In this document: positions 1 through 64,000 of the stretch, piece after piece
Layout: each line of letters begins with the position of its first letter
Numbering within the stretch: the first letter of the stretch is position 1
Assembly: GCF_018598555.1 (NCBI RefSeq)
Contig: NZ_JAHEWN010000004.1
Span: 62,001 to 126,000, forward strand
Direction of reading: 5' to 3'
Source: Curtobacterium aurantiacum
GTDB lineage: Bacteria; Actinomycetota; Actinomycetes; Actinomycetales; Microbacteriaceae
DNA: 64,000 nucleotides
Notes under the pieces: generated by a model
What the model was told of the DNA's origin: nothing
What the model saw: the letters and a program-made list of their open reading frames with translations, nothing else
Databases searched by the model: none
Made by a program: the position numbers and the translations under genes

Positions 1-1
1 G

Positions 2-271
2 CGGCTCGTCCGGACCCACGCGTTCCGTCCGGCGCTCGTCCCGATCATCACCGTGATGGGGCTGCAGATCGCGATGCTCCTGGGCGGCTCGGTGCTCACC
101 GAGACGACCTTCGGGTGGCGTGGCCTCGGCTTCGAGCTCAACGAGTACCTGTCGGCCCGTGACTTCGTCGCGGTGCAGGGCATCGTCGCGATGCTGGCGG
201 TGATCGTGGCGGTGACCAACTTCGTCGTCGACGTCGTCGCCGCACTGATCGACCCGAGAGTGAGGTTCTGA
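2..271 (+). CDS. Oligopeptide/dipeptide ABC transporter permease, DppB type (C-terminal part)
   Basis: Only the last ~89 codons lie in the window; the gene begins upstream of base 1. The open frame starts with RLVRTHAFRPALVPIIT, which is the EAA-loop region that contacts the ATPase in DppB/OppB permeases, followed by the last two hydrophobic spans and a short tail. It is an inner-membrane subunit of a peptide or nickel importer. The next permease starts 2 bp after its stop, so the two are cotranscribed and translated together. The substrate cannot be deduced. The internal ATG at 53 is not the true start because the homologous reading continues upstream of it. Confidence 0.85.
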   Translation, partial: RLVRTHAFRPALVPIITVMGLQIAMLLGGSVLTETTFGWRGLGFELNEYLSARDFVAVQGIVAMLAVIVAVTNFVVDVVAALIDPRVRF

Positions 272-273
272 CG

Positions 274-1313
274 ATGGTCGACACCACCCTCGTCGACCGC
301 CACGAGCCGCTGTGGAAGCGGCTCCCCGTGGTGGTCCAGCTGCGCAAGAGCACCGGCTGGCAGCGCGCCATGCTCATCGTCGGCGTGGTCATCTGTGCCC
401 TCTACCTGCTCATCGCGGTGTTCGCCCCGCTCCTCGCCCCGTACGGCTTCGGTCAGCTGCAGGGCGCGGACGGCGAGAGCTTCCCGCGCACCGGCGCCCC
501 GAGTGCCGAACACATCTGGGGCACCACGGTCGGCGGCTTCGACGTGTTCAGCCGCGTGCTCTACGGCGCCCGCACGGCCGTGCTCGTCGTGATCGTCGCC
601 GTGATCGTCTCCATCACCGTCGGCGTCCTGCTCGGCATGGTCTCCGGCTACCTCGGTGGCTGGCTCGACCGCGTCCTGGTGGTCGTGGCCGACGCCGTCT
701 ACGCGTTCCCGTCCCTGCTGCTCGCGATCATCGTGTCGATCGTCATCTCCGGCGGCAACTCGAGCTACTCGGGTGGCATCATCGCGGCGGCGATCTCGAT
801 CACCGTCGTCTACGTGCCGCAGTACTTCCGCGTGGTCCGTGCCGAGGCCGTCCGGCTGAAGAACGACGCGTTCGTCGAGTCGGCGCGCGTGATGGGCACG
901 AACCCGTGGCGCATCATGACGCGGCACGTCCTGCGGAACTCGACGCGCTCCCTGCCGCTCATCCTGACGCTGAACGCCAGCGACGCGATCCTGACCCTGG
1001 CCGGTCTCGGATTCCTCGGGTTCGGCATCGGCCCGACGTCCGGCGCCGAGTGGGGCTACGACCTCAGCCGTGCGCTCTCGGACGTCGCGAGCGGTGTCTG
1101 GTGGACCGGCGTGTTCCCCGGCGTCGCCATCGTGGTGCTCGTGCTCGGTGTGACCTTCATCGGCGAGAGCCTGAACGACATCTCCGACCCCCGCCTGCGT
1201 GCACGACGCCGGCTGAAGCAGCTGGTGTCCACGCGCGACACGCGCGGAACCCAAGCACCGCGCGGAGCCGACGATGCGCGCAAGGCCGGGAACGACACGG
1301 AAGGGACGGGCGC

Positions 1314-1317
<4 letters not shown>
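274..1317 (+). CDS. Oligopeptide/dipeptide ABC transporter permease, DppC type
   Basis: 347 residues, slightly long for DppC/OppC permeases. The N-terminal cytoplasmic stretch (about 1-35) precedes a first membrane span near 38-60, an extracytoplasmic segment with the typical HIWGTTVGGFDVFSRVLYGAR signature (near 90-110), then five more spans. The EAA loop is at about 205-225 (SARVMGTNPWRIMTRHVLRN). The charged tail after ~310 is longer than usual and unlike the family. It pairs with the upstream DppB-type subunit to form the membrane pore. ATG at 274 is 2 bp after the preceding stop, and its own stop overlaps the ATPase start (ATGA), indicating translational coupling. Confidence 0.9.
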
Positions 1318-3011
<1,694 letters not shown>

Positions 3012-3019
3012 CCCGACGT

Positions 3020-3076
3020 GACCGCCCTGGAGGCCCGCCCTGCGTCGACGACGCACGCCGGGCCTCCAGGGCGGTC
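3020..3076. terminator. Long hairpin between the fused ATPase and the third ATPase gene
   Basis: Perfect 18-bp stem: GACCGCCCTGGAGGCCCG at 3020-3037 against its complement at 3059-3076. The loop holds a second small hairpin (TGCGTCG-A-CGACGCA, 3041-3055). There is no T-run. It can act as a transcriptional pause/terminator or as a stabiliser separating the ATPase messages. The inner arm CTGGAGGCCCG is shared with the palindrome at 50750-50785. Confidence 0.7.
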
Positions 3077-3158
3077 GCCTCCACTGCTGTACGCACGACG
3101 GGCCTGCCAGGGCGGCCCGTCGCGAACCGCCGCCAGGGGGCGGCGTGGAAGGGGACCC

Positions 3159-4088
3159 ATGATCGCGGTCAACGGACCGGCGGTCGTCGCGGACGACGTG
3201 TCGATCGAGTACCGGGGCGGACGCGGGGGCGAGTCGATCCGGGCCGTCGACGGCGTGAGCCTCACCGTCCGTCAGGGGGAGATCCTCGCTCTGCTCGGTG
3301 AGTCGGGCTCGGGCAAGTCGACGTTCGCCGCGGCCATCGCCGGCCAGCTCGGATCCCACGGCGAGGGCGAGGGCGCGCTGCGTCGCCACATCGTCGGCGG
3401 CGAGCTCACCGTGCTCGGGCAGAAGACCCGGGGCCTCCGTCCCTCGTCCCGCAAGCTCGAACGGCTGAGCGGCCGGATCGGCTACCTGCCGCAGGACGGC
3501 GCGGACCGGCTCAGCCCGGACCTGACCGTGGGCGAGGCCGTCGCCGAACCGATCTACGCGCGCGACCGCCGGTTCGACCGGCGCGAGGCGGGGCTCATCG
3601 TCGCGCGGCTGCTCGACGCCGTGCACCTGCCGCTCGGGACGATGCGTCTGAACACGTGGGAGCTCTCGAGCGGTCAGCGTCAGCGGGTCGCCCTGGCGAA
3701 GGCACTCGTCCTCGAACCCCAGCTGCTCGTGGCCGACGAACCGGCCCGTGGTGTCGACGTGCTCGTGCGGCAGTCCGTGCTCGAGGCCCTCGCGACCCTG
3801 CAGCGCGGGCGGCAGTTCTCCGCCGTCGTCGTGTCGAGCGACCTGCGCGAGGCCCGCGCCCTCGCCGACCGTGTCGCCGTGATGGCCGACGCGCGGCTCG
3901 TCGGGCTCGGCACCTTCGACGAGGTCCTCGACAACCCCGTCGACCCCTACGTGAAGACGCTCGCGTCGACCGCTGCCCGGGGCGTGAAGCGTCGCCCGGC
4001 ACCGACCACGGCGCGCCGTTCGTCGGCGCCCCGACGCCCGCTCGCCGCCGGCACCGGCCCCCGGACCGACCGTCAGGAGAACCCGTGA
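3159..4088 (+). CDS. Additional peptide-type ABC transporter ATP-binding protein
   Basis: 309 residues, one nucleotide-binding domain. Walker A is GESGSGKSTFAAA (about 48-60), Walker B LLVADEPARGVD. The signature reads LSSGQRQRV rather than LSGGQ, and the D-loop lacks the usual SALD, so it is a divergent member of the DppD/DppF class; the C-terminus (DPYVKTLAS) is the normal oligopeptide-type end, followed by a basic tail. The ATG at 3159 is preceded by GGAAGGGGA. It is separated from the fused ATPase by a 147-bp gap with a strong hairpin, and its stop overlaps the GTG of the dehydrogenase (GTGA). With two ATPase domains already fused upstream, its partner is unclear. Confidence 0.85.
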   Translation: MIAVNGPAVVADDVSIEYRGGRGGESIRAVDGVSLTVRQGEILALLGESGSGKSTFAAAIAGQLGSHGEGEGALRRHIVGGELTVLGQKTRGLRPSSRKLERLSGRIGYLPQDGADRLSPDLTVGEAVAEPIYARDRRFDRREAGLIVARLLDAVHLPLGTMRLNTWELSSGQRQRVALAKALVLEPQLLVADEPARGVDVLVRQSVLEALATLQRGRQFSAVVVSSDLREARALADRVAVMADARLVGLGTFDEVLDNPVDPYVKTLASTAARGVKRRPAPTTARRSSAPRRPLAAGTGPRTDRQENP

Positions 4089-5095
4089 GCACCACGGACC
4101 GAGTCCAGCGCGGTCACCGCGCCGTCGTCCCGACGTCGGGTGCGCCGCTGCCGATCGACGCCCCGCAGGCCGGCCCCGTCGCCGTGCTGCCGGAGCCGAC
4201 CGACCTGCACGCGGACGCCGTGACCGAGGCCGGTGGCACCGTCGCGCCGCTCGACACCGACACCCGCGGGATCGTCTGGCTCGACGCCTCCGACCCGTCC
4301 GGCCTCGCCGACGCGCTGTCCGCGGCCCCGGGGGTGGGCTGGGTGCAGCTACCGTTCGCCGGCGTCGACGCCTTCGCCCACCTGATCCAGGAGCACGGGG
4401 ACCGCGTGCTCTTCACCTCGGCCAAGGGCGCCTACGCGGAACCCGTCGCCGAACACGCCCTGGCGCTGACGCTCGGCACGCTGCGGGTCCTGCAGAAGCG
4501 CGCCCGTGCGTCGTCGTGGGCGACCGAGCCCGAGGGCGTCTCGCTGTACGGGCGGAACGTCGTCGTGATCGGTGCCGGCGGCATCGCGCTCGAGTACCTC
4601 CGGCTGCTCGCCCCGTTCGACGTCGACGTGACCGTGGTGCGCCGTTCGGCCGACCCCGTGCCCGGCGCTGCGCGGACCGTCACCACCGACGACCTCGACC
4701 AGGTCCTGCCGGATGCCGACGTCGTGATGATCGCGGCGGCCATGACCTCGGGCACCGCGAAGCTGTTCGGCGAGCGGCAGTTCCGGATCATGAAGCCGTC
4801 GGCCCGGCTCGTGAACATCGCCCGCGGCGGACTCGTCGACACCGACGCCCTGGTCGCCGCACTGCGCGAGGGGGAGATCGCCGCGGCGGGCCTCGACGTC
4901 ACCGACCCCGAGCCGCTGCCCGACGGTCACCCGCTGTGGTCCGAGCCCGGCGCGGTCATCACCCCGCACCAGGCCGACACCCCGGAGATGGTCGCGCCCC
5001 TGCTCGCGGAGCGCGTCCGGCTCAACACCACGGCGTTCCTCGGCGGCGACGGCGAGGGCTTCGTCGGGGTCGTCGACCCGGTCGCTGGCTACTGA
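4085..5095 (+). CDS. D-isomer-specific 2-hydroxyacid dehydrogenase family protein
   Basis: 336 residues; NAD(P)-dependent oxidoreductase of the 2-hydroxyacid dehydrogenase family acting in the cytoplasm. The dinucleotide fold begins at GAGGIA (163-168). The conserved catalytic residues are Arg247 (NIARGGLVD), Glu276 (DPEPLPDGHPLW) and His295 (ITPHQAD). Length is normal. The GTG start at 4085 overlaps the ATPase stop, so it is coupled to a peptide importer operon, which hints that the imported compound or a breakdown product is a 2-keto or 2-hydroxy acid; that is inference. The exact substrate (glyoxylate, hydroxypyruvate, lactate) cannot be called. Confidence 0.85.
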   Translation: MSTTDRVQRGHRAVVPTSGAPLPIDAPQAGPVAVLPEPTDLHADAVTEAGGTVAPLDTDTRGIVWLDASDPSGLADALSAAPGVGWVQLPFAGVDAFAHLIQEHGDRVLFTSAKGAYAEPVAEHALALTLGTLRVLQKRARASSWATEPEGVSLYGRNVVVIGAGGIALEYLRLLAPFDVDVTVVRRSADPVPGAARTVTTDDLDQVLPDADVVMIAAAMTSGTAKLFGERQFRIMKPSARLVNIARGGLVDTDALVAALREGEIAAAGLDVTDPEPLPDGHPLWSEPGAVITPHQADTPEMVAPLLAERVRLNTTAFLGGDGEGFVGVVDPVAGY

Positions 5096-5209
5096 CGCGG
5101 GGCCTCGTCGCGCGGCGCGCCCGGGCGGCGTGTCCGATGCGGTGGAGGGCGCCAGGGTGCTGCTATGCTGTTACCCGTTGTTCGCACGTCTTTCGCCAGT
5201 GAACAGTGA

Positions 5210-5282
5210 TCCTCGATAGCTCAATTGGCAGAGCAGCCGGCTGTTAACCGGCAGGTTGTTGGTTCGAGTCCAACTCGGGGAG
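5210..5282 (+). tRNA. tRNA-Asn (GTT)
   Basis: Complete cloverleaf of 73 nt. The acceptor stem TCCTCGA pairs with TCGGGGA (5275-5281), discriminator G at 5282. The anticodon stem GCCGG/CCGGC flanks loop CTGTTAA with anticodon GTT at 5243-5245. The T-arm carries GGTTCGAGTCC. No CCA is encoded. A possible -10 box, TATGCT, lies at 5164-5169. A T-tailed terminator follows. Confidence 0.97.
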
Positions 5283-5286
5283 CGAC

Positions 5287-5318
5287 AGGTCCTCATCCCT
5301 CCGGGGTGGGGACCTTTT
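5287..5318 (+). terminator. Intrinsic terminator of the tRNA-Asn gene
   Basis: AGGTCC (5287-5292) pairs with GGACCT (5310-5315), and the stem continues inward through TCATCCC / GGGTGG with two G-T wobbles to a 3-nt loop. The stem runs straight into TTTT (5315-5318), the only clear T-tailed terminator noticed in this GC-rich window. Confidence 0.88.
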
Positions 5319-5411
5319 GCGTTGCGAGCGGCCCGCTGGCCTCCCCGTCCCCGAGGGGCGGCGCTGCTAGCCTGAGCCAGCGCACCCAGATCCACGGAAG
5401 GCCACTGTTCG

Positions 5412-6944
5412 ATGTCGTTGACCACCGAGTCCGTCAGCGGGCCGACGGTCGGCGGGTGGGGCGAACGGGTCCTTCGTCGGACGGGCCGCGTCCTGGCGTC
5501 ACGAGCGGCGTTCGTCGTCGTGCTCGTCGCCTTCGTCCTCATGGGGTTCCTGTTCGCCGTCACCATCCACGTGCCGGCGTCGGCCGCCCCGGATGAGGTC
5601 CGGCACATCGGCAACATCCTGCTCTACGCGGAGCGGCCCTGGACCGCCGGGCCGTTCCTGCACGACGTCGCGGCCTCCACGCTCCGGCTCGGTGAGGTCA
5701 CGCGGTTCCCCGCGTACCTCTACTACTACGGGATGTCGTTCCCGGCGAAGGCGGCGCTGGCGATCGGCCTCGACCAGGAGCGCACCGTGATGGTGCTGCG
5801 CGGCATCGACGTCCTCGCTGCGGGCGCCGGTCTGTACGCCCTCCGCGTGATGTTCCGGAACGCCGGGGTCCCCGCCGCGATCGGTCTGCTCGCGATCGTC
5901 GCGACCGCCTTCACCGGTCGGTACGTCTGGCAGGCCGCGACGATCAGCTACGACGCACCCTCGATGGCGGCCTTCTTCCTGTTCGCCGCGGTGGCCGTGA
6001 AGGTCGTGCGGGGTGGCGGCCTCCGCACGCTCGCGTGGTTGGTCGTCACCGCGATGCTCGCCCTGATGCTCAAGTACTCGCAGGCGCCGCTCATCCTCGC
6101 CGGCGCGTTCTTCGCGATCCTGTTCCGGTACCGCGTCGACGGTTTCACCTGGCTGCGGCACCCCGTCCGCCGGGCGGTCGCCGGCTTCCGCGAGCGGCCG
6201 GGGCGGTCGCTCGTGCTCGTCGTGGTCGGCGCGGCGCTGCTCGCCCTGGTGCTCGAGCGGTTCGGCGTGAACCTGCTCGTGTACCGGGCACTGAACCCCG
6301 ACTGCTCCGCGATCCACAGCCGTGCGGCGTGCATGAACTTCGACATCTTCCGCCGCAACTACAACGCGACGCGGACGCACGACCTGGCCGCCGCTGCCGG
6401 GACCCTCGAACCGTTCCACCCGCTCGCGTTCCTGTGGGCGTGGGCCACCACCTACTTCCGGTCGCTCTTCTTCTTCTGGGGCCCGACGCTGCCCTGGCGA
6501 CCGAACCTGGCCGTCGTGGTCTTCGGCGCGACCGCCGTGCTCGCGGCCACCGTCGTCGCCACCACCCAGCTGCGTCGTGTGCTGCGCTCGGCCTCGACGT
6601 GGTGGCTCGCGGTCGTCCCGGTGGCCTACACGCTCGCGGTGCTGTGCTTCAACGCGGCGACGACCGTGAACCTGCGGCAGGAGTTCGCGTTCTCCGGTCG
6701 CTACCTGCTGCCGGTGATGCCGATGATCGTCGCGGTGGTCCTGCTCGGCGTGCACGCGTGGCTCCGCCGGCTGCGGGGGCGCGCCGCGACGGTCGCATGG
6801 ACCGTCGTGGTCGTCGTCGGCGTCGCGCTGTTCGCGCTCTACAACCCGATCAGCGCCTTCTTCCCCTACGCCTCCTCGCCGGCGTGGTACTCCGGATGGG
6901 CGCAGAACGTGCTGCCGCACTGGCTGACCGGGGTCCGCTCGTGA
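5412..6944 (+). CDS. DUF2142-type multi-pass membrane protein
   Basis: 510 residues, about 11-12 hydrophobic spans. After the first span (near 35-60) comes PASAAPDEVRHIGNI, the P-x-DE-x-x-H signature of the DUF2142 family, whose members resemble GT-C glycosyltransferases. Near the C-terminus is FSGRYLLPVMPM, also typical. A role in polyisoprenyl-linked sugar transfer or envelope glycan assembly is plausible but unproven. GGAAGG lies 10 nt before the ATG, and TAGCCT at about 5369-5374 may be the -10 box. Its stop overlaps the GTG of the pentapeptide-repeat gene. Confidence 0.82.
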   Translation: MSLTTESVSGPTVGGWGERVLRRTGRVLASRAAFVVVLVAFVLMGFLFAVTIHVPASAAPDEVRHIGNILLYAERPWTAGPFLHDVAASTLRLGEVTRFPAYLYYYGMSFPAKAALAIGLDQERTVMVLRGIDVLAAGAGLYALRVMFRNAGVPAAIGLLAIVATAFTGRYVWQAATISYDAPSMAAFFLFAAVAVKVVRGGGLRTLAWLVVTAMLALMLKYSQAPLILAGAFFAILFRYRVDGFTWLRHPVRRAVAGFRERPGRSLVLVVVGAALLALVLERFGVNLLVYRALNPDCSAIHSRAACMNFDIFRRNYNATRTHDLAAAAGTLEPFHPLAFLWAWATTYFRSLFFFWGPTLPWRPNLAVVVFGATAVLAATVVATTQLRRVLRSASTWWLAVVPVAYTLAVLCFNAATTVNLRQEFAFSGRYLLPVMPMIVAVVLLGVHAWLRRLRGRAATVAWTVVVVVGVALFALYNPISAFFPYASSPAWYSGWAQNVLPHWLTGVRS

Positions 6945-7648
6945 CCGCGTCACCGCGCATCCGCACGGTCATCGTGGTGGCGCTCACGGTCCTGTTCTTC
7001 GTGGTCATCGGCGTCGCGGCGTTCGCCCGCACCGGTGGCACGAGCGCCGGTGAACGCCAGGTCGGGTCCTGCACGGTGCGCATCGCCCCGCAGCCCGGGT
7101 CCGTCACGACGTGCGCCGGACAGGACCTCGGCGGAGTCGACCTCGCCACCGAGGACCTCCGGCTGGCCGACCTGCACGGCGCGGACCTGCGAGGCGCGGA
7201 CCTGCGGCAGGCCGTCCTGTTCGGCGCGGACCTGCGGGGCGCGGACCTGCGCGGTGCCGACCTGCACGGGGTCGACCTGTACGCCGCCGACCTCACCGGG
7301 GCGGACCTCCGGCGGACGAGCCTCGTCGGCGCGAACCTCGTCGGCGCCGACATCACCGACGCGCGCCTCGACGGTGTCGACCTGACCAGCGCGAAGATCG
7401 AGCGGCTGACGGTCCGTGGAACGCCGATGGAACTCGTCGACCGCCGGCTGCGCAGTCCCGACGGCGAACGGGTCACGGTGCAGGTCGACCTGGACCTCCC
7501 GCGCGGGGTCACCTCGCGGAGCTGCGTCGACCGGGTACTCCACGCGAAGGTCGGCGTCACGGAACTCCGGTGCCGCATGAGCACCGACGCGCGACAGGGC
7601 CGGCTCGACCAGCGGGCCACCGTGACGGTCACCGCTCCGACGCGCTGA
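6941..7648 (+). CDS. Membrane-anchored pentapeptide-repeat protein
   Basis: 235 residues. One N-terminal hydrophobic span (about 9-30) is followed by a short linker and then roughly 17 tandem A(D/N)LXX repeats (about 64-150: e.g. ADLRGADLRGADLHGVDLY), which fold as a right-handed quadrilateral beta helix. A C-terminal domain of ~80 residues with two cysteines (SRSCVDRV, TELRCRMS) is not recognised. Topology suggests the repeat helix is outside the membrane. The GTG start overlaps the DUF2142 stop (GTGA), so the two proteins probably work together at the membrane. The last codons are part of a 23-bp tandem duplication. Function unknown. Confidence 0.85.
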   Translation: MTASPRIRTVIVVALTVLFFVVIGVAAFARTGGTSAGERQVGSCTVRIAPQPGSVTTCAGQDLGGVDLATEDLRLADLHGADLRGADLRQAVLFGADLRGADLRGADLHGVDLYAADLTGADLRRTSLVGANLVGADITDARLDGVDLTSAKIERLTVRGTPMELVDRRLRSPDGERVTVQVDLDLPRGVTSRSCVDRVLHAKVGVTELRCRMSTDARQGRLDQRATVTVTAPTR

Positions 7649-7668
7649 CGGTCACCGCCCCGACGCGC
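7623..7668 (+). repeat. 23-bp tandem duplication at a gene end
   Basis: Two adjacent copies of TGACGGTCACCGCTCCGACG plus CGC (7623-7645 and 7646-7668) differ at one base. The first copy encodes the C-terminus of the pentapeptide protein up to the stop at 7646-7648; the second lies just beyond it. Looks like a recent slipped-strand duplication. Confidence 0.8.
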
Positions 7669-7722
7669 TGACGGACGTCGGTCGTACGGCTGCCGCCCCG
7701 CCGATGCTGTTAGCGTTCACAG

Positions 7723-8217
7723 GTGCACCGTTCCCGTTCGCCTCGACTCGCCCTGCTCGGCGTGGTCGTCGCCGTGACGGCGGCGCTCTCCGGCTGCAGC
7801 AGCGTCGGCCCGGACACCGATGCGTCCGAGGACCCGACGAGCTCCGACACCGGACTCGGTTCGGGCGCGTCGCCCGTCGTGTTCGCCTTCGTGTGCGACG
7901 GCGACGGCGACGGAGCGGACCGCGAGACCTACACGACCTACTCGGCGGTGTGGGAGGCCGGTCGGTCCGACTGCGCGGCGAAGCGACTCACCGGCTCGGT
8001 GCCGTCGAGCCAGCAGCAGGCAGCGGTCGATGCGGCCCGTGGCGACGCCACCCTGGTCGAGCTCGCGAGCGCCTGCGCCGTGCGCGGCTCCGACCCGTGG
8101 ACGTCGGCGGTCGCCGACGACCGCGGTGCGCACGTGGCCGCAGGGCTCCTGCGGTACTGCCCGGGCCACCCGGAGACCGACCGACTGCGGGACGCGCTGA
8201 CGGCGTACCGGGGCTGA
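7723..8217 (+). CDS. Small lipoprotein of unknown function
   Basis: 164 residues. A lipoprotein signal peptide ends in the lipobox LSGC (Cys about residue 25), followed by an Asp/Ser/Thr-rich linker. The mature part (VFAFVCDGDGDGADRETYTTY onward, about 50-164) contains several cysteines and resembles no family I can name; two Cys pairs may be disulfides. The GTG at 7723 has no Shine-Dalgarno sequence, but TAGCGT at 7711-7716 ends exactly 6 nt before it, suggesting a leaderless transcript. It is followed by a bidirectional terminator and the convergent def gene. Confidence 0.72.
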   Translation: MHRSRSPRLALLGVVVAVTAALSGCSSVGPDTDASEDPTSSDTGLGSGASPVVFAFVCDGDGDGADRETYTTYSAVWEAGRSDCAAKRLTGSVPSSQQQAAVDAARGDATLVELASACAVRGSDPWTSAVADDRGAHVAAGLLRYCPGHPETDRLRDALTAYRG

Positions 8218-8235
8218 GCCGGGCCTCCAGGCCGA

Positions 8236-8261
8236 CCGTCGGACCAGCGACGGTCCGACGG
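8236..8261. terminator. Bidirectional terminator between lipoprotein gene and def
   Basis: CCGTCGGACC (8236-8245) and GGTCCGACGG (8252-8261) form a perfect 10-bp stem with a 6-nt loop, placed between two convergent genes. Confidence 0.8.
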
Positions 8262-8275
8262 CGGCGGAACGGGCG

Positions 8276-8851
8276 TCAGCCCTCGGGGTGGTCGCGACCC
8301 GGCAACCAGGACTGGCCGGGGCCGCCCCAGCTGCTCTTCCGGATCGCCTTGGCGACCTGCTTGCCGTAGGGGTGCACCAGGCGGTCGGCGTAGAGCCAAC
8401 CGTCCAGGTGGTCGTACTCGTGCTGGAAGATCCGTGCCAGCCAGCCGTGCGCCTCGACCTCGAAGGGCGTGCCGTGCTCGTCGACGGCGCGCAGCAGGGC
8501 GCCCTCGGAGCGGCGGAGCGGGAAGCGCTCGCCCGGGATCGACAGGCAGCCCTCCGACTCCTCGTCCTCGTCGAGCTCCTCGACGGACTCCGGGACCGGG
8601 GGCGTGATCCACAGGACGGGGTTCACGGCGGCGCCGCGGTGCAGGACCTCGTCGTCATCGGTGTAGGAGTACACGAACAGGCGCTTGCCGACGCCCACCT
8701 GCGGGCCGGCCAGGCCGACGCCGGGCGCCAGGTCCATGGTCTCGAACATGTCGGCGACGAGGGTGCGGAGGTCGTCATCGAACGCGGTGACCTCGGCTGC
8801 ACGCTCGTGCAGGACGGGTTCGCCGGTGATGCGGATCGGGAGAACGGCCAT
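8276..8851 (-). CDS. def: Peptide deformylase
   Basis: 191 residues. Removes the N-formyl group from nascent proteins using Fe2+ or Zn2+ in the cytoplasm. All three family motifs are present: GVGLAGPQ (44-51), EGCLS (100-104, metal ligand Cys102) and HEYDH (144-148, metal ligands His144 and His148, catalytic Glu145). An acidic insertion EELDEDEESE precedes motif 2. ATG at 8851. It is monocistronic, flanked by convergent and divergent neighbours. Actinobacteria often have two deformylase genes; whether this is the only one cannot be told here. Confidence 0.96.
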   Translation of the reverse strand: MAVLPIRITGEPVLHERAAEVTAFDDDLRTLVADMFETMDLAPGVGLAGPQVGVGKRLFVYSYTDDDEVLHRGAAVNPVLWITPPVPESVEELDEDEESEGCLSIPGERFPLRRSEGALLRAVDEHGTPFEVEAHGWLARIFQHEYDHLDGWLYADRLVHPYGKQVAKAIRKSSWGGPGQSWLPGRDHPEG

Positions 8852-8890
8852 TCACCCAGGTTATCCGGCGGGGAACGGTAGCCTCGACGC

Positions 8891-9805
8891 GTGACGACGG
8901 ACCTCCAGCTGCCCGACGCCGTGAGCAACCTCACGCCGTTCCAGGCGCTGATGATCCCGGTGGCCCTGATCGGCGCGGTCTTCCTGTCGCTCGGGGCGCA
9001 GTTCCAGAGCCGTGGGGTGCAGCGGGTCGAGGCGCGTCTCGGTCGGCAGTCGAAGGGGCTGAGCGTCCGGCACGTCGTCGCGCTCGTCTCGAGCGGCTAC
9101 TGGGTGCTCGGCACGCTGATGCTCGGCATCGCGGTGGTGCTGCAGCTCGTCAGCATCGCGTTCGCCCCCCTCATCGTGGTGCAGCCCCTCGGCGCGGTGG
9201 CCCTCGTCATCACGACGTGGTTCTCGTCGCGGTCGTCGGGCGTGCCGCTCGGTCGCCGTGCGCGACGAGCGGTGTGGACCTGCATCATCGGCGTCGGCAT
9301 CTTCGTGGGGATCGCCGCGTTCGTGGGCAACGAGAGCGCGATCACCCGGCAGCAGCTCGTCACCGTCCTGGTGATCCTGGCCGTTGTGCTCGTCCTGGTG
9401 CTGGTGTCGTTCCGCCTGATGGCGAAGCACCGCAGTGCCCTCTACTACATCGTCGGGGCCGGGGTGCTCTACGGGTTCGTCGCGACGCTGGCCAAGGTGG
9501 TGCTGAACCGGTTCGTGCACAGCACCTTCGACTGGCTGACGGTGCTCGCGATCGTGGGGGTCGTCGTTGCGGCGTCGCTCGGCGGGTACTTCGTGCAGAA
9601 CGCGTACTCGAGCGGTTCGGCCGACCTCGTGATCGCGGGGTTGACGGTGATCGACCCGATCGTCGCGGTCGGCATCGGCGTGATCGTGCTCGCCGAGGCA
9701 TCGGGGGCGCCGTGGTTCGCGGTCGCCGGGTTCGTGGTCGCCGCGGGCATCGCCATCACCGGGGTGTTCCTGCTCGCCAAGCACCATCCCCAGACCCGGG
9801 CCTGA
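8891..9805 (+). CDS. DMT-superfamily (NIPA/EamA-like) membrane transporter
   Basis: 304 residues with nine hydrophobic spans. The first helix (IPVALIGAVFLSLGAQFQSRGVQRVE) and the LIVVQPLGAVALVITTWFS stretch match the DMT-superfamily proteins annotated as magnesium-transporter NIPA-like or EamA-like. The transported substrate is unknown. The GTG start at 8891 is preceded at 6 nt by TAGCCT (8879-8884), consistent with a leaderless transcript; the divergent def gene starts only 39 bp away, so both promoters share this gap. Confidence 0.78.
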   Translation: MTTDLQLPDAVSNLTPFQALMIPVALIGAVFLSLGAQFQSRGVQRVEARLGRQSKGLSVRHVVALVSSGYWVLGTLMLGIAVVLQLVSIAFAPLIVVQPLGAVALVITTWFSSRSSGVPLGRRARRAVWTCIIGVGIFVGIAAFVGNESAITRQQLVTVLVILAVVLVLVLVSFRLMAKHRSALYYIVGAGVLYGFVATLAKVVLNRFVHSTFDWLTVLAIVGVVVAASLGGYFVQNAYSSGSADLVIAGLTVIDPIVAVGIGVIVLAEASGAPWFAVAGFVVAAGIAITGVFLLAKHHPQTRA

Positions 9806-9918
9806 TGCCGCACGCCCAGCCGTCGCCACCCTCATCCGCGCGGCTGACGCGGCCGTCGATCCTGGTGCGATAGCGTCACTGCCGACCAGCCATCGCCCAC
9901 GAGAGGACGAACTCAGCC

Positions 9919-11130
9919 GTGTCAGGAGACGCCACCACCGCCACCGCCGGATCGACGGGTGCGACGGGCGGTCACCGACCGTTGCGCGTGCTGATCGCAG
10001 CGGACACCTTCGCCCCCGACGTCAACGGCGCCGCCACCTTCGCCGAACAGCTCGCCGTCGGACTGGCCGAGCGCGGGCACGAGGTGCACGTCGTGGCCCC
10101 GGCCTCGAGCCGCCAGTACGGCACGTTCGACGAGGAGCACCACGGCGTCACCCTGGTCGTGCACCGCCTGAAGTCGTACAAGTGGCCGCTGCACCCGTGG
10201 CTGCGCTTCGTGTGGCCGTGGAGCGTCCGGAAGTGGACCGGCCCGATCCTCGACGCGGTCGAGCCCGACGTGCTGCACATCCAGTCGCACGTGGTCATCG
10301 GCCGCGGCATGGTGCACGAGGCGAACGACCGCGGGATCCGGGTCATCGCGACGAACCACTTCATGCCGGAGAACCTGCTCGAGTACACGCCGTTCGGCAA
10401 GTGGACGCTGCCCATCGCGCTGAAGATCGCGTGGAGCGACGCTGCCAAGACCTACCGGCTGGCGGACACCATCACGACGCCGACCAACCTGGCCGCCGAC
10501 TACCTGCGGAAGGCCATCGCCGGCCAGCAGGTCCTCGCGATCTCGTGCGGCATCGATGCGTCCCGGTACGTCGCCCGCGAGGGCCGCCCGGCGAACAACG
10601 ACATCGTGTTCGTGGGCCGTGTGGCCCCCGAGAAGAACCTCGACGTGCTCGTCCGGGCGGTGGCGCTGCTGCCCGCCGAACTGTCCGCGACCCTGACCAT
10701 CGTCGGCGACGGCGAGATGATCCCGAAACTCACCGCGTTGGCGAAGGAGCTCGGCCTCGAGGACCGCGTGCGGTTCCTGGGGTTCGTCTCCGACGAGCGC
10801 AAGCAGGAGGCGCTGACGAACGCGACGGTGTTCGCGATGCCGTCGACGGCCGAGCTGCAGAGCATCTCCTCGCTCGAGGGGATGGCGTCGGGACTGCCCG
10901 TCGTCGCGGCCGACTCGATGGCCCTGCCGCACCTCATCGACGGCAACGGGTACCTGTTCGCCCCGGGCGACGTGGACGACCTGGCGGCGAAGCTCACGAC
11001 GGTGCTCACCGCGCCGGAGTCCGAGTACGTGGCGATGCGGGACCGCAGTCTGGCCATGATCGAGGCACACGACATCAACCGCACGCTGTCGACGTTCGAG
11101 TCGCTGTATCGTGGTGAGCCGGTGGCCTGA
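9919..11130 (+). CDS. GT4-family glycosyltransferase
   Basis: 403 residues, GT-B fold. The N-terminal domain (about 18-210) starts with LRVLIAADTFAPDVNGAATF and contains the typical GHEVHVVAP strand. The C-terminal donor-binding domain (about 220-390) has the family signatures FVGRVAPEKNLDVLVRA, GEMIPKLTALAKELGLEDRV and the E-x7-E motif ELQSISSLE followed by GMASGLPVV. It resembles actinobacterial mannosyl- or glucosyltransferases acting on glycolipids; the acceptor is not identifiable. GTG start; TAGCGT at about 9873 may be the -10 box of an upstream promoter, with GAGAGGA ahead of the start. tRNA-Met follows. Confidence 0.86.
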   Translation: MSGDATTATAGSTGATGGHRPLRVLIAADTFAPDVNGAATFAEQLAVGLAERGHEVHVVAPASSRQYGTFDEEHHGVTLVVHRLKSYKWPLHPWLRFVWPWSVRKWTGPILDAVEPDVLHIQSHVVIGRGMVHEANDRGIRVIATNHFMPENLLEYTPFGKWTLPIALKIAWSDAAKTYRLADTITTPTNLAADYLRKAIAGQQVLAISCGIDASRYVAREGRPANNDIVFVGRVAPEKNLDVLVRAVALLPAELSATLTIVGDGEMIPKLTALAKELGLEDRVRFLGFVSDERKQEALTNATVFAMPSTAELQSISSLEGMASGLPVVAADSMALPHLIDGNGYLFAPGDVDDLAAKLTTVLTAPESEYVAMRDRSLAMIEAHDINRTLSTFESLYRGEPVA

Positions 11131-11143
11131 GGGTCTCCGGCGA

Positions 11144-11218
11144 GGGGCGGTAGCCAAGCTGGTCAAGGCAGTCGGCTCATAACCGAACGATCCGCGGGTT
11201 CGAGTCCCGCCCGCCCTA
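11144..11218 (+). tRNA. tRNA-Met (CAT)
   Basis: Cloverleaf of 75 nt. Acceptor GGGGCGG pairs with CCGCCCT (11211-11217, one G-T end pair), discriminator A. The anticodon loop CTCATAA has CAT at 11178-11180; the T-arm is GCGGG-TTCGAGT-CCCGC. The anticodon stem lacks the three G-C pairs of the initiator tRNA, so it is an elongator Met tRNA or, less likely, the Ile2 tRNA read by lysidine modification. Confidence 0.9.
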
Positions 11219-11225
11219 CGTGCAC

Positions 11226-12350
11226 ATGCCAAGGAAGCGCGACACGTCGCAGGACGACCACGCACCGACACCGAACGTCACCTTCGAGGTGACCCGTGGC
11301 GGCACCGGCGTGCGCGTGAACGCCTTCCGCATCGGGTTCATGGGCGCCATCGGCGTGCTCGTCGCGCTGCTCGCCGGGTCGATCATCAACGAGCTGAGCA
11401 CCGTCCTGGTCTACATCGGGGTGGCGCTGTTCCTCGCGCTCGGCATCGATCCGCTGGTGTCGTTCCTCGAGCGGATCATCCCGCGTTGGTCCGCCATCAC
11501 GATCGTCGTGGTCGCGGTGCTCGGAGCCTTCGCCGGCATCGTGTTCGCCGTGGTGCCGATCCTGGTGGAGCAGGCGTCGAACCTGATCCAGAACTTCCCC
11601 GAGATCGTGCAGGACATCTCGCAGCAGCAGTGGGTGCAGGACCTGTCGAAGCAGTTCGCCGGGTCGTTCGACATCGACCACGCGCTGCAGTCGCTGCAGT
11701 CCTTCGTCGAGAAGCCGGGCAACCTGCTCAGCGTCGGCGGCGGGATCCTGGCGGTGGGCAGCGGCATCCTGTCCGGCGTCACCGGGGCGCTCATCGTCAT
11801 CATCCTGATGCTGTACTTCCTCGCGTCGATGCGGGGCATGAAGCGTGCGACGTACCGGTTCGTCCCGGCGTCGCGTCGTCAGAACTTCATCGACGTGAGC
11901 GAGCAGATCACCCAGGCGGTCGGTCGGTACGTGGTCGGGCAGGTGTCGCAGGCGCTCATCAACGGCATCCTGAGCTTCGTGTTCCTGATCATCATCGGTG
12001 CGCCGTTGCCGGTGCTGCTGGCGTCGTTCGCGTTCCTCGGGTCGCTCATCCCGCTCGTGGGCACGCTCGCCGCGGCGATCGTGATCTCGTTGCTCTGCTT
12101 CTTCGCGTCGCCGGCGACCGCCCTCGCCGCCGCGATCTACTACCTCGTGTACATGCAGGTCGAGGCGTACCTGATCTCGCCGCGCATCATGTCGCGTGCG
12201 GTGCAGGTGCCCGGCGCGCTCGTGGTCATCGCCGCGGTCGCCGGCGGCACCATCGGCGGTGTGCTCGGCGCGCTCGTCGCGCTGCCGGTGGCCGCGTCGG
12301 TCATCATCATCGTGCAGAAGGTCATCTACCCCCGCCAGGAGCAGGCATGA
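11226..12350 (+). CDS. AI-2E family permease
   Basis: 374 residues, about eight membrane spans, no signal peptide. The order of two N-terminal helices, a long charged and glutamine-rich region (IQNFPEIVQDISQQQWVQDL), and a C-terminal set with ISPRIMSRAVQVPGALVVIAA matches the AI-2E / UPF0118 (PerM) family, whose members export small molecules or exchange sodium and protons. The ATG at 11226 is 8 bp after the tRNA-Met end; a GTG at 11220 is an alternative. No clear ribosome-binding site, so expression may depend on processing of the tRNA transcript. The stop overlaps the next ATG (ATGA). Confidence 0.84.
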   Translation: MPRKRDTSQDDHAPTPNVTFEVTRGGTGVRVNAFRIGFMGAIGVLVALLAGSIINELSTVLVYIGVALFLALGIDPLVSFLERIIPRWSAITIVVVAVLGAFAGIVFAVVPILVEQASNLIQNFPEIVQDISQQQWVQDLSKQFAGSFDIDHALQSLQSFVEKPGNLLSVGGGILAVGSGILSGVTGALIVIILMLYFLASMRGMKRATYRFVPASRRQNFIDVSEQITQAVGRYVVGQVSQALINGILSFVFLIIIGAPLPVLLASFAFLGSLIPLVGTLAAAIVISLLCFFASPATALAAAIYYLVYMQVEAYLISPRIMSRAVQVPGALVVIAAVAGGTIGGVLGALVALPVAASVIIIVQKVIYPRQEQA

Positions 12351-13183
12351 CCAGTGGCGCCGCGCGTACCGAGGGGGACGCGTTCGCCGCCCACGTTGAG
12401 GATCGCGACCGCTGGGCACGCGGTGCTCGCGGCCCGCTCGCCCTGGTGAACGCGCAGCACGTCGACCACCCGCAGCCGGTCTGGCCGGTCCCCGGCACGT
12501 GGGCCCCGGCTCCCGGCGGACTCACCGTCACGGCCGAGGCATCCGAAGGCATCGTGGTCGACGGCGTCCCGGTGGACGGCACGGTCCTGGTGGCGGGCGA
12601 CACCGCCGTCGTCCCGTCCAGCGTCGCGTTCCCGGACAGCTTCGCCGGCACCGTCAGCGGTGACACCCTGCGCGTCTGGGACCCCGCTTCCGAGGCGATC
12701 GCCCGCTTCTCGCACATCGCGCGCTTCGAGCGGTCCGACGAGGGGGTCACGTCCGGCAGGTACGTCCCGCTGGTGGGCGACGACCTGGAGGCCCGTGGCA
12801 GCGTCCGCGACGCCGCCGGCGACGCCCTGCCGGTCGCCGGGCACGTCGAGACCACCGTCGGGACCGCCACGATGCGGTTCGTCGCCGTCCGGTCGGCCCC
12901 GTTCCGCGGAGCCCCGCGACTGCAGCTCATCGTGCAGGACGCCACGGGTGCCCTGCCCGAGGACGACCCGGGCAGCACGTACGCGATGGGGCGGTTCCTG
13001 TTCCTCGACGACCCCGGCACCGAGGCCACCGTCGAGCTCGACTGGAACCTGCTCGTGCTGCCGCCCTGCGCCTTCTCGTACCAGTACGCGTGCCCGATCC
13101 CACCGGACGAGAACCGTGTCCCGGTGCCGATCACGGCGGGGGAACGGCACCCGGTCGACGCGAGCGGGGCCGTCCTGCACTGA
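12347..13183 (+). CDS. DUF1684 domain protein
   Basis: 278 residues, cytoplasmic (no signal peptide). The C-terminal half carries the family's hallmarks: YAMGRFLFLDDP, then a strand with VELDWN and the cysteine pair in PPCAFSYQYACPIPPDENRVPVPI. DUF1684 proteins are common in Actinobacteria and Bacteroidetes and have no established activity. The ATG at 12347 overlaps the permease stop by four bases, so it is coupled to the AI-2E-type protein, a pairing worth noting but not explained. Confidence 0.88.
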   Translation: MTSGAARTEGDAFAAHVEDRDRWARGARGPLALVNAQHVDHPQPVWPVPGTWAPAPGGLTVTAEASEGIVVDGVPVDGTVLVAGDTAVVPSSVAFPDSFAGTVSGDTLRVWDPASEAIARFSHIARFERSDEGVTSGRYVPLVGDDLEARGSVRDAAGDALPVAGHVETTVGTATMRFVAVRSAPFRGAPRLQLIVQDATGALPEDDPGSTYAMGRFLFLDDPGTEATVELDWNLLVLPPCAFSYQYACPIPPDENRVPVPITAGERHPVDASGAVLH

Positions 13184-13208
13184 TCGGTGCACTGATCCGG
13201 GTGGGTCC

Positions 13209-13238
13209 TTGCCGTTCCCAGGCGCGGCGCTGCATAAT
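13209..13238 (+). promoter_or_regulatory. Sigma-A-like promoter for the DUF3145 gene
   Basis: TTGCCG (13209-13214), 18-bp spacer, CATAAT (13233-13238). Transcription would start near 13245, giving a leader of about 108 nt before the GTG at 13353, with GGAGGA at 13344-13349 as ribosome-binding site. Confidence 0.6.
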
Positions 13239-13352
13239 GGGCGTGTCCCGTCGGGACATCACAATCGCATACCGATGGTTCCGTGGCCCCTCGGGTCAGG
13301 GTCCTCCGCACCAGGTCGATGGGGAAGTCGCACCTGACGTATCGGAGGAACC

Positions 13353-13853
13353 GTGAACGGAACGACGACAGGAGTGCTCTACGTGCACTCCTCACCCCGC
13401 GCGCTCTGCCCGCACGTCGAATGGGCGGCAGGTCGTGCGATGAACCGTGCCGTGAACTTCTCGTGGCTCGACCAGCCCGCGCAGGACGGCGCGCGCCGGA
13501 CCGAGTACACGTGGACCGGTGCGGTGGGCGCCGGTGCCGCGATCGCCTCGGCGCTTCGCGGCTGGGAGCACCTGCGTTACGAGGTCACCGAGGAGCCGAC
13601 GAGCGCCTCCGACGGTGGTCGCTGGATGCACACGCCGGACCTCGGTGTGTTCTACGCGCAGACCGACGTCACGGGCAACATGGTCATCCCCGAGGACCGC
13701 GTGCGCTACGCGATGGAGGTCGCGGGCAGCAACGCCCTCGAACTGCACCGTGAGCTGCGACTCGCCCTCGGTCAGGCCTGGGACGACGAGCTCGAGCCCT
13801 TCCGCCACGCCGCCGAGGGCAACCCGGTCGTCTGGCTGCACCGCGTCGGCTGA
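13353..13853 (+). CDS. DUF3145 family protein
   Basis: 166 residues, the normal length for this actinobacteria-specific family. It reads GVLYVHSSPRALCPHVEWAAGR at the N-terminus and WMHTPDLGVFYAQTDVTGNMV in the middle, both highly conserved in the family. No catalytic function is known. GTG start with a strong GGAGGA 4 nt away. Its own promoter and two following terminator hairpins show it is monocistronic. Confidence 0.93.
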   Translation: MNGTTTGVLYVHSSPRALCPHVEWAAGRAMNRAVNFSWLDQPAQDGARRTEYTWTGAVGAGAAIASALRGWEHLRYEVTEEPTSASDGGRWMHTPDLGVFYAQTDVTGNMVIPEDRVRYAMEVAGSNALELHRELRLALGQAWDDELEPFRHAAEGNPVVWLHRVG

Positions 13854-13870
13854 CCTGGACTCACGACACA

Positions 13871-13898
13871 CCGGCGTCTCGGGTGCGCCAGACGCCGG
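13871..13898 (+). terminator. First terminator hairpin after the DUF3145 gene
   Basis: CCGGCGTCT (13871-13879) pairs with AGACGCCGG (13890-13898) across a 10-nt loop, 17 bp after the stop codon. Confidence 0.7.
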
Positions 13899-13925
13899 CG
13901 TGTTGTCCTGACACCGCCACAGACT

Positions 13926-13955
13926 CGAGACGCCGCCGAACACGGCGGCGTCTCG
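13926..13955. terminator. Second, stronger hairpin between convergent DUF3145 and fabF
   Basis: CGAGACGCCGCCG (13926-13938) and CGGCGGCGTCTCG (13943-13955) form a perfect 13-bp stem with loop AACA. It lies between convergent genes and probably serves both. Confidence 0.82.
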
Positions 13956-14075
13956 TCGTTCCAGGGGCATCACGGCGACACGACGGCGTGCGCGGGCGGG
14001 GCGGTGGACCGGCCACCGGACGACGGAAGCCCGCCCCGACGACGCGGGACGGGCCTCCAGGAAGGGTGCGACGGA

Positions 14076-15320
14076 TCAGACGCTGCGGAACGCGACCACG
14101 GCGTTGTGGCCGCCGAAGCCGAACGAGTTGCTGACCGCGAGCAGGTCGCCCTCGGGCAGCGCACGCGGTTCGCGGGCCACGTCCATGACGATCTCCGGGT
14201 CCTGGTCGTGCAGGTTGATCGTCGGCGGGGCGACGCGGTTGTGCAGTGCGAGGACGGTGAAGACCGCCTCGATCGCACCCGCACCACCGAGCAGGTGACC
14301 TGTCGACGCCTTGGTCGCGGACACCACGACGTCGTCGAGGTGGTCGCCGAAGACCCGACGCATCGCGTGGTACTCGGCGACGTCACCGACGGGGGTCGAC
14401 GTGGCGTGCGCGTTGACGTGCACGACGTCCTCGATGCTCGCGTCGGCGTGCTCGAGGGCCTGCAGGACCGCACGGGCGGCGGCGCTGCCCTCGGGGTCCG
14501 GCGCGGTGATGTGGAAGGCGTCCGAGGTGATGCCGGAACCGGCGACCTCGGCGTAGATCGTCGCGCCGCGGGCCTCGGCGTGCTCCTTCGACTCGAGGAT
14601 GAGCGCCGCGGCGCCGTCACCGAGCACGAAGCCGTCACGGGTCACGTCGTACGGACGTGAAGCGGTCTCGGGGGAGTCGTTGCGACGCGACAGGGCCTGC
14701 ATGGCGGCGAACGCGGCCAGCGGGAGCGGGTGCAGGGCAGCCTCGGCGCCACCGGTGATGACGATGTCGGCGTCGCCGTCGGCGATGTGCCGGTACGCCT
14801 CGGCCAGCGACTCGGTCGAGGACGCGCAGGCGGAGAGGTAGGTGCGGGCACCGCCACGGGCGCCGAACTCCATCTCGATGGCGGCGGCCGGACCGTTCGC
14901 CATGAGCATCGGGACCGTCATCGGCAGGACGCGACGCGGACCCTTCTCGCGCAGGGTGTCCCAGGCGTCGAGCAGCGTGTTCACGCCGCCGATGCCGGTG
15001 GCCCAGTCGACGATGAGGCGCTCGGGGACGACCGACTCGTCGTCGATGCCGGCGTCGGCCCAGGCCTCACGCGCGGCGACGAGGGACAGCTGCGACGACG
15101 GGTCGAGGCGCTTGGACTCCGGGCGGGTGAGCTGGTCGGTGAGGAACCGACGTGCCTGGCCGGCGAACTCAACGGGGAGCTCGAGCTCGGCGTAGCGCGG
15201 GTCCTCGATGCGGGTGATGCCGGACTTGCCGGCGAGCAGCGCGTCCCAGGTGTCCGGGGCGGTCGCGGCGAGGGGTGAGATCGCACCGATCCCGGTGACG
15301 ACGACGGTCTTCTTGGTCAT
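14076..15320 (-). CDS. fabF: Beta-ketoacyl-[acyl carrier protein] synthase II
   Basis: 414 residues. Condenses malonyl-ACP with acyl-ACP in elongation of type II fatty acid synthesis, in the cytoplasm. The catalytic set is complete: Cys165 (SACASST), His305 (VNAHATSTP), Lys337 and His342 (KASTGHLLGGAG); the end SNSFGFGGHN is typical. ATG at 15320. It is the last gene of the fab cluster; an 87-bp gap with a GC-rich hairpin separates it from acpP, probably lowering its level relative to the carrier protein. Confidence 0.96.
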   Translation of the reverse strand: MTKKTVVVTGIGAISPLAATAPDTWDALLAGKSGITRIEDPRYAELELPVEFAGQARRFLTDQLTRPESKRLDPSSQLSLVAAREAWADAGIDDESVVPERLIVDWATGIGGVNTLLDAWDTLREKGPRRVLPMTVPMLMANGPAAAIEMEFGARGGARTYLSACASSTESLAEAYRHIADGDADIVITGGAEAALHPLPLAAFAAMQALSRRNDSPETASRPYDVTRDGFVLGDGAAALILESKEHAEARGATIYAEVAGSGITSDAFHITAPDPEGSAAARAVLQALEHADASIEDVVHVNAHATSTPVGDVAEYHAMRRVFGDHLDDVVVSATKASTGHLLGGAGAIEAVFTVLALHNRVAPPTINLHDQDPEIVMDVAREPRALPEGDLLAVSNSFGFGGHNAVVAFRSV

Positions 15321-15363
15321 GGGACGACGTGTTCTTTCGTTGGGGTGAACAAGATGAGCGCCA

Positions 15364-15387
15364 CGGCCCGCAGGGGTCCGCGGGCCG
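15364..15387 (-). terminator. Weak hairpin between acpP and fabF
   Basis: CGGCCCGC (15364-15371) pairs with GCGGGCCG (15380-15387), 8-nt loop, no T-run. Position between acpP and fabF suggests partial termination or mRNA 3'-end protection that leaves more acpP than fabF message. Confidence 0.5.
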
Positions 15388-15407
15388 CGGCGCTCAGGAA
15401 GCTCGTG

Positions 15408-15656
15408 TCAGGCCTGGGCCTTGACGATGTAGTCGACCGCGTTGCCCACGGTCTTGAGGTTCTTGACCTCTTCGTCCGGGATCTTCACGTCGAACTTCTC
15501 CTCGGCGTTGACCACGATGGTCATCATCGAGATGGAGTCGATGTCGAGGTCGTCCGTGAAGGACTTGTCGGCGGCGACGGTGTCGGTGGCGATACCGGTC
15601 TCGTCGTTGATCAGCTCGGCCAGGCCGGCGAGGACTTCTTCGTTGGACAGGGCCAT
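15408..15656 (-). CDS. acpP: Acyl carrier protein
   Basis: 82 residues, acidic. The phosphopantetheine attachment serine is Ser41 in DIDSISMM, followed by the recognition helix. It carries growing acyl chains in fatty acid synthesis. ATG at 15656 with AAGGAGA 8 nt upstream. A -10-like TAGGCT (minus strand, 15698-15703) lies upstream, and a terminator follows fabH, so acpP probably also has its own promoter. This is a different carrier protein from the one at 27320-27619. Confidence 0.96.
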   Translation of the reverse strand: MALSNEEVLAGLAELINDETGIATDTVAADKSFTDDLDIDSISMMTIVVNAEEKFDVKIPDEEVKNLKTVGNAVDYIVKAQA

Positions 15657-15747
15657 GAGTGTTCTCCTTGAAGGGGGGTGTCGTTTGACCGTGGACCAGC
15701 CTAGGGCACGCGGGGTCCGGGTGCGCGGAGGCTCGTCGGGATGGGGA

Positions 15748-15771
15748 CCGGTCGCGCGGGTGCGCGACCGG
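15748..15771 (-). terminator. Hairpin after fabH
   Basis: CCGGTCGCGC (15748-15757) and GCGCGACCGG (15762-15771) make a perfect 10-bp stem with loop GGGT, 7 bp after the fabH stop. It separates fabD-fabH from acpP-fabF. Confidence 0.72.
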
Positions 15772-15778
15772 GGTGGGT

Positions 15779-16831
15779 TCAGGGGAGGACGACCACCTGG
15801 GCACCGAACACGAGCCCGGCGCCGAACCCGATCTGCAGGGCGAGGCCGCCCGACAGGTCCGGGTGCTCCTCGAGCAGGCGGTGCGTGGCGAGCGGGATGC
15901 TCGCGGCGGAGGTGTTGCCGGTGGTGGTGATGTCGCGGGCGATCGTGACCGTCTCGGGCAGGCCGAGCTGCTTGGCGAACTCGTCGATGATGCGGATGTT
16001 CGCCTGGTGCGGCACGAAGGCGGCGAGGTCCTCGGGGCGGACCCCGGCGGTCTCGAGCGCCTGGCGGGCGACCTTGACCATCTCCCAGACGGCCCAGCGG
16101 AACACGGTCTGACCGGCCTGACGCATGGTCGGACGGGGTGCCCCGGCCTCCCACTCGTTGTAGGTCGCGGTCATGCCGATGGCGTCCCACTTCGAGCCGT
16201 CGGAACCCCAGATCGTGGGGGCGATGCCCGGGAAGTCGCTCGGGCCGACCACGGCGGCGCCGGCACCGTCCCCGAGCAGGAACGAGATGGAGCGGTCGGT
16301 CGGGTCGACGACGTCGCTGAGCTTCTCGGCCCCGACGACCAGGACGTGGTCGGCGAGCCCGGACTTGATGAACGAGTCGGCCTGGGCGATGCCGTAGGCG
16401 TACCCGGCGCAGGCGGCGCTGATGTCGTAGGCGGCGGCCGGGGTGGCACCGATCCGCTCGGCGAGCAGCGACGCCATCGACGGGGTGGCCACCGTGTGGG
16501 TGACGGTGCTCACGAGCACGACGCCGATCTGGGACGGGTCGATGCCGGCCTTCTCGATGGCCTCGCGCGCGGCGGCCTCGGCGAGGTCCACCGCCTCGAC
16601 GTCCTTGCCCGCGCGCTTGCGGGTGATGATGCCGGTGCGCTGGCGGATCCACTCGTCGGACGAGTCGATCGGGCCGACGAGGTCGTCGTTCGGCACGACG
16701 TTCTCGCCGCGGGCGGCGCCGAACGCCAGGATGCGGGTGAACTCGTGGCCGCGGCGCTGCTGGAGCAGCGGACGCGCGGATCCGGTCGGGAGGCCCGTGG
16801 GGGCGTCCGTCGGGGTGGTCGGGTCGGTCAT
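15779..16831 (-). CDS. fabH: Beta-ketoacyl-[acyl carrier protein] synthase III
   Basis: 350 residues; starts fatty acid synthesis by condensing acyl-CoA with malonyl-ACP. Catalytic triad Cys141 (SAACAGY), His275 (PHQANIR) and Asn306 (GNTSAASIP) all present. The N-terminal ~28 residues, rich in Pro/Thr and Arg, are an extension beyond the usual ~320-residue enzyme; a start further in is possible, but ATG at 16831 overlaps the fabD stop (ATGA), which favours it. Branched-chain starter use is expected in this taxon, by inference. Confidence 0.95.
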   Translation of the reverse strand: MTDPTTPTDAPTGLPTGSARPLLQQRRGHEFTRILAFGAARGENVVPNDDLVGPIDSSDEWIRQRTGIITRKRAGKDVEAVDLAEAAAREAIEKAGIDPSQIGVVLVSTVTHTVATPSMASLLAERIGATPAAAYDISAACAGYAYGIAQADSFIKSGLADHVLVVGAEKLSDVVDPTDRSISFLLGDGAGAAVVGPSDFPGIAPTIWGSDGSKWDAIGMTATYNEWEAGAPRPTMRQAGQTVFRWAVWEMVKVARQALETAGVRPEDLAAFVPHQANIRIIDEFAKQLGLPETVTIARDITTTGNTSAASIPLATHRLLEEHPDLSGGLALQIGFGAGLVFGAQVVVLP

Positions 16832-17769
16832 GCGGTTGCGTCTGCTTCCTGGCCCGCGCGCTGCAGCAGGTCGATCGCTGCAGGCAGGTCGTCGGGGGTC
16901 TTGATGGCGACGGTCGGCGTGCCGCGGAGACCGCGCTTCGCCAGGCCGACGAGGGCACCGGCGGGTGCGAGCTCGATGATGCCGGTCACACCGGCGGCGG
17001 AGAAGGACTCCATGACCGCGTCCCAGTGCACGGGGCTCGCGATCTGCTGGACCATCAGGTCGACGAAGCGACGGCCGTCGTCGACCCGGGAGCCGTCGGC
17101 GTTCGTCCAGATCGGCAGGGTCGGGTCCTGCACCGTGGCGGCGGCCGCCAAGGGGGCGACCCGCTCGACGGCGGGGGCCATGTACCGGGTGTGGAACGCG
17201 CCGGCCACGGCGAGCGGGATCACGCGGGCCTTGGCGGGCGGGTCGGCGGCGAGGGCCGCGATCGCGTCGGCCGCACCGGCGACGACGGTCTGGCCGCCAC
17301 CGTTGTGGTTCGCGGGCACCAGGCCGTGCCCGGCGAGGGCTGCAGCCACGGCGTCGGCGTCGCCACCGAGGACGGCGGCCATCGAGGTCGGCTCGAGCGC
17401 GGCGGCGTCGGCCATGGCTCGGCCGCGCTCGGCCACCAGGGCGACGGCGTCGGTCGGCTCGAGGATCCCGGCGACCGCTGCGGCGGTGAACTCGCCCACC
17501 GAGTGTCCGGCGACCCCGCCCACCAGGGCACGGCGGCCCTCGGCGAGCAGTGCGTCGGCGGTGACCAGGCCGGCGGCGACGATGAGGGGCTGCGCGAGCG
17601 CGGTGTCCTTGATGGTGTCCGCGTCGGAGTTCGTGCCGTGCTCGGCGAGGTCGACCCCGATCGACTCGGACCACTGCCCGACGCGTTCACGGACGGTGGC
17701 GTCCTCGAGCCAGGGGGCGAGGAAGCCGGGGGTCTGGGAGCCCTGTCCGGGCGCGACGACGACGATCAC
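16828..17769 (-). CDS. fabD: Malonyl-CoA:ACP transacylase
   Basis: 313 residues. Transfers malonyl from CoA to ACP. Begins VIVVVAPGQGSQTPGF (the GQGSQ oxyanion motif) and has the active serine in GHSVGEF (Ser90) plus the His of GAFHTRYM. GTG at 17769 is 12 nt after GAGGATT on the minus strand; a longer open frame upstream (to 17820) lacks homology. The preceding 119 bp to fasR carry a palindrome that may bind FasR. Confidence 0.95.
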   Translation of the reverse strand: MIVVVAPGQGSQTPGFLAPWLEDATVRERVGQWSESIGVDLAEHGTNSDADTIKDTALAQPLIVAAGLVTADALLAEGRRALVGGVAGHSVGEFTAAAVAGILEPTDAVALVAERGRAMADAAALEPTSMAAVLGGDADAVAAALAGHGLVPANHNGGGQTVVAGAADAIAALAADPPAKARVIPLAVAGAFHTRYMAPAVERVAPLAAAATVQDPTLPIWTNADGSRVDDGRRFVDLMVQQIASPVHWDAVMESFSAAGVTGIIELAPAGALVGLAKRGLRGTPTVAIKTPDDLPAAIDLLQRAGQEADATA

Positions 17770-17803
17770 CGGACAATCCTCGCGTTCTCGTCCCGCGGGG
17801 CCC

Positions 17804-17820
17804 GTGTGGACTTCCCACAC
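17804..17820 (-). promoter_or_regulatory. Candidate operator upstream of fabD
   Basis: Perfect inverted repeat GTGTGG-ACTTC-CCACAC, 35-51 bp upstream of the fabD GTG. In Streptomyces, FasR binds the fabD promoter region; this palindrome is a candidate site by position only. Nearby, GTTCGGCGC is repeated (about 17853-17880). Confidence 0.4.
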
Positions 17821-17888
17821 GAATCCGCGCGGGACATTGTCGGTTCTCTACCGTTCGGCGCGTTCGGCGCGTTCGGCCGTCGGGTGTT

Positions 17889-19115
17889 CTAGCGCCGGGG
17901 CGTGATGCGTCGGCGTCCGGTCGCGGACTCGGACATCGCACCGAGGATGAGCGCCGACTGCACGATCAGGGCGTCACGGGCGTGCGTGGCGTCCCACCCG
18001 ATGATGTCGGCGACGCGGCGCAGCCGGTAGCGCACGGTGTTCGGGTGCACGAAGAGCTCCCGCGCCGTGGCCTCGAGCGAGCGGCCTGTGTCGAGGTAGC
18101 ACCAGAGCGTCTGCAGGAGTTCGGTGGACTGGTCCTTGAGCGGGACGTAGATGCGCTGGACCAGGGCCGACCGGGCGAGGGGGTCGCCGGCCAGGGCACG
18201 CTCGGGCAGCAGGTCGTCGGCGAGGGCCGGTCGGGGCACCCCGCGCCAGGCACGCGCGACCGCGAACCCGGCGAGGGCGGCCTTCGCGCTGGTCGAGGCG
18301 TCGACGACCCCGGGGACCTCGTTGCCGAGCACCAGGTAGCCCTCGCCGAACAGCGGTTCGAGGGCCTGCGCGATGGTGGTGAAGGAGACGGGTTCCTCGC
18401 CCTCGGGCACGTCGTCGCGCGGGGTGGCACGACCGATGACGACGACGAGCCGTGATCCCTGGACCCCGACGAGGACGTCGGCGTCCAGGTGTCGTGCGGT
18501 GCGACGGACCTGGTCGACCTCGAGCTGCTTCGGCGCGGTGCCGACGAGCACCGCGACCTCGCCGTGCCCGTGCCACCCGAGGGCGGCGATGCGGGACGGC
18601 AGCTCGTCGTCGTACTCGCCGGAGAGGATCGAGTCGACCACGAGTGCTTCGAGCCGGGCGTCCCACAGGCCGCGGGCCTCGGCCGCGCGGGCGTAGACGT
18701 CGGCGGCGGCGAACGCGATGTCGCGGGAGTACTTGAGGATCGCCTCCTGCAGCATCTCGTCGTCGGCGGCGCGTTCCTCGACCACGGTGACCACCACGCG
18801 GATGAGCTGCAGGGTCTGCTGCAGGCTCACCGAGCGCAGGAGCTCACGCGGCGCGGAGCCGAAGACGTCGGCCGCGGCGATCCACGGCGTCGACGCGGTG
18901 CCCTCGAGCCAGCTGATGAACGAGGTGATGCCGGCCTGGGCGACGAGGCCCACGGCGGAGCGACGCCCCGGCGGCATCTCGCTGTACCAGGGGAGCGTGT
19001 CCTCGAGCCGCTTGATCGTCGCGGTGGAGAGTTCTCCGGACACCTGACGGAGCCAGGAGAGCGCACGCTCACGCGCGCTCTCCTGGCTCTCGTGGTCCGG
19101 GCGGACCGTCGTCAC
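17889..19115 (-). CDS. fasR: PucR-family activator of fatty acid synthesis, FasR-like
   Basis: 408 residues. C-terminal PucR-type helix-turn-helix at about 335-395 (SLEATARELFVHPNTVRYRLRR is its recognition region, given here by ends SLEATARELF and NTVRYRLRRV). The middle has a GGDEF-like fold remnant typical of CdaR/PucR proteins. Order fasR-fabD-fabH-acpP-fabF is the one seen in Streptomyces, where FasR activates the fab genes. It starts 7 bp after the aceE stop, so it can be read from the aceE message. ATG at 19115. Confidence 0.88.
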   Translation of the reverse strand: MTTVRPDHESQESARERALSWLRQVSGELSTATIKRLEDTLPWYSEMPPGRRSAVGLVAQAGITSFISWLEGTASTPWIAAADVFGSAPRELLRSVSLQQTLQLIRVVVTVVEERAADDEMLQEAILKYSRDIAFAAADVYARAAEARGLWDARLEALVVDSILSGEYDDELPSRIAALGWHGHGEVAVLVGTAPKQLEVDQVRRTARHLDADVLVGVQGSRLVVVIGRATPRDDVPEGEEPVSFTTIAQALEPLFGEGYLVLGNEVPGVVDASTSAKAALAGFAVARAWRGVPRPALADDLLPERALAGDPLARSALVQRIYVPLKDQSTELLQTLWCYLDTGRSLEATARELFVHPNTVRYRLRRVADIIGWDATHARDALIVQSALILGAMSESATGRRRITPRR

Positions 19116-19122
19116 GGGTTGA

Positions 19123-21867
19123 TCAGCTCTCGCCGCCCGCGCTGCCGGTGGTGCCGGCGGTGACGTCGTGCAGACGGTACTTGTCGATCGCCTGCTGGAC
19201 GAGCGCGCCGTCGACCTTGCCCTGGCGGGCGAGCTGCTGCAGCGTCCGCACGACGACCGAGGGGCCGTCGATGTGGAAGAAGCGGCGAGCGGCCGGACGG
19301 GTGTCCGAGAAGCCGAAGCCGTCGGCGCCGAGCGTGGCGTAGTTGGTCGGCACGAACGGACGGATCTGCTCCTGCACCAGGTGCATGAAGTCGCTCACGG
19401 CGACGACCGGGCCCTCGGTGCCGAGCAGACGCTCGGTGACGAACGGCGTGCGGGCCGGCTCGTTCGGGTTGAGGAACGCCTGCTGCTCGGCGGCCACACC
19501 GTCGCGGTACAGCTCACCCCAGCTCGTGACGCTCCAGACGTCGGCCGACACGCCCCAGTCCTCGGCGAGGAGCTGCTGCGCCTCGAGGATCCACGGCACG
19601 GCGACACCGGACGCGAGCAGCTGGGCCTTCGGGCCGTCGTGCTCGCTCGGCTTGAGCAGGTACATCCCCTTGAGGATGCCCTCGACGTCGACGCCCTCGG
19701 GCTCGGCCGGCTGGACCAGCGGCTCGTTGTAGACCGTCAGGTAGTACATGACGTTCGGGTCGGCGTGCTTGGGCGAGCCGTCCTCGTTCGTGCCGTACAT
19801 GCGGTCGAGGCCGGCCTTGACGATGTGGCCGATCTCGTAGCCGTACGCCGGGTCGTACGAGACGACGGCGGGGTTCGTCGTGGCGAGGAGCGGCGAGTGG
19901 CCGTCCGCGTGCTGCAGGCCCTCGCCCGTCAGCGTGGTGCGGCCGGCGGTCGCGCCGATCATGAAGCCACGGGTCATCTGGTCGCCGGCGGCCCAGATGG
20001 CGTCGCCGGTGCGCTGGAACCCGAACATCGAGTAGAAGACGTAGACCGGGATGAGCGGCTCGCCCTGCGTCGAGTACGAGGTGCCGACCGCGGTGAACGC
20101 CGCGAGGGCACCCGCCTCGTTGATGCCGACGTGGATGATCTGGCCCTGCGGGCTCTCCTTGTAGGCCAGGAGGAGCTCACGGTCGACCGACGTGTAGTGC
20201 TGGCCGTTCGGGTTGTAGATCTTCGCCGACGGGAAGTACGCGTCCATGCCGAACGTGCGGGCTTCGTCCGGGATGATCGGGACGACGCGGTTGCCGAAGT
20301 CGGGGGAGCGCAGCAGGTCCTTCAGCAGGCGGGCGAACGCCATGGTCGTTGCGACCTCCTGCTTGCCGGAGCCCTTCTTCACGACCTGGTACTTCGAGTC
20401 GTCCGGCAGCGTGAGCTGCGTGTACTTCGTGCGACGCTCCGGCACGTACCCGCCGAGCGTCCGACGACGCTCGTGCATGTACTGGATCGCCTCGTCGTCG
20501 TTGCCCGGGTGGTAGTACGGCGGCGTGTAGGGGTTCTCTTCCAGCTGCGCGTCGGAGATCGGGATGCGCATCTCGTCGCGGAACTGCTTGAGGTTGTCGA
20601 GCGTGAGCTTCTTCATCTGGTGGGTCGCGTTGCGCCCCTCGAAGCTCGGGCCGAGGCCGTAGCCCTTGACCGTCTTCGCCAGGATGACCGTCGGCTGGCC
20701 CTTGTGCTCGGTCGCGGCCTTGAACGCGGCGTAGACCTTGCGGTAGTCGTGGCCACCGCGCTTGAGGTTCCAGATCTGGTCGTCGGTGTAGTCCTTGACC
20801 AGTTCGAGCGCCTTCGGGTCGCGCCCGAAGAAGTTCTCGCGGACGTACGCGCCGTTCTCGGCCTTGTACGTCTGGTAGTCGCCGTCCGGCGTCTGGTTCA
20901 TCAGGTTGAGGAGCGCGCCCTCGGTGTCGCGGGCGAGCAGGTCGTCCCACTCGCGGCCCCAGACGACCTTGATGACGTTCCAGCCCGCACCGCGGAAGAA
21001 CGCCTCGAGCTCCTGGATGATCTTGCCGTTGCCACGGACCGGACCGTCGAGTCGCTGCAGGTTGCAGTTGATGACGAAGTTCAGGTTGTCGAGACCGTCG
21101 TTCGCGGCGACCTGGAGCTGTCCGCGGGACTCGACCTCGTCCATCTCGCCGTCGCCCAGGAACGCCCAGACCTGCTGGTCCATGGCGTCCTTGATGCCGC
21201 GGTTCGACAGGTACTTGGCCTGCTGCGCCTGGTAGATCGCGTTGATCGGGCCGATGCCCATCGACACGGTCGGGAACTGCCAGAAGTGCGGCATGAGGCG
21301 CGGGTGGGGGTACGACGAGAGACCGCCGCCGGCGTGCGACTTCTCCTGCCGGAAGCCGTCGAGCTGGTCCTCGGAGAGACGCCCTTCCATGTACGCGCGG
21401 GCGTACATGCCGGGGGAGGCGTGGCCCTGGAAGAAGACCTGGTCGCCACCGGACGGGTGGTCCTGCGCGCGGAAGAAGTGGTTGTAGCCGACCTCGTACA
21501 TCGCGGCGCTCGACGCGTAGGTCGAGATGTGCCCGCCCACCGCGATGCCCGGACGCTGCGCGCGGTGCACCGTGATGGCCGCGTTCCAGCGGATCCAACG
21601 GCGGTACCGGCGCTCCAGCTCTTCGTCGCCGGGGAACTCCGGCTCGTTCTCCGGCGCGATGGTGTTCACGTAGTCCGTCGTCGGGACCATCGGCACACCG
21701 AGGTGCAGTTCCTTGGACCGCTTGAGCAGGCTCAGCATGATCTCGCGACCGCGCTGGTGTCCGTGGGTCTGGACCAGCCCGTCGAGGGACTCACGCCATT
21801 CGGCGGTCTCCTGCGGATCCTGGTCGTTCGCCCCGGTGCTGTACGGGTCCTGGTCGTTCACCGTCAC
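19123..21867 (-). CDS. aceE: Pyruvate dehydrogenase E1 component, homodimeric
   Basis: 914 residues, normal for the homodimeric E1. Decarboxylates pyruvate with thiamine diphosphate and acetylates the lipoyl domain of E2, producing acetyl-CoA. The ThDP motif is GDGEMDE...NFVINCN (about 255-290), and the middle domain has the expected transketolase-type [16 protein letters not shown]. The GTG at 21867 begins [10 protein letters not shown], the conserved start in this group; a GTG two codons inside is an alternative. Located directly before fasR (7-bp gap). A -10-like TAGAGT lies on the minus strand at 21945-21950. Confidence 0.95.
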
Positions 21868-21944
21868 CCTTGACCTCGTTCGTTCTCGTGGTGGTGGACA
21901 TGGTGGCTCCGGTGGTCGGGTCACGACCGGCTGGGGCCCCGTCC

Positions 21945-21950
21945 ACTCTA
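21945..21950 (-). promoter_or_regulatory. Probable -10 box for aceE
   Basis: TAGAGT read on the minus strand, about 78 nt upstream of the aceE GTG. The 242-bp aceE/ahpE gap holds this and the divergent peroxiredoxin promoter; otherwise it is G/T-rich repeats (GTGGTGGTGG) with no coding potential. Confidence 0.4.
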
Positions 21951-22001
21951 GGCCCCAGGACCGACGCTGATGCTGATGGTGACGTGCAGGTGGACGGGTG
22001 C

Positions 22002-22029
22002 TTGCATTCACGTGTCGTCGGCGTAGCAT
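22002..22029 (+). promoter_or_regulatory. Probable promoter of the peroxiredoxin gene
   Basis: TTGCAT (22002-22007), 16-bp spacer, TAGCAT (22024-22029), giving a leader of about 75 nt. Confidence 0.5.
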
Positions 22030-22109
22030 GGCCGATCGTGCGCACGCGATCTGCGAGTGCACGGACCCGACGGGCACACCCCACGCCCGAGGAAGAAGCA
22101 CACGTAGCG

Positions 22110-22598
22110 ATGGCACTGGAGATCGGCTCACTCGCGCCGGACTTCGAGCTCCCGAACCAGTTCGGTGAGCACGTCCGACTCAGCGACTTCCGCGGCAACC
22201 GCCCGGTCGCACTCGTCTTCTTCCCGCTGGCGTTCTCGTCCGGGTGCACGAACGAGCTCTGCACCCTGCAGGACAACATCACGATGTTCCAGGACCAGCG
22301 CATCGAGCTCCTCGGCATCTCGGTCGACTCGAAGGCGACGCTCCGGTCGTTCGCCGAGACGAACGGCTACGACTTCGAGCTGCTCGCCGACTTCTGGCCG
22401 CACGGCGCGGTCTCGAAGGAGTACGGCGTGTTCCTCGAGAAGAAGGGCTTCGCCACCCGCGCGACCTTCGTCATCGACGTGCAGGGCCGCATCAAGGCGT
22501 CGATCATCACCGAGCCCGGCCTGCAGCGCGACGTCGCCGAGTACAAGGCGGCCCTCGACCGGCTCGCCGCCTGCTCGGCACCCGTCCCCGTCGGTTAG
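22110..22598 (+). CDS. AhpE-type peroxiredoxin
   Basis: 162 residues. Thiol peroxidase that reduces peroxides in the cytoplasm. The peroxidatic cysteine is Cys46 in PLAFSSGC, matching the P-x-x-S/T-x-x-C pattern; Cys51 follows in NELC, as in the AhpE/one-Cys-like group. The C-terminus is short, without a resolving-Cys extension. ATG at 22110 with GGAAGAAG 15-20 nt ahead. Divergent from aceE. Electron donor unknown. Confidence 0.92.
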
Positions 22599-22609
22599 CG
22601 TTCCGAATC

Positions 22610-22650
22610 CCTCCTGACGGACGCATCCGCGTCGACGGTCGGACAGGAGG
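22610..22650 (+). promoter_or_regulatory. Hairpin that buries the ribosome-binding site of the next gene
   Basis: CCTCCTG (22610-22616) is the exact complement of CAGGAGG (22644-22650), which is the Shine-Dalgarno sequence of the GTG at 22655. Inside lies a smaller stem GACGC-ATCC-GCGTC (22620-22633). It may end the peroxiredoxin transcript or restrain translation of the hydrolase. Confidence 0.5.
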
Positions 22651-22654
22651 CCCG

Positions 22655-23581
22655 GTGCACGCCATCGACACCGACCCACGTGGTCACGGGGTCGCCGCTG
22701 ATGCGTACGCCCCATACCCGGTGCGCGTCACGCCCGGCGCCTGGGGGCTGAACCGCACGCTCGTGGCGGCCCCGACCGGGCCCGTCGTCGTGCACCACCG
22801 CGCCGGCCCGGACCCGCTCCTGCTGCTGCACGGCGTCGCCGGCTCCTGGTCGACGTGGACACCGCTGCTGCACGCCGCGGACGGGATCGGCGACCGCGGG
22901 CTGGTGCTCGTCGACCTGCCCGGCTGGGGATCGTCGCCGGCTCCGGACGGTCCGCTCGGGCTCGACGCCGTCACCGGTGCCGTGTCGGCCGTCCTCGGTG
23001 CGCTGGGCCTCGGCGCGGTCGACGTCGTCGGGCACTCGATGGGCGCGTTCGTCGGGCTGCACCTGGCGGTGGTGGCGCCCGAGCGGGTGCGGTCGCTCGC
23101 CCTGGTGTCCGGCACCACGGTCGCGACCGCCGGGGCTGCTCGGCACCCCGTGCGCGGGCTCCGGACGCTGCCGGCGTTCACCCTGCTGCGTGCGGGCCTC
23201 ACGGTGACCGGGGGCGCCGCTCGCCCGCTCCTCCGGGGGATCGCGCGGATCGGGCTGCTGCCGCTCGTCGCCGCGCCGGTGTTCACGCACGTGCGGCGGC
23301 TCGACCCGAGCGTGCTCGACGCCTTCGTCGAGGAGCTCCGGCCGGAGCAGTTCACCGAGGCCGCGCGGTCGGCGGCGGCGTACGACGTCGACCGGTGGCG
23401 CACGATCACCTGTCCGGTGACCGCGATGGCCGGGCGCGACGACGTGTTCGCGCGGGTGTCGGACCTCGCGGCGCTGCGGGAGCTCCTGCCGCAGACGCGC
23501 ACCGTGCTGCTCGACGACTGCGGGCACTTCGCCCACGTCGAGCGTCCCGACGCGGTCGCCGGGACACTCGGCCTCTGCTGA
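22655..23581 (+). CDS. Alpha/beta hydrolase
   Basis: 308 residues. Canonical fold with oxyanion motif LLLHGVAGSW (about 56-65), nucleophile Ser128 in GHSMGAF and the catalytic His in DDCGHFAHVE near the C-terminus. The first ~35 residues are an extension. Substrate unknown (esterase, lactonase or C-C hydrolase are all possible). GTG at 22655 is 5 nt after AGGAGG. It converges on the next gene with a 15-bp gap. Confidence 0.85.
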   Translation: MHAIDTDPRGHGVAADAYAPYPVRVTPGAWGLNRTLVAAPTGPVVVHHRAGPDPLLLLHGVAGSWSTWTPLLHAADGIGDRGLVLVDLPGWGSSPAPDGPLGLDAVTGAVSAVLGALGLGAVDVVGHSMGAFVGLHLAVVAPERVRSLALVSGTTVATAGAARHPVRGLRTLPAFTLLRAGLTVTGGAARPLLRGIARIGLLPLVAAPVFTHVRRLDPSVLDAFVEELRPEQFTEAARSAAAYDVDRWRTITCPVTAMAGRDDVFARVSDLAALRELLPQTRTVLLDDCGHFAHVERPDAVAGTLGLC

Positions 23582-23596
23582 GCCGGTCGGGCCGCG

Positions 23597-25183
23597 TCAG
23601 GCGGGGACGGGGAACGTCGCGGCGACGCGGGAGCGCACCTCGGCGACGACGGCCTCGCGCATCGCGGGGGAGAACAGCGCGTGGTCGCCGTCCTCGACGC
23701 GGACGACGGACACCGACCCGCGACGGTCGTCACCGGGCCAGCGCCGGACGGCCTTCTGTCCGCCGAGCCGGTCGAACAGGGCGGCGTCCTCCGGGGCGAC
23801 GATCACGACGACGTCGGTGCCGTGCTCGACGAGCGGGCGGACGTGGCCGACGACCCCGCCCATCCGGTCACGGCGTGCGATCCGGTCGCGGACGGCCTTC
23901 GGCACGAACCGGTTGTAGCGCTCGCGCACCCACATCCGAGCCGGTGAGGGAGCGTCGACCGCCCGGACGCCGTCTGCGTACGAGCCGGGCTCGGCCGGGC
24001 CGCGACGGTAGTCGTTCGGGCTGATCTCGATGACCAGGCGCGGGGCCTCCTCGACGGCGCGGCCCGCGACCCAGGCGCCGGCGCACATGCCGACGAGCAC
24101 GAGCCGGTCCGAGGGAGTGGCGAGTGCGGTGACGACGGCGGACTGGTCCTCCACCCACTCCTGCGCGAACAGGAAGCTCCGCTCGTCCTCGTGCACGCCG
24201 GTGCTCTCGCCGGTGGCACGACGGTCGACCCGGACGACCCGGACACCGTCGCGGGCGAGCGCGCGGGCGAGTTCGACCTGGTAGTCGGTGGCCCCCACGC
24301 GGTGCTCGGCGCCGCCGCTGTGGAGCACCACGACGGGGGCGTCGTGGTGCTGGGTCGACGAGACGGTCTCGATCCCGAACAACCCCTGTTCGCCGAGGCG
24401 GACGATCCGCTCGGAGACGCGGCCGTCGACGTCGAGGATCTCCTCGAGGACGGGCGCCGTGACGGGCACCGCCACATCGGGTGCCCAGGAGTCGAGCCAG
24501 GCGACGACGGTGTCGACGGCGGCCCCGGGGATGCGGGCGTGGATGCTCGTGCCGTCGAGGAGCTCGGCGCTGCCGGTGACCTCGGTGACGGGCACGCCGC
24601 CCAGGCCCTTCGGCGGGGTCGCGCCCGGACGGACGAGTGCGACGGTGGGCCCGGTTCGCGGGGCGAAGGCGAGGTCCGACAGTGCGGCGGCCTCGTCGGG
24701 CTCGACGTCGAACCCGATCAGGCTCTCGACGTCGTCGACCACGCGGTCCGCACCGATCGTGATCGTCGCCAGGGCGCGCTGCCGACGGAGCCAGCCCTTG
24801 CCCGATGCCGGTGCGTCCCAGACGACGAGGCCGTCCGCGTCAGCGGCCGCGTTCGCCGCGACGAGGGCGGCCGAGGCCAGCCCGACGAAGGCGACGTGCT
24901 GCACCCCCGTCGTGCGGAGCACGGCGGCGGCGTGGCGTGCGGACCGGACCTGCGCGTCGGGCGTGGTGTCGGGGGCGCCGTCACCACGTCCGGACGGGTC
25001 GTAGCGCACCGAGGCGATGCCACGGGCCTCCAGGCGGTCCGCCAGCAGACGGAGCGTGCGGTACGCGATGACGCCCTCCTGCCCGAGCGGTGGACAGATG
25101 ACGACGCCGGCGCGCGCCGTGGCGGGCAGCTGGACCGCGGCGCGGATCGCCGGCGATCCGGACCAGCCGTGCAGCGTGGTCAC
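23597..25183 (-). CDS. Tandem alpha/beta hydrolase with cysteine nucleophile (aminoacyl-carrier cluster)
   Basis: 528 residues made of two alpha/beta-hydrolase halves. The N-terminal half (about 1-235) has GLASA where the nucleophile elbow should be and no evident triad, so it is probably inactive. The C-terminal half (about 265-528) has the elbow GMCAG with Cys367, Asp466 (VAPEDA) and His501 (DGDHALFS), a Cys-Asp-His triad as in some thioesterases and acyltransferases. It resembles the tandem hydrolases found with exosortase-type and carrier-protein gene sets. GTG at 25183 overlaps the ligase stop (GTGA). Likely role: releasing or transferring the product from the carrier protein; this is inferred. 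Confidence 0.75.
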   Translation of the reverse strand: MTTLHGWSGSPAIRAAVQLPATARAGVVICPPLGQEGVIAYRTLRLLADRLEARGIASVRYDPSGRGDGAPDTTPDAQVRSARHAAAVLRTTGVQHVAFVGLASAALVAANAAADADGLVVWDAPASGKGWLRRQRALATITIGADRVVDDVESLIGFDVEPDEAAALSDLAFAPRTGPTVALVRPGATPPKGLGGVPVTEVTGSAELLDGTSIHARIPGAAVDTVVAWLDSWAPDVAVPVTAPVLEEILDVDGRVSERIVRLGEQGLFGIETVSSTQHHDAPVVVLHSGGAEHRVGATDYQVELARALARDGVRVVRVDRRATGESTGVHEDERSFLFAQEWVEDQSAVVTALATPSDRLVLVGMCAGAWVAGRAVEEAPRLVIEISPNDYRRGPAEPGSYADGVRAVDAPSPARMWVRERYNRFVPKAVRDRIARRDRMGGVVGHVRPLVEHGTDVVVIVAPEDAALFDRLGGQKAVRRWPGDDRRGSVSVVRVEDGDHALFSPAMREAVVAEVRSRVAATFPVPA

Positions 25184-26151
25184 AGGACGAGGGCGGCACG
25201 GGTGGACGCCGGCCAGGCGTCGACGTCCGTGCCGTGGGCGGCGAACAGGGCGATGGTGATGCGCTCGAGGCCGAACGCGATGCAGGCGCTGTGCGCGACC
25301 TGTCCGTCCTCGGTGCGGAGGCCGAACGAGGTGCCGAAGTGGTCCTCGTGCAGGTTCGCGGAGCTGATCGCGGTGGCGTCGTGGTCGGGGCCGTAGACCG
25401 GCGTCACGAACTCGAACTTGAGCGCCTGCGCGACCTGGTTGCGGGCGAGCATCTGCCCGACGCGGCCGAAGAACGGGTCGTTCGCCGGCACGACGTCGAT
25501 CTCGAGGCCGAACGACTCGAGCAGGGCGCGCATCACGGGGATGCTGCCGTCGCGGTGGGCGGCTGCGGAGGCGGGCGTGCCGACGTGCACGAACTCGTGC
25601 ATGTGGAAGGCCTGCAGGCGCATCGGGTCGAGCGAGGGTTCGCGGCGGAACGAGTCGCCGAGGATGTCGAAGAACCGGCCCTGCTGGGGCACGGTGTCGC
25701 CGATCAGGCCGTAGACCGGGTGGCAGACGGCGGGGGTGAGCATGAGGTCGGCCGGCTCGAGGAACCCCTCCCAGCGCTCACCGTGCTCGCGGGCGGCGAG
25801 CAGTGCGCGGTGGGTGCGGTCGTCGCCGGTGAACCCTGAGATCGACGCGGCGAGGTCCGGGAACGACGCGATGTAGTCCGTGCGCTCGAAGGACGCGAGC
25901 GGCTCGACCGGGGGGAAGCGCAGGACCTCGGCGCCGAGGTGCTCCTGGCTGCGGACCGCGGCGGCGTCGACGGCGGTGTACACGCGCTCGAAGACGCCGG
26001 TACGGCCGTAGAGGCCGGGGGCGCCGAGGTCGAGGAGCACACCGTCGGTGAGCAGGCTGGCGCGGAGGGCGGCGCGGGCGGCGTCGAGTGCCGCGGGCGT
26101 GTCCGTGGTGGCGGTCGCGGTGGTGCTGGTGGTGGTGTCCGTGGGGGTCAC
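25180..26151 (-). CDS. Amino acid:[carrier protein] ligase, class II aaRS homologue
   Basis: 323 residues, a stand-alone catalytic core of atypical SerRS type without any tRNA-binding domain. Motif 2 lies around SFRREPSLDPMRLQ (167-180) and motif 3 in AFGLERITIA (292-301). Cys143, Glu186 and Cys290 match the Cys-Glu-Cys zinc site of this family. Known homologues in rhizobia activate glycine or another small amino acid and load it on the phosphopantetheine arm of a small carrier protein encoded nearby; here that protein is at 27320-27619. GTG at 26151 overlaps the flavoprotein stop. The N-terminal Thr-rich stretch (1-18) is probably disordered. Amino acid choice cannot be read off. Confidence 0.85.
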   Translation of the reverse strand: MTPTDTTTSTTATATTDTPAALDAARAALRASLLTDGVLLDLGAPGLYGRTGVFERVYTAVDAAAVRSQEHLGAEVLRFPPVEPLASFERTDYIASFPDLAASISGFTGDDRTHRALLAAREHGERWEGFLEPADLMLTPAVCHPVYGLIGDTVPQQGRFFDILGDSFRREPSLDPMRLQAFHMHEFVHVGTPASAAAHRDGSIPVMRALLESFGLEIDVVPANDPFFGRVGQMLARNQVAQALKFEFVTPVYGPDHDATAISSANLHEDHFGTSFGLRTEDGQVAHSACIAFGLERITIALFAAHGTDVDAWPASTRAALVL

Positions 26152-27323
26152 AGGATCACTCCCGTCATGAGGGCCAGGTCGGCGTCGTTCTTGAGGAGAC
26201 GGTCGTTGCTCACCATGACGGCGGCGCCGTGGGCGTCTCGGAGGTGCCGGGCGATGCTCATCGGACCCGAGGCCGCGTAGCCCGCGATCCCGACGATGCG
26301 CAGCGCCTTCGTGACGATGTCGGTGACGCGCTCGGACGCACCGATCTTCAGGGCGTTCGCGGCGAGGGCGTACGCGCTCGAGGCCAGCACGTCCGGGTCG
26401 TCGGCGGCGGCGTCGAACCGTTCGGCGGCGTGGCGCACCGAGTCGGCGAGGGCCTGCAGGTCGACCAGGAGCTCGGCGAGCCGGAGCGCACCGGGCGGGG
26501 TCGTCCCGACGGCGGCCCGGGCCTGCTTGCGGACGGCGCTGCGGGCACGTTCGGCGGAGGAGACCGCGATGCCGAGCCAGACCGAGGCCCAGAGCACGTG
26601 CGACACCGGCAGGACGGTCTGGGCGGAGATCGTGGCGTAGTCGTCGCGGAACACCCGGTCGGTCGTCGTCTCGGTGTCGAGGATCCACCCGTTGCTGCAC
26701 GTGCCTCGGAGCCCCATGGTGTCCCAGGTCGACGTCTGCGACAGGAGCATCGCGTCCGTCCGGCAGATCAGCAGGCGCTGGTCCGACGCCGGGGCGTCCG
26801 GGTCGCGACGGGCGGTGACGAACACCGCGTCGGCCTCGGTGGCGTACGAGATCACCGGCGCGTCCTTGCGCAGGCGGATCCGGCCGTCGTCGGTCGGCTC
26901 GATGGAGCAGGTGGAACGCCGGGCGTCGCCGCCGACGCCACGCTCGGTGGTGGCTGACGCGACGAGTGCCCCGCCCCGGACGGCTTCGATGGTCTCGAGC
27001 ACGCCGGCACCGTCGCCGCCGTGCCGCCAGAGCGCCACGACCTGGCCCTGGTGCATCGCGAACACCATGCCGGTCGCGGCACACGCCCGCCCGAGTTCGG
27101 TCGCGATCGCGGAGAGCTCCGACACGGAGGCACCCTCGCCACCGTGCTCGAGCGGCACGGCGGCGGCGAGCAGTCCGTACTCCCGCATCGCGGCGATGGC
27201 CTCGCGCGGGGGCCGGGCGTCGCGGTCGACCTCGTCGGCGAACTGTGCGGCGACCTCGGCCACCGCGCTCGCACGCTCGGCGAAACGGTCGACGACCGAC
27301 GGTGCCGGCAGGACCAGGGTCAC
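26148..27323 (-). CDS. Acyl-CoA/acyl-ACP dehydrogenase-like flavoprotein
   Basis: 391 residues with the acyl-CoA dehydrogenase fold: N-terminal helical domain (about 1-115), beta domain (about 120-225, including WDTMGLRGTCSNG) and C-terminal helical domain ending in RHLRDAHGAAVMVSNDRL. At the place where medium-chain enzymes have their catalytic Glu this stretch has none, so it may be a modified dehydrogenase or a flavin monooxygenase of the same fold. Between the carrier protein and the ligase genes, it most likely oxidises the aminoacyl group while bound to the carrier, as prolyl-carrier dehydrogenases do; that is inference. GTG at 27323 overlaps the carrier protein stop. Confidence 0.8.
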   Translation of the reverse strand: MTLVLPAPSVVDRFAERASAVAEVAAQFADEVDRDARPPREAIAAMREYGLLAAAVPLEHGGEGASVSELSAIATELGRACAATGMVFAMHQGQVVALWRHGGDGAGVLETIEAVRGGALVASATTERGVGGDARRSTCSIEPTDDGRIRLRKDAPVISYATEADAVFVTARRDPDAPASDQRLLICRTDAMLLSQTSTWDTMGLRGTCSNGWILDTETTTDRVFRDDYATISAQTVLPVSHVLWASVWLGIAVSSAERARSAVRKQARAAVGTTPPGALRLAELLVDLQALADSVRHAAERFDAAADDPDVLASSAYALAANALKIGASERVTDIVTKALRIVGIAGYAASGPMSIARHLRDAHGAAVMVSNDRLLKNDADLALMTGVIL

Positions 27324-27619
27324 GAGACGAGCTCCGCGGCGAGCTCCGCCGCGGCGGTGATCGACTCGACGGTCGCGAAGGTGGACCTGTTGAGGACGGA
27401 GTCGGGGAACTCGACGTCCAGGTCGGACTCCACCGCGAGCATCACGTTGACGGTCGCGTGCGAGGTCAGGCCGAGGGCGTACAGGTCGGCGATCGAGGCG
27501 ACGTCCCAGGCGTCGACCGTGAGCCGACCGTGGTCGGCGAGGGCGCGACGGACGGCCCGGTCGGTGGCCGGGTCGGCGATCGTCGCGGTGCTGCTGGAGG
27601 GGTTCGGGTCCTGTTCCAT
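27320..27619 (-). CDS. Stand-alone acyl/aminoacyl carrier protein
   Basis: 99 residues. The phosphopantetheine serine is in LYALGLTSHATV, which replaces the fatty-acid ACP's DSL with TSH; GLTS followed by a valine-rich helix and a DVEFPD acidic loop is the form found in carrier proteins charged by amino acid:[carrier protein] ligases. ATG at 27619 is chosen because TATGGT ends 7 nt upstream, suggesting a leaderless message; an ATG at 27631 is the alternative. First gene of a four-gene operon (carrier, flavoprotein, ligase, hydrolase), every joint being GTGA. Confidence 0.88.
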   Translation of the reverse strand: MEQDPNPSSSTATIADPATDRAVRRALADHGRLTVDAWDVASIADLYALGLTSHATVNVMLAVESDLDVEFPDSVLNRSTFATVESITAAAELAAELVS

Positions 27620-27626
27620 GACGGCA

Positions 27627-27678
27627 ACCATAAGGAAGGTCCGGCCTCGGGAAACCGCCGTGCGGGTGCGGGAAACCG
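27627..27678 (-). promoter_or_regulatory. Promoter and direct-repeat site of the carrier-protein operon
   Basis: TATGGT (minus strand, 27627-27632) is the probable -10 box. Upstream, CGGGAAACCG occurs twice (27648-27657 and 27669-27678), 21 bp apart start to start, i.e. two helical turns, with the first copy on the -35 region. This looks like a binding site for a transcription factor. Confidence 0.5.
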
Positions 27679-27699
27679 CACGGTGTCCGGAGCCGGCGG

Positions 27700-28074
27700 T
27701 CAGCGCTGGGAGAGGGCCACCGCCGTTGCCACCGCGAGGCCGCGTTCGTGCGCCAACGACACCGCGATGGGGCCGCAGCCGATCGACTCGGCCAGGGCCG
27801 CGGCAGCTCCGGACAGCTCGACGGTAGGGGCGCCGCTCGCGTCGAGCACGATGGCGATCTCGCGCAGTGGTACCGCCTGCTCGGGCGTCGGCCGCAGCAG
27901 CTTCACGACGGCCTCCTTGCCGGCGAAGCGTGCGGCGAGGCGCTCCGGGTCGTCGCCGGTGTCGGTCCGTTCTCGGGTGGTGAAGACCCGGTCCAGGTAC
28001 CGCTCACCGTGGGCAGCGACGGCGTCGACGACGTCCTCGACCGCGGCGAGGTCGGTGCCGGTGCGGATGGTCAT
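27700..28074 (-). CDS. AcpS-type phosphopantetheinyl transferase
   Basis: 124 residues, typical AcpS length. Motif 1 is RTGTDLAAVEDV (metal-binding Asp) and motif 2 ARFAGKEAVVK (catalytic Glu/Lys). It transfers phosphopantetheine from CoA to a carrier-protein serine. Its place beside a specialised carrier protein indicates a dedicated activating enzyme, although it could also serve fatty acid synthesis. ATG at 28074; a GTG one codon earlier (28077) sits 7 nt after a TAGCCT box on the minus strand (28085-28090) and may be the real leaderless start. Confidence 0.82.
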   Translation of the reverse strand: MTIRTGTDLAAVEDVVDAVAAHGERYLDRVFTTRERTDTGDDPERLAARFAGKEAVVKLLRPTPEQAVPLREIAIVLDASGAPTVELSGAAAALAESIGCGPIAVSLAHERGLAVATAVALSQR

Positions 28075-28084
28075 CACGAGGAGC

Positions 28085-28152
28085 AGGCTACGCACCGGTT
28101 GTCCACAGTGCATGCCCTGACCGGCATGGGGCACGCCGGGGGTTCGTATGAT
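28085..28152. promoter_or_regulatory. Divergent promoter region between AcpS-like and nitroreductase genes
   Basis: On the minus strand TAGCCT (28085-28090) precedes the transferase start by 7 nt; on the plus strand TATGAT (28147-28152) is a good -10 box about 29 nt before the nitroreductase ATG. No strong -35 boxes are visible, as expected for activator-dependent promoters. Confidence 0.45.
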
Positions 28153-28180
28153 CGTCGCCAGGGACCACCGAGGGGGAACG

Positions 28181-29233
28181 ATGGCATCACCGTGGACGGG
28201 CATCATCGAGGACGCGCGGCACTACCCGTCGCCGCACAACTCGCAACCGATCGTCGTGCGGGTCGAGGACGACCACACCGCGACCGTGTTCTACGACCTG
28301 CGACGGGGGTTGCCGGCGGAGTCGTTCGGCATCCCGTTCGGGCACGTCTGCGCCGGGGTGTTCCTGGCCGGGCTGGACGTGGTGGCGCGGGCGCACGGGT
28401 TCACCGTGCAGGAACGGCTCGACCACGCCGAGATGGACTTCGGTCGCCTGGACGCCGCAGGTGTCGACGCGGCGGGGGACGACCACCTGCACCGGCTGGG
28501 CACGGTGACGTTGCGTCCGCACACGGTCACCGCGGACGACCGGGAGGCCCTGGCCGGTTTCCTCGCACGGCGCACCTCACGCAGGCCCTACGACGCAACG
28601 CTCGTCGACGCCACCGCGATCGAGGCCGCGTCCGCCATCGCCTCGGCGGCCGGGCACCGCTTCCGCACCACCGACGACCGGGCAACCGTCGACGAGATCG
28701 TGCGCGTCAACCAGGAGACCCTGTTCGACGACCTGCGGCACGACGCCGTGCACGACGAGATCCTGCACTGGCTGCGGTTCTCGAAGCGGCAGGCGGCGGC
28801 CACCGGCGACGGGCTCTCCGCCGAGACGATGCTCATGCCCGGGGCGGTGCTCCGGTTCGCCATGGAGCACCGCGGACTCTGGCAGGCCCCGGGCGTCGGC
28901 GGGGTCTTCCGCCGGGTGTACCTGTCGACCATGCGGGGCGTCCGACAGCTCGCCTGGCTCGAGGGACCGTTCAGCACCCCGGCCGAGTACGTCGAGGCCG
29001 GACGGGTCTTCATGCGCATCTGGCTCGAGTTCTCCGCCCGCGGCATCGCCATGCACCCCTTCGGCACCGTGATCACCAACCCGCGGTCACACGCCGCGTT
29101 CGTGGAACGTGCGGGCGTCGACGAGTCCGACGGGCGGATGGCCTGGATGCTGTTCCGCTTCGGCCACAGCGACCCACCACCCCTGGCACACCGCCGACCC
29201 GCAGCAGCGATGACCGTCGGGGGGACCCGGTGA
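28181..29233 (+). CDS. Nitroreductase-family flavoprotein, Acg-like
   Basis: 350 residues, the length of the mycobacterial Acg/Rv2032 group rather than of classical 200-residue nitroreductases. The N-terminus has YPSPHNSQP (about 14-22), the flavin-site motif of this group, and there are two half-domains. Chemistry in this fold includes quinone/nitro reduction and also oxidation of carrier- or peptide-bound heterocycles. ATG at 28181 is preceded by AGGGGGA. Its stop overlaps the GTG of the PaaK-like gene, tying it to the biosynthetic set. Confidence 0.78.
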   Translation: MASPWTGIIEDARHYPSPHNSQPIVVRVEDDHTATVFYDLRRGLPAESFGIPFGHVCAGVFLAGLDVVARAHGFTVQERLDHAEMDFGRLDAAGVDAAGDDHLHRLGTVTLRPHTVTADDREALAGFLARRTSRRPYDATLVDATAIEAASAIASAAGHRFRTTDDRATVDEIVRVNQETLFDDLRHDAVHDEILHWLRFSKRQAAATGDGLSAETMLMPGAVLRFAMEHRGLWQAPGVGGVFRRVYLSTMRGVRQLAWLEGPFSTPAEYVEAGRVFMRIWLEFSARGIAMHPFGTVITNPRSHAAFVERAGVDESDGRMAWMLFRFGHSDPPPLAHRRPAAAMTVGGTR

Positions 29234-30804
29234 AGCGTGCAGCGGTGTTCTCGGTGGTGTGGGTGGTCGAGACGTTCGTCGCGCTGTTCATGCCCCGCGT
29301 CGGCACCCACAAGCTCCTGCTCACGCCGGGCATCGAGCCGCTCCGCTGGACCCTCGGACGCTGGCGCGCCTGGCGGACCGCGGAACGGGCTGCGAAGCGG
29401 GTCCCCGCGTACCGGGCGTTCCTGGCGGAGTCCGGACGCGCCTCCCGGCTCGACACCCGCGGCGGGATCGCCGCGGCGATGTCGGGACTGCCCGAGATGG
29501 ACAAGGACTCCTACGTCAAGCGCTGGAGCATCCCCGAGCGCTGCGTCGACGGACGCCTGCCCCGGCGCGGGGTCGTCGTCGACGAGTCCAGCGGGTCGAG
29601 CGGCACCCCGACCAGCTGGGTGCGCGGCCCCGACGAACGCCAGGCCACCCGACAGCTGCTGCAGCTCGGGTTCTCCCGCACAGCGAAGGACCTGTCCAAG
29701 CAGCCCTTCGTGCTCAACGCCTTCTCGCTCGGGGCATGGGCCACCGGGATGAACGTGACCGCCTCGCTCACCGAGTCGTCCATGATCAAGTCGATCGGCC
29801 CCGACCGCGACAAGATCGTGCAGACGATGCGGGAGTTCGGCACCGACTTCACCTACGTCATCTGCAGCTACCCGCCGTTCCTGAAGGCCCTGTTCGAGGA
29901 CGACCGGCTCGACTGGAGCCAGTACACGATCGTCGCCGCGTTCGGGGGCGAGGGCATCAGCGAGAACATGCGCGCCCACATCGAGCAGTACGCGCAGGCC
30001 GTGCTCGGCTCCTACGGGGCGAGCGACCTCGAGATCAACCTCGGCATCGAGACCCCGTTCAGCGTGCAGCTGCGCCGGGCGATCGCCGCCTCACCGGAAC
30101 TCTCCGCCGCCCTGACCAAGCAGGCCGACTACGGGGTGCTGCCGATGGTGTTCCAGTTCAACCCGTTCGGGTACCTGATCGAGACGAACGACCTCGGCGA
30201 ACTCGTCGTGACCATCGCCCGCTCCGAGAACATCAGCCCTCGCATCCGGTACAACATCCACGACCGCGGACACGTTGTGCGGATGAAGGAACTCCGGTCC
30301 GTGCTGCGGGCGACCGGGCACGCGGCGCTCGCCGACGAGGCCGAGCTCGACCTGCCGCTGCTGTTCCACTACGGCCGGTCCGACCTGTCCGTCGACTACA
30401 ACGGGGCCGTCGTCGCACCCGACGTGGTGCGGGACGTCGTGTACGGCGACACGGAGCTGCTCGAGGCCGTCGAGAACCACCGGCTGATCAGCTACGAGGA
30501 CGACCACGGCGACCGGCAGCTGCACATCGCGTTCCAGCTCGCCTCGGGTGCCGGCGGGTTCGACGCGGACGCCGCCCGCGGCGACGTGATCGCCGAGCTA
30601 CGCCGGCTGAACAAGGACTTCTCGAACGCGATCCGCACGGCCCCGCCCGGCACGCTGCCGACGGTCGCGTTCTACCCGTACCGGACGGGGCCGTTCCGCG
30701 AGGACGGCAAGAAGCTCAAGAACGAGTACGTGTGGCAGCTGCCGGCCGGGTCGGTCGAGCAGTGGGACCTCGACCTGTCGTGGGTCGCGGCGAAGGAGGC
30801 CTGA
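29230..30804 (+). CDS. PaaK-like adenylate-forming enzyme (phenylacetate-CoA ligase/CapK family)
   Basis: 524 residues. The phosphate-binding loop is SSGSSGTPTSW (about 120-130); later come GSYGASDLE (adenine-binding) and the hinge NIHDRGHVVRM. This is the PaaK/CapK branch of adenylate-forming enzymes, which activate aryl or acyl acids as AMP esters and pass them to CoA or an amine. A hydrophobic N-terminal helix (about 5-25) suggests peripheral membrane attachment. GTG at 29230 overlaps the nitroreductase stop (GTGA). It could activate the partner acid that is joined to the carrier-bound amino acid; substrate unknown. Confidence 0.82.
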   Translation: MKRAAVFSVVWVVETFVALFMPRVGTHKLLLTPGIEPLRWTLGRWRAWRTAERAAKRVPAYRAFLAESGRASRLDTRGGIAAAMSGLPEMDKDSYVKRWSIPERCVDGRLPRRGVVVDESSGSSGTPTSWVRGPDERQATRQLLQLGFSRTAKDLSKQPFVLNAFSLGAWATGMNVTASLTESSMIKSIGPDRDKIVQTMREFGTDFTYVICSYPPFLKALFEDDRLDWSQYTIVAAFGGEGISENMRAHIEQYAQAVLGSYGASDLEINLGIETPFSVQLRRAIAASPELSAALTKQADYGVLPMVFQFNPFGYLIETNDLGELVVTIARSENISPRIRYNIHDRGHVVRMKELRSVLRATGHAALADEAELDLPLLFHYGRSDLSVDYNGAVVAPDVVRDVVYGDTELLEAVENHRLISYEDDHGDRQLHIAFQLASGAGGFDADAARGDVIAELRRLNKDFSNAIRTAPPGTLPTVAFYPYRTGPFREDGKKLKNEYVWQLPAGSVEQWDLDLSWVAAKEA

Positions 30805-30827
30805 GCGCTGCCGCGGTTCCGTGCACG

Positions 30828-30869
30828 GTGCGAGGTCCGACGGGGCGCACCGAGGACGGAACCTCGCAC
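30828..30869. terminator. Bidirectional terminator after the PaaK-like gene
   Basis: GTGCGAGGT (30828-30836) pairs with ACCTCGCAC (30861-30869), extended inward by CCG/CGG with one bulged base. Located between convergent genes. Confidence 0.7.
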
Positions 30870-30877
30870 GGTTCGCG

Positions 30878-31429
30878 CTAGTCGTACTGCGGCGGCCAGT
30901 CGAAGGGGGCCGGCAGGTGGGGGACCTCGCCGACCGTCGTGACGATGAGGACGATCTGCCGCAGGTCCGTCAGCTCGATCGAGCGCGGGTTGCCGATCCG
31001 CCGGTGCCCGTCCACCCACACCGACAGTTCGCCGCGCAGGCCGCCGACGTGTTCTGGGCCGAGCGAGACACCCCACTCGTCGAAGAACTGCCCGAGCGTG
31101 AACGTCTGCTCCGTCGGGGACTCGACGTGCACGATGCCCGAGGTGTCGTGCGTGTGGATCTCAGCGGCGAACTTCCTGCTGTCGGAGTGTCCGACGTTCG
31201 CGGGGACGGTCACCGGTTCGTCGCCGTCCAGGATCGTCAGGTGCGTGTGCACGTGCTCGGCCAGCCGTTCGCCCCACACGTTCCGGAGCCCGGCGGACTC
31301 GGCGCGGGCCGTCAGGTCGGTCGGCCGTGGCCAGGGCGGAGCGTCGCGGGTGGTGGCCGGTCCGGATGCGGCACACCCGGACAGCAGCAGGAGTGCGGCC
31401 ACCGCGACCGCGACGCTCCGCAGGGTCAC
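30878..31429 (-). CDS. Histidine-rich lipoprotein of unknown function
   Basis: 183 residues. A signal peptide with lipobox LLSGCAAS (Cys about 20). The mature protein has two His clusters, EHVHTHLTILDGD (about 63-75) and EIHTHDTSGIVHVES (about 95-109), followed by a conserved-looking TFTLGQFFDEWGVSL. The HxHxHL and HTHD patterns suggest metal binding on the outer face of the membrane; a copper or zinc role is only a guess. GTG at 31429 overlaps the aldo/keto reductase stop, so they form one transcript. Confidence 0.72.
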   Translation of the reverse strand: MTLRSVAVAVAALLLLSGCAASGPATTRDAPPWPRPTDLTARAESAGLRNVWGERLAEHVHTHLTILDGDEPVTVPANVGHSDSRKFAAEIHTHDTSGIVHVESPTEQTFTLGQFFDEWGVSLGPEHVGGLRGELSVWVDGHRRIGNPRSIELTDLRQIVLIVTTVGEVPHLPAPFDWPPQYD

Positions 31430-32406
31430 CAGCGGTCGTGGACGCTCGCGCGGAACCATGTGTCGTACAGGTCGTGCACGGTGGCGTCGAGGCCTTCGAT
31501 CGGTGGCAGGTCGCCGGCGGCGGCGTTCGACCGCGCCTGCTCCGGGTTGCGCGCGCCGGGGATCGCCGCGGTGACGCCGTCCTGCGCGATGATCCAGGCG
31601 AGCGCGGCCTGCGGGACCGAGACGGCGTCCGGCAGGGACGCCGCGAAGGTCTGCGCCGCACGCACGCCGTCGTCGTAGTCGACGCCGCTGAAGGTCTCGC
31701 CCTGGTCGAAGGCCTCGCCGTGACGGTTGTAGTTGCGGTGGTCGCCCTCGGCGAACGACGTGTCCGTCGTGTACTTGCCGGAGAGCAGCCCCGAGGCCAA
31801 CGGGACGCGCGCCAGGATGCCGACCCCTGCCTCCCGGGCCGCCGGCAGCACGCGGTCGAGCGGCTTGAGCCGGAACGCGTTCAGGATGATCTGGACGCTC
31901 GCGACGCCGGGGCGGGCGATCGCGGTGAGCGCCTGGTCGGCGGTCTCGACGCTGACGCCGTAGGCGGCGATCGAGCCGTCGGCGACCAGCGCGTCGAGGG
32001 CGTCGTAGACGGCGTCGTCCTCGTAGACCGGGCTCGGCGGGCAGTGCAGCTGCACGAGGTCGAGGGTGTCCTGACCGAGGTTCTTCCGCGAGCGGTCCAC
32101 CCACTCGCGGAAGTTCGCGGCGACGTAGTTCTCGGGGACCTGGTCGGCGCGACGGCCCATCTTCGTGGTGATCGTCAGTGGCACGTCGGGGTTCGCGGCT
32201 CGCCACGCGCCGATGAGCTGCTCGCTGCGACCGTCGCCGTAGACGTCGGCGGTGTCGAACAGGGTGACGCCCGACTCGACGGAGGCGTCCATGACGGCGT
32301 TTGCGTCGGCTTCGGATACGGGGCCCCAGTCACCGCCGAACTGCCAGGTGCCGAGACCGATGGGGGAGACGGAGCGGCCGGTGCGGCCGAGGGTGCGACT
32401 CTGCAT
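31426..32406 (-). CDS. Aldo/keto reductase
   Basis: 326 residues, NADPH-dependent carbonyl reductase of the (beta/alpha)8 fold. Conserved features: GLGTWQFGG near the start, DTADVYGDGRSE with the catalytic Asp and Tyr, Lys in TITTKMGRR, His in LVQLHCPPSP, and the C-terminal IPGARNPEQARSN cofactor loop. ATG at 32406; TACGCT on the minus strand (32414-32419) ends 7 nt upstream, suggesting a leaderless message. Substrate unknown. Confidence 0.9.
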   Translation of the reverse strand: MQSRTLGRTGRSVSPIGLGTWQFGGDWGPVSEADANAVMDASVESGVTLFDTADVYGDGRSEQLIGAWRAANPDVPLTITTKMGRRADQVPENYVAANFREWVDRSRKNLGQDTLDLVQLHCPPSPVYEDDAVYDALDALVADGSIAAYGVSVETADQALTAIARPGVASVQIILNAFRLKPLDRVLPAAREAGVGILARVPLASGLLSGKYTTDTSFAEGDHRNYNRHGEAFDQGETFSGVDYDDGVRAAQTFAASLPDAVSVPQAALAWIIAQDGVTAAIPGARNPEQARSNAAAGDLPPIEGLDATVHDLYDTWFRASVHDRW

Positions 32407-32441
32407 GGGTCCGAGCGTAGTCAGGCGCGCACGGGCGGGGT

Positions 32442-32975
32442 TCAGCCGATCGTGGAGACGCCGCGGCGCAGGAGCGCTCGCGCCGCCCGGGCGCGGGGGA
32501 TGACCCAGACGGCTGCCCACAGGGCCATCGCGCTCCACAGCAGGATGAGCATCGTCGTGATGAGCGTGCCGTGCTGGTCACGCATCGACCAGGTCATCGC
32601 GATCCACAGCACGCCGAGGACGACCTTGCCCCAGCCGGCGCCCTCGCGGTCGGCCTGCGCCTGGACGAGCGGGATCCACTGGTCCGCCGGGACGCCCGCG
32701 GGGACCTCGCCCTCGGCGATCCACTCGCGCACCGCGATCGAGCGCTCGTACCCGCCCTCGGCGCGCCACGCGCGGCGCTGCAGGACGACGGCGATCGCGG
32801 CACCCGCCGCCGCGGTCGGGATGCCGACCGAGACCAGGACGGTGGTGGTCGCCTCGGTCCACGACGACAGGACCAGCATGACCAGGACGACGGCGAAGGC
32901 CGCACCCGTCACACCCGCACCGAGCAGGCGGAGCCGCCCGGCTTCGTCGAGGACACCGACTCCGACACCGTTCAC
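32442..32975 (-). CDS. Membrane protein of unknown function
   Basis: 177 residues with two N-terminal spans (about 18-40 and 45-65), a charged cytoplasmic segment that includes WIAEGEVPAGVPADQWIPLV, and two C-terminal spans (about 118-160). No family recognised. The GVPADQWIPLVQ pattern resembles small actinobacterial membrane proteins next to SatD-type operons, which I cannot confirm. GTG start. Monocistronic. Confidence 0.6.
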   Translation of the reverse strand: MNGVGVGVLDEAGRLRLLGAGVTGAAFAVVLVMLVLSSWTEATTTVLVSVGIPTAAAGAAIAVVLQRRAWRAEGGYERSIAVREWIAEGEVPAGVPADQWIPLVQAQADREGAGWGKVVLGVLWIAMTWSMRDQHGTLITTMLILLWSAMALWAAVWVIPRARAARALLRRGVSTIG

Positions 32976-33017
32976 GGGGGAGAGCGTACCTGCGGTGGTC
33001 GGGGGCCGGGGCGTTCG

Positions 33018-33878
33018 TCAGCCCAGTGCCAGCAACCAGCACATGCCGGCGGCGGCGAAGGCCATCGCCCAGCTCACCAGGCTGCCGATCAGGAAGTACT
33101 CGGCCTGGTACCCGGTCGTCTCGCGGCGGATCTCGGGGAACCGGACGATCCCCTTCGCGGCGATCAGCGCGGCGACGACGGGGAAGGCGCCGGCCAACGA
33201 GAATCCGGCGAGCAGCAGGCGCTCGATCGGGCCGATCATGCGGCCGCCCTTGAGGGTGACCGTGCGGTCTCCGGGCCGGTCGTCGTCTTCGTCCGACGCC
33301 CTGCCGGTGCGTCGTCGGCCGAAGCGCTTCGGTCGGCCGGATGCTGCTGCCGCCGCTGTGCGCTGGGCGTCCGGGGAGAGTTCTGCTGGCAGTGCCTGGG
33401 CGACGACCACGTTGGCCGAGTCGACCAGGAACAGCGCCGATCCGATCCCGGCGACGATCGCGGCGAGCGGCACCGCGCCGACGAAGGCCGGGCCGACGTC
33501 CCGGTGCCAGTCGACCACGAACCCGGTGGCGTCGGCAGCTGGCGCCCAGAGCAGCAGGACCGCGACGGCGACGGCGAGCAGTGCTGCCGGCCAGGACCCC
33601 GAGCGGCGGAGCCAGGGGAGTGCTCGGTCACGGCTGCCGGCTCCGCCCCCGGACCGGACCGGGATCGTGGTCGCGACCCACGCGGCGGCGAGGACGACCG
33701 TGACCAGCACCGACCAGACGGCGAGGCCGAGGCCGAGCACCGCCACGGCCGTCGCGGCGACCCAGAGCAGGACGACCACGATGGTGGTCAGGACCCGCCG
33801 TTGTGCCGCGTCGGTCCCGGTCCGTGCGCGGACGACGTCGGCGAGCCCGACGAGGGTCAGGAGGACTCCGGCGAGCAT
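33018..33878 (-). CDS. SatD-associated membrane protein
   Basis: 286 residues; five to seven spans, with a hydrophilic Arg/Asp-rich loop at about 180-215. The last 70 residues (GPIERLLLAGFSLAGAFP, AAKGIVRFPEIRR, GYQAEYFLIGSLVSW) look conserved and resemble the C-terminal part of membrane proteins encoded beside satD in other bacteria. Its ATG at 33878 overlaps the satD stop (ATGA). A joint role with SatD at the membrane is likely; the activity is unknown. Confidence 0.65.
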   Translation of the reverse strand: MLAGVLLTLVGLADVVRARTGTDAAQRRVLTTIVVVLLWVAATAVAVLGLGLAVWSVLVTVVLAAAWVATTIPVRSGGGAGSRDRALPWLRRSGSWPAALLAVAVAVLLLWAPAADATGFVVDWHRDVGPAFVGAVPLAAIVAGIGSALFLVDSANVVVAQALPAELSPDAQRTAAAAASGRPKRFGRRRTGRASDEDDDRPGDRTVTLKGGRMIGPIERLLLAGFSLAGAFPVVAALIAAKGIVRFPEIRRETTGYQAEYFLIGSLVSWAMAFAAAGMCWLLALG

Positions 33879-34522
33879 CAGCGGCCCCCGTCCCCGAGGA
33901 CACGCATGCCCTCGACCAGGGCAGCGACGCCCGACTTCTGCACGGACTGCGACACCGCGGACGGGGTGATGCCCTCGTCCGCGGCGATCTGGGCCTGGGT
34001 CCGGCCCTGCACCAGACCGAGTGCGATCCGGCGGGCGCGGGGTGCGAGTCGCGAGACGACGTGGTCGCGGCTGAGGAAGTAGGCGTTCACGAGTCGTTCC
34101 GTCGTTCCGTGGCGGTCGTCGGCGTCGTGGTACCAGGACCGCAGGAACGCGGTCCGGCCGTCCTCGCGCCGGTGGGTCTCGTTGATGGCGTCCCGCGCCG
34201 ACCACCAGCCCGGGCCGTCCTGCAGCGGGCCGGCGCCGCCGGTGCCGATCGTCCGGACCTGCCCGCGGCCGATGCCGAGCCGGATCTGCACGGTCGGGGG
34301 GAGTGCGAGGGTCGCGGCCGTCGTGGCCAGCAGCGCGTCGGTGAGTGTGGCGTAGATGACCTGGAACTCGTCGCCGACGGTGGCGCGGAGAGGGTCGAGT
34401 GCGCTGACGTCCGGGGTGCTGTCGAAGGCGTGCTCGACGTCCTGCTGGGCTGCGGAGCGGTCCTCGAGCGTGCGGGAGTCGACGAGGTCGACAATCACGG
34501 CGATCACCGGTTCGGACTGCAT
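33878..34522 (-). CDS. SatD family protein
   Basis: 214 residues. The N-terminal part (VIAVIVDLVDSRTLEDR, then LRATVGDEFQ) is the SatD-family core, reminiscent of nucleotide-cyclase-like folds, and the C-terminal ~50 residues form a helix-turn-helix (GRTQAQIAADEGITPSAVSQ). SatD was first described in acid-tolerance (sat) genes of streptococci; its biochemical role is not established. A promoter with TTACTT (34552-34557), 17-bp spacer and TACGCT (34529-34534) ends 6 nt before the ATG at 34522, indicating a leaderless mRNA. Confidence 0.8.
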   Translation of the reverse strand: MQSEPVIAVIVDLVDSRTLEDRSAAQQDVEHAFDSTPDVSALDPLRATVGDEFQVIYATLTDALLATTAATLALPPTVQIRLGIGRGQVRTIGTGGAGPLQDGPGWWSARDAINETHRREDGRTAFLRSWYHDADDRHGTTERLVNAYFLSRDHVVSRLAPRARRIALGLVQGRTQAQIAADEGITPSAVSQSVQKSGVAALVEGMRVLGDGGR

Positions 34523-34528
34523 GGGTTA

Positions 34529-34557
34529 AGCGTAGAGCTTCATATCGTCGAAAGTAA
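34529..34557 (-). promoter_or_regulatory. Leaderless promoter of satD
   Basis: Minus strand: -35 TTACTT (34552-34557), 17-bp spacer, -10 TACGCT (34529-34534), then 6 nt to the ATG. Confidence 0.6.
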
Positions 34558-34607
34558 GTCTGGGGCTAAACTTCCTCGACTGCCGTGACGCTCTAGGATC
34601 GTCGTGA

Positions 34608-34680
34608 GGGCCTTTAGCTCAGCTGGTAGAGCGCCACGTTTACACCGTGGATGTCGTCGGTTCGATCCCGGCAGGGCCCA
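34608..34680 (+). tRNA. tRNA-Val (TAC)
   Basis: 73-nt cloverleaf. Acceptor GGGCCTT pairs with AGGGCCC (34673-34679), discriminator A. Anticodon stem CCACG/CGTGG, loop TTTACAC with TAC at 34641-34643. T-arm GTCGG-TTCGATC-CCGGC. No CCA encoded. Confidence 0.96.
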
Positions 34681-34815
34681 CTGATGGAACCCCGGGTCGG
34701 CGTCTGCTCCGGGTGTGATGCTGGTCGTGGGGAAGACGACCTCGGCTTCAGCTTCGCCACGCGATGCATCGTCGGAGCCCTGTGGGCGGACACCGTCGCT
34801 CCGGTGGACGACCGA

Positions 34816-35406
34816 CTATCCGTGCGACGGTGCGAGCGAGGCGCGCAGAGCCGGTGTGAGTTGTCGGATCACGTCGCCGCGGCTCGCCGTCCGGATCGGG
34901 CCCATCCCCAGCAAGTGGCGGGTGAAGAGCAAGCCGGCGATCGTGGTGAGCGCCGCACTCGCCCGGGCGGTCGCGGCGGGTCCACCGAGATGGTCGGCGA
35001 AGCGTGCGACGAGTTCGCGTTCCAGGAATTCCACAAGCGCCCGGCGGAGTTGGGGCTCTGCGAGAGCAGCGGTGACGACGCTCCGCAGCGACTGACCGTC
35101 GACGGGGTCATCCCACACGGCCAGTGCGACAGCCAGCAAGCGTTGCGGCAGTTGTTCGGCATCACCCTGCAACGCGATCGCCAGCGCCTCCGGCGGAGAC
35201 ACCGCTTCCAGGATCGCCTCGCTGAACAGGCCCCGCTTGGAACCGAAGTAGTAGCCGATCAGGGCGACGTCGACATCTGCCGTGGCGGCGACTGCTCGGA
35301 GCGTGGTCCGGGTGTAGCCGCGCTCGAGCAGACTCCCACGGGCCGCGTCGAGCAGTCGCGCCCGTGCGTCGGTCCTGCCGGACGGCCGTCCACGTCGTTT
35401 ATTCAT
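34816..35406 (-). CDS. TetR-family repressor beside an FAD monooxygenase
   Basis: 196 residues. N-terminal helix-turn-helix (about 12-58): RARLLDAARGSLLERGYTRT, then ALIGYYFGSKRGLF. The C-terminal ligand domain (about 85-190) resembles the TetR_C class with a FADHLGGP segment. It is divergent from the monooxygenase gene with only 40 bp between starts, so it very likely represses that gene and itself. TACGCT (minus strand, 35415-35420) ends 8 nt before the ATG. Confidence 0.88.
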   Translation of the reverse strand: MNKRRGRPSGRTDARARLLDAARGSLLERGYTRTTLRAVAATADVDVALIGYYFGSKRGLFSEAILEAVSPPEALAIALQGDAEQLPQRLLAVALAVWDDPVDGQSLRSVVTAALAEPQLRRALVEFLERELVARFADHLGGPAATARASAALTTIAGLLFTRHLLGMGPIRTASRGDVIRQLTPALRASLAPSHG

Positions 35407-35446
35407 CAGCGTTGAGCGTACGGAGTCAGCTCGCCACGATCAGCGC

Positions 35447-36604
35447 ATGACTCGCAACACTGTTCGCCCTGTCGACGTCCTGGTGGTCGGAGCCGGTCCC
35501 ACCGGGCTCGCTGCTGCGATCGAGCTGCGTCGGCGCGGATGCCAGGTGCTGATCGTCGATGCTGGCGCCGAAGGCAGCAACACTTCCCGAGCGGCGCTCA
35601 TCCACGCGAGGACCCTGGAGGTACTCGAACCGATCGGGGTGACGCCGAAGCTGCTGGCGGAAGGTGTCGTCGTACCGAGGTTCAGCCTGCAGGAGCGGGC
35701 AAGGGTCCTCGCGCGTCTCGACTTCTCGCACTTGCCCACGGAGTACCCGTTCACGCTGATGTTGCCCCAGTACCGCACCGAGCAACTGCTGACACAGCAC
35801 CTGACGGAGCTCGGCGTGGTCGTTCACCGACAGGTCAGGCTCACTCGCCTGCAACAGGGGGACGGCTTCGCGGAGGCCGGGCTCACTGATGCCCGGGGTG
35901 TCGCGACGAGTGTCACGGCGCGCTTCGTCGTCGGTGCGGACGGTCTGCGCAGTACTGTCCGTGCACGAGCCGGCATCGCGTTCGACGGCAGCAGCTCCAC
36001 CCAGCAGTTCGTGCTGGCCGACGTCAGGATGGACTGGCCGCTGCTGAACGACGAGGTGCAACTGTTCTTCTCCCCGTCCGGTCTCGTCGTCGTCGCACCG
36101 CTCCCGCACGGCCAGCACCGCGTCGTCGCGACTGTCGGAACGGCCGAGAAGCGCCCGGGTCTGCCCGAGGTGCAGGCACTGCTCGATGCGCGCGGGCCGG
36201 GCGCGACGCGCTTGCGCGAACTCGTGTGGTCGTCGCGCTTCCAGGTGCAGCACCGCGTCGCAGCCCGCTACAGGTGGGGAACGGCATTCCTGGCAGGAGA
36301 TGCCGCACACGTGCACAGCCCCGCTGGTGGACAAGGCATGAACACCGGCATCCAGGATGCTGTCGATCTCGCCACGACCATCGCCGAGGTCCTCGGCGGC
36401 GCCGACCCCGCGACGCTCGATGGATACGAACAGCGTCGCCGCCCGGTCGCCCAGGAAGTCGTGCGGTTCACCGATCGGATGACCCGGGTGGCGAACCTGC
36501 GATCGCCCGTTGCCCGCCGCGTCCGCAACACGCTCCTCTCGACCGTGCTCCGCACCCCGTCCGTGCAGTTGCGCGTCGCGCAGCGGCTCGCGGAACTCCG
36601 CTGA
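35447..36604 (+). CDS. FAD-dependent monooxygenase (aromatic-hydroxylase type)
   Basis: 385 residues. FAD-binding GAGPTGLAAAIE (about 14-25), the DG motif VGADGLRSTVR (about 161-171), and the GD motif AGDAAHVHSPAGGQGMNTG (about 283-301) place it in the class A flavoprotein hydroxylases (PHBH/TfdB type). The C-terminal thioredoxin-like domain of longer TfdB/PheA enzymes is absent. It may hydroxylate a phenolic drug or metabolite; resistance (e.g. rifampicin monooxygenase-like) is one possibility. Controlled by the divergent TetR gene. ATG at 35447 without a clear Shine-Dalgarno sequence. Confidence 0.86.
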   Translation: MTRNTVRPVDVLVVGAGPTGLAAAIELRRRGCQVLIVDAGAEGSNTSRAALIHARTLEVLEPIGVTPKLLAEGVVVPRFSLQERARVLARLDFSHLPTEYPFTLMLPQYRTEQLLTQHLTELGVVVHRQVRLTRLQQGDGFAEAGLTDARGVATSVTARFVVGADGLRSTVRARAGIAFDGSSSTQQFVLADVRMDWPLLNDEVQLFFSPSGLVVVAPLPHGQHRVVATVGTAEKRPGLPEVQALLDARGPGATRLRELVWSSRFQVQHRVAARYRWGTAFLAGDAAHVHSPAGGQGMNTGIQDAVDLATTIAEVLGGADPATLDGYEQRRRPVAQEVVRFTDRMTRVANLRSPVARRVRNTLLSTVLRTPSVQLRVAQRLAELR

Positions 36605-36662
36605 GTCAAACCGCGATCGCACCCGGCCATGCCGATGGGCGATCGACTGCGGGCACTGCAGC

Positions 36663-37094
36663 TCACAACTCCTGGAACGCGGGAGCTTGAGCGCGTTGCG
36701 TCGTCGCGGCCTGCACGTTCAAGCCCACGCACCAGCTCGGGTACACCCGGAACCCACGTTTGCCCGGCCGCTCTCCTGACGTGATGCCGAGCTCAGTGAG
36801 CTGTGCACGGGTGAACCGGAACAGTCCCCGCCGACCATGGTGCTCCACGAAGACGAGCAGCCCTGCAGCGGGATCGTCATCGCTGAACGGCGCCGTGTTG
36901 CCCGCTTCGTCGCGGTGCCAGAACGCGACGAAGGCGCCCGGCTTGGTCGGGGTGTTCCGCCCAGTCCGGACGCGCCAGGCCTCGTCGCCGATCTGGACGA
37001 TCCCGGACTCGTAGTCACTGTTCTGCATCTCCGGGATGACTTCAGCGGTCATGCCCATCCCGGCCGAGTAGGCCGCGAAGGCGTTGAACCGCAT
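36663..37094 (-). CDS. MepB family protein
   Basis: 143 residues, slightly short for MepB. The signature segments are present: NSDYESGIVQIGDEAWRVR (19 residues, near 25-43), NTPTKPGAFVAFWHRDEAGN (near 47-66), and the end RVYPSWCVGLNVQAATTQRA. MepB lies next to multidrug efflux genes in staphylococci and has no assigned activity. TAGCGT on the minus strand (37101-37106) ends 6 nt before the ATG at 37094. GC content by eye is a little lower here than around it. Confidence 0.85.
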   Translation of the reverse strand: MRFNAFAAYSAGMGMTAEVIPEMQNSDYESGIVQIGDEAWRVRTGRNTPTKPGAFVAFWHRDEAGNTAPFSDDDPAAGLLVFVEHHGRRGLFRFTRAQLTELGITSGERPGKRGFRVYPSWCVGLNVQAATTQRAQAPAFQEL

Positions 37095-37225
37095 ACAGCC
37101 ACGCTATCGTGCCGAGCCGGCAGCCCTCGGGCCGAGGCGCCGAACACCAGGAGACGGCCCGCCGAGCGCTCCGGTTCCGACGACCGGTCGTTGAACCAGA
37201 CGCGGAAAGACGGTTGAGTGGGGCA

Positions 37226-37600
37226 ATGACAGCGACGTCCGTGTTCGAGCAGATCCCGCCCGACGAGTGGATCGCTGACAACGCTCTGGTGTTCGCGATC
37301 CGTGACGCGAACCCGGTTTCGCCTGGGCATTCCCTCGTCGTACCGAAGCGAGCGGTGGTGAGCTGGTTCGACGCAACCGCTGACGAGGTCGTCGCGATGA
37401 CCGAGCTGGTGGCCGTCGTGAAGCGCCAACTCGACGAGAGCCACGGTCCGGACGGCTACAACGTCGGTTTCAACGACGGGACGGCAGCTGGCCAGACCGT
37501 CTTCCACGCCCACGTGCACGTCATCCCACGCTTCGACGGGGATGTTCCGTCGCCGGCGGGCGGCGTCCGTCACGCCGTGTCGGGCAACGGGTACTCCTGA
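37226..37600 (+). CDS. HIT-family hydrolase
   Basis: 124 residues. The histidine triad is FHAHVHVIPRF (about 93-103), in the usual HxHxH pattern. N-terminal part has FAIRDANPVSPGHSLVVPKR, typical of the HIT fold. Such proteins hydrolyse nucleotide phosphoramidates or dinucleotides such as AppppA. ATG at 37226 selected on homology; the frame is open further upstream but that part (over the MepB promoter) is unlikely to be coding. Confidence 0.9.
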   Translation: MTATSVFEQIPPDEWIADNALVFAIRDANPVSPGHSLVVPKRAVVSWFDATADEVVAMTELVAVVKRQLDESHGPDGYNVGFNDGTAAGQTVFHAHVHVIPRFDGDVPSPAGGVRHAVSGNGYS

Positions 37601-37637
37601 CCGAGCGTCCGGGGAACGCCGGGTCGCCCCCGGACCC

Positions 37638-37784
37638 ACCGGTGGCGTCGCCGTCGAAGTCCCGGCGGTTGCCGGCGATCACCTGCTGGTGTTCCCGCAC
37701 CCAGTCGGCGAGGGTGAGGGCCACGTACTGCAGCGACCGCCCGAGGTCGGTGAGCTCGTACTCGACTCGACTCGACTCGACGCA
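37638..37784 (-). pseudogene. HxlR-family regulator, C-terminal remnant
   Basis: Read on the minus strand, RVEYELTDLGRSLQYVALTL followed by ADWVREHQQVIAGNRRDFD is the C-terminal wing and helix of an HxlR-type winged-helix regulator. The N-terminal recognition half is missing: just upstream come CTCGA and GGGCG repeats and then the end of the hydrolase gene, leaving about 110 bp with no helix-turn-helix in any frame. The frame also runs past the normal C-terminus. I read it as a decayed gene, possibly broken by repeat expansion or deletion. Confidence 0.72.
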
Positions 37785-37829
37785 GGGCGGGGCGGGGCGG
37801 GGCGGGGCGGGGCGAGGCGAGGCGAGGCG
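37761..37829 (+). repeat. Pentanucleotide repeats (CTCGA x4, GGGCG x6, AGGCG x3)
   Basis: CTCGA repeats four times at 37761-37780; after four bases, GGGCG repeats six times (37785-37814) and AGGCG three times (37815-37829). A five-base unit changes the reading frame with each slip. The only simple-sequence tract of this size noticed in the window. Confidence 0.92.
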
Positions 37830-37830
37830 A

Positions 37831-37938
37831 GTCAACCCTGCCCTCGACCAGTTCACAGAGCTGGCCGACGAGCTGCGCCTCCGGTCGGGATCGCCGCGGG
37901 CCTCGGTGATCGGTCCGGCACGTGCCGCTCCGGTGGGG
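37831..37938. other. Non-coding gap between HxlR remnant and hydrolase
   Basis: No convincing gene. On the plus strand a short open stretch (VNPALDQFTELADELRLRSG) looks helical but matches nothing I know; on the minus strand nothing continues the HxlR fragment. Together with the remnant this makes about 340 bp without an intact gene (37601-37938). Confidence 0.5.
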
Positions 37939-38823
37939 TCAGTCCTGCTGGGTGAGGAAGGCCGTGATCGCGCCGGCGAGCCGGTCGGGCGCTTCCAGGG
38001 CGACGTAGTGCCCCACTCCGTCGACGAGGACACTGTCGACCGGCCCCTCGACGACCTGCGCGACGGTTCGCTCGGTGAAGGGCCCTCCGAACCCGCCGAT
38101 CGCCAGTGCGGGGAGCGTGAGCTTCTGCTCGGCTCGGGTCTGGAAGTCGGCACCCTCGGAGAGCATCGACCGGTAGAGCCCGACGGCGCCGTTCCAGCCG
38201 TCGTGGCGGGAGTAGGTCCGGGCGAATTCGGCGATGTCGGCAGCGGTGACAGCGTCCGGGTCGGCCGACATGGACGGGAACGCCCACGTGCCGAGGACTT
38301 CCTCTTCGCGGCCGGTGAACAGCAAGTCGGCGATGCCCGGAGCGGCGAGCACGCCGATGTGCCAGGAGCCGCCGTGCGTGATGTCGCCGAGACCTTCCAG
38401 GCCGAAGCCGGCGAGTCCCATCTCGGTCGCGATGAGGCTACGGACGTCTTCGGGGTGCTCCGAGGCGAGTCGGTAGACGACCCCACCGGAGATGTCCTGG
38501 GCGGCGACGTGGACCGGCCCGACGCCCAGCTCGGCGATGAGGGCGTGGAGGTCCTCTGCGGCGTCGGCGCTGGTGAAGTCGTCGTCGGCGGTGGCGGAGT
38601 CGCCGAACCCGCGGAGGTCGACGGCGAACACCCGGTGGCCGGCGGCGAGCAGCGGGATCAGGCGGTGGAATGCCCACCAGCTCTCCGGGAACCCGTGGAC
38701 CAGCAGGATCGGGGATCCGCTGCTGCCCGCTGAGACGTAATGCAGAGCGGTCCCGTTGACCGCGGCGGTGTGGTGCTGGACCTCGGGGATGGTGGCCCCG
38801 GGCGCGGCGATGGTGGTGTGCAT
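37939..38823 (-). CDS. Alpha/beta hydrolase, epoxide hydrolase/dehalogenase-like
   Basis: 294 residues. Oxyanion motif VHGFPESWWAF (about 42-52) is the HGxP form of epoxide hydrolases and haloacetate dehalogenases. The nucleophile is an aspartate, Asp110, in AAQDISGG, where serine esterases have Ser. His of DGVGHYVALE near the end completes the triad. Probably detoxifies an epoxide or halogenated acid. ATG at 38823 with AAGGAG 7 nt upstream. Its promoter overlaps the MarR operators, so it is probably repressed by the divergent MarR protein. Confidence 0.86.
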   Translation of the reverse strand: MHTTIAAPGATIPEVQHHTAAVNGTALHYVSAGSSGSPILLVHGFPESWWAFHRLIPLLAAGHRVFAVDLRGFGDSATADDDFTSADAAEDLHALIAELGVGPVHVAAQDISGGVVYRLASEHPEDVRSLIATEMGLAGFGLEGLGDITHGGSWHIGVLAAPGIADLLFTGREEEVLGTWAFPSMSADPDAVTAADIAEFARTYSRHDGWNGAVGLYRSMLSEGADFQTRAEQKLTLPALAIGGFGGPFTERTVAQVVEGPVDSVLVDGVGHYVALEAPDRLAGAITAFLTQQD

Positions 38824-38837
38824 GACATGCTCCTTGT

Positions 38838-38883
38838 TTGACAACCTGGTTGCCATCAGAACAGTAGTCAACCAGGTTGTCAA
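38838..38883. promoter_or_regulatory. Double MarR-type operator
   Basis: TTGACAACCTGGTTG (38838-38852) and its exact complement CAACCAGGTTGTCAA (38869-38883) form a 15-bp perfect inverted repeat with a 16-bp spacer. Each arm is itself a near-palindrome CAACC-N-GGTTG, so there are two protein-binding sites. The right arm overlaps the -35 boxes of both divergent promoters. Confidence 0.85.
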
Positions 38884-38906
38884 GCAGGGGTGGCGGTCGG
38901 TAGCGT
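38877..38906 (+). promoter_or_regulatory. Leaderless promoter of the marR-type gene
   Basis: -35 TTGTCA (38877-38882), 18-bp spacer, -10 TAGCGT (38901-38906), then 6 nt to the ATG. For the hydrolase, the minus strand has TTGACA (38878-38883), 17-bp spacer and TCTGAT (38855-38860). Confidence 0.72.
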
Positions 38907-38912
38907 TGCGGC

Positions 38913-39350
38913 ATGGACGTCACCAGCGGCACGCAGTTCGCGCAACTCCTCATGCGGGCGTTCGAGGTGATGGTCGCGGACGTCCGCGTCAGCCTCGAGG
39001 AAGCCGGCCACCCCGGCCTGACGGTCACGAACGAGCTGGCGATGCAGGCGATCGACCACGGGGCTTCCAGTGCGGCGTCGCTCGCCCGCGAGACCGGCGT
39101 GAGCCGACAGGCGGCGGCGAAGACGATCAGCACACTCGAGACACTGGGGTACGTCACCCGAGACGTCGACCCGGCAGACGCTCGGAAGAAGAGCTTGCGC
39201 GTGACGCCAACGGGGCGAGCCGCCATCACTGTCGGAGCGGCAGCCTTCGACCGGGTCTTCGTCCGGTGGGAGCGCCAGGACGAAGCCGGTGCACGCGCGG
39301 CGATCGCGGCCCTCCAGCAGCTGATCGCGTCGGGTCAGGTCGATCAGTAG
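38913..39350 (+). CDS. MarR-family regulator
   Basis: 145 residues. Winged helix-turn-helix at about 45-100: SSAASLARETGVSRQAAAKT, then the wing DPADARKKSLRVTPTG. Dimerisation helices at both ends. It is divergent from the epoxide-hydrolase-like gene, with a double palindrome between, the classic layout for a repressor of a detoxification gene and of itself. The ATG at 38913 lies 6 nt after the -10 box. Confidence 0.92.
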   Translation: MDVTSGTQFAQLLMRAFEVMVADVRVSLEEAGHPGLTVTNELAMQAIDHGASSAASLARETGVSRQAAAKTISTLETLGYVTRDVDPADARKKSLRVTPTGRAAITVGAAAFDRVFVRWERQDEAGARAAIAALQQLIASGQVDQ

Positions 39351-39742
39351 CCGGCACGCGCGGCCGTGCGGTACCGCCCCGGAGGGGAGGAGCGTTCGCG
39401 GCGGAAGGCACGGCTGAAGGCGTAGACGGAGGTGTAGCCGACGTCGGCGGCGATCTGCTCGAGCGTGTCGTCGGTGTCGCGGAGCCGATGCGCGGCGAGG
39501 TCCATGCGCCTCCGTGTCAGGTACGCGCCGGGCGTGGTCCCCGCGAACGTCGAGAAGCGGCGGGTGAGGGTCTGCTTCGACGTCGCGACCGCACGCGCGA
39601 GGGACTCGGTCGTCCACGGGTGCCCAGGGTCTTCGTGCATCCGGGTGACTGCGCGCAGGAGGAGCGGGTCGCGGAGCACGCCCCACCACGACGCGTCTGC
39701 CTGCGGGGAGGTGGCGAGCCAGGTGCGGAGTGAGTGCGCCAT
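39344..39742 (-). CDS. AraC-type DNA-binding domain without ligand domain
   Basis: 132 residues consisting almost only of the two AraC helix-turn-helices: WTTESLARAVATSKQTLTRR (about 43-62) and TLEQIAADVGYTSVYAFSRA (about 93-112). The first 40 residues match the linker that follows the cupin domain in ~300-residue AraC activators, but the cupin itself is absent and there is no room for it upstream. Either a genuine stand-alone domain or a truncated gene. It overlaps the marR end by 7 bp and is divergent from the small monooxygenase, which it may control. Confidence 0.75.
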   Translation of the reverse strand: MAHSLRTWLATSPQADASWWGVLRDPLLLRAVTRMHEDPGHPWTTESLARAVATSKQTLTRRFSTFAGTTPGAYLTRRRMDLAAHRLRDTDDTLEQIAADVGYTSVYAFSRAFRRERSSPPGRYRTAARAGY

Positions 39743-39813
39743 CGGCCGCTCCTAGCGTGGAGTTCGTCCCGAGCGCACGCCCGTGACGACCACACACGCA
39801 AGAAGGAGTCACC

Positions 39814-40170
39814 ATGAGCACGACCGAGGACACCGTCCCCGACGGCCTGATGCCCGCCGACGTCCTGGCCTCGACCACCCCGGTGGCCGTCTACGGCTTC
39901 GCCCGCGCGAAGGCCGGCAAGGAGCGCGAGCTCGGGGAGGCGATCCGAGCGATCATCCCGGCGGTCCGGGTCGAGCAGGGGTACGAGCAGTACGCGGTCC
40001 ACACGTCGGAGGAGCAGCCGGGAGCGTTCGCGTTCTACGAGCGCTGGTCGTCCGGGACGGACATCGCCCGCCACGTGCAGCAGCCGCACATGCAGGACTA
40101 CTTCGGCAAGCTGGCCGACCTCGTGCAGGGTGACCTCGAAGCCGAGTGGCTCCGGCCCCTCAGCGACTGA
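39814..40170 (+). CDS. ABM-type (YgiN-like) small monooxygenase
   Basis: 118 residues, a dimeric alpha+beta barrel of the antibiotic-biosynthesis monooxygenase family. Features: VAVYGFARAKAGKERELGEA, GYEQYAVHTSEE, FAFYERWSSGTDIARHVQQP. Homologues oxidise quinols or act without cofactors. AAGGAG is 7 nt before the ATG. Divergent from the AraC-type gene. Confidence 0.86.
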   Translation: MSTTEDTVPDGLMPADVLASTTPVAVYGFARAKAGKERELGEAIRAIIPAVRVEQGYEQYAVHTSEEQPGAFAFYERWSSGTDIARHVQQPHMQDYFGKLADLVQGDLEAEWLRPLSD

Positions 40171-40185
40171 CCGCTGACGGCCGCG

Positions 40186-41109
40186 TCATGCGAGCCGGGT
40201 GAGGAACGCGTCCGTCTCCGCGGCCGTCGGGGCCGTGGCGGGGCCGTTCCTGGTCACCGCGAGCGCTGCCGCGGCGTTCGCCCGCCGGACGGCGTCGACG
40301 AGCGACGCGCCCCGGGACAGCGCGGCGACCAGGACCCCGCCGTGGGCGTCGCCCGCACCGTTCGAGTCCACCGCGTCGACCCGGAAGCCGGGCACCAGGA
40401 CCGGAGGGGTGCCGGCCTCGACGACCCAGCAGCCCGCTGCGCCGTCGCGGACCAGGGCGGTGCCGCGGGCGGCCGCGGCGATCGTGGCGACCGCCTCAGG
40501 GAGCCCCGCGGACGTCGGGGACATGAGCCGAGCCTCCCGTCCATTGGCGCTGACCAGGTCGGCACGCGCCATGACGGAGCCCAGCACCGCCGGGGCCAGC
40601 GTGGCCACCAGTGGTGACGGGTCGAGGAGGACACGGACGGCGTCCGGCGCCGTGCCGAGCCAGTCGGCGATCGCCGGCCCGTTGACGGCGTGGGCGAGGC
40701 CGTAGCCGGACACGAAGACCGTGTCGTCGGGTTCGAGGGTGATGCGGTCGAGGTCCGCGCGGCTGAGGCGCCCCTCGGCGCCGACGCTCGTGACGAAGGT
40801 GCGCTCGGTCGAGTCGTCCACGAGCGCGACGCAGTACCCGCTGTCGACGTCGTCGAGACCGGGCTGCAAGACCTCGACGCCGGACGAGGCGAGCGCGCTG
40901 CGGACGACGTCGCCGAACGGCCCGGTGCCGTACTGTCCGCCGAAGGCGACGTCGAGCCCGTCCCGGGCGGCGGCGACCATCGTGTTCAGGCCGCCGCCCG
41001 CCGTGATCTCCGAACCGGAGGCGATGACGTCACCGCCGGGTTCCGGGATCGCACCGACGCGCATGACGATGTCGACGATGACGTTGCCGACCGAGACGAG
41101 GCGGGGCAT
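40186..41109 (-). CDS. PfkB-family sugar/nucleoside kinase
   Basis: 307 residues. N-terminal GGGLNTMVAAARDG segment and the C-terminal PfkB signature DSNGAGDAHGGVLVAAL with the catalytic Asp of GAGD. Ribokinase-like kinases phosphorylate ribose, nucleosides or related sugars. ATG at 41109 overlaps the permease stop (ATGA). In the operon with an NCS1 permease and an ADP-ribosylglycohydrolase, the likely substrate is a ribosyl compound or nucleoside. Confidence 0.88.
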   Translation of the reverse strand: MPRLVSVGNVIVDIVMRVGAIPEPGGDVIASGSEITAGGGLNTMVAAARDGLDVAFGGQYGTGPFGDVVRSALASSGVEVLQPGLDDVDSGYCVALVDDSTERTFVTSVGAEGRLSRADLDRITLEPDDTVFVSGYGLAHAVNGPAIADWLGTAPDAVRVLLDPSPLVATLAPAVLGSVMARADLVSANGREARLMSPTSAGLPEAVATIAAAARGTALVRDGAAGCWVVEAGTPPVLVPGFRVDAVDSNGAGDAHGGVLVAALSRGASLVDAVRRANAAAALAVTRNGPATAPTAAETDAFLTRLA

Positions 41110-42602
41110 CAGGCGCCGACCTCGGCATCGGTGGTGGTCGCCGGTCCGTGCTCGGTGAGCCGACCGCGTGCCCCGCCGGTGAGCAGGTACACGGCGGCAG
41201 CGACGATGAAGGTGACGATCCAGCCGAGGCCGTTCGCGCCGATCCACGTCCCGGACAGTGCGCCGACGAAGACCGGGGCCGCGTCGCCGACCTGCACCTT
41301 GGTGAAGAGGAACCCGATCACGATCGCGGCGATCCAGGCGGCGAGGGCGCCCCAGGCGATGCCGCCGCGGTACCAGTAGCGGCCACCGGCGCGCAGGTCG
41401 AGGAGCGCGGCCGGGTCGTACCAGCGCCGCTTCACCATGTCGGCGATGAAGACCCCGAGCCACGCGGTGATGGGGACGGCGAGGACGGAGATGAACGTGA
41501 TGAAGGGGGCGTAGAAGCCGTCGGCGACGAGCATGAAGTACATCGCGCCGAGCGTCGTGACGACCACGTCGACCGCGACGGCCCAGACCCGCGGGACCTT
41601 GATGCCGAGCGTCAGCGTGGTGAGGCTCGCCGAGTACACGGACAGGTGGTTCGACAGCAGGAGGCCACCGAACGCCGCGATGAGGTAGGGGATCGCCATC
41701 CAGCTGGGCAGCAGGTCGCGGATCGCGGCGACCGGGTCGCCCGCCTGCGCCAGCGTCGGGTCGCCCGCGGAGACGAGCGCGCCGAGACCGACCAGGACGA
41801 CGAGCGGGATGCCCGCACCGGCGGCGCTCGACGCGATCAGGGCGCCGGCCTTCACCGAGGTGCGGGTGTAGCGGGCGATGTCGGCTCCGGCCGTGGCCCA
41901 GCCGATGCCGGTGCCGGCGGCGATGGTGCCGATGCCGATGACCATCGCGGCGACGGGGCCCGCCGGCTGGGACCCGACGACGTCCCAGTCGACACGCAAC
42001 ACCAGGAAGACGGCGACGAACACGTTGAGCGCCCCGAACACCCACGTCGCCCACTTCTGCACGGCGACGATGAACGCGTGCCCGAGGCCGGAGACGAGCA
42101 CCGTGGCGACGACGAACACCAGGATCGCGACGATCGTCAGCACCGGGTTCGCCTTCGCGTCACCGCCCGTGCCGAAGAGGATCGTGAACAGCGACAGCAG
42201 CACGAACGCCGCCGTGGTGGTGTTCACCGTCTCCCAGCCGAGCCGGGACAGCAGTGACACGAACGTCGGGCCGATGTTGCCCCGGACGCCGAACACCGCA
42301 CGGCTGAGCGTCAGGCCAGGAGCCCCGCCGCGACGACCGGCGATCGAGATGACGCCGACGACCGCGAAGGAGCCGGCGGCGCCGATCACGGCGACGAGCA
42401 GCGCCTGCCAGATCGTCAGGCCCTGGAACGCGACCAGGGTCGCACCGAGCGGGAGGCCGAGGATGGAGATGTTGGCAGCGAACCAGACCCAGAACAGCGC
42501 GCCGGGAGTTCCGGTCCGTTCGTCGTGGGGCACGGGCTCGATGCCCCGCTGCTCGATCGTCGTCAGCGTGCCGCTGCTGAGCGTGGTGGGCTTCTCGGAC
42601 AT
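41109..42602 (-). CDS. NCS1-family cytosine/purine/nucleoside permease
   Basis: 497 residues, 12 membrane spans, with a hydrophilic N-terminus (1-33) ending in the typical WVWFAANISILGLPLGA first span. Later signatures include GWETVNTTTAAFVLL and WATAGADIARYTR. NCS1 proteins import nucleobases, nucleosides, allantoin or vitamins with Na+ or H+. AGAGGAA precedes the ATG by 8 nt. A 93-bp gap separates it from the glycohydrolase gene upstream; pfkB overlaps its stop. Confidence 0.9.
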   Translation of the reverse strand: MSEKPTTLSSGTLTTIEQRGIEPVPHDERTGTPGALFWVWFAANISILGLPLGATLVAFQGLTIWQALLVAVIGAAGSFAVVGVISIAGRRGGAPGLTLSRAVFGVRGNIGPTFVSLLSRLGWETVNTTTAAFVLLSLFTILFGTGGDAKANPVLTIVAILVFVVATVLVSGLGHAFIVAVQKWATWVFGALNVFVAVFLVLRVDWDVVGSQPAGPVAAMVIGIGTIAAGTGIGWATAGADIARYTRTSVKAGALIASSAAGAGIPLVVLVGLGALVSAGDPTLAQAGDPVAAIRDLLPSWMAIPYLIAAFGGLLLSNHLSVYSASLTTLTLGIKVPRVWAVAVDVVVTTLGAMYFMLVADGFYAPFITFISVLAVPITAWLGVFIADMVKRRWYDPAALLDLRAGGRYWYRGGIAWGALAAWIAAIVIGFLFTKVQVGDAAPVFVGALSGTWIGANGLGWIVTFIVAAAVYLLTGGARGRLTEHGPATTTDAEVGA

Positions 42603-42695
42603 GGTTCGGTTCCTCTTACGTCGTTGGAAGGGTGGTGCACGAAGGTGGGCGGCGGTCCGTCGGGAGACGCCGCAGCCGGGGGAGGGGGAGGTGGG

Positions 42696-43721
42696 TCAGC
42701 TGCGCGTGCGGAGCAGGAGCAGCCCGTCGACGAGGTGGTCGAGCCGCAGGCCGTTGACGGTCATCACGGTGGTGACGGCGTCGGCGGGCCAGGCCTCGGG
42801 TCCGTGCACGGCACCGAGCACGGCACCGGCCATCGCGGCGATCGTGTCGGTGTCGCCGCCGACCGACGCCGCCGTGCAGAGCGTCTCCCACGGGTCGAGG
42901 TCGAGCGCGACGAGGGCGAGCGCGGCGACGACGGACTCCTGGCTGGCGACGCTCGTGCCGATGAGCCGCGCGACGGTTTCGATCCGTTCGGACTCGGGCA
43001 CGGTCGGAAGGTGCCCACGCGCCCACGTCGTCTTCGCTGCGATGTCCGCGCCGGCGACCCAGTGGCCGCGCTCCGCGCCGATCGTGGCCGCGGCGACCGC
43101 GGCGTCGAGTGCGCCGGACCGGGTCGCACCGTCGATGCCGGCGCTCACGGCCGCTGCGACGGCACTCGCTCCGGCGATGCCGAGTCCGGTGTCGTGCGTG
43201 ACACGGCTGGCGTCCTGGACGGCGTCCACCAGGTGGGCGAGGTCACTCGACGGCACCGCGACCCCGACCGGCGCGATGCGCATGGCGGCGCCGTTCGTCG
43301 TGCCGGTCGAGCCGGCCTCGGACGCGGGGACGCCGTCGAGGATCCGCTGCACCGCGGTCTTCGTGCTCGGGCCGAGCAGGTCGAGCGAGCCCTTCGCCTC
43401 CATCCTGCGCTCCCAGGCGATGAGCGCCTCGGCGAAGCGGGTGGGGTCCAGCCGTCCGCCGCCCTCGAGCAGCAGCTCGGCGACCATCACGGCCTGCTCG
43501 GTGTCGTCGGTGATCGAGCCCGCCGGCATGCGGGCGGCGATGCGCTGGTTCGGCCCGGCGTCCGCGAAGCCGCTGATGGTCCCGTGGTCGGCGCGGATCT
43601 GCGCACGCGACATCGACTGGGTCGGCATGCCGAGGGCGTCGCCGATCGCCAGCCCGGTCAGGCTGGCGAGGGCGTGGGAACGGAGGCGGAGCTGGTTCAC
43701 GGAGTCCTGTCGCTGGGTCAT
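42696..43721 (-). CDS. ADP-ribosylglycohydrolase family protein
   Basis: 341 residues, all-helical fold. The N-terminal GLAIGDALGMPTQ (about 21-33), the metal ligands in SITDDTEQAVM (about 70-80) and C-terminal GGDTDTIAAMAGAVLG are diagnostic. Members remove ADP-ribose from proteins or hydrolyse ribosyl compounds in a Mg2+-dependent way. ATG at 43721 overlaps the gntR stop (ATGA). With the NCS1 permease and PfkB kinase this fits uptake and breakdown of a ribosylated nucleobase, by inference. Confidence 0.92.
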   Translation of the reverse strand: MTQRQDSVNQLRLRSHALASLTGLAIGDALGMPTQSMSRAQIRADHGTISGFADAGPNQRIAARMPAGSITDDTEQAVMVAELLLEGGGRLDPTRFAEALIAWERRMEAKGSLDLLGPSTKTAVQRILDGVPASEAGSTGTTNGAAMRIAPVGVAVPSSDLAHLVDAVQDASRVTHDTGLGIAGASAVAAAVSAGIDGATRSGALDAAVAAATIGAERGHWVAGADIAAKTTWARGHLPTVPESERIETVARLIGTSVASQESVVAALALVALDLDPWETLCTAASVGGDTDTIAAMAGAVLGAVHGPEAWPADAVTTVMTVNGLRLDHLVDGLLLLRTRS

Positions 43722-44428
43722 CGTGCTGTGCCGAACCGCATGTGCAGCCGGAAGCGGTCGGGGTCGAGGAGGCTGTCGACGCGTTCGACGAACGCACCCT
43801 CGGTGGTGCGCGAGACGCGGCGGCTGCGCAGGAACGGCGTGCCCGCGGCACGGTCGAGGAGTGCTGCGTCGTCGACGTCGAGGGGGACGACGTCGATCCA
43901 CTGCTCGGCACTGGCCGGCACCAGACCGGTCTCGGCGATCGTGGCGGTGAGGGAGTCGTCGACGAGTCCGTCGGCGGTCGCGGCAGCCAGGCGACCGGTG
44001 TGTGGCACCACGCTGCGCTCCAGTGACACCGGACTGCCGCCGACGACGATCCGCAGACGGTCGACCGCGACGAACGTCGCGTCGGCGGCGTCCACCTCGG
44101 CCTGGAGGGCCGCGTCGTCGAACCGTGCGATCCGCAGGATCCGGGTGGACACCTCGGTGCCCGACGCGGCGATCGACCGCGCCCAGCCGCCGCGGGGGTC
44201 GAGGGCAGCGCCGTCGAACGTGACGACTGACCCGATCCCGCCACGGGTGGCGATGTACTCGTCATCGGCGAGGTCGGCGAGGGCGGCTCGGACGGTACCG
44301 CGGCTCACCGCGAAGCGCTCGGCCAGGTCGTGCTCACCCGGCAGGCGCTCGCCCGCACGGTACCTGCCGGTCGCGATCGCGTCACGGAGGGCGTCGGCGA
44401 CGAGGCGTCGCTTGGAGGTGACCGGCAT
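43718..44428 (-). CDS. GntR/HutC-family regulator of the nucleoside operon
   Basis: 236 residues. Winged helix-turn-helix at about 5-68 (LVADALRDAIATGRYRAGER, LAERFAVSRGTVRAALADL) and a UTRA ligand domain (about 85-230). First gene of the operon gntR-glycohydrolase-permease-pfkB, hence an autoregulator. ATG at 44428 chosen because TATGGT (minus strand, 44435-44440) ends 6 nt upstream with TTGAGA as -35 and because the longer open frame upstream has no homology. Confidence 0.9.
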   Translation of the reverse strand: MPVTSKRRLVADALRDAIATGRYRAGERLPGEHDLAERFAVSRGTVRAALADLADDEYIATRGGIGSVVTFDGAALDPRGGWARSIAASGTEVSTRILRIARFDDAALQAEVDAADATFVAVDRLRIVVGGSPVSLERSVVPHTGRLAAATADGLVDDSLTATIAETGLVPASAEQWIDVVPLDVDDAALLDRAAGTPFLRSRRVSRTTEGAFVERVDSLLDPDRFRLHMRFGTAR

Positions 44429-44434
44429 GCTCCG

Positions 44435-44464
44435 ACCATACATGTACAAGACCTGTTCTCTCAA
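44435..44464 (-). promoter_or_regulatory. Promoter and GntR operator of the nucleoside operon
   Basis: Minus strand -35 TTGAGA (44459-44464), 18-bp spacer, -10 TATGGT (44435-44440). The palindrome TACATGTA (44439-44446) overlaps the -10 box and extends to ATACATGTAC; it is the best operator candidate for the GntR protein. Confidence 0.62.
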
Positions 44465-44601
44465 GCGCCTGTCGTGTTCACGAGCACTGCCCACGCCGCA
44501 CCGGAACGCCAGCACACGGGCGCGCCGTGCCACGGACCCGTAGGCTCGCGGGCGGACCCACCGGTGCAAGGGGCGCACGGCGGGATCCGAGGGGGAACCA
44601 C

Positions 44602-45261
44602 ATGTCCATCACATCCAGGATCACCACCGCGGGCACGGCGACCGTGATCGTCGTGCTCGCACTGTCCGGCTGCGCCGGCACCGGCACCACCGCACCGGGG
44701 ACGGAGCGGGCGGCACCGCGGTCATCGGCACCGACACCGACCCAGGCACCGACGGAGACGCCGACTGCGCCGGCCACCGTCGACTCGGCAACGAAGGACC
44801 TCACCTTCGAGGACGGCGACGCGCTCTCGGCGAGCACGCTGCCCGCGTTCGGGCTCCAGGTCTCGGCGCTCGACGGCTGGGAGCAGACCGGCGAGGACCC
44901 GACCACCGGGTCGCGGGAGTACTCGAACGCCGACGGCTCCGTGGCGACGATCACGCAGCAGCGGCTCACCGACCTCGACCCGACGATCGGGGATCGCGCC
45001 GCCACCGAGCAGCTGTTCACCGCGGCGGGGCTGCCGGCCGACCGACTCGAGGAGCAGCTCCTGCCGACGATCACCGGCGGCACCGCGCAGTTCCTGTCGA
45101 TCGCCGGGCACAACACGGACGGGTCCTGGTCGGCAACGGTCGCGCGTGCCTTCGCGAAGCCCGGAGCGGCGCTCATCGTGAAGGTCCGGACGACCTCGCA
45201 GGATGCGCTCCGTCCCGACCTGCACGACATCCTGGTCAACGCGCAGGTGGTCGTCGCCTAG
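44602..45261 (+). CDS. Lipoprotein of unknown function
   Basis: 219 residues. Signal peptide with lipobox ALSGCAG (Cys about 24), a Thr/Pro/Ala-rich linker (about 30-60), then a compact domain (about 65-219) with FGLQVSALDGWEQ and YSNADGSVATITQQRL. The domain resembles LpqN/PsbP-like lipoprotein domains of actinobacteria in general shape, but I cannot name it firmly. ATG at 44602 preceded by GAGGGGGAA. Probably attached to the outer face of the membrane. Confidence 0.75.
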   Translation: MSITSRITTAGTATVIVVLALSGCAGTGTTAPGTERAAPRSSAPTPTQAPTETPTAPATVDSATKDLTFEDGDALSASTLPAFGLQVSALDGWEQTGEDPTTGSREYSNADGSVATITQQRLTDLDPTIGDRAATEQLFTAAGLPADRLEEQLLPTITGGTAQFLSIAGHNTDGSWSATVARAFAKPGAALIVKVRTTSQDALRPDLHDILVNAQVVVA

Positions 45262-45323
45262 CGAGCCGGTGCGACGGGGGCGCCGCGTCGGGCCGCCGGG
45301 ACGGGTCCCTATGCTGAGTCCTC

Positions 45324-45815
45324 GTGCGCCGCTCCGTCCGTCTCCTGACCGTCCTCGTGATCGTCACCCTGTTCGCCGTCGGGGTCCTGTCGGCGGTGGT
45401 GTTCATCCAGCGTGTGCTGGCGGATCCGGCGAGCGACGTCGCCTGGGTCGGCACCGTCCGAGCGATGGGGTTCATCGTCATCGGGGTCATGCTGACACTG
45501 CTCGGACGGCGAGCGATGCCCGCGGCCGTCGACGCGGTCAACCTGCCCGCCAGCGCCGGTCCGGTGCGGCCGCTCACGGTCGTCGTGTGGGTCGTCCTCG
45601 GCGCCACCATCTACTCGATCCTGCGCGGCTGGACGGTGATCGTCCCCGTCGCGGCCGTCGTCGGCGCGATCGTGGTGGCGTTGCCGTTCGTCGAACGGTT
45701 CCTGGACCTTGTACTCGCCCGACAGGCGGCGCGAGCCGACGCCGACGCCGACGCCGCCGACGCCGCGACCCCGGTCACACCGGTAGCACCCGCCGGGACC
45801 GCCGCCGACGCGTGA
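45324..45815 (+). CDS. Small multi-pass membrane protein of unknown function
   Basis: 163 residues with four predicted spans (about 7-29, 45-62, 80-100, 105-125) and an Ala/Asp-rich C-terminal tail (ADADADAADAA). No family recognised. TATGCT (45310-45315) ends 8 nt before the GTG, consistent with a leaderless message. A long palindrome follows at 45866. Confidence 0.65.
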   Translation: MRRSVRLLTVLVIVTLFAVGVLSAVVFIQRVLADPASDVAWVGTVRAMGFIVIGVMLTLLGRRAMPAAVDAVNLPASAGPVRPLTVVVWVVLGATIYSILRGWTVIVPVAAVVGAIVVALPFVERFLDLVLARQAARADADADAADAATPVTPVAPAGTAADA

Positions 45816-45865
45816 GACGACGAGCGAGACGGCACGCGGGACGGACGTGAGACGGTCACGAGACG

Positions 45866-45903
45866 GGACGGGAGGCCCGGTGCCAGCTGGCACCGGGCCT
45901 CCC
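45866..45903. repeat. 38-bp perfect palindrome, copy 1
   Basis: Arms ACGGGAGGCCCGGTGCCAG (45866-45884) and its exact complement (45885-45903) with no spacer. Between two convergent genes, so it can work as a bidirectional terminator. The core GGAGGCCCGGTGCCAG recurs at 49123-49164 (variant) and 50750-50785. Confidence 0.88.
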
Positions 45904-45958
45904 GTTCGTCGTCGACGCGGCCTGACCGTCCCTGCCGACCCACACGGGTCGGCGCGCG

Positions 45959-48130
45959 TCAGCGCTCCGCGCGCCCGGCGAAGCGGTACCGGAACCCGGG
46001 CACACCGTCCGCGGTGACGACCACGTCGTAGTACCCCCACTCGTCGAGCGGCCAGTGCATCGTCTTGTGCCCGGAGCCGCGGACGTGCGCGGTCTCGCGG
46101 TGCTGCACGAAGTCGTTGGCCACGAGCACGAAGCGGAGCTCGGCCCTGCCGGTGTTCTCGAGCAGGAGCTGCAGGGTGCGCCGACCGCGGGTGTCCCGGA
46201 CGACCGAGACGTGCGGGACGCCACCGGTCGCCCGACCACCGACCGCGACGGTGCCGGCGAAGCGCCGGAGGAACCGGTCGGGTCCGTAGACGCTGACGTC
46301 GTAGGCGCCGTCGGTCGTCGTGGTGTCCCATGCCCAGTCGGCGGTCGCGCCCACGGGGACGGTCTTCGGGTGGGCGGCGAACGGCAGCGCGGTGTTCGGG
46401 TAGACCAGGAAGTTGACCCCCTGGCGACCGTCGTTCGTGAGCGTCACGGTGACCCGACCGGTGCTCCGGTCGACGGTCGCGTCCGCGTGCTGCCGGTAGG
46501 GCAGGCTCCGACGGCGGACGGTCCCGGGCTCCTGGACGGGCACGGTCTGCGCGCCGATCGCGGGTTCCTCGATGGGTGGCTTCACCTGGTCGGCGTCGGC
46601 GGCCGCCACGAGCGCCCGGGTCTGCTCGATGCCGGGGACGACGTCGGGGCCGGGGATGCTCGGGTCGATCGCGCTGAAGTCGAAGCAGCTCGTGAGGTCC
46701 CCGGAGACGGTCCGTCGCCAGGCGGAGATGTTCGGCTCGCGGACCCCCGTGACGTGTTCGAGGAACTGGATCACGGACGTGTGGTCCGCCACCTGCGAGT
46801 TGACCCACCCGCCTCGGCTCCACGGGGACACCACGGTCATCGGCACGCGGGCGCCCATGCCGATGGGCAGACCGTCGACGTACTCGTCGGGGGTGCCGGG
46901 TTCGGCGAACGGGGGGACGACGTGGTCGAAGTACCCGTCGTTCTCGTCGTAGTTGACGAGCAGGACGGTCGAGGCCCAGGTGTCCGGGTTGCTGAAGAGC
47001 GCCTGCACCACGGCGTTCGTGTAGTGGGCGCCGTAGTCCGGGCTGGCCGCCGGGTGCTCGCTCCAGCCGTAGGGGGCGACGACGTACGACACGGTCGGCA
47101 GGCTGTTGGTCGCGCAGTCCTGGCCGAACTGGCTGAGCAGGTGGGTGACGTCGAGGCCCTTGCCCGAGTTCGGCTTCCACCCGTCGTGCAGCCCCGCCCG
47201 CGCGGCGAGCTCCTGCTGGGCGGGGTCGGAGGACGCGAGCGCGCGGTGGTACTGCTCGAACAGCCAGAGCGGGTTGTCGCCGTAGTCGCCGACGTACGGG
47301 TCGGCGGAGCTGTCACCGACCTCGTCGTTGGCGTAGGTCTTCCAGGTGACCCCGGCCGCCTGCAGTCGTTCGGCGTAGGTGGTCCAGGCGAACACCGGTT
47401 CGTAGTCCGCCGGGTTGTCGGTCGCCGGTCCGCCCTGGGCGCCGCGGGGGTCGATGGTGCCCGACCACTGGTACAGGCGGTTCGGCGTCGTGGGCCCGTT
47501 GAGCGAGCAGTGGTAGTCGTCGCAGACCGTGAAGGCGCTGGCGAGTGCGCGCTGGTAGGGGATGTCCTCGCTGGTGAAGTAGCCCATCGTCTGGGCGCTC
47601 TTCGCGTCGACCCACCGGTTCCAGGCCCCGCCGTTCCACGCGGTGTGCCCGCCGCCCCAGGAGTGGTCGAGGCCGTCGGCGTTCTGCGCGTTGAACCGGG
47701 TGGTGTCGAGCCGGAACGGCAGCATGGCGCCCCCGTCGGTGCGGGCCGCCGCCGGCTGGTGGAAGACGTCGTGTCCGGTCGGCAGCTCGAGCGACTGCTT
47801 GTCCGAGAACCCGCGGACTCCGGGCATCGTGCCGTAGTAGTGGTCGAACGACCGGTTCTCCTGCATGAGCACGACGACGTGCTTCACGTCGGCGATCGTG
47901 CCGGTGGGGACGGCACGAGCGGTCGCCGCGCTGGCGCGGTCGGCCGCGCCCGGTCCGAACGCGGACCCGGCGGCGACGCCGGCCATGATCGCGGCTGCGC
48001 CGCCGACCAGTACCGTCCGGCGGCTCAGACCGGGGCGGACCGCGGCGGTGTACGCGGCGTCCGGGGTCAGGGGTGGTGCGGCGCCCAGGCTGACGTCGGG
48101 TGCGCCGTGTTCGGGCTTCCTCGTGCTCAT
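45959..48130 (-). CDS. Phosphocholine-type phospholipase C, Tat-exported
   Basis: 723 residues. Twin-arginine signal SRRTVLVGGAAAIMAG (about 36-51). Catalytic domain (about 75-500) of the PLC/acid phosphatase family: QENRSFDHYYGT, YDENDGYFDHVVPP, GARVPMTVVSPWSRGG and ADHTSVIQFLE hold the metal- and phosphate-binding residues. Two C-terminal domains of the DUF756 type (about 530-720) complete the non-haemolytic phospholipase C layout. It is secreted and splits phosphatidylcholine or other phospholipids, probably for phosphate supply or interaction with a host. ATG at 48130. A GntR gene is divergent. Confidence 0.93.
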   Translation of the reverse strand: MSTRKPEHGAPDVSLGAAPPLTPDAAYTAAVRPGLSRRTVLVGGAAAIMAGVAAGSAFGPGAADRASAATARAVPTGTIADVKHVVVLMQENRSFDHYYGTMPGVRGFSDKQSLELPTGHDVFHQPAAARTDGGAMLPFRLDTTRFNAQNADGLDHSWGGGHTAWNGGAWNRWVDAKSAQTMGYFTSEDIPYQRALASAFTVCDDYHCSLNGPTTPNRLYQWSGTIDPRGAQGGPATDNPADYEPVFAWTTYAERLQAAGVTWKTYANDEVGDSSADPYVGDYGDNPLWLFEQYHRALASSDPAQQELAARAGLHDGWKPNSGKGLDVTHLLSQFGQDCATNSLPTVSYVVAPYGWSEHPAASPDYGAHYTNAVVQALFSNPDTWASTVLLVNYDENDGYFDHVVPPFAEPGTPDEYVDGLPIGMGARVPMTVVSPWSRGGWVNSQVADHTSVIQFLEHVTGVREPNISAWRRTVSGDLTSCFDFSAIDPSIPGPDVVPGIEQTRALVAAADADQVKPPIEEPAIGAQTVPVQEPGTVRRRSLPYRQHADATVDRSTGRVTVTLTNDGRQGVNFLVYPNTALPFAAHPKTVPVGATADWAWDTTTTDGAYDVSVYGPDRFLRRFAGTVAVGGRATGGVPHVSVVRDTRGRRTLQLLLENTGRAELRFVLVANDFVQHRETAHVRGSGHKTMHWPLDEWGYYDVVVTADGVPGFRYRFAGRAER

Positions 48131-48267
48131 CGCAGGCCTTCCAGGTCGGTGGGAGTGCGGGCGCCGCGGGGGAGGAGCGCCCGTCAGCATGACAACGAGG
48201 TGCGCTGAACCGTGCCTGGCCCGGTCGTGGCAGCGGGGTGAACGCGTCCGGTGGAGTCGGGATCGAC

Positions 48268-48340
48268 CTGTCCAGGTGCGCCGCGGCTCGGCCCTGTGGT
48301 TCCGAGGCCGATCCACGAGAACTCCGACGCACCTGGACAG
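48268..48340. promoter_or_regulatory. Widely spaced inverted repeat before the GntR gene
   Basis: CTGTCCAGGTGCG (48268-48280) and its exact complement CGCACCTGGACAG (48328-48340), 47 bp apart, in the 239-bp gap between the divergent phospholipase and gntR genes. Two half-related sites of one regulator, or a looping element; no other structure seen in the gap. Confidence 0.55.
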
Positions 48341-48369
48341 CTCGAGCCGCAGCGCGGGAGGATCACCGG

Positions 48370-49119
48370 GTGCGACCACTGTTCCGGGACATCGCCGAGG
48401 ACATCGCCGACCGGGTGCTCCGCGGTGAGTTCGACGCCACCGGCGTCCTGCCGGGCGAGCACGACCTCGCCGCCGACTACGCCGTTGCGCGGGGCACCGT
48501 GCGGAACGCGCTCGGGCTGCTCCGCGACCGGCAGGTCCTGACGGCACGTTCCGGCTCCCGCTGGCGCGTCCGCACCACGACGCTCGGTCACGACGCCGGC
48601 GCGCTCGAGTCCTTCGGCCAGTCGGCCAGGGCACGGGGGCACGAGCCGGGTGGGCGTGTGGTGGCGGTCGAGGAACGGCCGGCAACCGTGCGTGAGCGGC
48701 GCGTCTTCCGCGCCGCGCACGACGAGCCCGTCCTGCACGTCGTGCGGGTGCGGTCCCTCGACGGTGTCGATGTCATGCTCGAGCGCACCGCCTACGCCCC
48801 GTGGGTCGCAGCCGTCATCAGGACGATCCCCGGTGGGCAGACGTCGGTGTCGGCGACCCTGGAGGACCGGTTCGGCATCCGGGTCGGTTCCGCCGTCACC
48901 ACCGTGGACGCGCTGTTGGCCGACGACGCCGACGCCGCGCTCCTCGGTGTCCGGCCCGGCGCGGCGCTCCTGCAGGTGCGTCGGTCCAGCACCGCCGAGG
49001 ACGGCCGCCCGCTCGAGGCCGGCGACGACCGGTACGTCGCGGGGACCGTGCCGCTCCGGATCCGGACGGCGTCCGCACCGGCACCGCGGGACCGCGCCGG
49101 GCACGACGACGCGGGATGA
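48370..49119 (+). CDS. GntR/HutC-family regulator
   Basis: 249 residues. Helix-turn-helix at about 5-65 (LFRDIAEDIADRVLRGEFD, LAADYAVARGTVRNALGLL) and UTRA domain (about 75-240) with the LERTAYAPWV motif. GTG at 48370 preceded by GGGAGGA. Divergent from the phospholipase C gene, which it may control. Confidence 0.88.
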   Translation: MRPLFRDIAEDIADRVLRGEFDATGVLPGEHDLAADYAVARGTVRNALGLLRDRQVLTARSGSRWRVRTTTLGHDAGALESFGQSARARGHEPGGRVVAVEERPATVRERRVFRAAHDEPVLHVVRVRSLDGVDVMLERTAYAPWVAAVIRTIPGGQTSVSATLEDRFGIRVGSAVTTVDALLADDADAALLGVRPGAALLQVRRSSTAEDGRPLEAGDDRYVAGTVPLRIRTASAPAPRDRAGHDDAG

Positions 49120-49122
49120 GCC

Positions 49123-49164
49123 GGACGGGAGGCGCGGTGGCAGCTGGCACCGCGCCTCCTGTCC
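49123..49164. repeat. Palindrome of the same family, copy 2 (imperfect)
   Basis: Arms GGACGGGAGGCGCGGTGGCAG (49123-49143, split here as GGACGGGAGG and CGCGGTGGCAG) and 49144-49164, two mismatches, no spacer. Between convergent gntR and glycosyltransferase genes. Confidence 0.82.
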
Positions 49165-49203
49165 GCATCTGCGCGACCCCACGACGTGGGCCGGCAGGCG
49201 GGA

Positions 49204-50538
49204 TCAGCGTCGCAGGGTGCGGTCCGCGGCGGCTGCGACCGCCGCCGCCAGCCCGGCCTCGATGACGTCGACGGGGTCGGGCAGGGCCGCGATCGACGCC
49301 GCGACCCGACGGCCGCGGGCGCGGTGGGCCGGCGACGCCAGGACCTCGCGGACCGCCCGACGGATCGCGTGTGGCCGCGGTGTCCCCGAGCGCAGGTTCC
49401 GCCCGCACCTGGCCCACGCGACCCGGGCGGCGACCTCCGGCTTGTCCTCCGTCGACCCGGCGACCACCAGCGGCACGCCATGTGCGAGGGCACGCTGCAC
49501 CCCGCCGAACCCGCCGTTCGTGACGACGACGCTGCACCGCGGCAGCAGCTGGTCGTAGGGCAGGAAGGTCGCCACCCGGGCGTTCGCGGGCAGCGCCGTG
49601 CCGAGCGCCCGTTCGACCTGGTCGACCGGGCGGCCACCCGTGGTCGCGACGACGAGGACGTCCTCGTCCGCCAGCGCGCGCAGGGTCGGCGCGAGGAGCC
49701 GGCCGAGGTCGACGGTGTCGATCGTGCCCTGGGTCACGAGCACCACCGGGGTGTCGGTGTCCAGGTCGTCCCACCACGAGGGCAGGTCGGCCTCGGCCGT
49801 CGGCGCCGTGCGGGTCACGACCGGACCGACGAACCGGACCGAGTCGGGGAGCTCGCGGCGCGGGTACTCGAGCTCCGCGACGCTCAGCTGGAACAGGGTG
49901 TCGAACGCGCGGTACGCGAAGTCGAACGTCCCGATCTGCGACGGCGGTGCCCCCATCTCGGCGAGCACGGCGTCGACGGCTTGCTGCAGCGGCCGGGTGA
50001 GGACGGGGCGGATCGCCGCCGTCAGCAGTCGGTTGCGCACGCGAGCCAACGGCCCGCGACCCGGCGCGAGCGCGGTGCCGAAGGGGGCGGCGTCGACGCT
50101 GGTGAGCGTCACCGGGGTGGTCGCGATCCCGAGCACGGGCAGGCGGTCGCCCGGCGGCAGCGCGAGGTACGGGGCGAGCCCGGTGAACGTCGCCTCGCCG
50201 AGCACCGCGTCGAACCGGCTCGTTGCCAGCAGGGCCGTCAGCGCGCGGTACTGGGAGGGGATCGGCCGGACGAACATGGCGATGATGCCCTCGCGGACGA
50301 CCGCGATTCCGCGTGCAGCAGTGGCGTCGGCGAGCCGGTCCTGCAGGTCGGCGTCGTCGAAGTCGGCGTCAGCAGGCAGGGCCACGAAGCGGAGCCCGGC
50401 TCCGACGACGAGCTCGCGGTACTTGGACCCCGTCAGCACGGTGATCTCGTGGCCGCGCTCGGTGAGGGTGCGTCCGACCTCGACAAGGGGCGCGAGGTGG
50501 CCGTAGACGGGCGGGGCACAGAGCAGGTACGAGGACAC
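49204..50538 (-). CDS. GT1-family glycosyltransferase (MGT/UGT-like)
   Basis: 444 residues, GT-B fold. N-terminus LCAPPVYGHLAPLVEVGRTL is the acceptor-domain start of macrolide/flavonoid-type glycosyltransferases. The donor-site signature is VVTNGGFGGVQRALAHGVPL followed by GSTEDKPEVAARV, with the usual His of HGG replaced by Asn. Such enzymes glycosylate lipids, carotenoids or drugs with NDP-sugars. GTG at 50538. Acceptor unknown. Confidence 0.88.
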   Translation of the reverse strand: MSSYLLCAPPVYGHLAPLVEVGRTLTERGHEITVLTGSKYRELVVGAGLRFVALPADADFDDADLQDRLADATAARGIAVVREGIIAMFVRPIPSQYRALTALLATSRFDAVLGEATFTGLAPYLALPPGDRLPVLGIATTPVTLTSVDAAPFGTALAPGRGPLARVRNRLLTAAIRPVLTRPLQQAVDAVLAEMGAPPSQIGTFDFAYRAFDTLFQLSVAELEYPRRELPDSVRFVGPVVTRTAPTAEADLPSWWDDLDTDTPVVLVTQGTIDTVDLGRLLAPTLRALADEDVLVVATTGGRPVDQVERALGTALPANARVATFLPYDQLLPRCSVVVTNGGFGGVQRALAHGVPLVVAGSTEDKPEVAARVAWARCGRNLRSGTPRPHAIRRAVREVLASPAHRARGRRVAASIAALPDPVDVIEAGLAAAVAAAADRTLRR

Positions 50539-50749
50539 GGGGGCCGCTTCCGTCGGGGGATGGCCGGACGTTCGGAGCGTAGGTGCGGCGAGCACGCGCG
50601 TGGCGCGGCACGGACTGGGAGTGGGTGAGAGTCCTCGAGCATCGGCACCCTGGTGACGGTCGGCATGCTCGTGAGGCGCGCGGTCGAGGCGAACGGCAGC
50701 GAGCTGCCCGCGGTGGCGCGTGCGGCCCGCGACGTGAGTGGATGACGGA

Positions 50750-50785
50750 CTGGAGGCCCGGTGCCAGCTGGCACCGGGCCTCCAG
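50750..50785. repeat. 36-bp perfect palindrome, copy 3
   Basis: CTGGAGGCCCGGTGCCAG (50750-50767) followed directly by its complement (50768-50785). Unlike copies 1 and 2 it lies between divergent genes, so terminator function is not the obvious explanation. Confidence 0.9.
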
Positions 50786-50793
50786 CCCGTGTC

Positions 50794-50820
50794 GTGACGG
50801 CCCAGGACGTGGGCCGTCAC
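50794..50820. terminator. Hairpin next to palindrome copy 3
   Basis: GTGACGGCCC (50794-50803) and GGGCCGTCAC (50811-50820), perfect 10-bp stem with loop AGGACGT. Lies about 95 bp upstream of the symporter gene; may end antisense or leader transcripts. Confidence 0.55.
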
Positions 50821-50915
50821 GCGCGGGCCAGCCACCTGTTTCGGTGGGCACGCGGCGCGGCAGGTGGGAACAGGATCGCAACGTCGACGAAACACGCGCG
50901 CGGTGGGGTGGATGC

Positions 50916-52253
50916 ATGGACGTCACCGCCACGGATCGTGCTCCCGCTCGCTGGTACCACTCGCTGTTCGTGCAGATCGCGATCGGGGTGGCCCTCGGCA
51001 TCGCCGTCGGGGTCTGCTTCCCCGCGGCAGCGCCGGTGCTGAACGTGGTCGGGCAGGGGTTCATCCGGCTGATCGAGATGGTGATCGCGCCGCTCGTGTT
51101 CATCGTCGTGGTGACGGGCATCGTGCACGTCGGCGATCTGCGGTCCGTGGGACGGATCGCCGGCAAGGCGATGATCTACTTCCTGCTCGCGTCGTCGTGC
51201 GCGCTCGTGTTCGGGCTGCTGGTCGGCAACCTCGTGCGGCCCGGGGCCGGCCTGCGGATCGACCCGTCGTCGCTCGACGCCTCGGCCGTCGCGGCGAAGA
51301 CCGCGGGCGGCACGGCTCCGGACGCGGGGACCTTCATCCTCGACCTCATCCCGTCGAGCGTCGCGAACGCGTTCGCGACCAACGACATCCTGCAGGTGCT
51401 CGTCTTCGCGGTGTTCGTCGGAGCGGCCGTCGCAGCGATCGGGAGTGACCGTGCGCGGCCGCTGGTCCGGGGCCTCGACCTGTGCCTCGAGGTCGTCTAC
51501 CGCATCCTGGGCTGGGTGATGCGTCTGTCGCCGCTCGGTGCGTTCGGGGCGATGGCGTACGTGGTGGGGCAGTACGGCATCGACACCCTGGGGTCGTACG
51601 GACTCCTCATCGCCGCCTGCTACGGCGCCGCGGCGGTGTTCATCGTGGCGCTGCTCGTCGGCGGGCGGCTGCTGTCCGGGGTGCCGATCTGGCGGTTCGT
51701 CTGGCACACCCGCGCGGAGTTCGGGCTGGCCCTGGGGACGGCGTCGATCGAGGCGGTGCTGCCGCGGATGATCACCCGGCTCACCGAGGTCGGCGTTTCC
51801 CGCAGTGTCGCCGGGCTCGTCGTGCCGACGGGGTACTCGTTCAACCTCGACGGGGCGGCGATCTACCTGTCGATCTCGCTGCTGTTCCTGACCCAGGCGT
51901 TCGGGGTGCCGCTGACGCTCGAGCAGCAGGTCGCCGCCCTCGGGGTGCTACTGCTGACGTCGAAGGGCATGGCCGGGGTGCCGGGATCGTCGTTCCTCGC
52001 GCTGTCCGCGACGGCGACGAGCCTCGGGCTGTTCCCGGTCGCGGGCGTCGCGCTGCTGCTCGGTGCCGACCGGATCATGGACGCGATGCGGGTGAGCGTC
52101 AACCTGCTCGGCAACTGCGTCGCGACGCTCGTGGTGGCGCGGTGGCAGGGCGCGCTCGACCGTGAGCGGGTGGACGCGGTGCTCCGGCCTGGGCGCGGGG
52201 TGCGGCCGTCGCCGTCGCCGTCGACGTCGCCGTCGCCCTCACCGGTTCGGTGA
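50916..52253 (+). CDS. Dicarboxylate/amino acid:cation symporter (DAACS family)
   Basis: 445 residues, eight spans plus two re-entrant loops. Family motifs: the SSSxP-type loop appears as LGTASIEAVLPRM (serine-poor variant), NLDGAAIYLSISLLF is the conserved NxDG site in span 7, and SKGMAGVPGSSFLALSA forms the second re-entrant loop. Imports C4-dicarboxylates, glutamate or serine with Na+ or H+. ATG at 50916 with GGTGGGG 8 nt upstream. The tail ends in a Pro/Ser repeat (PSPSPSTSPSPSP). Confidence 0.93.
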   Translation: MDVTATDRAPARWYHSLFVQIAIGVALGIAVGVCFPAAAPVLNVVGQGFIRLIEMVIAPLVFIVVVTGIVHVGDLRSVGRIAGKAMIYFLLASSCALVFGLLVGNLVRPGAGLRIDPSSLDASAVAAKTAGGTAPDAGTFILDLIPSSVANAFATNDILQVLVFAVFVGAAVAAIGSDRARPLVRGLDLCLEVVYRILGWVMRLSPLGAFGAMAYVVGQYGIDTLGSYGLLIAACYGAAAVFIVALLVGGRLLSGVPIWRFVWHTRAEFGLALGTASIEAVLPRMITRLTEVGVSRSVAGLVVPTGYSFNLDGAAIYLSISLLFLTQAFGVPLTLEQQVAALGVLLLTSKGMAGVPGSSFLALSATATSLGLFPVAGVALLLGADRIMDAMRVSVNLLGNCVATLVVARWQGALDRERVDAVLRPGRGVRPSPSPSTSPSPSPVR

Positions 52254-52270
52254 GGGCTCGCGGCGCGCGG

Positions 52271-52792
52271 TCAGCGTTCGAGGACGGCGCGCTGCTGGTC
52301 GTACTGCTGGCGGGTCCGGTGTCCGCCCATCTTGCGGACGACGGCGCCCGAGGGGTCACGGGTGATCCGCCACCAGATCGCGGTGCAGAGCGCGTCGACC
52401 GGGACGATCGCACCGAGTCCGACCAGGAGCTGCCGACCGAGGTCCGTGCGCCACGGCAGCCCCGAGACCTCGAGCGCGGTCACGACGAGCAGGCACACCA
52501 CGATGGTGATCGGGCTGAGCCAGAGCTTCCGCACGGTGCGTTGACGTGCCACGTCGATTTCCGCCAGCTGCGCCAACGGCAGCGTCGAACCGACGAGCTC
52601 GCGCGGCTCGCCACCGACGATGACGGCGGCAGGGCCGGGGGTGGGAGCTGTGTCGTCCGCGTCCGTGGCGGGTCGCCACACGACGTCGTCCAGGTGCTCC
52701 AGGTCGTCGTCGATGCGGAACCAGCCGCCTTCGAAGCCGTCGGCAGCGGCGTCGGGATCGGCGCGAGGCGTGGTCGTGGTCACGTCGGTCAT
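52271..52792 (-). CDS. Hypothetical membrane protein
   Basis: 173 residues. A hydrophilic N-terminal half with acidic EGGWFRIDDDLEHLDDVVW, followed by two membrane spans (about 95-115 and 120-142) and a basic tail (KMGGHRTRQQYDQQRAVLER). No family recognised. ATG at 52792. Convergent with the symporter (17-bp gap) and divergent from the next gene. Confidence 0.6.
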   Translation of the reverse strand: MTDVTTTTPRADPDAAADGFEGGWFRIDDDLEHLDDVVWRPATDADDTAPTPGPAAVIVGGEPRELVGSTLPLAQLAEIDVARQRTVRKLWLSPITIVVCLLVVTALEVSGLPWRTDLGRQLLVGLGAIVPVDALCTAIWWRITRDPSGAVVRKMGGHRTRQQYDQQRAVLER

Positions 52793-52915
52793 CCTGGCAG
52801 GAACAGGGGCCGCTGGGGCACCACCGCTTCGGGGGTGGGGCGGAGGCGTCGCCCGCGGGCCCGGGGCGCGTTCTGCTGACAGGATGGTCCCGACACCACG
52901 GGGGCGGGGGCCGGT

Positions 52916-53758
52916 ATGGGCACGGAACAGCAGGACTGGCGAGACCAGGGGAAGGGCCCGACGACGGGGCGGGGCAACGCGATCGCCATCGCGCTCGTGC
53001 TGCCGGTGCTGCTCGTCGTGAGCTGGGCGGTCCAGATCGGGGCGTACTTGGCGCGCGACTTCGGGTCGATGGACGACCGGCTGGGCGCCGTGGGCGTGTT
53101 GGCACGGCTGGTGATCGGCGCCGTGCTCGCCGTGGGGATCCCCGTGGTCGTGCTCGTCGTGCAGGTCCGGGCTCGGCGGCGTGCACCGCGGCACTCGCTG
53201 GCCGCCGTGGTCGCGGCGATCGTGGTGCTGGTCATCGCCGTGCCGTGGAACGGCCTGGTCCTGACGTCGCAGCTGCGGAGCATGGCCACCGACGCCCGGC
53301 AGTGGGCGCAGCCGGCGACCGCCGCCGAGCGGCACTTCGCCGACGGCGACGCCCGGGCCACGCTCGAGCGGATCGGGGACCGCACCGTGCGGATCCTCGG
53401 CGGCGACCGGAAGTCCGCCTACCGCGATGGTGAGCGAGCCGGTGGTGCGTACAGCGAGGAGTGCCAGCTGTCGAACGCGCACCAGGGAGTCCGGTGGCGG
53501 TACTGGTACCACCCGAACAACTACACCGACGAACACGGCGAGGAACTCCTGCCCGAGGACCACACGCTGATCGAGGGCGCCAACCGTGACGTGGCCGGCG
53601 TCCGCGCGTACTGGGCATCCGAGGGCATCGGTGCCCGCTCCGAAGCGGACATGGTCCCCGGCCAGATCGCGCCGACAGCCGACTGGCTCGAGAGCGGCTT
53701 GTCGTACACGCGGCCCGGTCCCGACGTCGACTTCAGCACGATCTGCCTGGTGCGCTGA
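52916..53758 (+). CDS. Hypothetical membrane-anchored protein
   Basis: 280 residues. Three N-terminal spans (about 22-45, 60-82, 93-115), then a soluble domain (about 120-280) that is probably extracytoplasmic and includes two cysteines (SEECQLS, FSTICLVR) fit for a disulfide, plus a YWYHPNNYTDEHGEELLPED segment. No homologue recognised. ATG at 52916 (GGGGGCCGGT upstream is a poor ribosome-binding site). Confidence 0.62.
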   Translation: MGTEQQDWRDQGKGPTTGRGNAIAIALVLPVLLVVSWAVQIGAYLARDFGSMDDRLGAVGVLARLVIGAVLAVGIPVVVLVVQVRARRRAPRHSLAAVVAAIVVLVIAVPWNGLVLTSQLRSMATDARQWAQPATAAERHFADGDARATLERIGDRTVRILGGDRKSAYRDGERAGGAYSEECQLSNAHQGVRWRYWYHPNNYTDEHGEELLPEDHTLIEGANRDVAGVRAYWASEGIGARSEADMVPGQIAPTADWLESGLSYTRPGPDVDFSTICLVR

Positions 53759-53782
53759 GGACGCCCGGCCATCCGCTCATGG

Positions 53783-54874
53783 TCAGCGGTGCGCCGTCGT
53801 TCGACGAACGGTCAGGCGGTACCCCTTGGTCGTGGTGCCGTCCTGGGCGGTGACGGTGATGTGCGCGGTGCGGCCGGAGACGTGCACGCTCGTGACCGCG
53901 TTCGGGTTCGTGGTGTGCACGTGGACGTCGGCGACGCGCAGTGTCCGGACTGGGGCTGTGACCGTCGCGCCGTGCGACGAGGCAGCGGCTGGCAGGTGGA
54001 CACGCACGCCCGCGACCGCGATCGAGGACACGGTGGCGTCGTTCGACACGAGGAAACGCTCGCGCAGGGCGGCGGCCTCGTGCTTGGTCACGCCGATCGT
54101 GTCGGCCAGGTACGAGCCCGTGCCGCCGTACTCGGTCGCGATGTCCTGCTCGAAGGTGCCCTGCAGCAGCTGCGGTGTGGCCCAGGTCACCCCGAGCTGC
54201 GTGTTCGAGAGCAGGTAGTCGTGCAGGATGTCCGCGCTGTCGACGCCGAGGATCCGGTCGAGCAGGTCCACCACGGTGCCGGTGCGGTCCATGCCGTGCG
54301 AGCAGTGGATCAGGACCGTGCCACCGGTGTGCGTGGCGAGGACCCGGAGCACCCGGCGGTAGGCGGTGATCATCGACCCGGGTGTCGCCTGGTCGACCCG
54401 TCCCTTGTCGACCAGGTCGTGGTACATCGCGGTGTCGTCGCTGTAGTCGCCGTCCGCGCCGAACATCGAGATGTCGACGTGTCGTGCGCCGGGGATCGCG
54501 ACGTCCGGCTTCGCGGCGATCTGGGACGGGGTGCGCAGATCGACGACGAGGTCGACGTGGTACTCGTCGGCCAGGGCCGTGGCACCGGCCGGGGTGACCT
54601 TGTCCAATGACTCCGAACGGATCAGGCGCGGGGCGTTCACGGTCTGACCGGACCGGCCGTGGACCGCGGCGAGCTCGCGACCGTTGACAAGTCCGGGGAC
54701 GTCGGTGATCGGGTGGTCGGCGCCGGTGAACGCCGGCTGCAGCGTGTCGTCGGCGTGGGCTGCTGTGACGGAGAACGCGGCGGAGGCGACGACGGCCAGG
54801 CCGGCGAGGGCGGTCGCGGCGACGCGGGTGGTGCGCGGGGAGCGGGTGAGTGGGGAGCGGCGGAGCGGGGACAC
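53783..54874 (-). CDS. Exported tyrosine-protein phosphatase
   Basis: 363 residues. Sec signal peptide (about 1-41, ending AAHA). The phosphatase domain (about 50-275) has the P-loop HCSHGMDRTG with catalytic Cys and Arg, and the upstream DLRTPSQ Asp-containing loop typical of the bacterial Tyr/lipid phosphatase family (MptpB/LipA-like). The last ~85 residues form a beta-rich, cadherin-like domain. GTG at 54874 follows GAGG. A secreted phosphatase suggests action on host or cell-surface targets; substrate unknown. Confidence 0.88.
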   Translation of the reverse strand: MSPLRRSPLTRSPRTTRVAATALAGLAVVASAAFSVTAAHADDTLQPAFTGADHPITDVPGLVNGRELAAVHGRSGQTVNAPRLIRSESLDKVTPAGATALADEYHVDLVVDLRTPSQIAAKPDVAIPGARHVDISMFGADGDYSDDTAMYHDLVDKGRVDQATPGSMITAYRRVLRVLATHTGGTVLIHCSHGMDRTGTVVDLLDRILGVDSADILHDYLLSNTQLGVTWATPQLLQGTFEQDIATEYGGTGSYLADTIGVTKHEAAALRERFLVSNDATVSSIAVAGVRVHLPAAASSHGATVTAPVRTLRVADVHVHTTNPNAVTSVHVSGRTAHITVTAQDGTTTKGYRLTVRRTTAHR

Positions 54875-55065
54875 GGGGCAACCTCGATCTGATCAGGACC
54901 CGGGGGTCGTGGGGAGCCGGACGTGGTGCCGTCCGGCTCCCCGCAGGATCGCGGCGCGGGTCGTCGGCGGTGTGGCGGCGAGGTGGCCGGGGCGTGTCCG
55001 GGTGATGAGGCAGCGCTCAGTCGCCCACCCGGCCGTGGGCGGGTGTCGACCCGTCCGCGGCCCAC

Positions 55066-55881
55066 TCAGGAGGCAGGGGCCAGCCGGTACCGGAACAGCT
55101 CGGTGAGCATCTGCTGCACGGGTGTGTAGAGCATCACGGTCGTGCTGGTCGCTGTCGTCGTCGAGCTGCCCGAGATGATCCCGTAGAGCCGGTTCGTGGC
55201 GCTGAGCACCGGTCCGCCGGCGTCACCCGGCGCGACGCCCACGCCCACGGTGGAGCGTGCGGCGGCGAGGTGTCGGGAGTCGGCTCCGCTCCCCGCAGGG
55301 ACGCCTGTGGGGGTCCAGGAGCACAGCACGCCGCTCACCGCGCCGCTGCTGCAGAAGGGATCCGCGTCCGGCCGACCGGTGCCGGTGACGGCTGCCCGTG
55401 CGAGGACCCCGTCGACGCGGGTGAACACGCGACCGGATGCCCGTGGGGTGAAGGTCGCGACGGACGGGTCGCAGGAACCGCTCGCCGCCCGGGCACGGGT
55501 GCACGCCAGGGGCGGGACGACGGCGAGTTCGAGGTCCGACTCCGCGGACTGCCAGACCACGCTGCCGACGGTCGCGCCGTCGAGCTGCACGGGCGCTTGC
55601 AGCGGCGCGCAGTGCTTCGCGAGCACGACCCACCGGGTCGCCCGCTGGTACTGCTCGAGCTGGCTCCGGAACCCCTTGGCGGCCAGCACGGCACCGACGG
55701 TGCAGGACCCACCGGGGACCCCGACCTCGGTGCCGGCGATGATCGGCGCTGCGACCCGGTCGGGGGCGCTCGTGGTGGCCGAGGCCGACGGGACCCAGGC
55801 GAGGGTGGCCCCGACGACGGCCGCCAGGGACACGGCGACGGCCAGGGTGCGGACGAGCATCGGTTGCGCGTGGCGGGACAC
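55066..55881 (-). CDS. Exported trypsin-like pseudoprotease (catalytic Ser replaced by Ala)
   Basis: 271 residues with Sec signal peptide (about 1-35). Trypsin-fold landmarks are His90 in VVLAKHC, Asp116 in AESDLELAVV and the GDxGGP loop, which reads GDAGGPVL: residue 221 is Ala (codon GCC), where proteases have Ser. The rest of the fold, with paired cysteines, is kept, so it is probably a stable binding protein without protease activity. GTG at 55881 is 3 bp after the stop of the upstream exported protein, so they form one transcript behind operator site A. Confidence 0.8.
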   Translation of the reverse strand: MSRHAQPMLVRTLAVAVSLAAVVGATLAWVPSASATTSAPDRVAAPIIAGTEVGVPGGSCTVGAVLAAKGFRSQLEQYQRATRWVVLAKHCAPLQAPVQLDGATVGSVVWQSAESDLELAVVPPLACTRARAASGSCDPSVATFTPRASGRVFTRVDGVLARAAVTGTGRPDADPFCSSGAVSGVLCSWTPTGVPAGSGADSRHLAAARSTVGVGVAPGDAGGPVLSATNRLYGIISGSSTTTATSTTVMLYTPVQQMLTELFRYRLAPAS

Positions 55882-55884
55882 GGG

Positions 55885-56382
55885 TCAGCCGAGCGTGCGG
55901 GTGCCGTTGACGCGTCCGATCACCGACAGGGTGTCCGGGTCGCTGAGACGGGCGTGCCAGTGCAACGTCGTCGTACCGCGCGGCAGGTCCGGGAACGCTG
56001 CGGTGAAGCGGTAGTGGCCGCTGGCACTGACGACGTCGTGCCCCGAGGTGACTTCGGCGATGTGCTTGTTGAACAGGCCGCGCGGCTTGCCCGGTGCGTC
56101 GTAGTAGACGATGACCAGGGTGCCGGGCTTCCCGGTCCCGGCGAAGGTGATGTCGGTGAAGCTCGTCCGGTCGGGCCCGCCGTGGGTCTTCGCGGTGAAC
56201 GCCACGGCCGCAGCCCGAGGCGATGTGTGTGTGGCGTGCGTCGTGTGGGAGATCGTGGCGGCTCCGGCCTGTGCGGGGACCAGGACGCCGGCAGCGAGCG
56301 CACCGCCGAGGGTGACGCACGTCGCGAGCACGGTCAATCGGCGGACCGACGGGGAGCGGTGGGTGGACGGGGTGGAACGCAT
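55885..56382 (-). CDS. Exported beta-sandwich-like protein, paralogue 1
   Basis: 165 residues. Signal peptide (about 1-42, ending AGAA). The mature domain has FAGTGKPGTLVIVYYD, SGHYRFTAAFPDLPRG and SVIGRVNGTRTL, all matched in the protein at 57918-58430 (FAGAGTPGAVVVVHYG, TGRFAFTAALPELPR, AVIGRVEGVHL). No named family; Ig-like architecture is a guess. ATG at 56382 with GAGGAG. Operator site A lies about 70 bp upstream. Followed by the pseudoprotease gene. Confidence 0.75.
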   Translation of the reverse strand: MRSTPSTHRSPSVRRLTVLATCVTLGGALAAGVLVPAQAGAATISHTTHATHTSPRAAAVAFTAKTHGGPDRTSFTDITFAGTGKPGTLVIVYYDAPGKPRGLFNKHIAEVTSGHDVVSASGHYRFTAAFPDLPRGTTTLHWHARLSDPDTLSVIGRVNGTRTLG

Positions 56383-56448
56383 GGGGACTCCTCGGTTCGT
56401 GGGGGTGCGGGCCGGGGTGGCTCGGTGTGCGTGAACGCTAACAATGCG

Positions 56449-56464
56449 TCAGACGATCGTCTAG
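56449..56464. promoter_or_regulatory. Operator site A (AGACGATCGTCT)
   Basis: Perfect palindrome AGACGATCGTCT at 56451-56462, flanked by TC and AG, about 69 bp upstream of the exported-protein gene (minus strand) and about 108 bp upstream of the TetR gene. Confidence 0.75.
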
Positions 56465-56529
56465 CGAAATCTTGAAGCTGAGGGGATCGGAGGCATCGCA
56501 CTCGGCATGACTGCCGCCCTCGCCTGGTC

Positions 56530-56541
56530 AGACGTTCGTAT
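56530..56541. promoter_or_regulatory. Operator site B (AGACGTTCGTAT)
   Basis: AGACGTTCGTAT, 29-40 bp before the TetR ATG; fits autoregulation. One arm has a mismatch compared with sites A, C and D. Confidence 0.68.
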
Positions 56542-56569
56542 GATGAACAAGACCCGACCGAGGAGTGCG

Positions 56570-57223
56570 ATGAACCAGCGGCAGCAGGCGAAGACCCGGA
56601 CCCGCGAGCAGATCATCGAGGCTGCGGCGGCGGCGTTCGCCAGTCACGGCTACGCGGGGACCTCGTTCGCCCGGGTCGCCGCCGCGATGGACCGCCCGAA
56701 GTCGGCGATCGGCTACCACGTGTTCTCGTCCAAGCACGAACTCGCCTTCGCCGTCATCGAGCGGCAGCAGGCGCGTTGGGCGGCGATCGACTCGTGGATC
56801 GATCAGCCCGCGGGGCTGGAGCACCTGCTCGTGATGCTCACGTCCGCCTGTTCGGACGCGATGCGGTGCTCGGTCGCTGCCGGGGCCATCCGCCTGAGCC
56901 ACGAACTTCGCGGAGCGGGGGAGGCACTCCCGCGCACCTTCGTCTGGGACGACTACGTCCGTGGTCATCTCTCGGCTGCGACTGGCGGCGCCGGCCCTGC
57001 CGCCGACCCCGAGTGGGCACGTGCGGCGGACCTGGTGCTGACGTCGACCTTCGGGGTGATGTGGGCCCGGACGAGCGCGCGGCTGACGCGGGACACCGAG
57101 GGGCAGCTCCGGGATCTGTGGGCGGCGCTGTTCACCGGGGTCGGGCTGCCGGGTGTGCACGCGCTGCTCGAGCAGGTGCAGCCCGTGCGGGTGGGCGGGG
57201 ACCCAGGCCCGGCCGAGGAGTGA
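56570..57223 (+). CDS. TetR-family regulator, butyrolactone-receptor (ScbR/ArpA)-like
   Basis: 217 residues. N-terminal helix-turn-helix (about 8-60): TREQIIEAAAAAFASHGYAG, TSFARVAAAMDRPKSAIGYH, VFSSKHELAFAVI. The KSAIGYHVFSSKHELA stretch is typical of gamma-butyrolactone receptors such as ScbR and ArpA. Four copies of one palindrome lie beside the genes around it. ATG at 56570 with GAGGAG 5 nt away; an earlier in-frame start would include the operator. No butyrolactone synthase (AfsA-like) gene is seen in the window, so the ligand is unknown. Confidence 0.82.
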   Translation: MNQRQQAKTRTREQIIEAAAAAFASHGYAGTSFARVAAAMDRPKSAIGYHVFSSKHELAFAVIERQQARWAAIDSWIDQPAGLEHLLVMLTSACSDAMRCSVAAGAIRLSHELRGAGEALPRTFVWDDYVRGHLSAATGGAGPAADPEWARAADLVLTSTFGVMWARTSARLTRDTEGQLRDLWAALFTGVGLPGVHALLEQVQPVRVGGDPGPAEE

Positions 57224-57260
57224 CCCCGGCGGTCCCGGCATCCCTGCCGTCCCGCCGGGC

Positions 57261-57788
57261 CTACTTCTTCTGCTCGGTGCCGTCCGGGTTCACGACGTAC
57301 CAGACGCCCTTGTCGCCCTGACCCGTCACGTCACCGGCCTTCTTGTCCCCGACGAACGTGTAGATCGGTCGGCCGTCGATCGTGATCTGCCGTCCGCCGT
57401 CCACGCCCGTGATGGTGCCGACCTTGCCGGTGATGCCGGACACCTTCGGTGTCGCCGTCGTCGCCTCGATCGCGGGCCACGCGGTGGCGCAGCCACCGGT
57501 GCAGGAGCTCTTGCCGGAGCCCTTGACGTCGGCGTCGAAGTAGTAGGCGGTCATGCCCTTGCCGTCGACGACGACCTTGCCGAGGGTCGTCGCGGCGACG
57601 GTCACGTCGACCGAGGGGGACGAGTCGGTCATCGCGGGTGCGTCGCCCTGCGCGGCGGGGGACGGTGAGGGCGAGGGTGCTGCGGATCCGGCCGTGGAAC
57701 AGCCGGCGAGTCCGAGGGTCAGGAGCAGCGCGACCCCGAGTGCGATGGACGCAGGTCGGGATGACGGGGTTCGGTGGGGTGTCGACAC
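57261..57788 (-). CDS. COG4315-type lipoprotein (secreted repeat domain)
   Basis: 175 residues. Lipobox LGLAGCSTA (Cys about 30), Ser/Pro linker, then two copies of the Lipoprotein_15 repeat: GKVVVDGKGMTAYYFDAD with CTGGCATAWPAI, and QITIDGRPIYTFVGDKKAGD with KGVWYVVNPDG. The family is common in Actinobacteria, possibly linked to redox or haem processes; unproven. GTG at 57788. Operator site C is 39-56 bp upstream. Confidence 0.88.
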   Translation of the reverse strand: MSTPHRTPSSRPASIALGVALLLTLGLAGCSTAGSAAPSPSPSPAAQGDAPAMTDSSPSVDVTVAATTLGKVVVDGKGMTAYYFDADVKGSGKSSCTGGCATAWPAIEATTATPKVSGITGKVGTITGVDGGRQITIDGRPIYTFVGDKKAGDVTGQGDKGVWYVVNPDGTEQKK

Positions 57789-57826
57789 GGAGGCTCCTCG
57801 AGGTCAGGTCTCGCCGCTGACTGCTG

Positions 57827-57844
57827 GCTAGACGTTCGTCTAGC
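57827..57844. promoter_or_regulatory. Operator site C (GCTAGACGTTCGTCTAGC)
   Basis: 18-bp palindrome with perfectly complementary 8-bp arms around TT, upstream of the lipoprotein gene. The most symmetrical of the four sites. Confidence 0.8.
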
Positions 57845-57917
57845 GAACGTATCCGCAGGACGGGACGTGAGCCAGCACCCTGCGCGCCCTCTCATCGAGC
57901 CGGCCGTGGATCGGTGG

Positions 57918-58430
57918 TCAACGCTCCGTGTGCTCGACGAGGTGGACGCCCTCGACGCGGCCGATGACGGCCAGTGACGCGGGGTCGATCAGTCGGGCGC
58001 TCCAGGATGCCCGATCGGCGTCACGGGGCAGTTCGGGCAGCGCTGCCGTGAAGGCGAACCGGCCGGTGGAACCGACGGCGCTGCTGCCCGGCTCGACCTC
58101 CGCGACGCGCTCGTTCCCGGAGTCGTCCCGGGGGCTGCCGTAGTGGACGACCACGACGGCACCGGGTGTGCCCGCCCCTGCGAACCGCACCCTGACGACT
58201 CCGCTGTTGCCGACCGTCCGTGGTGGGCGGATCGCGAACCGGTGCGCGCCGCTCGTCACGGCCGGTGCCCCGAGTGCGGCGCCGAGCGCCCCCGATGCCC
58301 CGAGTCCGAGCGTTTCGGGACCCGGCGCGGTCGGCGTCGGCGCGGGCAGGGCGAAGGCGACGGCGAGCGCGGTGATCCCGACGGCGAGGACGATCGGAGA
58401 CGCCCGGACCCGATCGGTGCTCCGCGGCAT
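57918..58430 (-). CDS. Exported beta-sandwich-like protein, paralogue 2
   Basis: 170 residues. Sec-type signal or membrane anchor (about 10-30), Pro-rich linker, then the same domain as in the protein at 55885-56382: VRVRFAGAGTPGAVVVVHYG, GSTGRFAFTAALPELPR, DPASLAVIGRVEG. The pair arose by duplication. ATG at 58430. Operator site D lies about 61-72 bp upstream, so both paralogues share the regulator. Confidence 0.74.
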   Translation of the reverse strand: MPRSTDRVRASPIVLAVGITALAVAFALPAPTPTAPGPETLGLGASGALGAALGAPAVTSGAHRFAIRPPRTVGNSGVVRVRFAGAGTPGAVVVVHYGSPRDDSGNERVAEVEPGSSAVGSTGRFAFTAALPELPRDADRASWSARLIDPASLAVIGRVEGVHLVEHTER

Positions 58431-58477
58431 GGTCGACCCCTTCGTGGACGGCTGTGGCGGAAGTCGCCACGCTCACG

Positions 58478-58900
58478 CTACCGCTTGGCCAGACGATCGT
58501 CTGTGCGCTCGCGCTCGCGCCGCACCAGCGCGCGCCACCGCGGCTGTTCCGAGACGACGACGGCGATGCACAGGACGGTGACGACGATCGCGACCGCCGT
58601 CGGCCACACGGCCCAGGCTGCCGCGACCGCCCCCACGAGGTGCGCGAGGACCGAAGCGATCGTGACCATCCCCGGTGCCGCGACGGGCGGGTCACCGCCG
58701 GGGCGGTCGCCCGGGGTGCCGAACACCGCCGGCGGCACGACGACGAGCAGCACGGCGGCGATCGCGAGCATCGGCGAGTGGGGCCAGAGCGCCCAGGGCA
58801 CGGCCACCCACGCGACGAGCTCCGCCAGGAACCGCAGGCCGCCACCGACCGGGCCGTGACCGACGGGCATCGGCGGGCGCGCCGCCGTGGTGACGGTCAT
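58478..58900 (-). CDS. YrdB/DUF2568-like membrane protein
   Basis: 140 residues, four spans (about 18-40, 42-60, 80-100, 103-123). GGLRFLAELVAWVAVPWALW is the conserved start of the YrdB (DUF2568) family. ATG at 58900 overlaps the TetR stop (ATGA). Third gene of hydrolase-tetR-yrdB. Its last codons (ERTDDRLAKR) overlap operator site D. Function unknown. Confidence 0.75.
   Translation of the reverse strand: MTVTTAARPPMPVGHGPVGGGLRFLAELVAWVAVPWALWPHSPMLAIAAVLLVVVPPAVFGTPGDRPGGDPPVAAPGMVTIASVLAHLVGAVAAAWAVWPTAVAIVVTVLCIAVVVSEQPRWRALVRRERERTDDRLAKR
58489..58504. promoter_or_regulatory. Operator site D (AGACGATCGTCT)
   Basis: AGACGATCGTCT at 58491-58502, identical to site A, inside the 3' end of the yrdB-like gene and upstream of paralogue 2. 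Confidence 0.74.
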
Positions 58901-59469
58901 CGTGTCGTCGCGGCACGGAAGCCGCGGTCCAGGAAGTCGACCATCCACGCAGCACTCCCATCGACGTCCGTGTCCATCTGGAACCCGCCGGACGCCTCGA
59001 TCGTGGCGAACCCGTGCAGGACGCTGCGGAGCACCCGGAGAGCGTGGACCTCGTCAGCCGGGTCGAGTGGGTGGTCGCGGAGCGCCGCGGCGAAGGAGGC
59101 CAGGGTGCGGCCGAGTGCGACCGCCAGGGGGTCCTCGGCATCGGTCGGCCGGACGGTCACGGCCGCCTGGTACCGCGCCGGGTGCTCCCGCACGCTCCGG
59201 CGGACGGTCTGCACCGCCGCCTCGATCGCGCTGCGGCCGCTGCGTCCCTGCATGGCGTCGCGGAGTGCGTCGCCGAGTTCGTTCGCCCCGAGGATCGCGA
59301 TCCGGCGGGTGAGGTCGCCGAGTCCGTCCACGTGCTTGTACAGCGACGGTGCCTTCACCCCGAGGCGGTCGGCGACGACGCTCATGCTCAGCTGGGCGAG
59401 GCCGATCTCGTCGGCCAGCGTCGCCGCCGCGTCGGTGACGGTCGCCGGGTCGAGCCCCGCCCTAGGCAA
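58897..59469 (-). CDS. TetR-family regulator (WHG domain type)
   Basis: 190 residues. Helix-turn-helix (about 8-50) with LSMSVVADRLGVKAPSLYKH and C-terminal WHG-type ligand domain (about 75-185). The likely start is a TTG at 59469, overlapping the end of the hydrolase gene by 8 bp; no ATG or GTG occurs before the DNA-binding helix. Cotranscribed with the hydrolase and yrdB-like genes and probably represses their promoter at the 60325-60362 palindrome. Confidence 0.82.
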   Translation of the reverse strand: MPRAGLDPATVTDAAATLADEIGLAQLSMSVVADRLGVKAPSLYKHVDGLGDLTRRIAILGANELGDALRDAMQGRSGRSAIEAAVQTVRRSVREHPARYQAAVTVRPTDAEDPLAVALGRTLASFAAALRDHPLDPADEVHALRVLRSVLHGFATIEASGGFQMDTDVDGSAAWMVDFLDRGFRAATTR

Positions 59470-60310
59470 CGGGGCCTGCTGCGGGGAGCGTGCGGGCGAG
59501 GAACGGCAGCAGCAGGGCGAGGAGTGCAGCCGGCGTCTCGGTGTGGGGGTAGTGGCCGGCGCCGTCGATCACGGCGAGTTCGCCGAGGCCGTCGGGCAGG
59601 TCGGCGAGGATCCGCTCGCCCTCGGCGCGGGGGTCGGCCCAGTCCGGGTCGGCACTGCCCTCGACGACCAGCACGGGGCACCGGACAGCACCCAGCTGCT
59701 CGCCGGCGTCGGCGGGTGACGTCCGGGTCATGGCACGGAGGACCGCCATCCGCTCCGGTTGCCGCAGGGTCGTCTCGATGCGGCTGCGCTCCGTCGCCCA
59801 GTCGGCGGGCTTGGCGGGGACCGCGATGTCGAGGTACGCGAGCCATCCGGGCAGGCTGCCGCTCGTCATGACCCGCGCGAGCTGGACGGTGCCGGCTCGG
59901 TGTCGGCGGTTGCGCAGGAGTCCGCCCAGGTCGACGGACTGCTTGCGCGTGAACGGCGCCAGTTCGACGATGCCCGCGACCAGGTCCGGGGCGGTCGCTG
60001 CGGCGATCGTCGCCGCACCCCCGCTGATGGACTGCCCGACGATCACGGCCGGGCCACCGAGGTGTCGGGCGACCGCGACGAGGTCGCGAGCGATGTCGGC
60101 GCGCTCGTAGCCCGCCCACCCCGTGCTCGAGTCGCCGCAGCCGCGGAGGTCGACGTTCGCCACCCGGTAGCCGGCCGCGACGAGCTCCGGCACGACGAAG
60201 CGGTAGGCGCGCCGGCTGTCGCCCATGCCGTGGGCGAGGACCACGAGCGGCCCTGTCCCGGAGAGGTCGTAGGCGATCGTGCCAGCTTCGGTGTCCAGGT
60301 GTTCGAGCAT
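59462..60310 (-). CDS. Alpha/beta hydrolase under TetR control
   Basis: 282 residues. Oxyanion motif VVLAHGMGDSRRAY (about 23-36), nucleophile Ser in GQSISGGAA (about 94-102), Asp in VEGSADPDW and His in DGAGHYPHTETP. Substrate unknown. ATG at 60310 with AAGGAG 7 nt upstream. First gene of an operon with a TetR and a YrdB-like gene, behind a long operator. Confidence 0.88.
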   Translation of the reverse strand: MLEHLDTEAGTIAYDLSGTGPLVVLAHGMGDSRRAYRFVVPELVAAGYRVANVDLRGCGDSSTGWAGYERADIARDLVAVARHLGGPAVIVGQSISGGAATIAAATAPDLVAGIVELAPFTRKQSVDLGGLLRNRRHRAGTVQLARVMTSGSLPGWLAYLDIAVPAKPADWATERSRIETTLRQPERMAVLRAMTRTSPADAGEQLGAVRCPVLVVEGSADPDWADPRAEGERILADLPDGLGELAVIDGAGHYPHTETPAALLALLLPFLARTLPAAGPVA

Positions 60311-60324
60311 GACGTGGCTCCTTC

Positions 60325-60362
60325 GGCTACGGGTAGTAACTCAAAAGCTAATACCCGTAGCC
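60325..60362. promoter_or_regulatory. Operator of the hydrolase-tetR operon
   Basis: GGCTACGGGTA (60325-60335) and its exact complement TACCCGTAGCC (60352-60362), separated by an A/T-rich 16 bp that contains an unusual AACTCAAAAGCTAA. The left arm is 15-25 bp before the hydrolase ATG. Confidence 0.75.
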
Positions 60363-60426
60363 AGAAAAGGCAAGGGCTGTCGTCACGCGTCGGAGTCGAG
60401 CGTGGTCGACCGCAGGAGGACGGACC

Positions 60427-60978
60427 TCAGCCGCGCACTCGGACGGTGGCGGCCCCGGACGGCAGGTCGCGTACCGCCGCGACGTCGTCGACGGTGCCGA
60501 TCGGCACGATCCCCGAGAAGCTGCCGACGTCCGTGTAGTACAGGACGATCGACTGGTCCGGCGCGTAGTACGCGATGGTGCCGGCCGGCGCATCGCTCGC
60601 GCTCGGGGCGCCGGTGGTGTCGAGCGGCGCGGGGAGCCGAGCGATCTGCTCCTGGCCGCCGTAGTCGGCGAACGTCAGCGTCGCCGGCAGCTGGGCTGCC
60701 AGCGCGCGTGCCGTCGCACTGTCGGTCAACCGGCCGGTCAGGGTCTCGCCGTCGAGCTCGATGGTGATGCGCACGGGGTCGGCCTCCGTCGGGGTGGTGA
60801 TCGTGGGAGCTGCAGTCGCAGTCGCAGTCGCAGTCGCCGCCCCGGGCGTCTCCGCGCGGTCGACGCCGCTGCACCCGGCGAGCGCCCCTACCACCAGCAC
60901 GACGACCGGAGCCAGCGCGAGCGGACCCAGCGCGACGTGCAGGCCCACGGCGGGACGGCGTCTGGTGCGGAAGTGCAT
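60427..60978 (-). CDS. Cyclophilin-like-fold lipoprotein
   Basis: 183 residues. Signal peptide with lipobox ALAGCSG (Cys about 35), then an Ala-Thr repeat linker. The mature domain (about 65-183): ITIELDGETLTGRLTDSATA, QLPATLTFADYGGQEQIARL, GTIAYYAPDQSIVLYYTDVG, IVPIGTVDD matches the cyclophilin-like family (PF18050 type), not true PPIases. Function unknown; probably a small-molecule-binding surface protein. ATG at 60978 with GAGGGAGC. Confidence 0.85.
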   Translation of the reverse strand: MHFRTRRRPAVGLHVALGPLALAPVVVLVVGALAGCSGVDRAETPGAATATATATAAPTITTPTEADPVRITIELDGETLTGRLTDSATARALAAQLPATLTFADYGGQEQIARLPAPLDTTGAPSASDAPAGTIAYYAPDQSIVLYYTDVGSFSGIVPIGTVDDVAAVRDLPSGAATVRVRG

Positions 60979-61103
60979 CGGGGCTCCCTCGGTTGGTGGA
61001 CACCACCATCGAAGCCCCACCACCCCGCGCCCAGTGAGGCTCCGGCGAAACGGGGTCCTGCAGAACCTCCCTGTGCCGCGGCACCTGCCCCTACCGTCGG
61101 TCC

Positions 61104-62303
61104 GTGACCACGACGACCTCCGACCTCCCCACGACCGACCGGGCGACCGACGGCCGACTGCCCTGGTTCCCGCTCGCCCTGCTCGCCGCGATCGGGTTCC
61201 TCCTCGTCGCCATGGAGACGATGCCGGCCGGGTTGCTGCCGGCGATCGCCGACGGGATGGGCACGAGTGAGGGCACGGTCGGCCTGTTCGTCAGCGCGTA
61301 CGCGATGGGCACGGTCATCGCCACGGTCCCGGCGATCGCCCTGACCCGCGGCTTCCGCCGCAAGCCGCTCATCGTGGCCGCCATCGCCGTGCTGCTCGTC
61401 GCGAACACCCTGACGGCGTTCGCCCCGAACGTCACGGTCGCGCTGGTCACCCGGTTCGTCGCGGGCGCGATGTCGGGGACGATCTGGGGCATGTTCGCCA
61501 CCTACGCCCGGCGGATCAGCCCGGCCCGCTTCGCCGGGGTGTCGCTCGCGATCGTCTCGACGGGCGCGCCGGTGGGGTTCGCGCTGGGCACCCCGGTCGG
61601 GTCCTTCATCGGCAACGCCCTGGGCTGGCGGTCGTCGTTCGTCGGGCTGAGCCTGGTCGGCGTGGTGGTCCTGGCGCTGATCGCGCTGTTCGTGCCGGAC
61701 GCCCCGGGGCAGACGAGCGCCGCGAAGCTGTCCGTCGTGAAGGTGTTCCGGATCCGCGGCATCGCGGTCATCCTCGCCGTGATCGCGACGTGGATGGTGG
61801 CGCACAACACGATCTACACGTACATCTCGCCCTACCTCCGGGCGACCGGCACCGACCTGAGCGCCGGTCTGGTGCTGCTGGTCTACGGCGTCGCCGCGGT
61901 CCTGGGCGTCGTCATGACCGGCGCCCTGCTCGACCGGCACCCCCGACCCCTGCTGCACGGCAGCGTCGGGCTGTTCGTGCTGGCCGGCGTGGTCCTGCTC
62001 GTCGGGCACACCTCGCCGGTCGCGGTCCTGGTGGCCGCTGGACTCTGGGGCATCGGCTTCGGTGGTTCGTCGACGCAGCTGCAGGCCGCCCTGACGACCG
62101 CCGGGGGCGAGGATGCCGACGTCGCGAGCGCGTTCCTGCCGGTCGCGTTCAACATCGCGATCTTCGCCGCCGGCCTGTTCGGGGCCGCCCTGCTGACGGC
62201 CTTCGACGGGCTGGTGCTCGCCGTGGTGATGATCGTGTTCGGGTCGGTCGCGGCGCTCCTCACCGTGATCGGCCGCCGGTCGGCGTTCCCGCCGACCCTC
62301 TGA
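61104..62303 (+). CDS. MFS transporter, DHA1 (AraJ-like) exporter
   Basis: 399 residues, 12 spans. Motif A-like loop ALTRGFRRKPLIV after span 2, and VSTGAPVGFALGTPVGSFIG in span 5 (motif C of drug exporters). Related to sugar/drug efflux proteins such as AraJ and Cmx. Exports an unknown compound with proton antiport. GTG at 61104. Confidence 0.9.
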   Translation: MTTTTSDLPTTDRATDGRLPWFPLALLAAIGFLLVAMETMPAGLLPAIADGMGTSEGTVGLFVSAYAMGTVIATVPAIALTRGFRRKPLIVAAIAVLLVANTLTAFAPNVTVALVTRFVAGAMSGTIWGMFATYARRISPARFAGVSLAIVSTGAPVGFALGTPVGSFIGNALGWRSSFVGLSLVGVVVLALIALFVPDAPGQTSAAKLSVVKVFRIRGIAVILAVIATWMVAHNTIYTYISPYLRATGTDLSAGLVLLVYGVAAVLGVVMTGALLDRHPRPLLHGSVGLFVLAGVVLLVGHTSPVAVLVAAGLWGIGFGGSSTQLQAALTTAGGEDADVASAFLPVAFNIAIFAAGLFGAALLTAFDGLVLAVVMIVFGSVAALLTVIGRRSAFPPTL

Positions 62304-62329
62304 CACGCATGACCGCAGGCTGCCATCAT
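62300..62329 (+). promoter_or_regulatory. Promoter of the grpB-like gene
   Basis: CTGACA (62300-62305), 18-bp spacer, CATCAT (62324-62329), then 6 nt to the GTG at 62336. It overlaps the end of the MFS gene. Confidence 0.5.
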
Positions 62330-62335
62330 GTCCGG

Positions 62336-62911
62336 GTGCACCACGACGCAGACCACCCCCGGCAGGACGTCACGACCGTCGAGATCATCGGCGGTCCGGA
62401 ACCGGTCACCGTGACCCTCCACCCACCGGACGCCGGGTGGGCTGCGGTCTTCGCGGACCACCGGCGACGCATCCTGGAGGCCCTCCCCGGCTCCGGTACG
62501 GACGCTCCGGTCGTCGAGCACATCGGCTCCACGGCCGTCCCCGGCCTGGCCGCGAAACCGATCGTCGACATCGTGGTGGTCGTCCCCGACATCACCGACG
62601 AGGCCACGTACCTCGACCCGCTGCTCGCCGCCGGGTACGAGCTCCGCGTCCGTGAACCCGGCCACCGCCTGGTCCGGACGCCCGCCCGTGACGTCCACGT
62701 GCACGTCTACGAGCGGGGTGCCACCGCGATCGACGAGTACCTGCTGCTCCGGGACCACCTGCGCGCTGACGCCTGTGACCGGGCGCTGTACGAGCGCACC
62801 AAGCGGGAGTTGCTCGACCGGAGCTGGGGCGACATGAACGAGTACGCCGACGCGAAGACCGCGGTGATCGCCGCGATCAAGGAGCGGGCGCACCGGAGCC
62901 GCGCGTCCTGA
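62336..62911 (+). CDS. GrpB/UPF0157 family protein
   Basis: 191 residues. Signature EHIGSTAVPGLAAKPIVDIV (about 62-81), part of the nucleotidyltransferase-like fold that contains CoaE-fused GrpB domains. C-terminal RDHLRADACDRALYERTKRE is also conserved. Activity unknown; GrpB domains are related to nucleotidyltransferases. GTG at 62336 chosen because of the promoter spacing (leaderless); an ATG at 62309 in the same frame is the alternative. Confidence 0.88.
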   Translation: MHHDADHPRQDVTTVEIIGGPEPVTVTLHPPDAGWAAVFADHRRRILEALPGSGTDAPVVEHIGSTAVPGLAAKPIVDIVVVVPDITDEATYLDPLLAAGYELRVREPGHRLVRTPARDVHVHVYERGATAIDEYLLLRDHLRADACDRALYERTKRELLDRSWGDMNEYADAKTAVIAAIKERAHRSRAS

Positions 62912-62928
62912 GACGCGCGGCTCCGGTG
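62891..62928. terminator. Bidirectional terminator with the grpB stop codon in its loop
   Basis: CACCGGAGCCGCGCGTC (62891-62907) and its perfect complement (62912-62928) with loop CTGA, in which TGA is the stop codon of the grpB-like gene. The stem's left arm is coding. Confidence 0.87.
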
Positions 62929-62935
62929 TCGAGCC

Positions 62936-63925
62936 TCAGCTCGTCGGGACGACGTCCCAGTGCTCGCGGATCAGGTTGCCGTCGACGCGGAACAGGTCGG
63001 CGGCGCCGAACGGTGCGTCGGCCTTCGCCCCGACCTGCTTCGAGAACGTCCACACCAGGTCGCCGTCGGCGAGTGAGATGACGGACTCCTGCTTCGGCAG
63101 GCTCTGCGCGGCGCTGCCGGCGAAGAACTGCTCGAGCGCGGCGGTGCCGTTCGCCGCGACCGAGTTGTGCTGCAGGTACGCCGGGTCGAACCGCTCGTCC
63201 AGCACGGACACGTCGTGGTCGCGGAACAGTCGGTCGTACGCGGTCACCGCGAGCACCCGGTTGTGCTCCTCCTGCCGCTCGGTCAGGTGGCGGTCGCGCT
63301 TCGCGGCCGGGTACAGGTCGCTGAACATGCTGTTCGTGTTGCCGCTGGCCGGGGTGCCGGTCGGTACGGCCTGGCGGAGCGCCCACCACTCGCTGATGCG
63401 ACCGTTGCGCATGCGGAAGAGGTCGACGGCGGCGTCACCGGTGCGTTCGTCCTTCGGCTTCGCGGTGATCTGCCAGTGCACGGCCACCAGGTCGGCGTCC
63501 CCCGCGACGTGCTTGATCACCGCGTGGGCACCGGGCACCCGGGCGCGGTCGGCGGTGAACTCGGCGAGCAACGCGGACGGACCCGAGGCGCTCGTCGCAC
63601 CGTGGGCGACGGCACCGGTCGCGACGGCGGTCCGAGCAGTCGCACGGGCCTTCGCGGACCCGGGGGACCGGAACGCGCACCGGAACAGGTGCCGGACCGT
63701 GGCCTCGTTGCGCTGCTCGGCGCGACGGTCGAGCCGTGAGACGGACGTGCCGCCCGAGGTCGTCCGCGCTGCACGGTTGACCGTGTGGTGCGCGGAGGTC
63801 GTGGAGGTGGAGGTGTGGAGGGGTGCCGCCACGGCCGGACCGGCCACGAGCGACACGGCGATGGCGACCGGAGCTGCCACCGCACACGCCTTGGCGATGA
63901 TGGGGAGAAGTGATGTCGTCTGCAC
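62936..63925 (-). CDS. Exported protein with two NTF2-like (SnoaL-type) domains
   Basis: 329 residues. Signal peptide (about 1-34, ending AVAA). Domain 1 (about 70-200) and domain 2 (about 225-325) both end in the same pattern (AAVDLFRMRNGRISEWWAL; GAADLFRVDGNLIREHWDVV), marking a tandem duplication of an NTF2-like fold. Domain 2 has DPAYLQHNS, typical of SnoaL-like proteins; domain 1 is degenerate. Function unknown, but exported NTF2-like pairs are unusual. GTG at 63925 with CATCGT 6 nt upstream. Nothing coding is seen from 63926 to 64000. Confidence 0.78.
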   Translation of the reverse strand: MQTTSLLPIIAKACAVAAPVAIAVSLVAGPAVAAPLHTSTSTTSAHHTVNRAARTTSGGTSVSRLDRRAEQRNEATVRHLFRCAFRSPGSAKARATARTAVATGAVAHGATSASGPSALLAEFTADRARVPGAHAVIKHVAGDADLVAVHWQITAKPKDERTGDAAVDLFRMRNGRISEWWALRQAVPTGTPASGNTNSMFSDLYPAAKRDRHLTERQEEHNRVLAVTAYDRLFRDHDVSVLDERFDPAYLQHNSVAANGTAALEQFFAGSAAQSLPKQESVISLADGDLVWTFSKQVGAKADAPFGAADLFRVDGNLIREHWDVVPTS

Positions 63926-64000
63926 GCCAGAACGATGGAACCGGACCCTGGAAGCCCGCTCGTGCCCTGGAGCCGCCACGCGCTGCGACCGTGACCGGCC

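Follow-up and report, generated by a model that had tools for sequence, protein, structure and literature searches.

A conserved five-gene module of Curtobacterium aurantiacum and its relation to a predicted pathway for the attachment of oxidised amino acids to surface sugars

The window, i.e. the whole stretch of 64,000 nucleotides from Curtobacterium aurantiacum that was analysed, contains a real and conserved five-gene module. It is a variant of a system for which the predicted role is to attach a carrier-bound, oxidised amino acid to surface sugars. All five genes are located on the minus strand and encode an AcpS-type 4'-phosphopantetheinyl transferase (27700..28074), a carrier protein (CP, 27320..27631, alternative start 27619), a flavoprotein with acyl-CoA-dehydrogenase fold (ACAD, 26148..27323), a class II aaRS-like amino acid:[carrier protein] ligase (25180..26151) and a tandem alpha/beta hydrolase, the proposed acyltransferase or release enzyme (23597..25183). 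Adjacent genes from the CP to the hydrolase overlap by GTGA (27320..27323, 26148..26151 and 25180..25183). The ligase starts with GTG at 26151, which corrects an earlier gene call. The transferase gene does not overlap the CP gene but is separated from it by a gap of about 68 bases. The genes of an Acg-like nitroreductase (28181..29233, alternative start 28148) and a distant PaaK-like protein (29230..30804) are located divergently on the plus strand and are treated here as a separate module. The open reading frames named in a preliminary description of this region were all recovered, and each of the four junctions it had described, including that on the plus strand (29230-29233), does read GTGA. 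An alpha/beta hydrolase gene on the plus strand (22721..23581, PF00561 with 84.8 bits) converges on the core without being a member of it. About 6 kb beyond the block, at 14076-17769 of the window, a cluster resembling fatty acid synthase genes by eye (FabF, ACP, FabH, FabD) was observed, which has its own acyl carrier protein.

In a note in proof, Iyer et al. (2010) predicted operons of this kind to join an amino acid, after its oxidation, to an amino sugar of the cell surface, and guessed a monooxygenation for the redox step (PMC2922099). According to a passage of a 2022 review, it is unknown what amino acid:[carrier protein] ligases do (PMC9437257). The earlier remark that the downstream pathways are largely undescribed thus agrees with that passage as far as experiments are concerned (PMC9437257), but overlooks the predictions of the note in proof (PMC2922099). 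Neither a tandem-hydrolase variant without DUF1839 nor a pathway experiment was described in the open-access full text searched. As outlined in the note in proof (PMC2922099), the 2010 system shares with our block an aaRS-like ligase, a carrier and a redox enzyme in one operon; its polysaccharide setting is found in several relatives of the block, while no surface-polysaccharide genes adjoin the block of the window. The DUF1839-type ORF, which we equate by inference with the Atu2574-type ORF predicted there as amide ligase, and the glycosidase are absent here; instead, the block contains the tandem Cys hydrolase and a dedicated AcpS-type transferase.

The ligase passes the curated equivalog model NF005479 (375.7 bits, cut-off 357), and its PDB relatives include the solved Bradyrhizobium enzymes 4h2w and 3mey (E 7e-71). 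With 324 amino acids it aligns with 4h2w over the whole catalytic core, and over the core only. The Cys of AVCHPVY, the Glu of FRREPS and the Cys of HSACIAFG match Cys/Glu/Cys positions of 4h2w, which we take to be the three zinc ligands of these ligases and which are kept in the window enzyme. The CP, encoded in the ligase's own operon, exceeds the cut-off of NF005480 (83.3 bits, cut-off 72) and weakly matches DltC models, too. Its GLTS motif includes the presumed phosphopantetheine Ser, and GL[ST]S is found in 89 of 100 aligned homologue rows. The transferase matches PF01648 (44.9 bits, cut-off 25) and TIGR00556 (59.8 bits, cut-off 45.35), and is one of three PF01648 gene products of the genome. 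Amino acid:[carrier protein] ligases of Bradyrhizobium and Agrobacterium were reportedly described by Mocibob et al. in 2010/2013. The equivalog cut-offs passed by ligase and carrier and the PDB relatives place the window system close to them; their downstream gene set differs. Family precedent for the ligase substrate is glycine or alanine. Upstream of the Rhodococcus tandem-hydrolase loci, we observed an alanine dehydrogenase gene (Pfam) and a regulator-like gene (L044, 3067-4790); together with a Priestia locus discussed below, this alanine dehydrogenase is a hint to alanine as a possible substrate.

For the comparison of gene neighbourhoods we used 103 ligase loci of at least 6 kb, drawn from 79 loci of ligase relatives (from the best 80 of 221), annotated plasmid loci and stretches from other genomes; near-duplicates are included, and one best match per family within 8 kb was counted. 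The nearest relatives of the window ligase locus, among the best 80 of 221, belong to Curtobacterium. ACAD and CP were present within 8 kb of the ligase in 99 of the 103 loci. In 95 of the 99 loci holding all three, from Actinomycetota, Pseudomonadota and Bacillota, CP, ACAD and ligase are collinear, so this grouping is more than chance. The exceptions are L154 and three loci with a divergent CP gene (L076, L077 and L079). No such operon was detected in the divergent ligase-like loci L125, L127 and L128, of which the latter two, weak ligase-like matches below the score limit, are outside the 103 loci. Family matches, conserved residues and the locus comparison together bear out one part of the earlier proposal, a conserved unit of an aaRS-like ligase, its own carrier, a flavoprotein from the same operon and a Cys-nucleophile release enzyme.

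Among 249 Microbacteriaceae genomes searched, 15 encode a near full-length tandem hydrolase. Eleven of these are outside the genus, seven of them with all five genes collinear. All five families occur in other arrangements in L153 and L154, whereas L152 lacks the ACAD and L150 contains the hydrolase alone; L144 and L146 repeat loci already in the sample. A diverged block is located at the same aceE-peroxiredoxin site in the congeneric genome G437 (L122). As its ligase groups with another genus on the ligase tree, only the chromosomal site is common to G437 and the window, and the diverged copies of G437 and G438 were rejected as ancestors of the window block.

Most of the family labels assigned previously were retained, namely those of ligase, CP, ACAD, transferase and alpha/beta hydrolase. 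The nitroreductase proved to be a relative of the Acg family only (NF047509, 116 bits, cut-off 199), and the "PaaK-like" protein, which has no Pfam family, is a very distant relative of PaaK (best PDB match 4r1l, E 0.0084) that does not pass the PaaK models (NF041878, 25.5 bits versus 700; a second model, 15 versus 646.3). The preliminary description had included both proteins in one pathway of seven enzymes. We regard this as very improbable, although the pair is adjacent and divergent to the block in the own genome and, for the placements listed in congeneric genomes with both, is found about 4 kb away on the same contig. A survey of 66 genomes of the genus found the ligase in 50 and a full-length PaaK-like gene in 23, with both in 19, PaaK only in 4, ligase only in 31 and neither in 12 (Fisher p 0.39), i.e. 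the two are not associated and the core occurs without the pair in 31 of 66 genomes. In this count, the ligases of G404 and G409, which are fragmentary, are scored as present, and a 48-residue PaaK fragment in G435 is left out (24 with it).

At the same site, the four PaaK-only genomes (of which one is 76% complete) lack every core gene and show the order hydrolase, L,D-transpeptidase-like gene, nitroreductase, PaaK; the alpha/beta hydrolase found in the window at 22721..23581 thus stays in place. The L,D-transpeptidase-like gene, so named from an HGCVR motif seen by eye, replaces the five-gene block in all four pair-but-no-ligase genomes (L118-L121) and is present neither in any other locus compared nor in the window. 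Conservation of the pair (59-61% and 65-70%) extends to three Microbacteriaceae genomes of other genera (L160, L161, L162), with no core genes nearby and no ligase in the genome. Two PaaK loci that are more distant have a weak nitroreductase match or none. The conserved co-occurrence of all seven families, on which the seven-enzyme proposal had been made to depend, therefore fails in four congeneric and three other-genus genomes that have the pair without the ligase. Because the pair is independent of the core genes, the core is the five-gene block, which comes and goes as a unit. A strain-specific link of the pair to the block is possible.

The ACAD matches PF02771 and PF00441, both above cut-off, but carries Val at the MCAD-type and Ser at the IVD/RedW-type Glu position. 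In an alignment of 98 ACAD rows, which include copies of the window's own gene, the former position is Val or Ile in all 97 rows with a residue there, and the latter is Ser, Ala, Cys or Thr in 98 of 98; the register of the helix position was set by eye on a conserved Leu-Gly/Val-Gly anchor, with a MAFFT gap nearby. The helix Glu is present in all four RedW-like references, which are homologues below the NF045652 cut-off (none in 148 genomes is above it) and not proven enzymes, and the MCAD-type Glu is kept by another ACAD of the own genome. His91, Ser159, Tyr160, His242, Trp245 and Trp249 are invariant in the same 98 rows, and a conserved Asp/Glu at position 374 could be a substitute base. The window ACAD does not pass the RedW/PltE-type aminoacyl-/prolyl-carrier dehydrogenase model NF045652 (34.8 bits, cut-off 650). 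An ordinary prolyl-type dehydrogenase is disfavoured for a family without Glu at either known base position. The solved structural matches include dehydrogenases as well as N-oxidising enzymes, e.g. DnmZ. Since both textbook base positions are lost, imine formation or N-oxygenation is preferred over alpha,beta-desaturation, so that this base-less flavoprotein predicts a chemistry unexpected of an acyl-CoA dehydrogenase. The oxidation step is not universal, as three of the 103 loci (including those from the best 80 of 221 relatives) lack an ACAD although they encode CP, ligase, transferase and tandem hydrolase.

The tandem hydrolase is detected by Pfam in its C-terminal half only, and by NCBIfam in both halves, weakly. 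Its predicted structure (pLDDT 83.7) consists of two alpha/beta hydrolase halves. The N-terminal half has a nucleophile elbow without Ser or Cys, and C367, D466 and H501 are invariant in all 23 aligned actinobacterial rows. The model is structurally closest to esterases and lipases, and the matches listed for it include no acyltransferase fold, which indicates nothing either way. The halves are distant relatives of the exosortase A-associated hydrolases 1 and 2, which are from polysaccharide loci, too, but do not pass their models (TIGR03100, 65.1 bits versus 168.45; TIGR03101, 46.6 versus 202.75).

The release modules are exchanged between ligase loci. Among the 103 loci (including those from the best 80 of 221 ligase relatives), 71 have the tandem hydrolase only, 22 DUF1839 only, five both and five neither. 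The hydrolase gene directly follows the ligase in all 68 loci that have ACAD and tandem hydrolase without DUF1839, and the annotated order CP-ACAD-ligase-DUF1839 was found in five of five annotated plasmid loci (Azospirillum, Mycetohabitans, Caballeronia, Rhizobium). On a ligase tree of 73 rows, made by a quick method, the release-module label switches 10 times, and the starred branches force at least four changes for the hydrolase and at least five for DUF1839. All 27 loci with DUF1839 also encode a GH2-like (beta-mannosidase-like) protein, which is present in none of the 76 loci without DUF1839; no GH2-like or other glycosidase gene is among the window genes at the block. DUF1839 (PF08893) had no match in the own genome, while it was found in three of three positive-control genomes.

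The DUF1839 model (moderate confidence, pLDDT 74.7) has the fold of the lincosamide condensing enzymes CcbD/LmbD and the amide synthase CtaG (a group also including BtrH and AziU2-U3), with the catalytic Cys within the first 18 residues, which are poorly modelled. Common to that group and to the reaction proposed here is the movement of a carrier-bound aminoacyl group via a Cys thioester, there onto an amine. A papain-like amide synthase of the CcbD/CtaG/BtrH type is not encoded in the window block, the hydrolase of which has another fold, that of an alpha/beta hydrolase, nor does the genome contain DUF1839. Amino acid:[carrier protein] ligases are thus linked to interchangeable, putative Cys acyltransferase modules, one of which (DUF1839) has the fold of a proven aminoacyl-to-amino-sugar enzyme. 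Therefore, the 2010 prediction is directly testable with two or three purified proteins.

From these features we infer the following scheme. The AcpS-type enzyme would arm the carrier, the ligase would load it with a small amino acid, predicted to be glycine or alanine, and the flavoprotein would oxidise the carrier-bound aminoacyl group; imine formation at the C-alpha-N bond or N-oxygenation is most likely here, and an ordinary alpha,beta-desaturation is less so. By a ping-pong mechanism, the C-terminal domain of the tandem hydrolase, with Cys as its nucleophile, would then take the acyl group off the carrier and pass it on, the probable acceptor being a sugar in a glycan of the cell surface or in a precursor of such a glycan. 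That the block is a carrier-protein-based module for aminoacyl modification and transfer, probably to a surface sugar, is in our judgement an evenly balanced proposition, and we are less confident of the exact chemistry. D-alanylation of teichoic acids (DltA/DltC) likewise draws on a small amino acid held by a carrier protein to modify an acceptor in the cell envelope; here, an aaRS-like ligase replaces the adenylation-domain enzyme, an extra oxidation is predicted, and DltB/DltD are absent. A more specific joint reading, which we put forward only tentatively, is that the ACAD-fold enzyme, because it has given up both known catalytic glutamates, is an amine oxidase/dehydrogenase or N-oxygenase acting on an aminoacyl thioester, and that the tandem hydrolase, in which the first half would be inactive and the second would use its Cys as nucleophile, serves as an acyltransferase in place of the papain-like amide synthase of the relatives. 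Bacterial surface glycans would then carry a new kind of oxidised-aminoacyl decoration, added by transfer modules that can be exchanged like plug-ins.

A glycan acceptor is suggested by the neighbourhoods of relatives. The Tsukamurella locus L096, in which the ACAD is absent, lies among glycosyltransferase genes and an EPS glycosylphosphotransferase gene. The Rhodococcus tandem-hydrolase loci (representatives scanned) are followed by GH16 and GT2 genes, Salinibacterium/Leifsonia-type loci contain GT2 genes and weak Wzz- and flippase-like matches, GT4 genes were found in G617 (L145), and the block of G437 (L122) is followed by two GT4 genes and one Bac_transf gene. EPS starter transferases (PF02397) were detected in five of five genomes searched, with the block as well as in one without it; the two Bac_transf genes of the own genome are on another contig, and the block-less genome has Bac_transf, too. 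The window block itself has no adjoining glycan or surface-polysaccharide genes, and by eye the neighbours of L148 and L149 look like housekeeping genes. These three loci would fit a diffusible small molecule, i.e. an oxidised alanine/glycine derivative or amide, e.g. an antimetabolite or signal, that the tandem hydrolase releases or couples. The Priestia megaterium plasmid locus L100 (1839-15662) points in the same direction: it combines AcpS, CP, ACAD and ligase with a transporter, an ATP-grasp protein, an alanine permease, an alanine racemase and a D-Ala-D-Ala ligase, and looks like an alanine-analogue antibiotic pathway with self-protection. A diffusible product is nevertheless unlikely for our block, as conservation here does not extend from the five genes to an exporter or coupling enzyme, and several tandem-hydrolase-type relatives sit in polysaccharide loci. 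The free small amide or heterocycle suggested previously as product found no direct support; the gene neighbourhoods of relatives are more in favour of a sugar or glycan as acceptor.

Somewhat less probable still is that the tandem hydrolase is a plain thioesterase for proofreading or for release of the oxidised amino acid, the transfer enzyme being encoded elsewhere. Its generic fold and the esterases among the nearest solved structures would agree with this, as would its company with DUF1839 in Azospirillum and Mycetohabitans, where the hydrolase need not be the transferase because DUF1839 is also there. On the other hand, all 23 aligned actinobacterial rows have Cys and not Ser as the nucleophile, and some transferase would be needed in the own genome, which lacks DUF1839.

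Two further observations were made in relatives. In the Rhodococcus EPS-type loci, a protein without Pfam or NCBIfam family (L043, 14455-15735) contains an HGIGD motif by eye, like condensation-type acyltransferases. The proteobacterial loci L076, L077 and L079, with the CP gene on the opposite strand, have neither DUF1839 nor the tandem hydrolase; a homologous MetA-like gene and an Abhydrolase_3-type gene are located nearby in L076 and L079, and these are perhaps a third release module.
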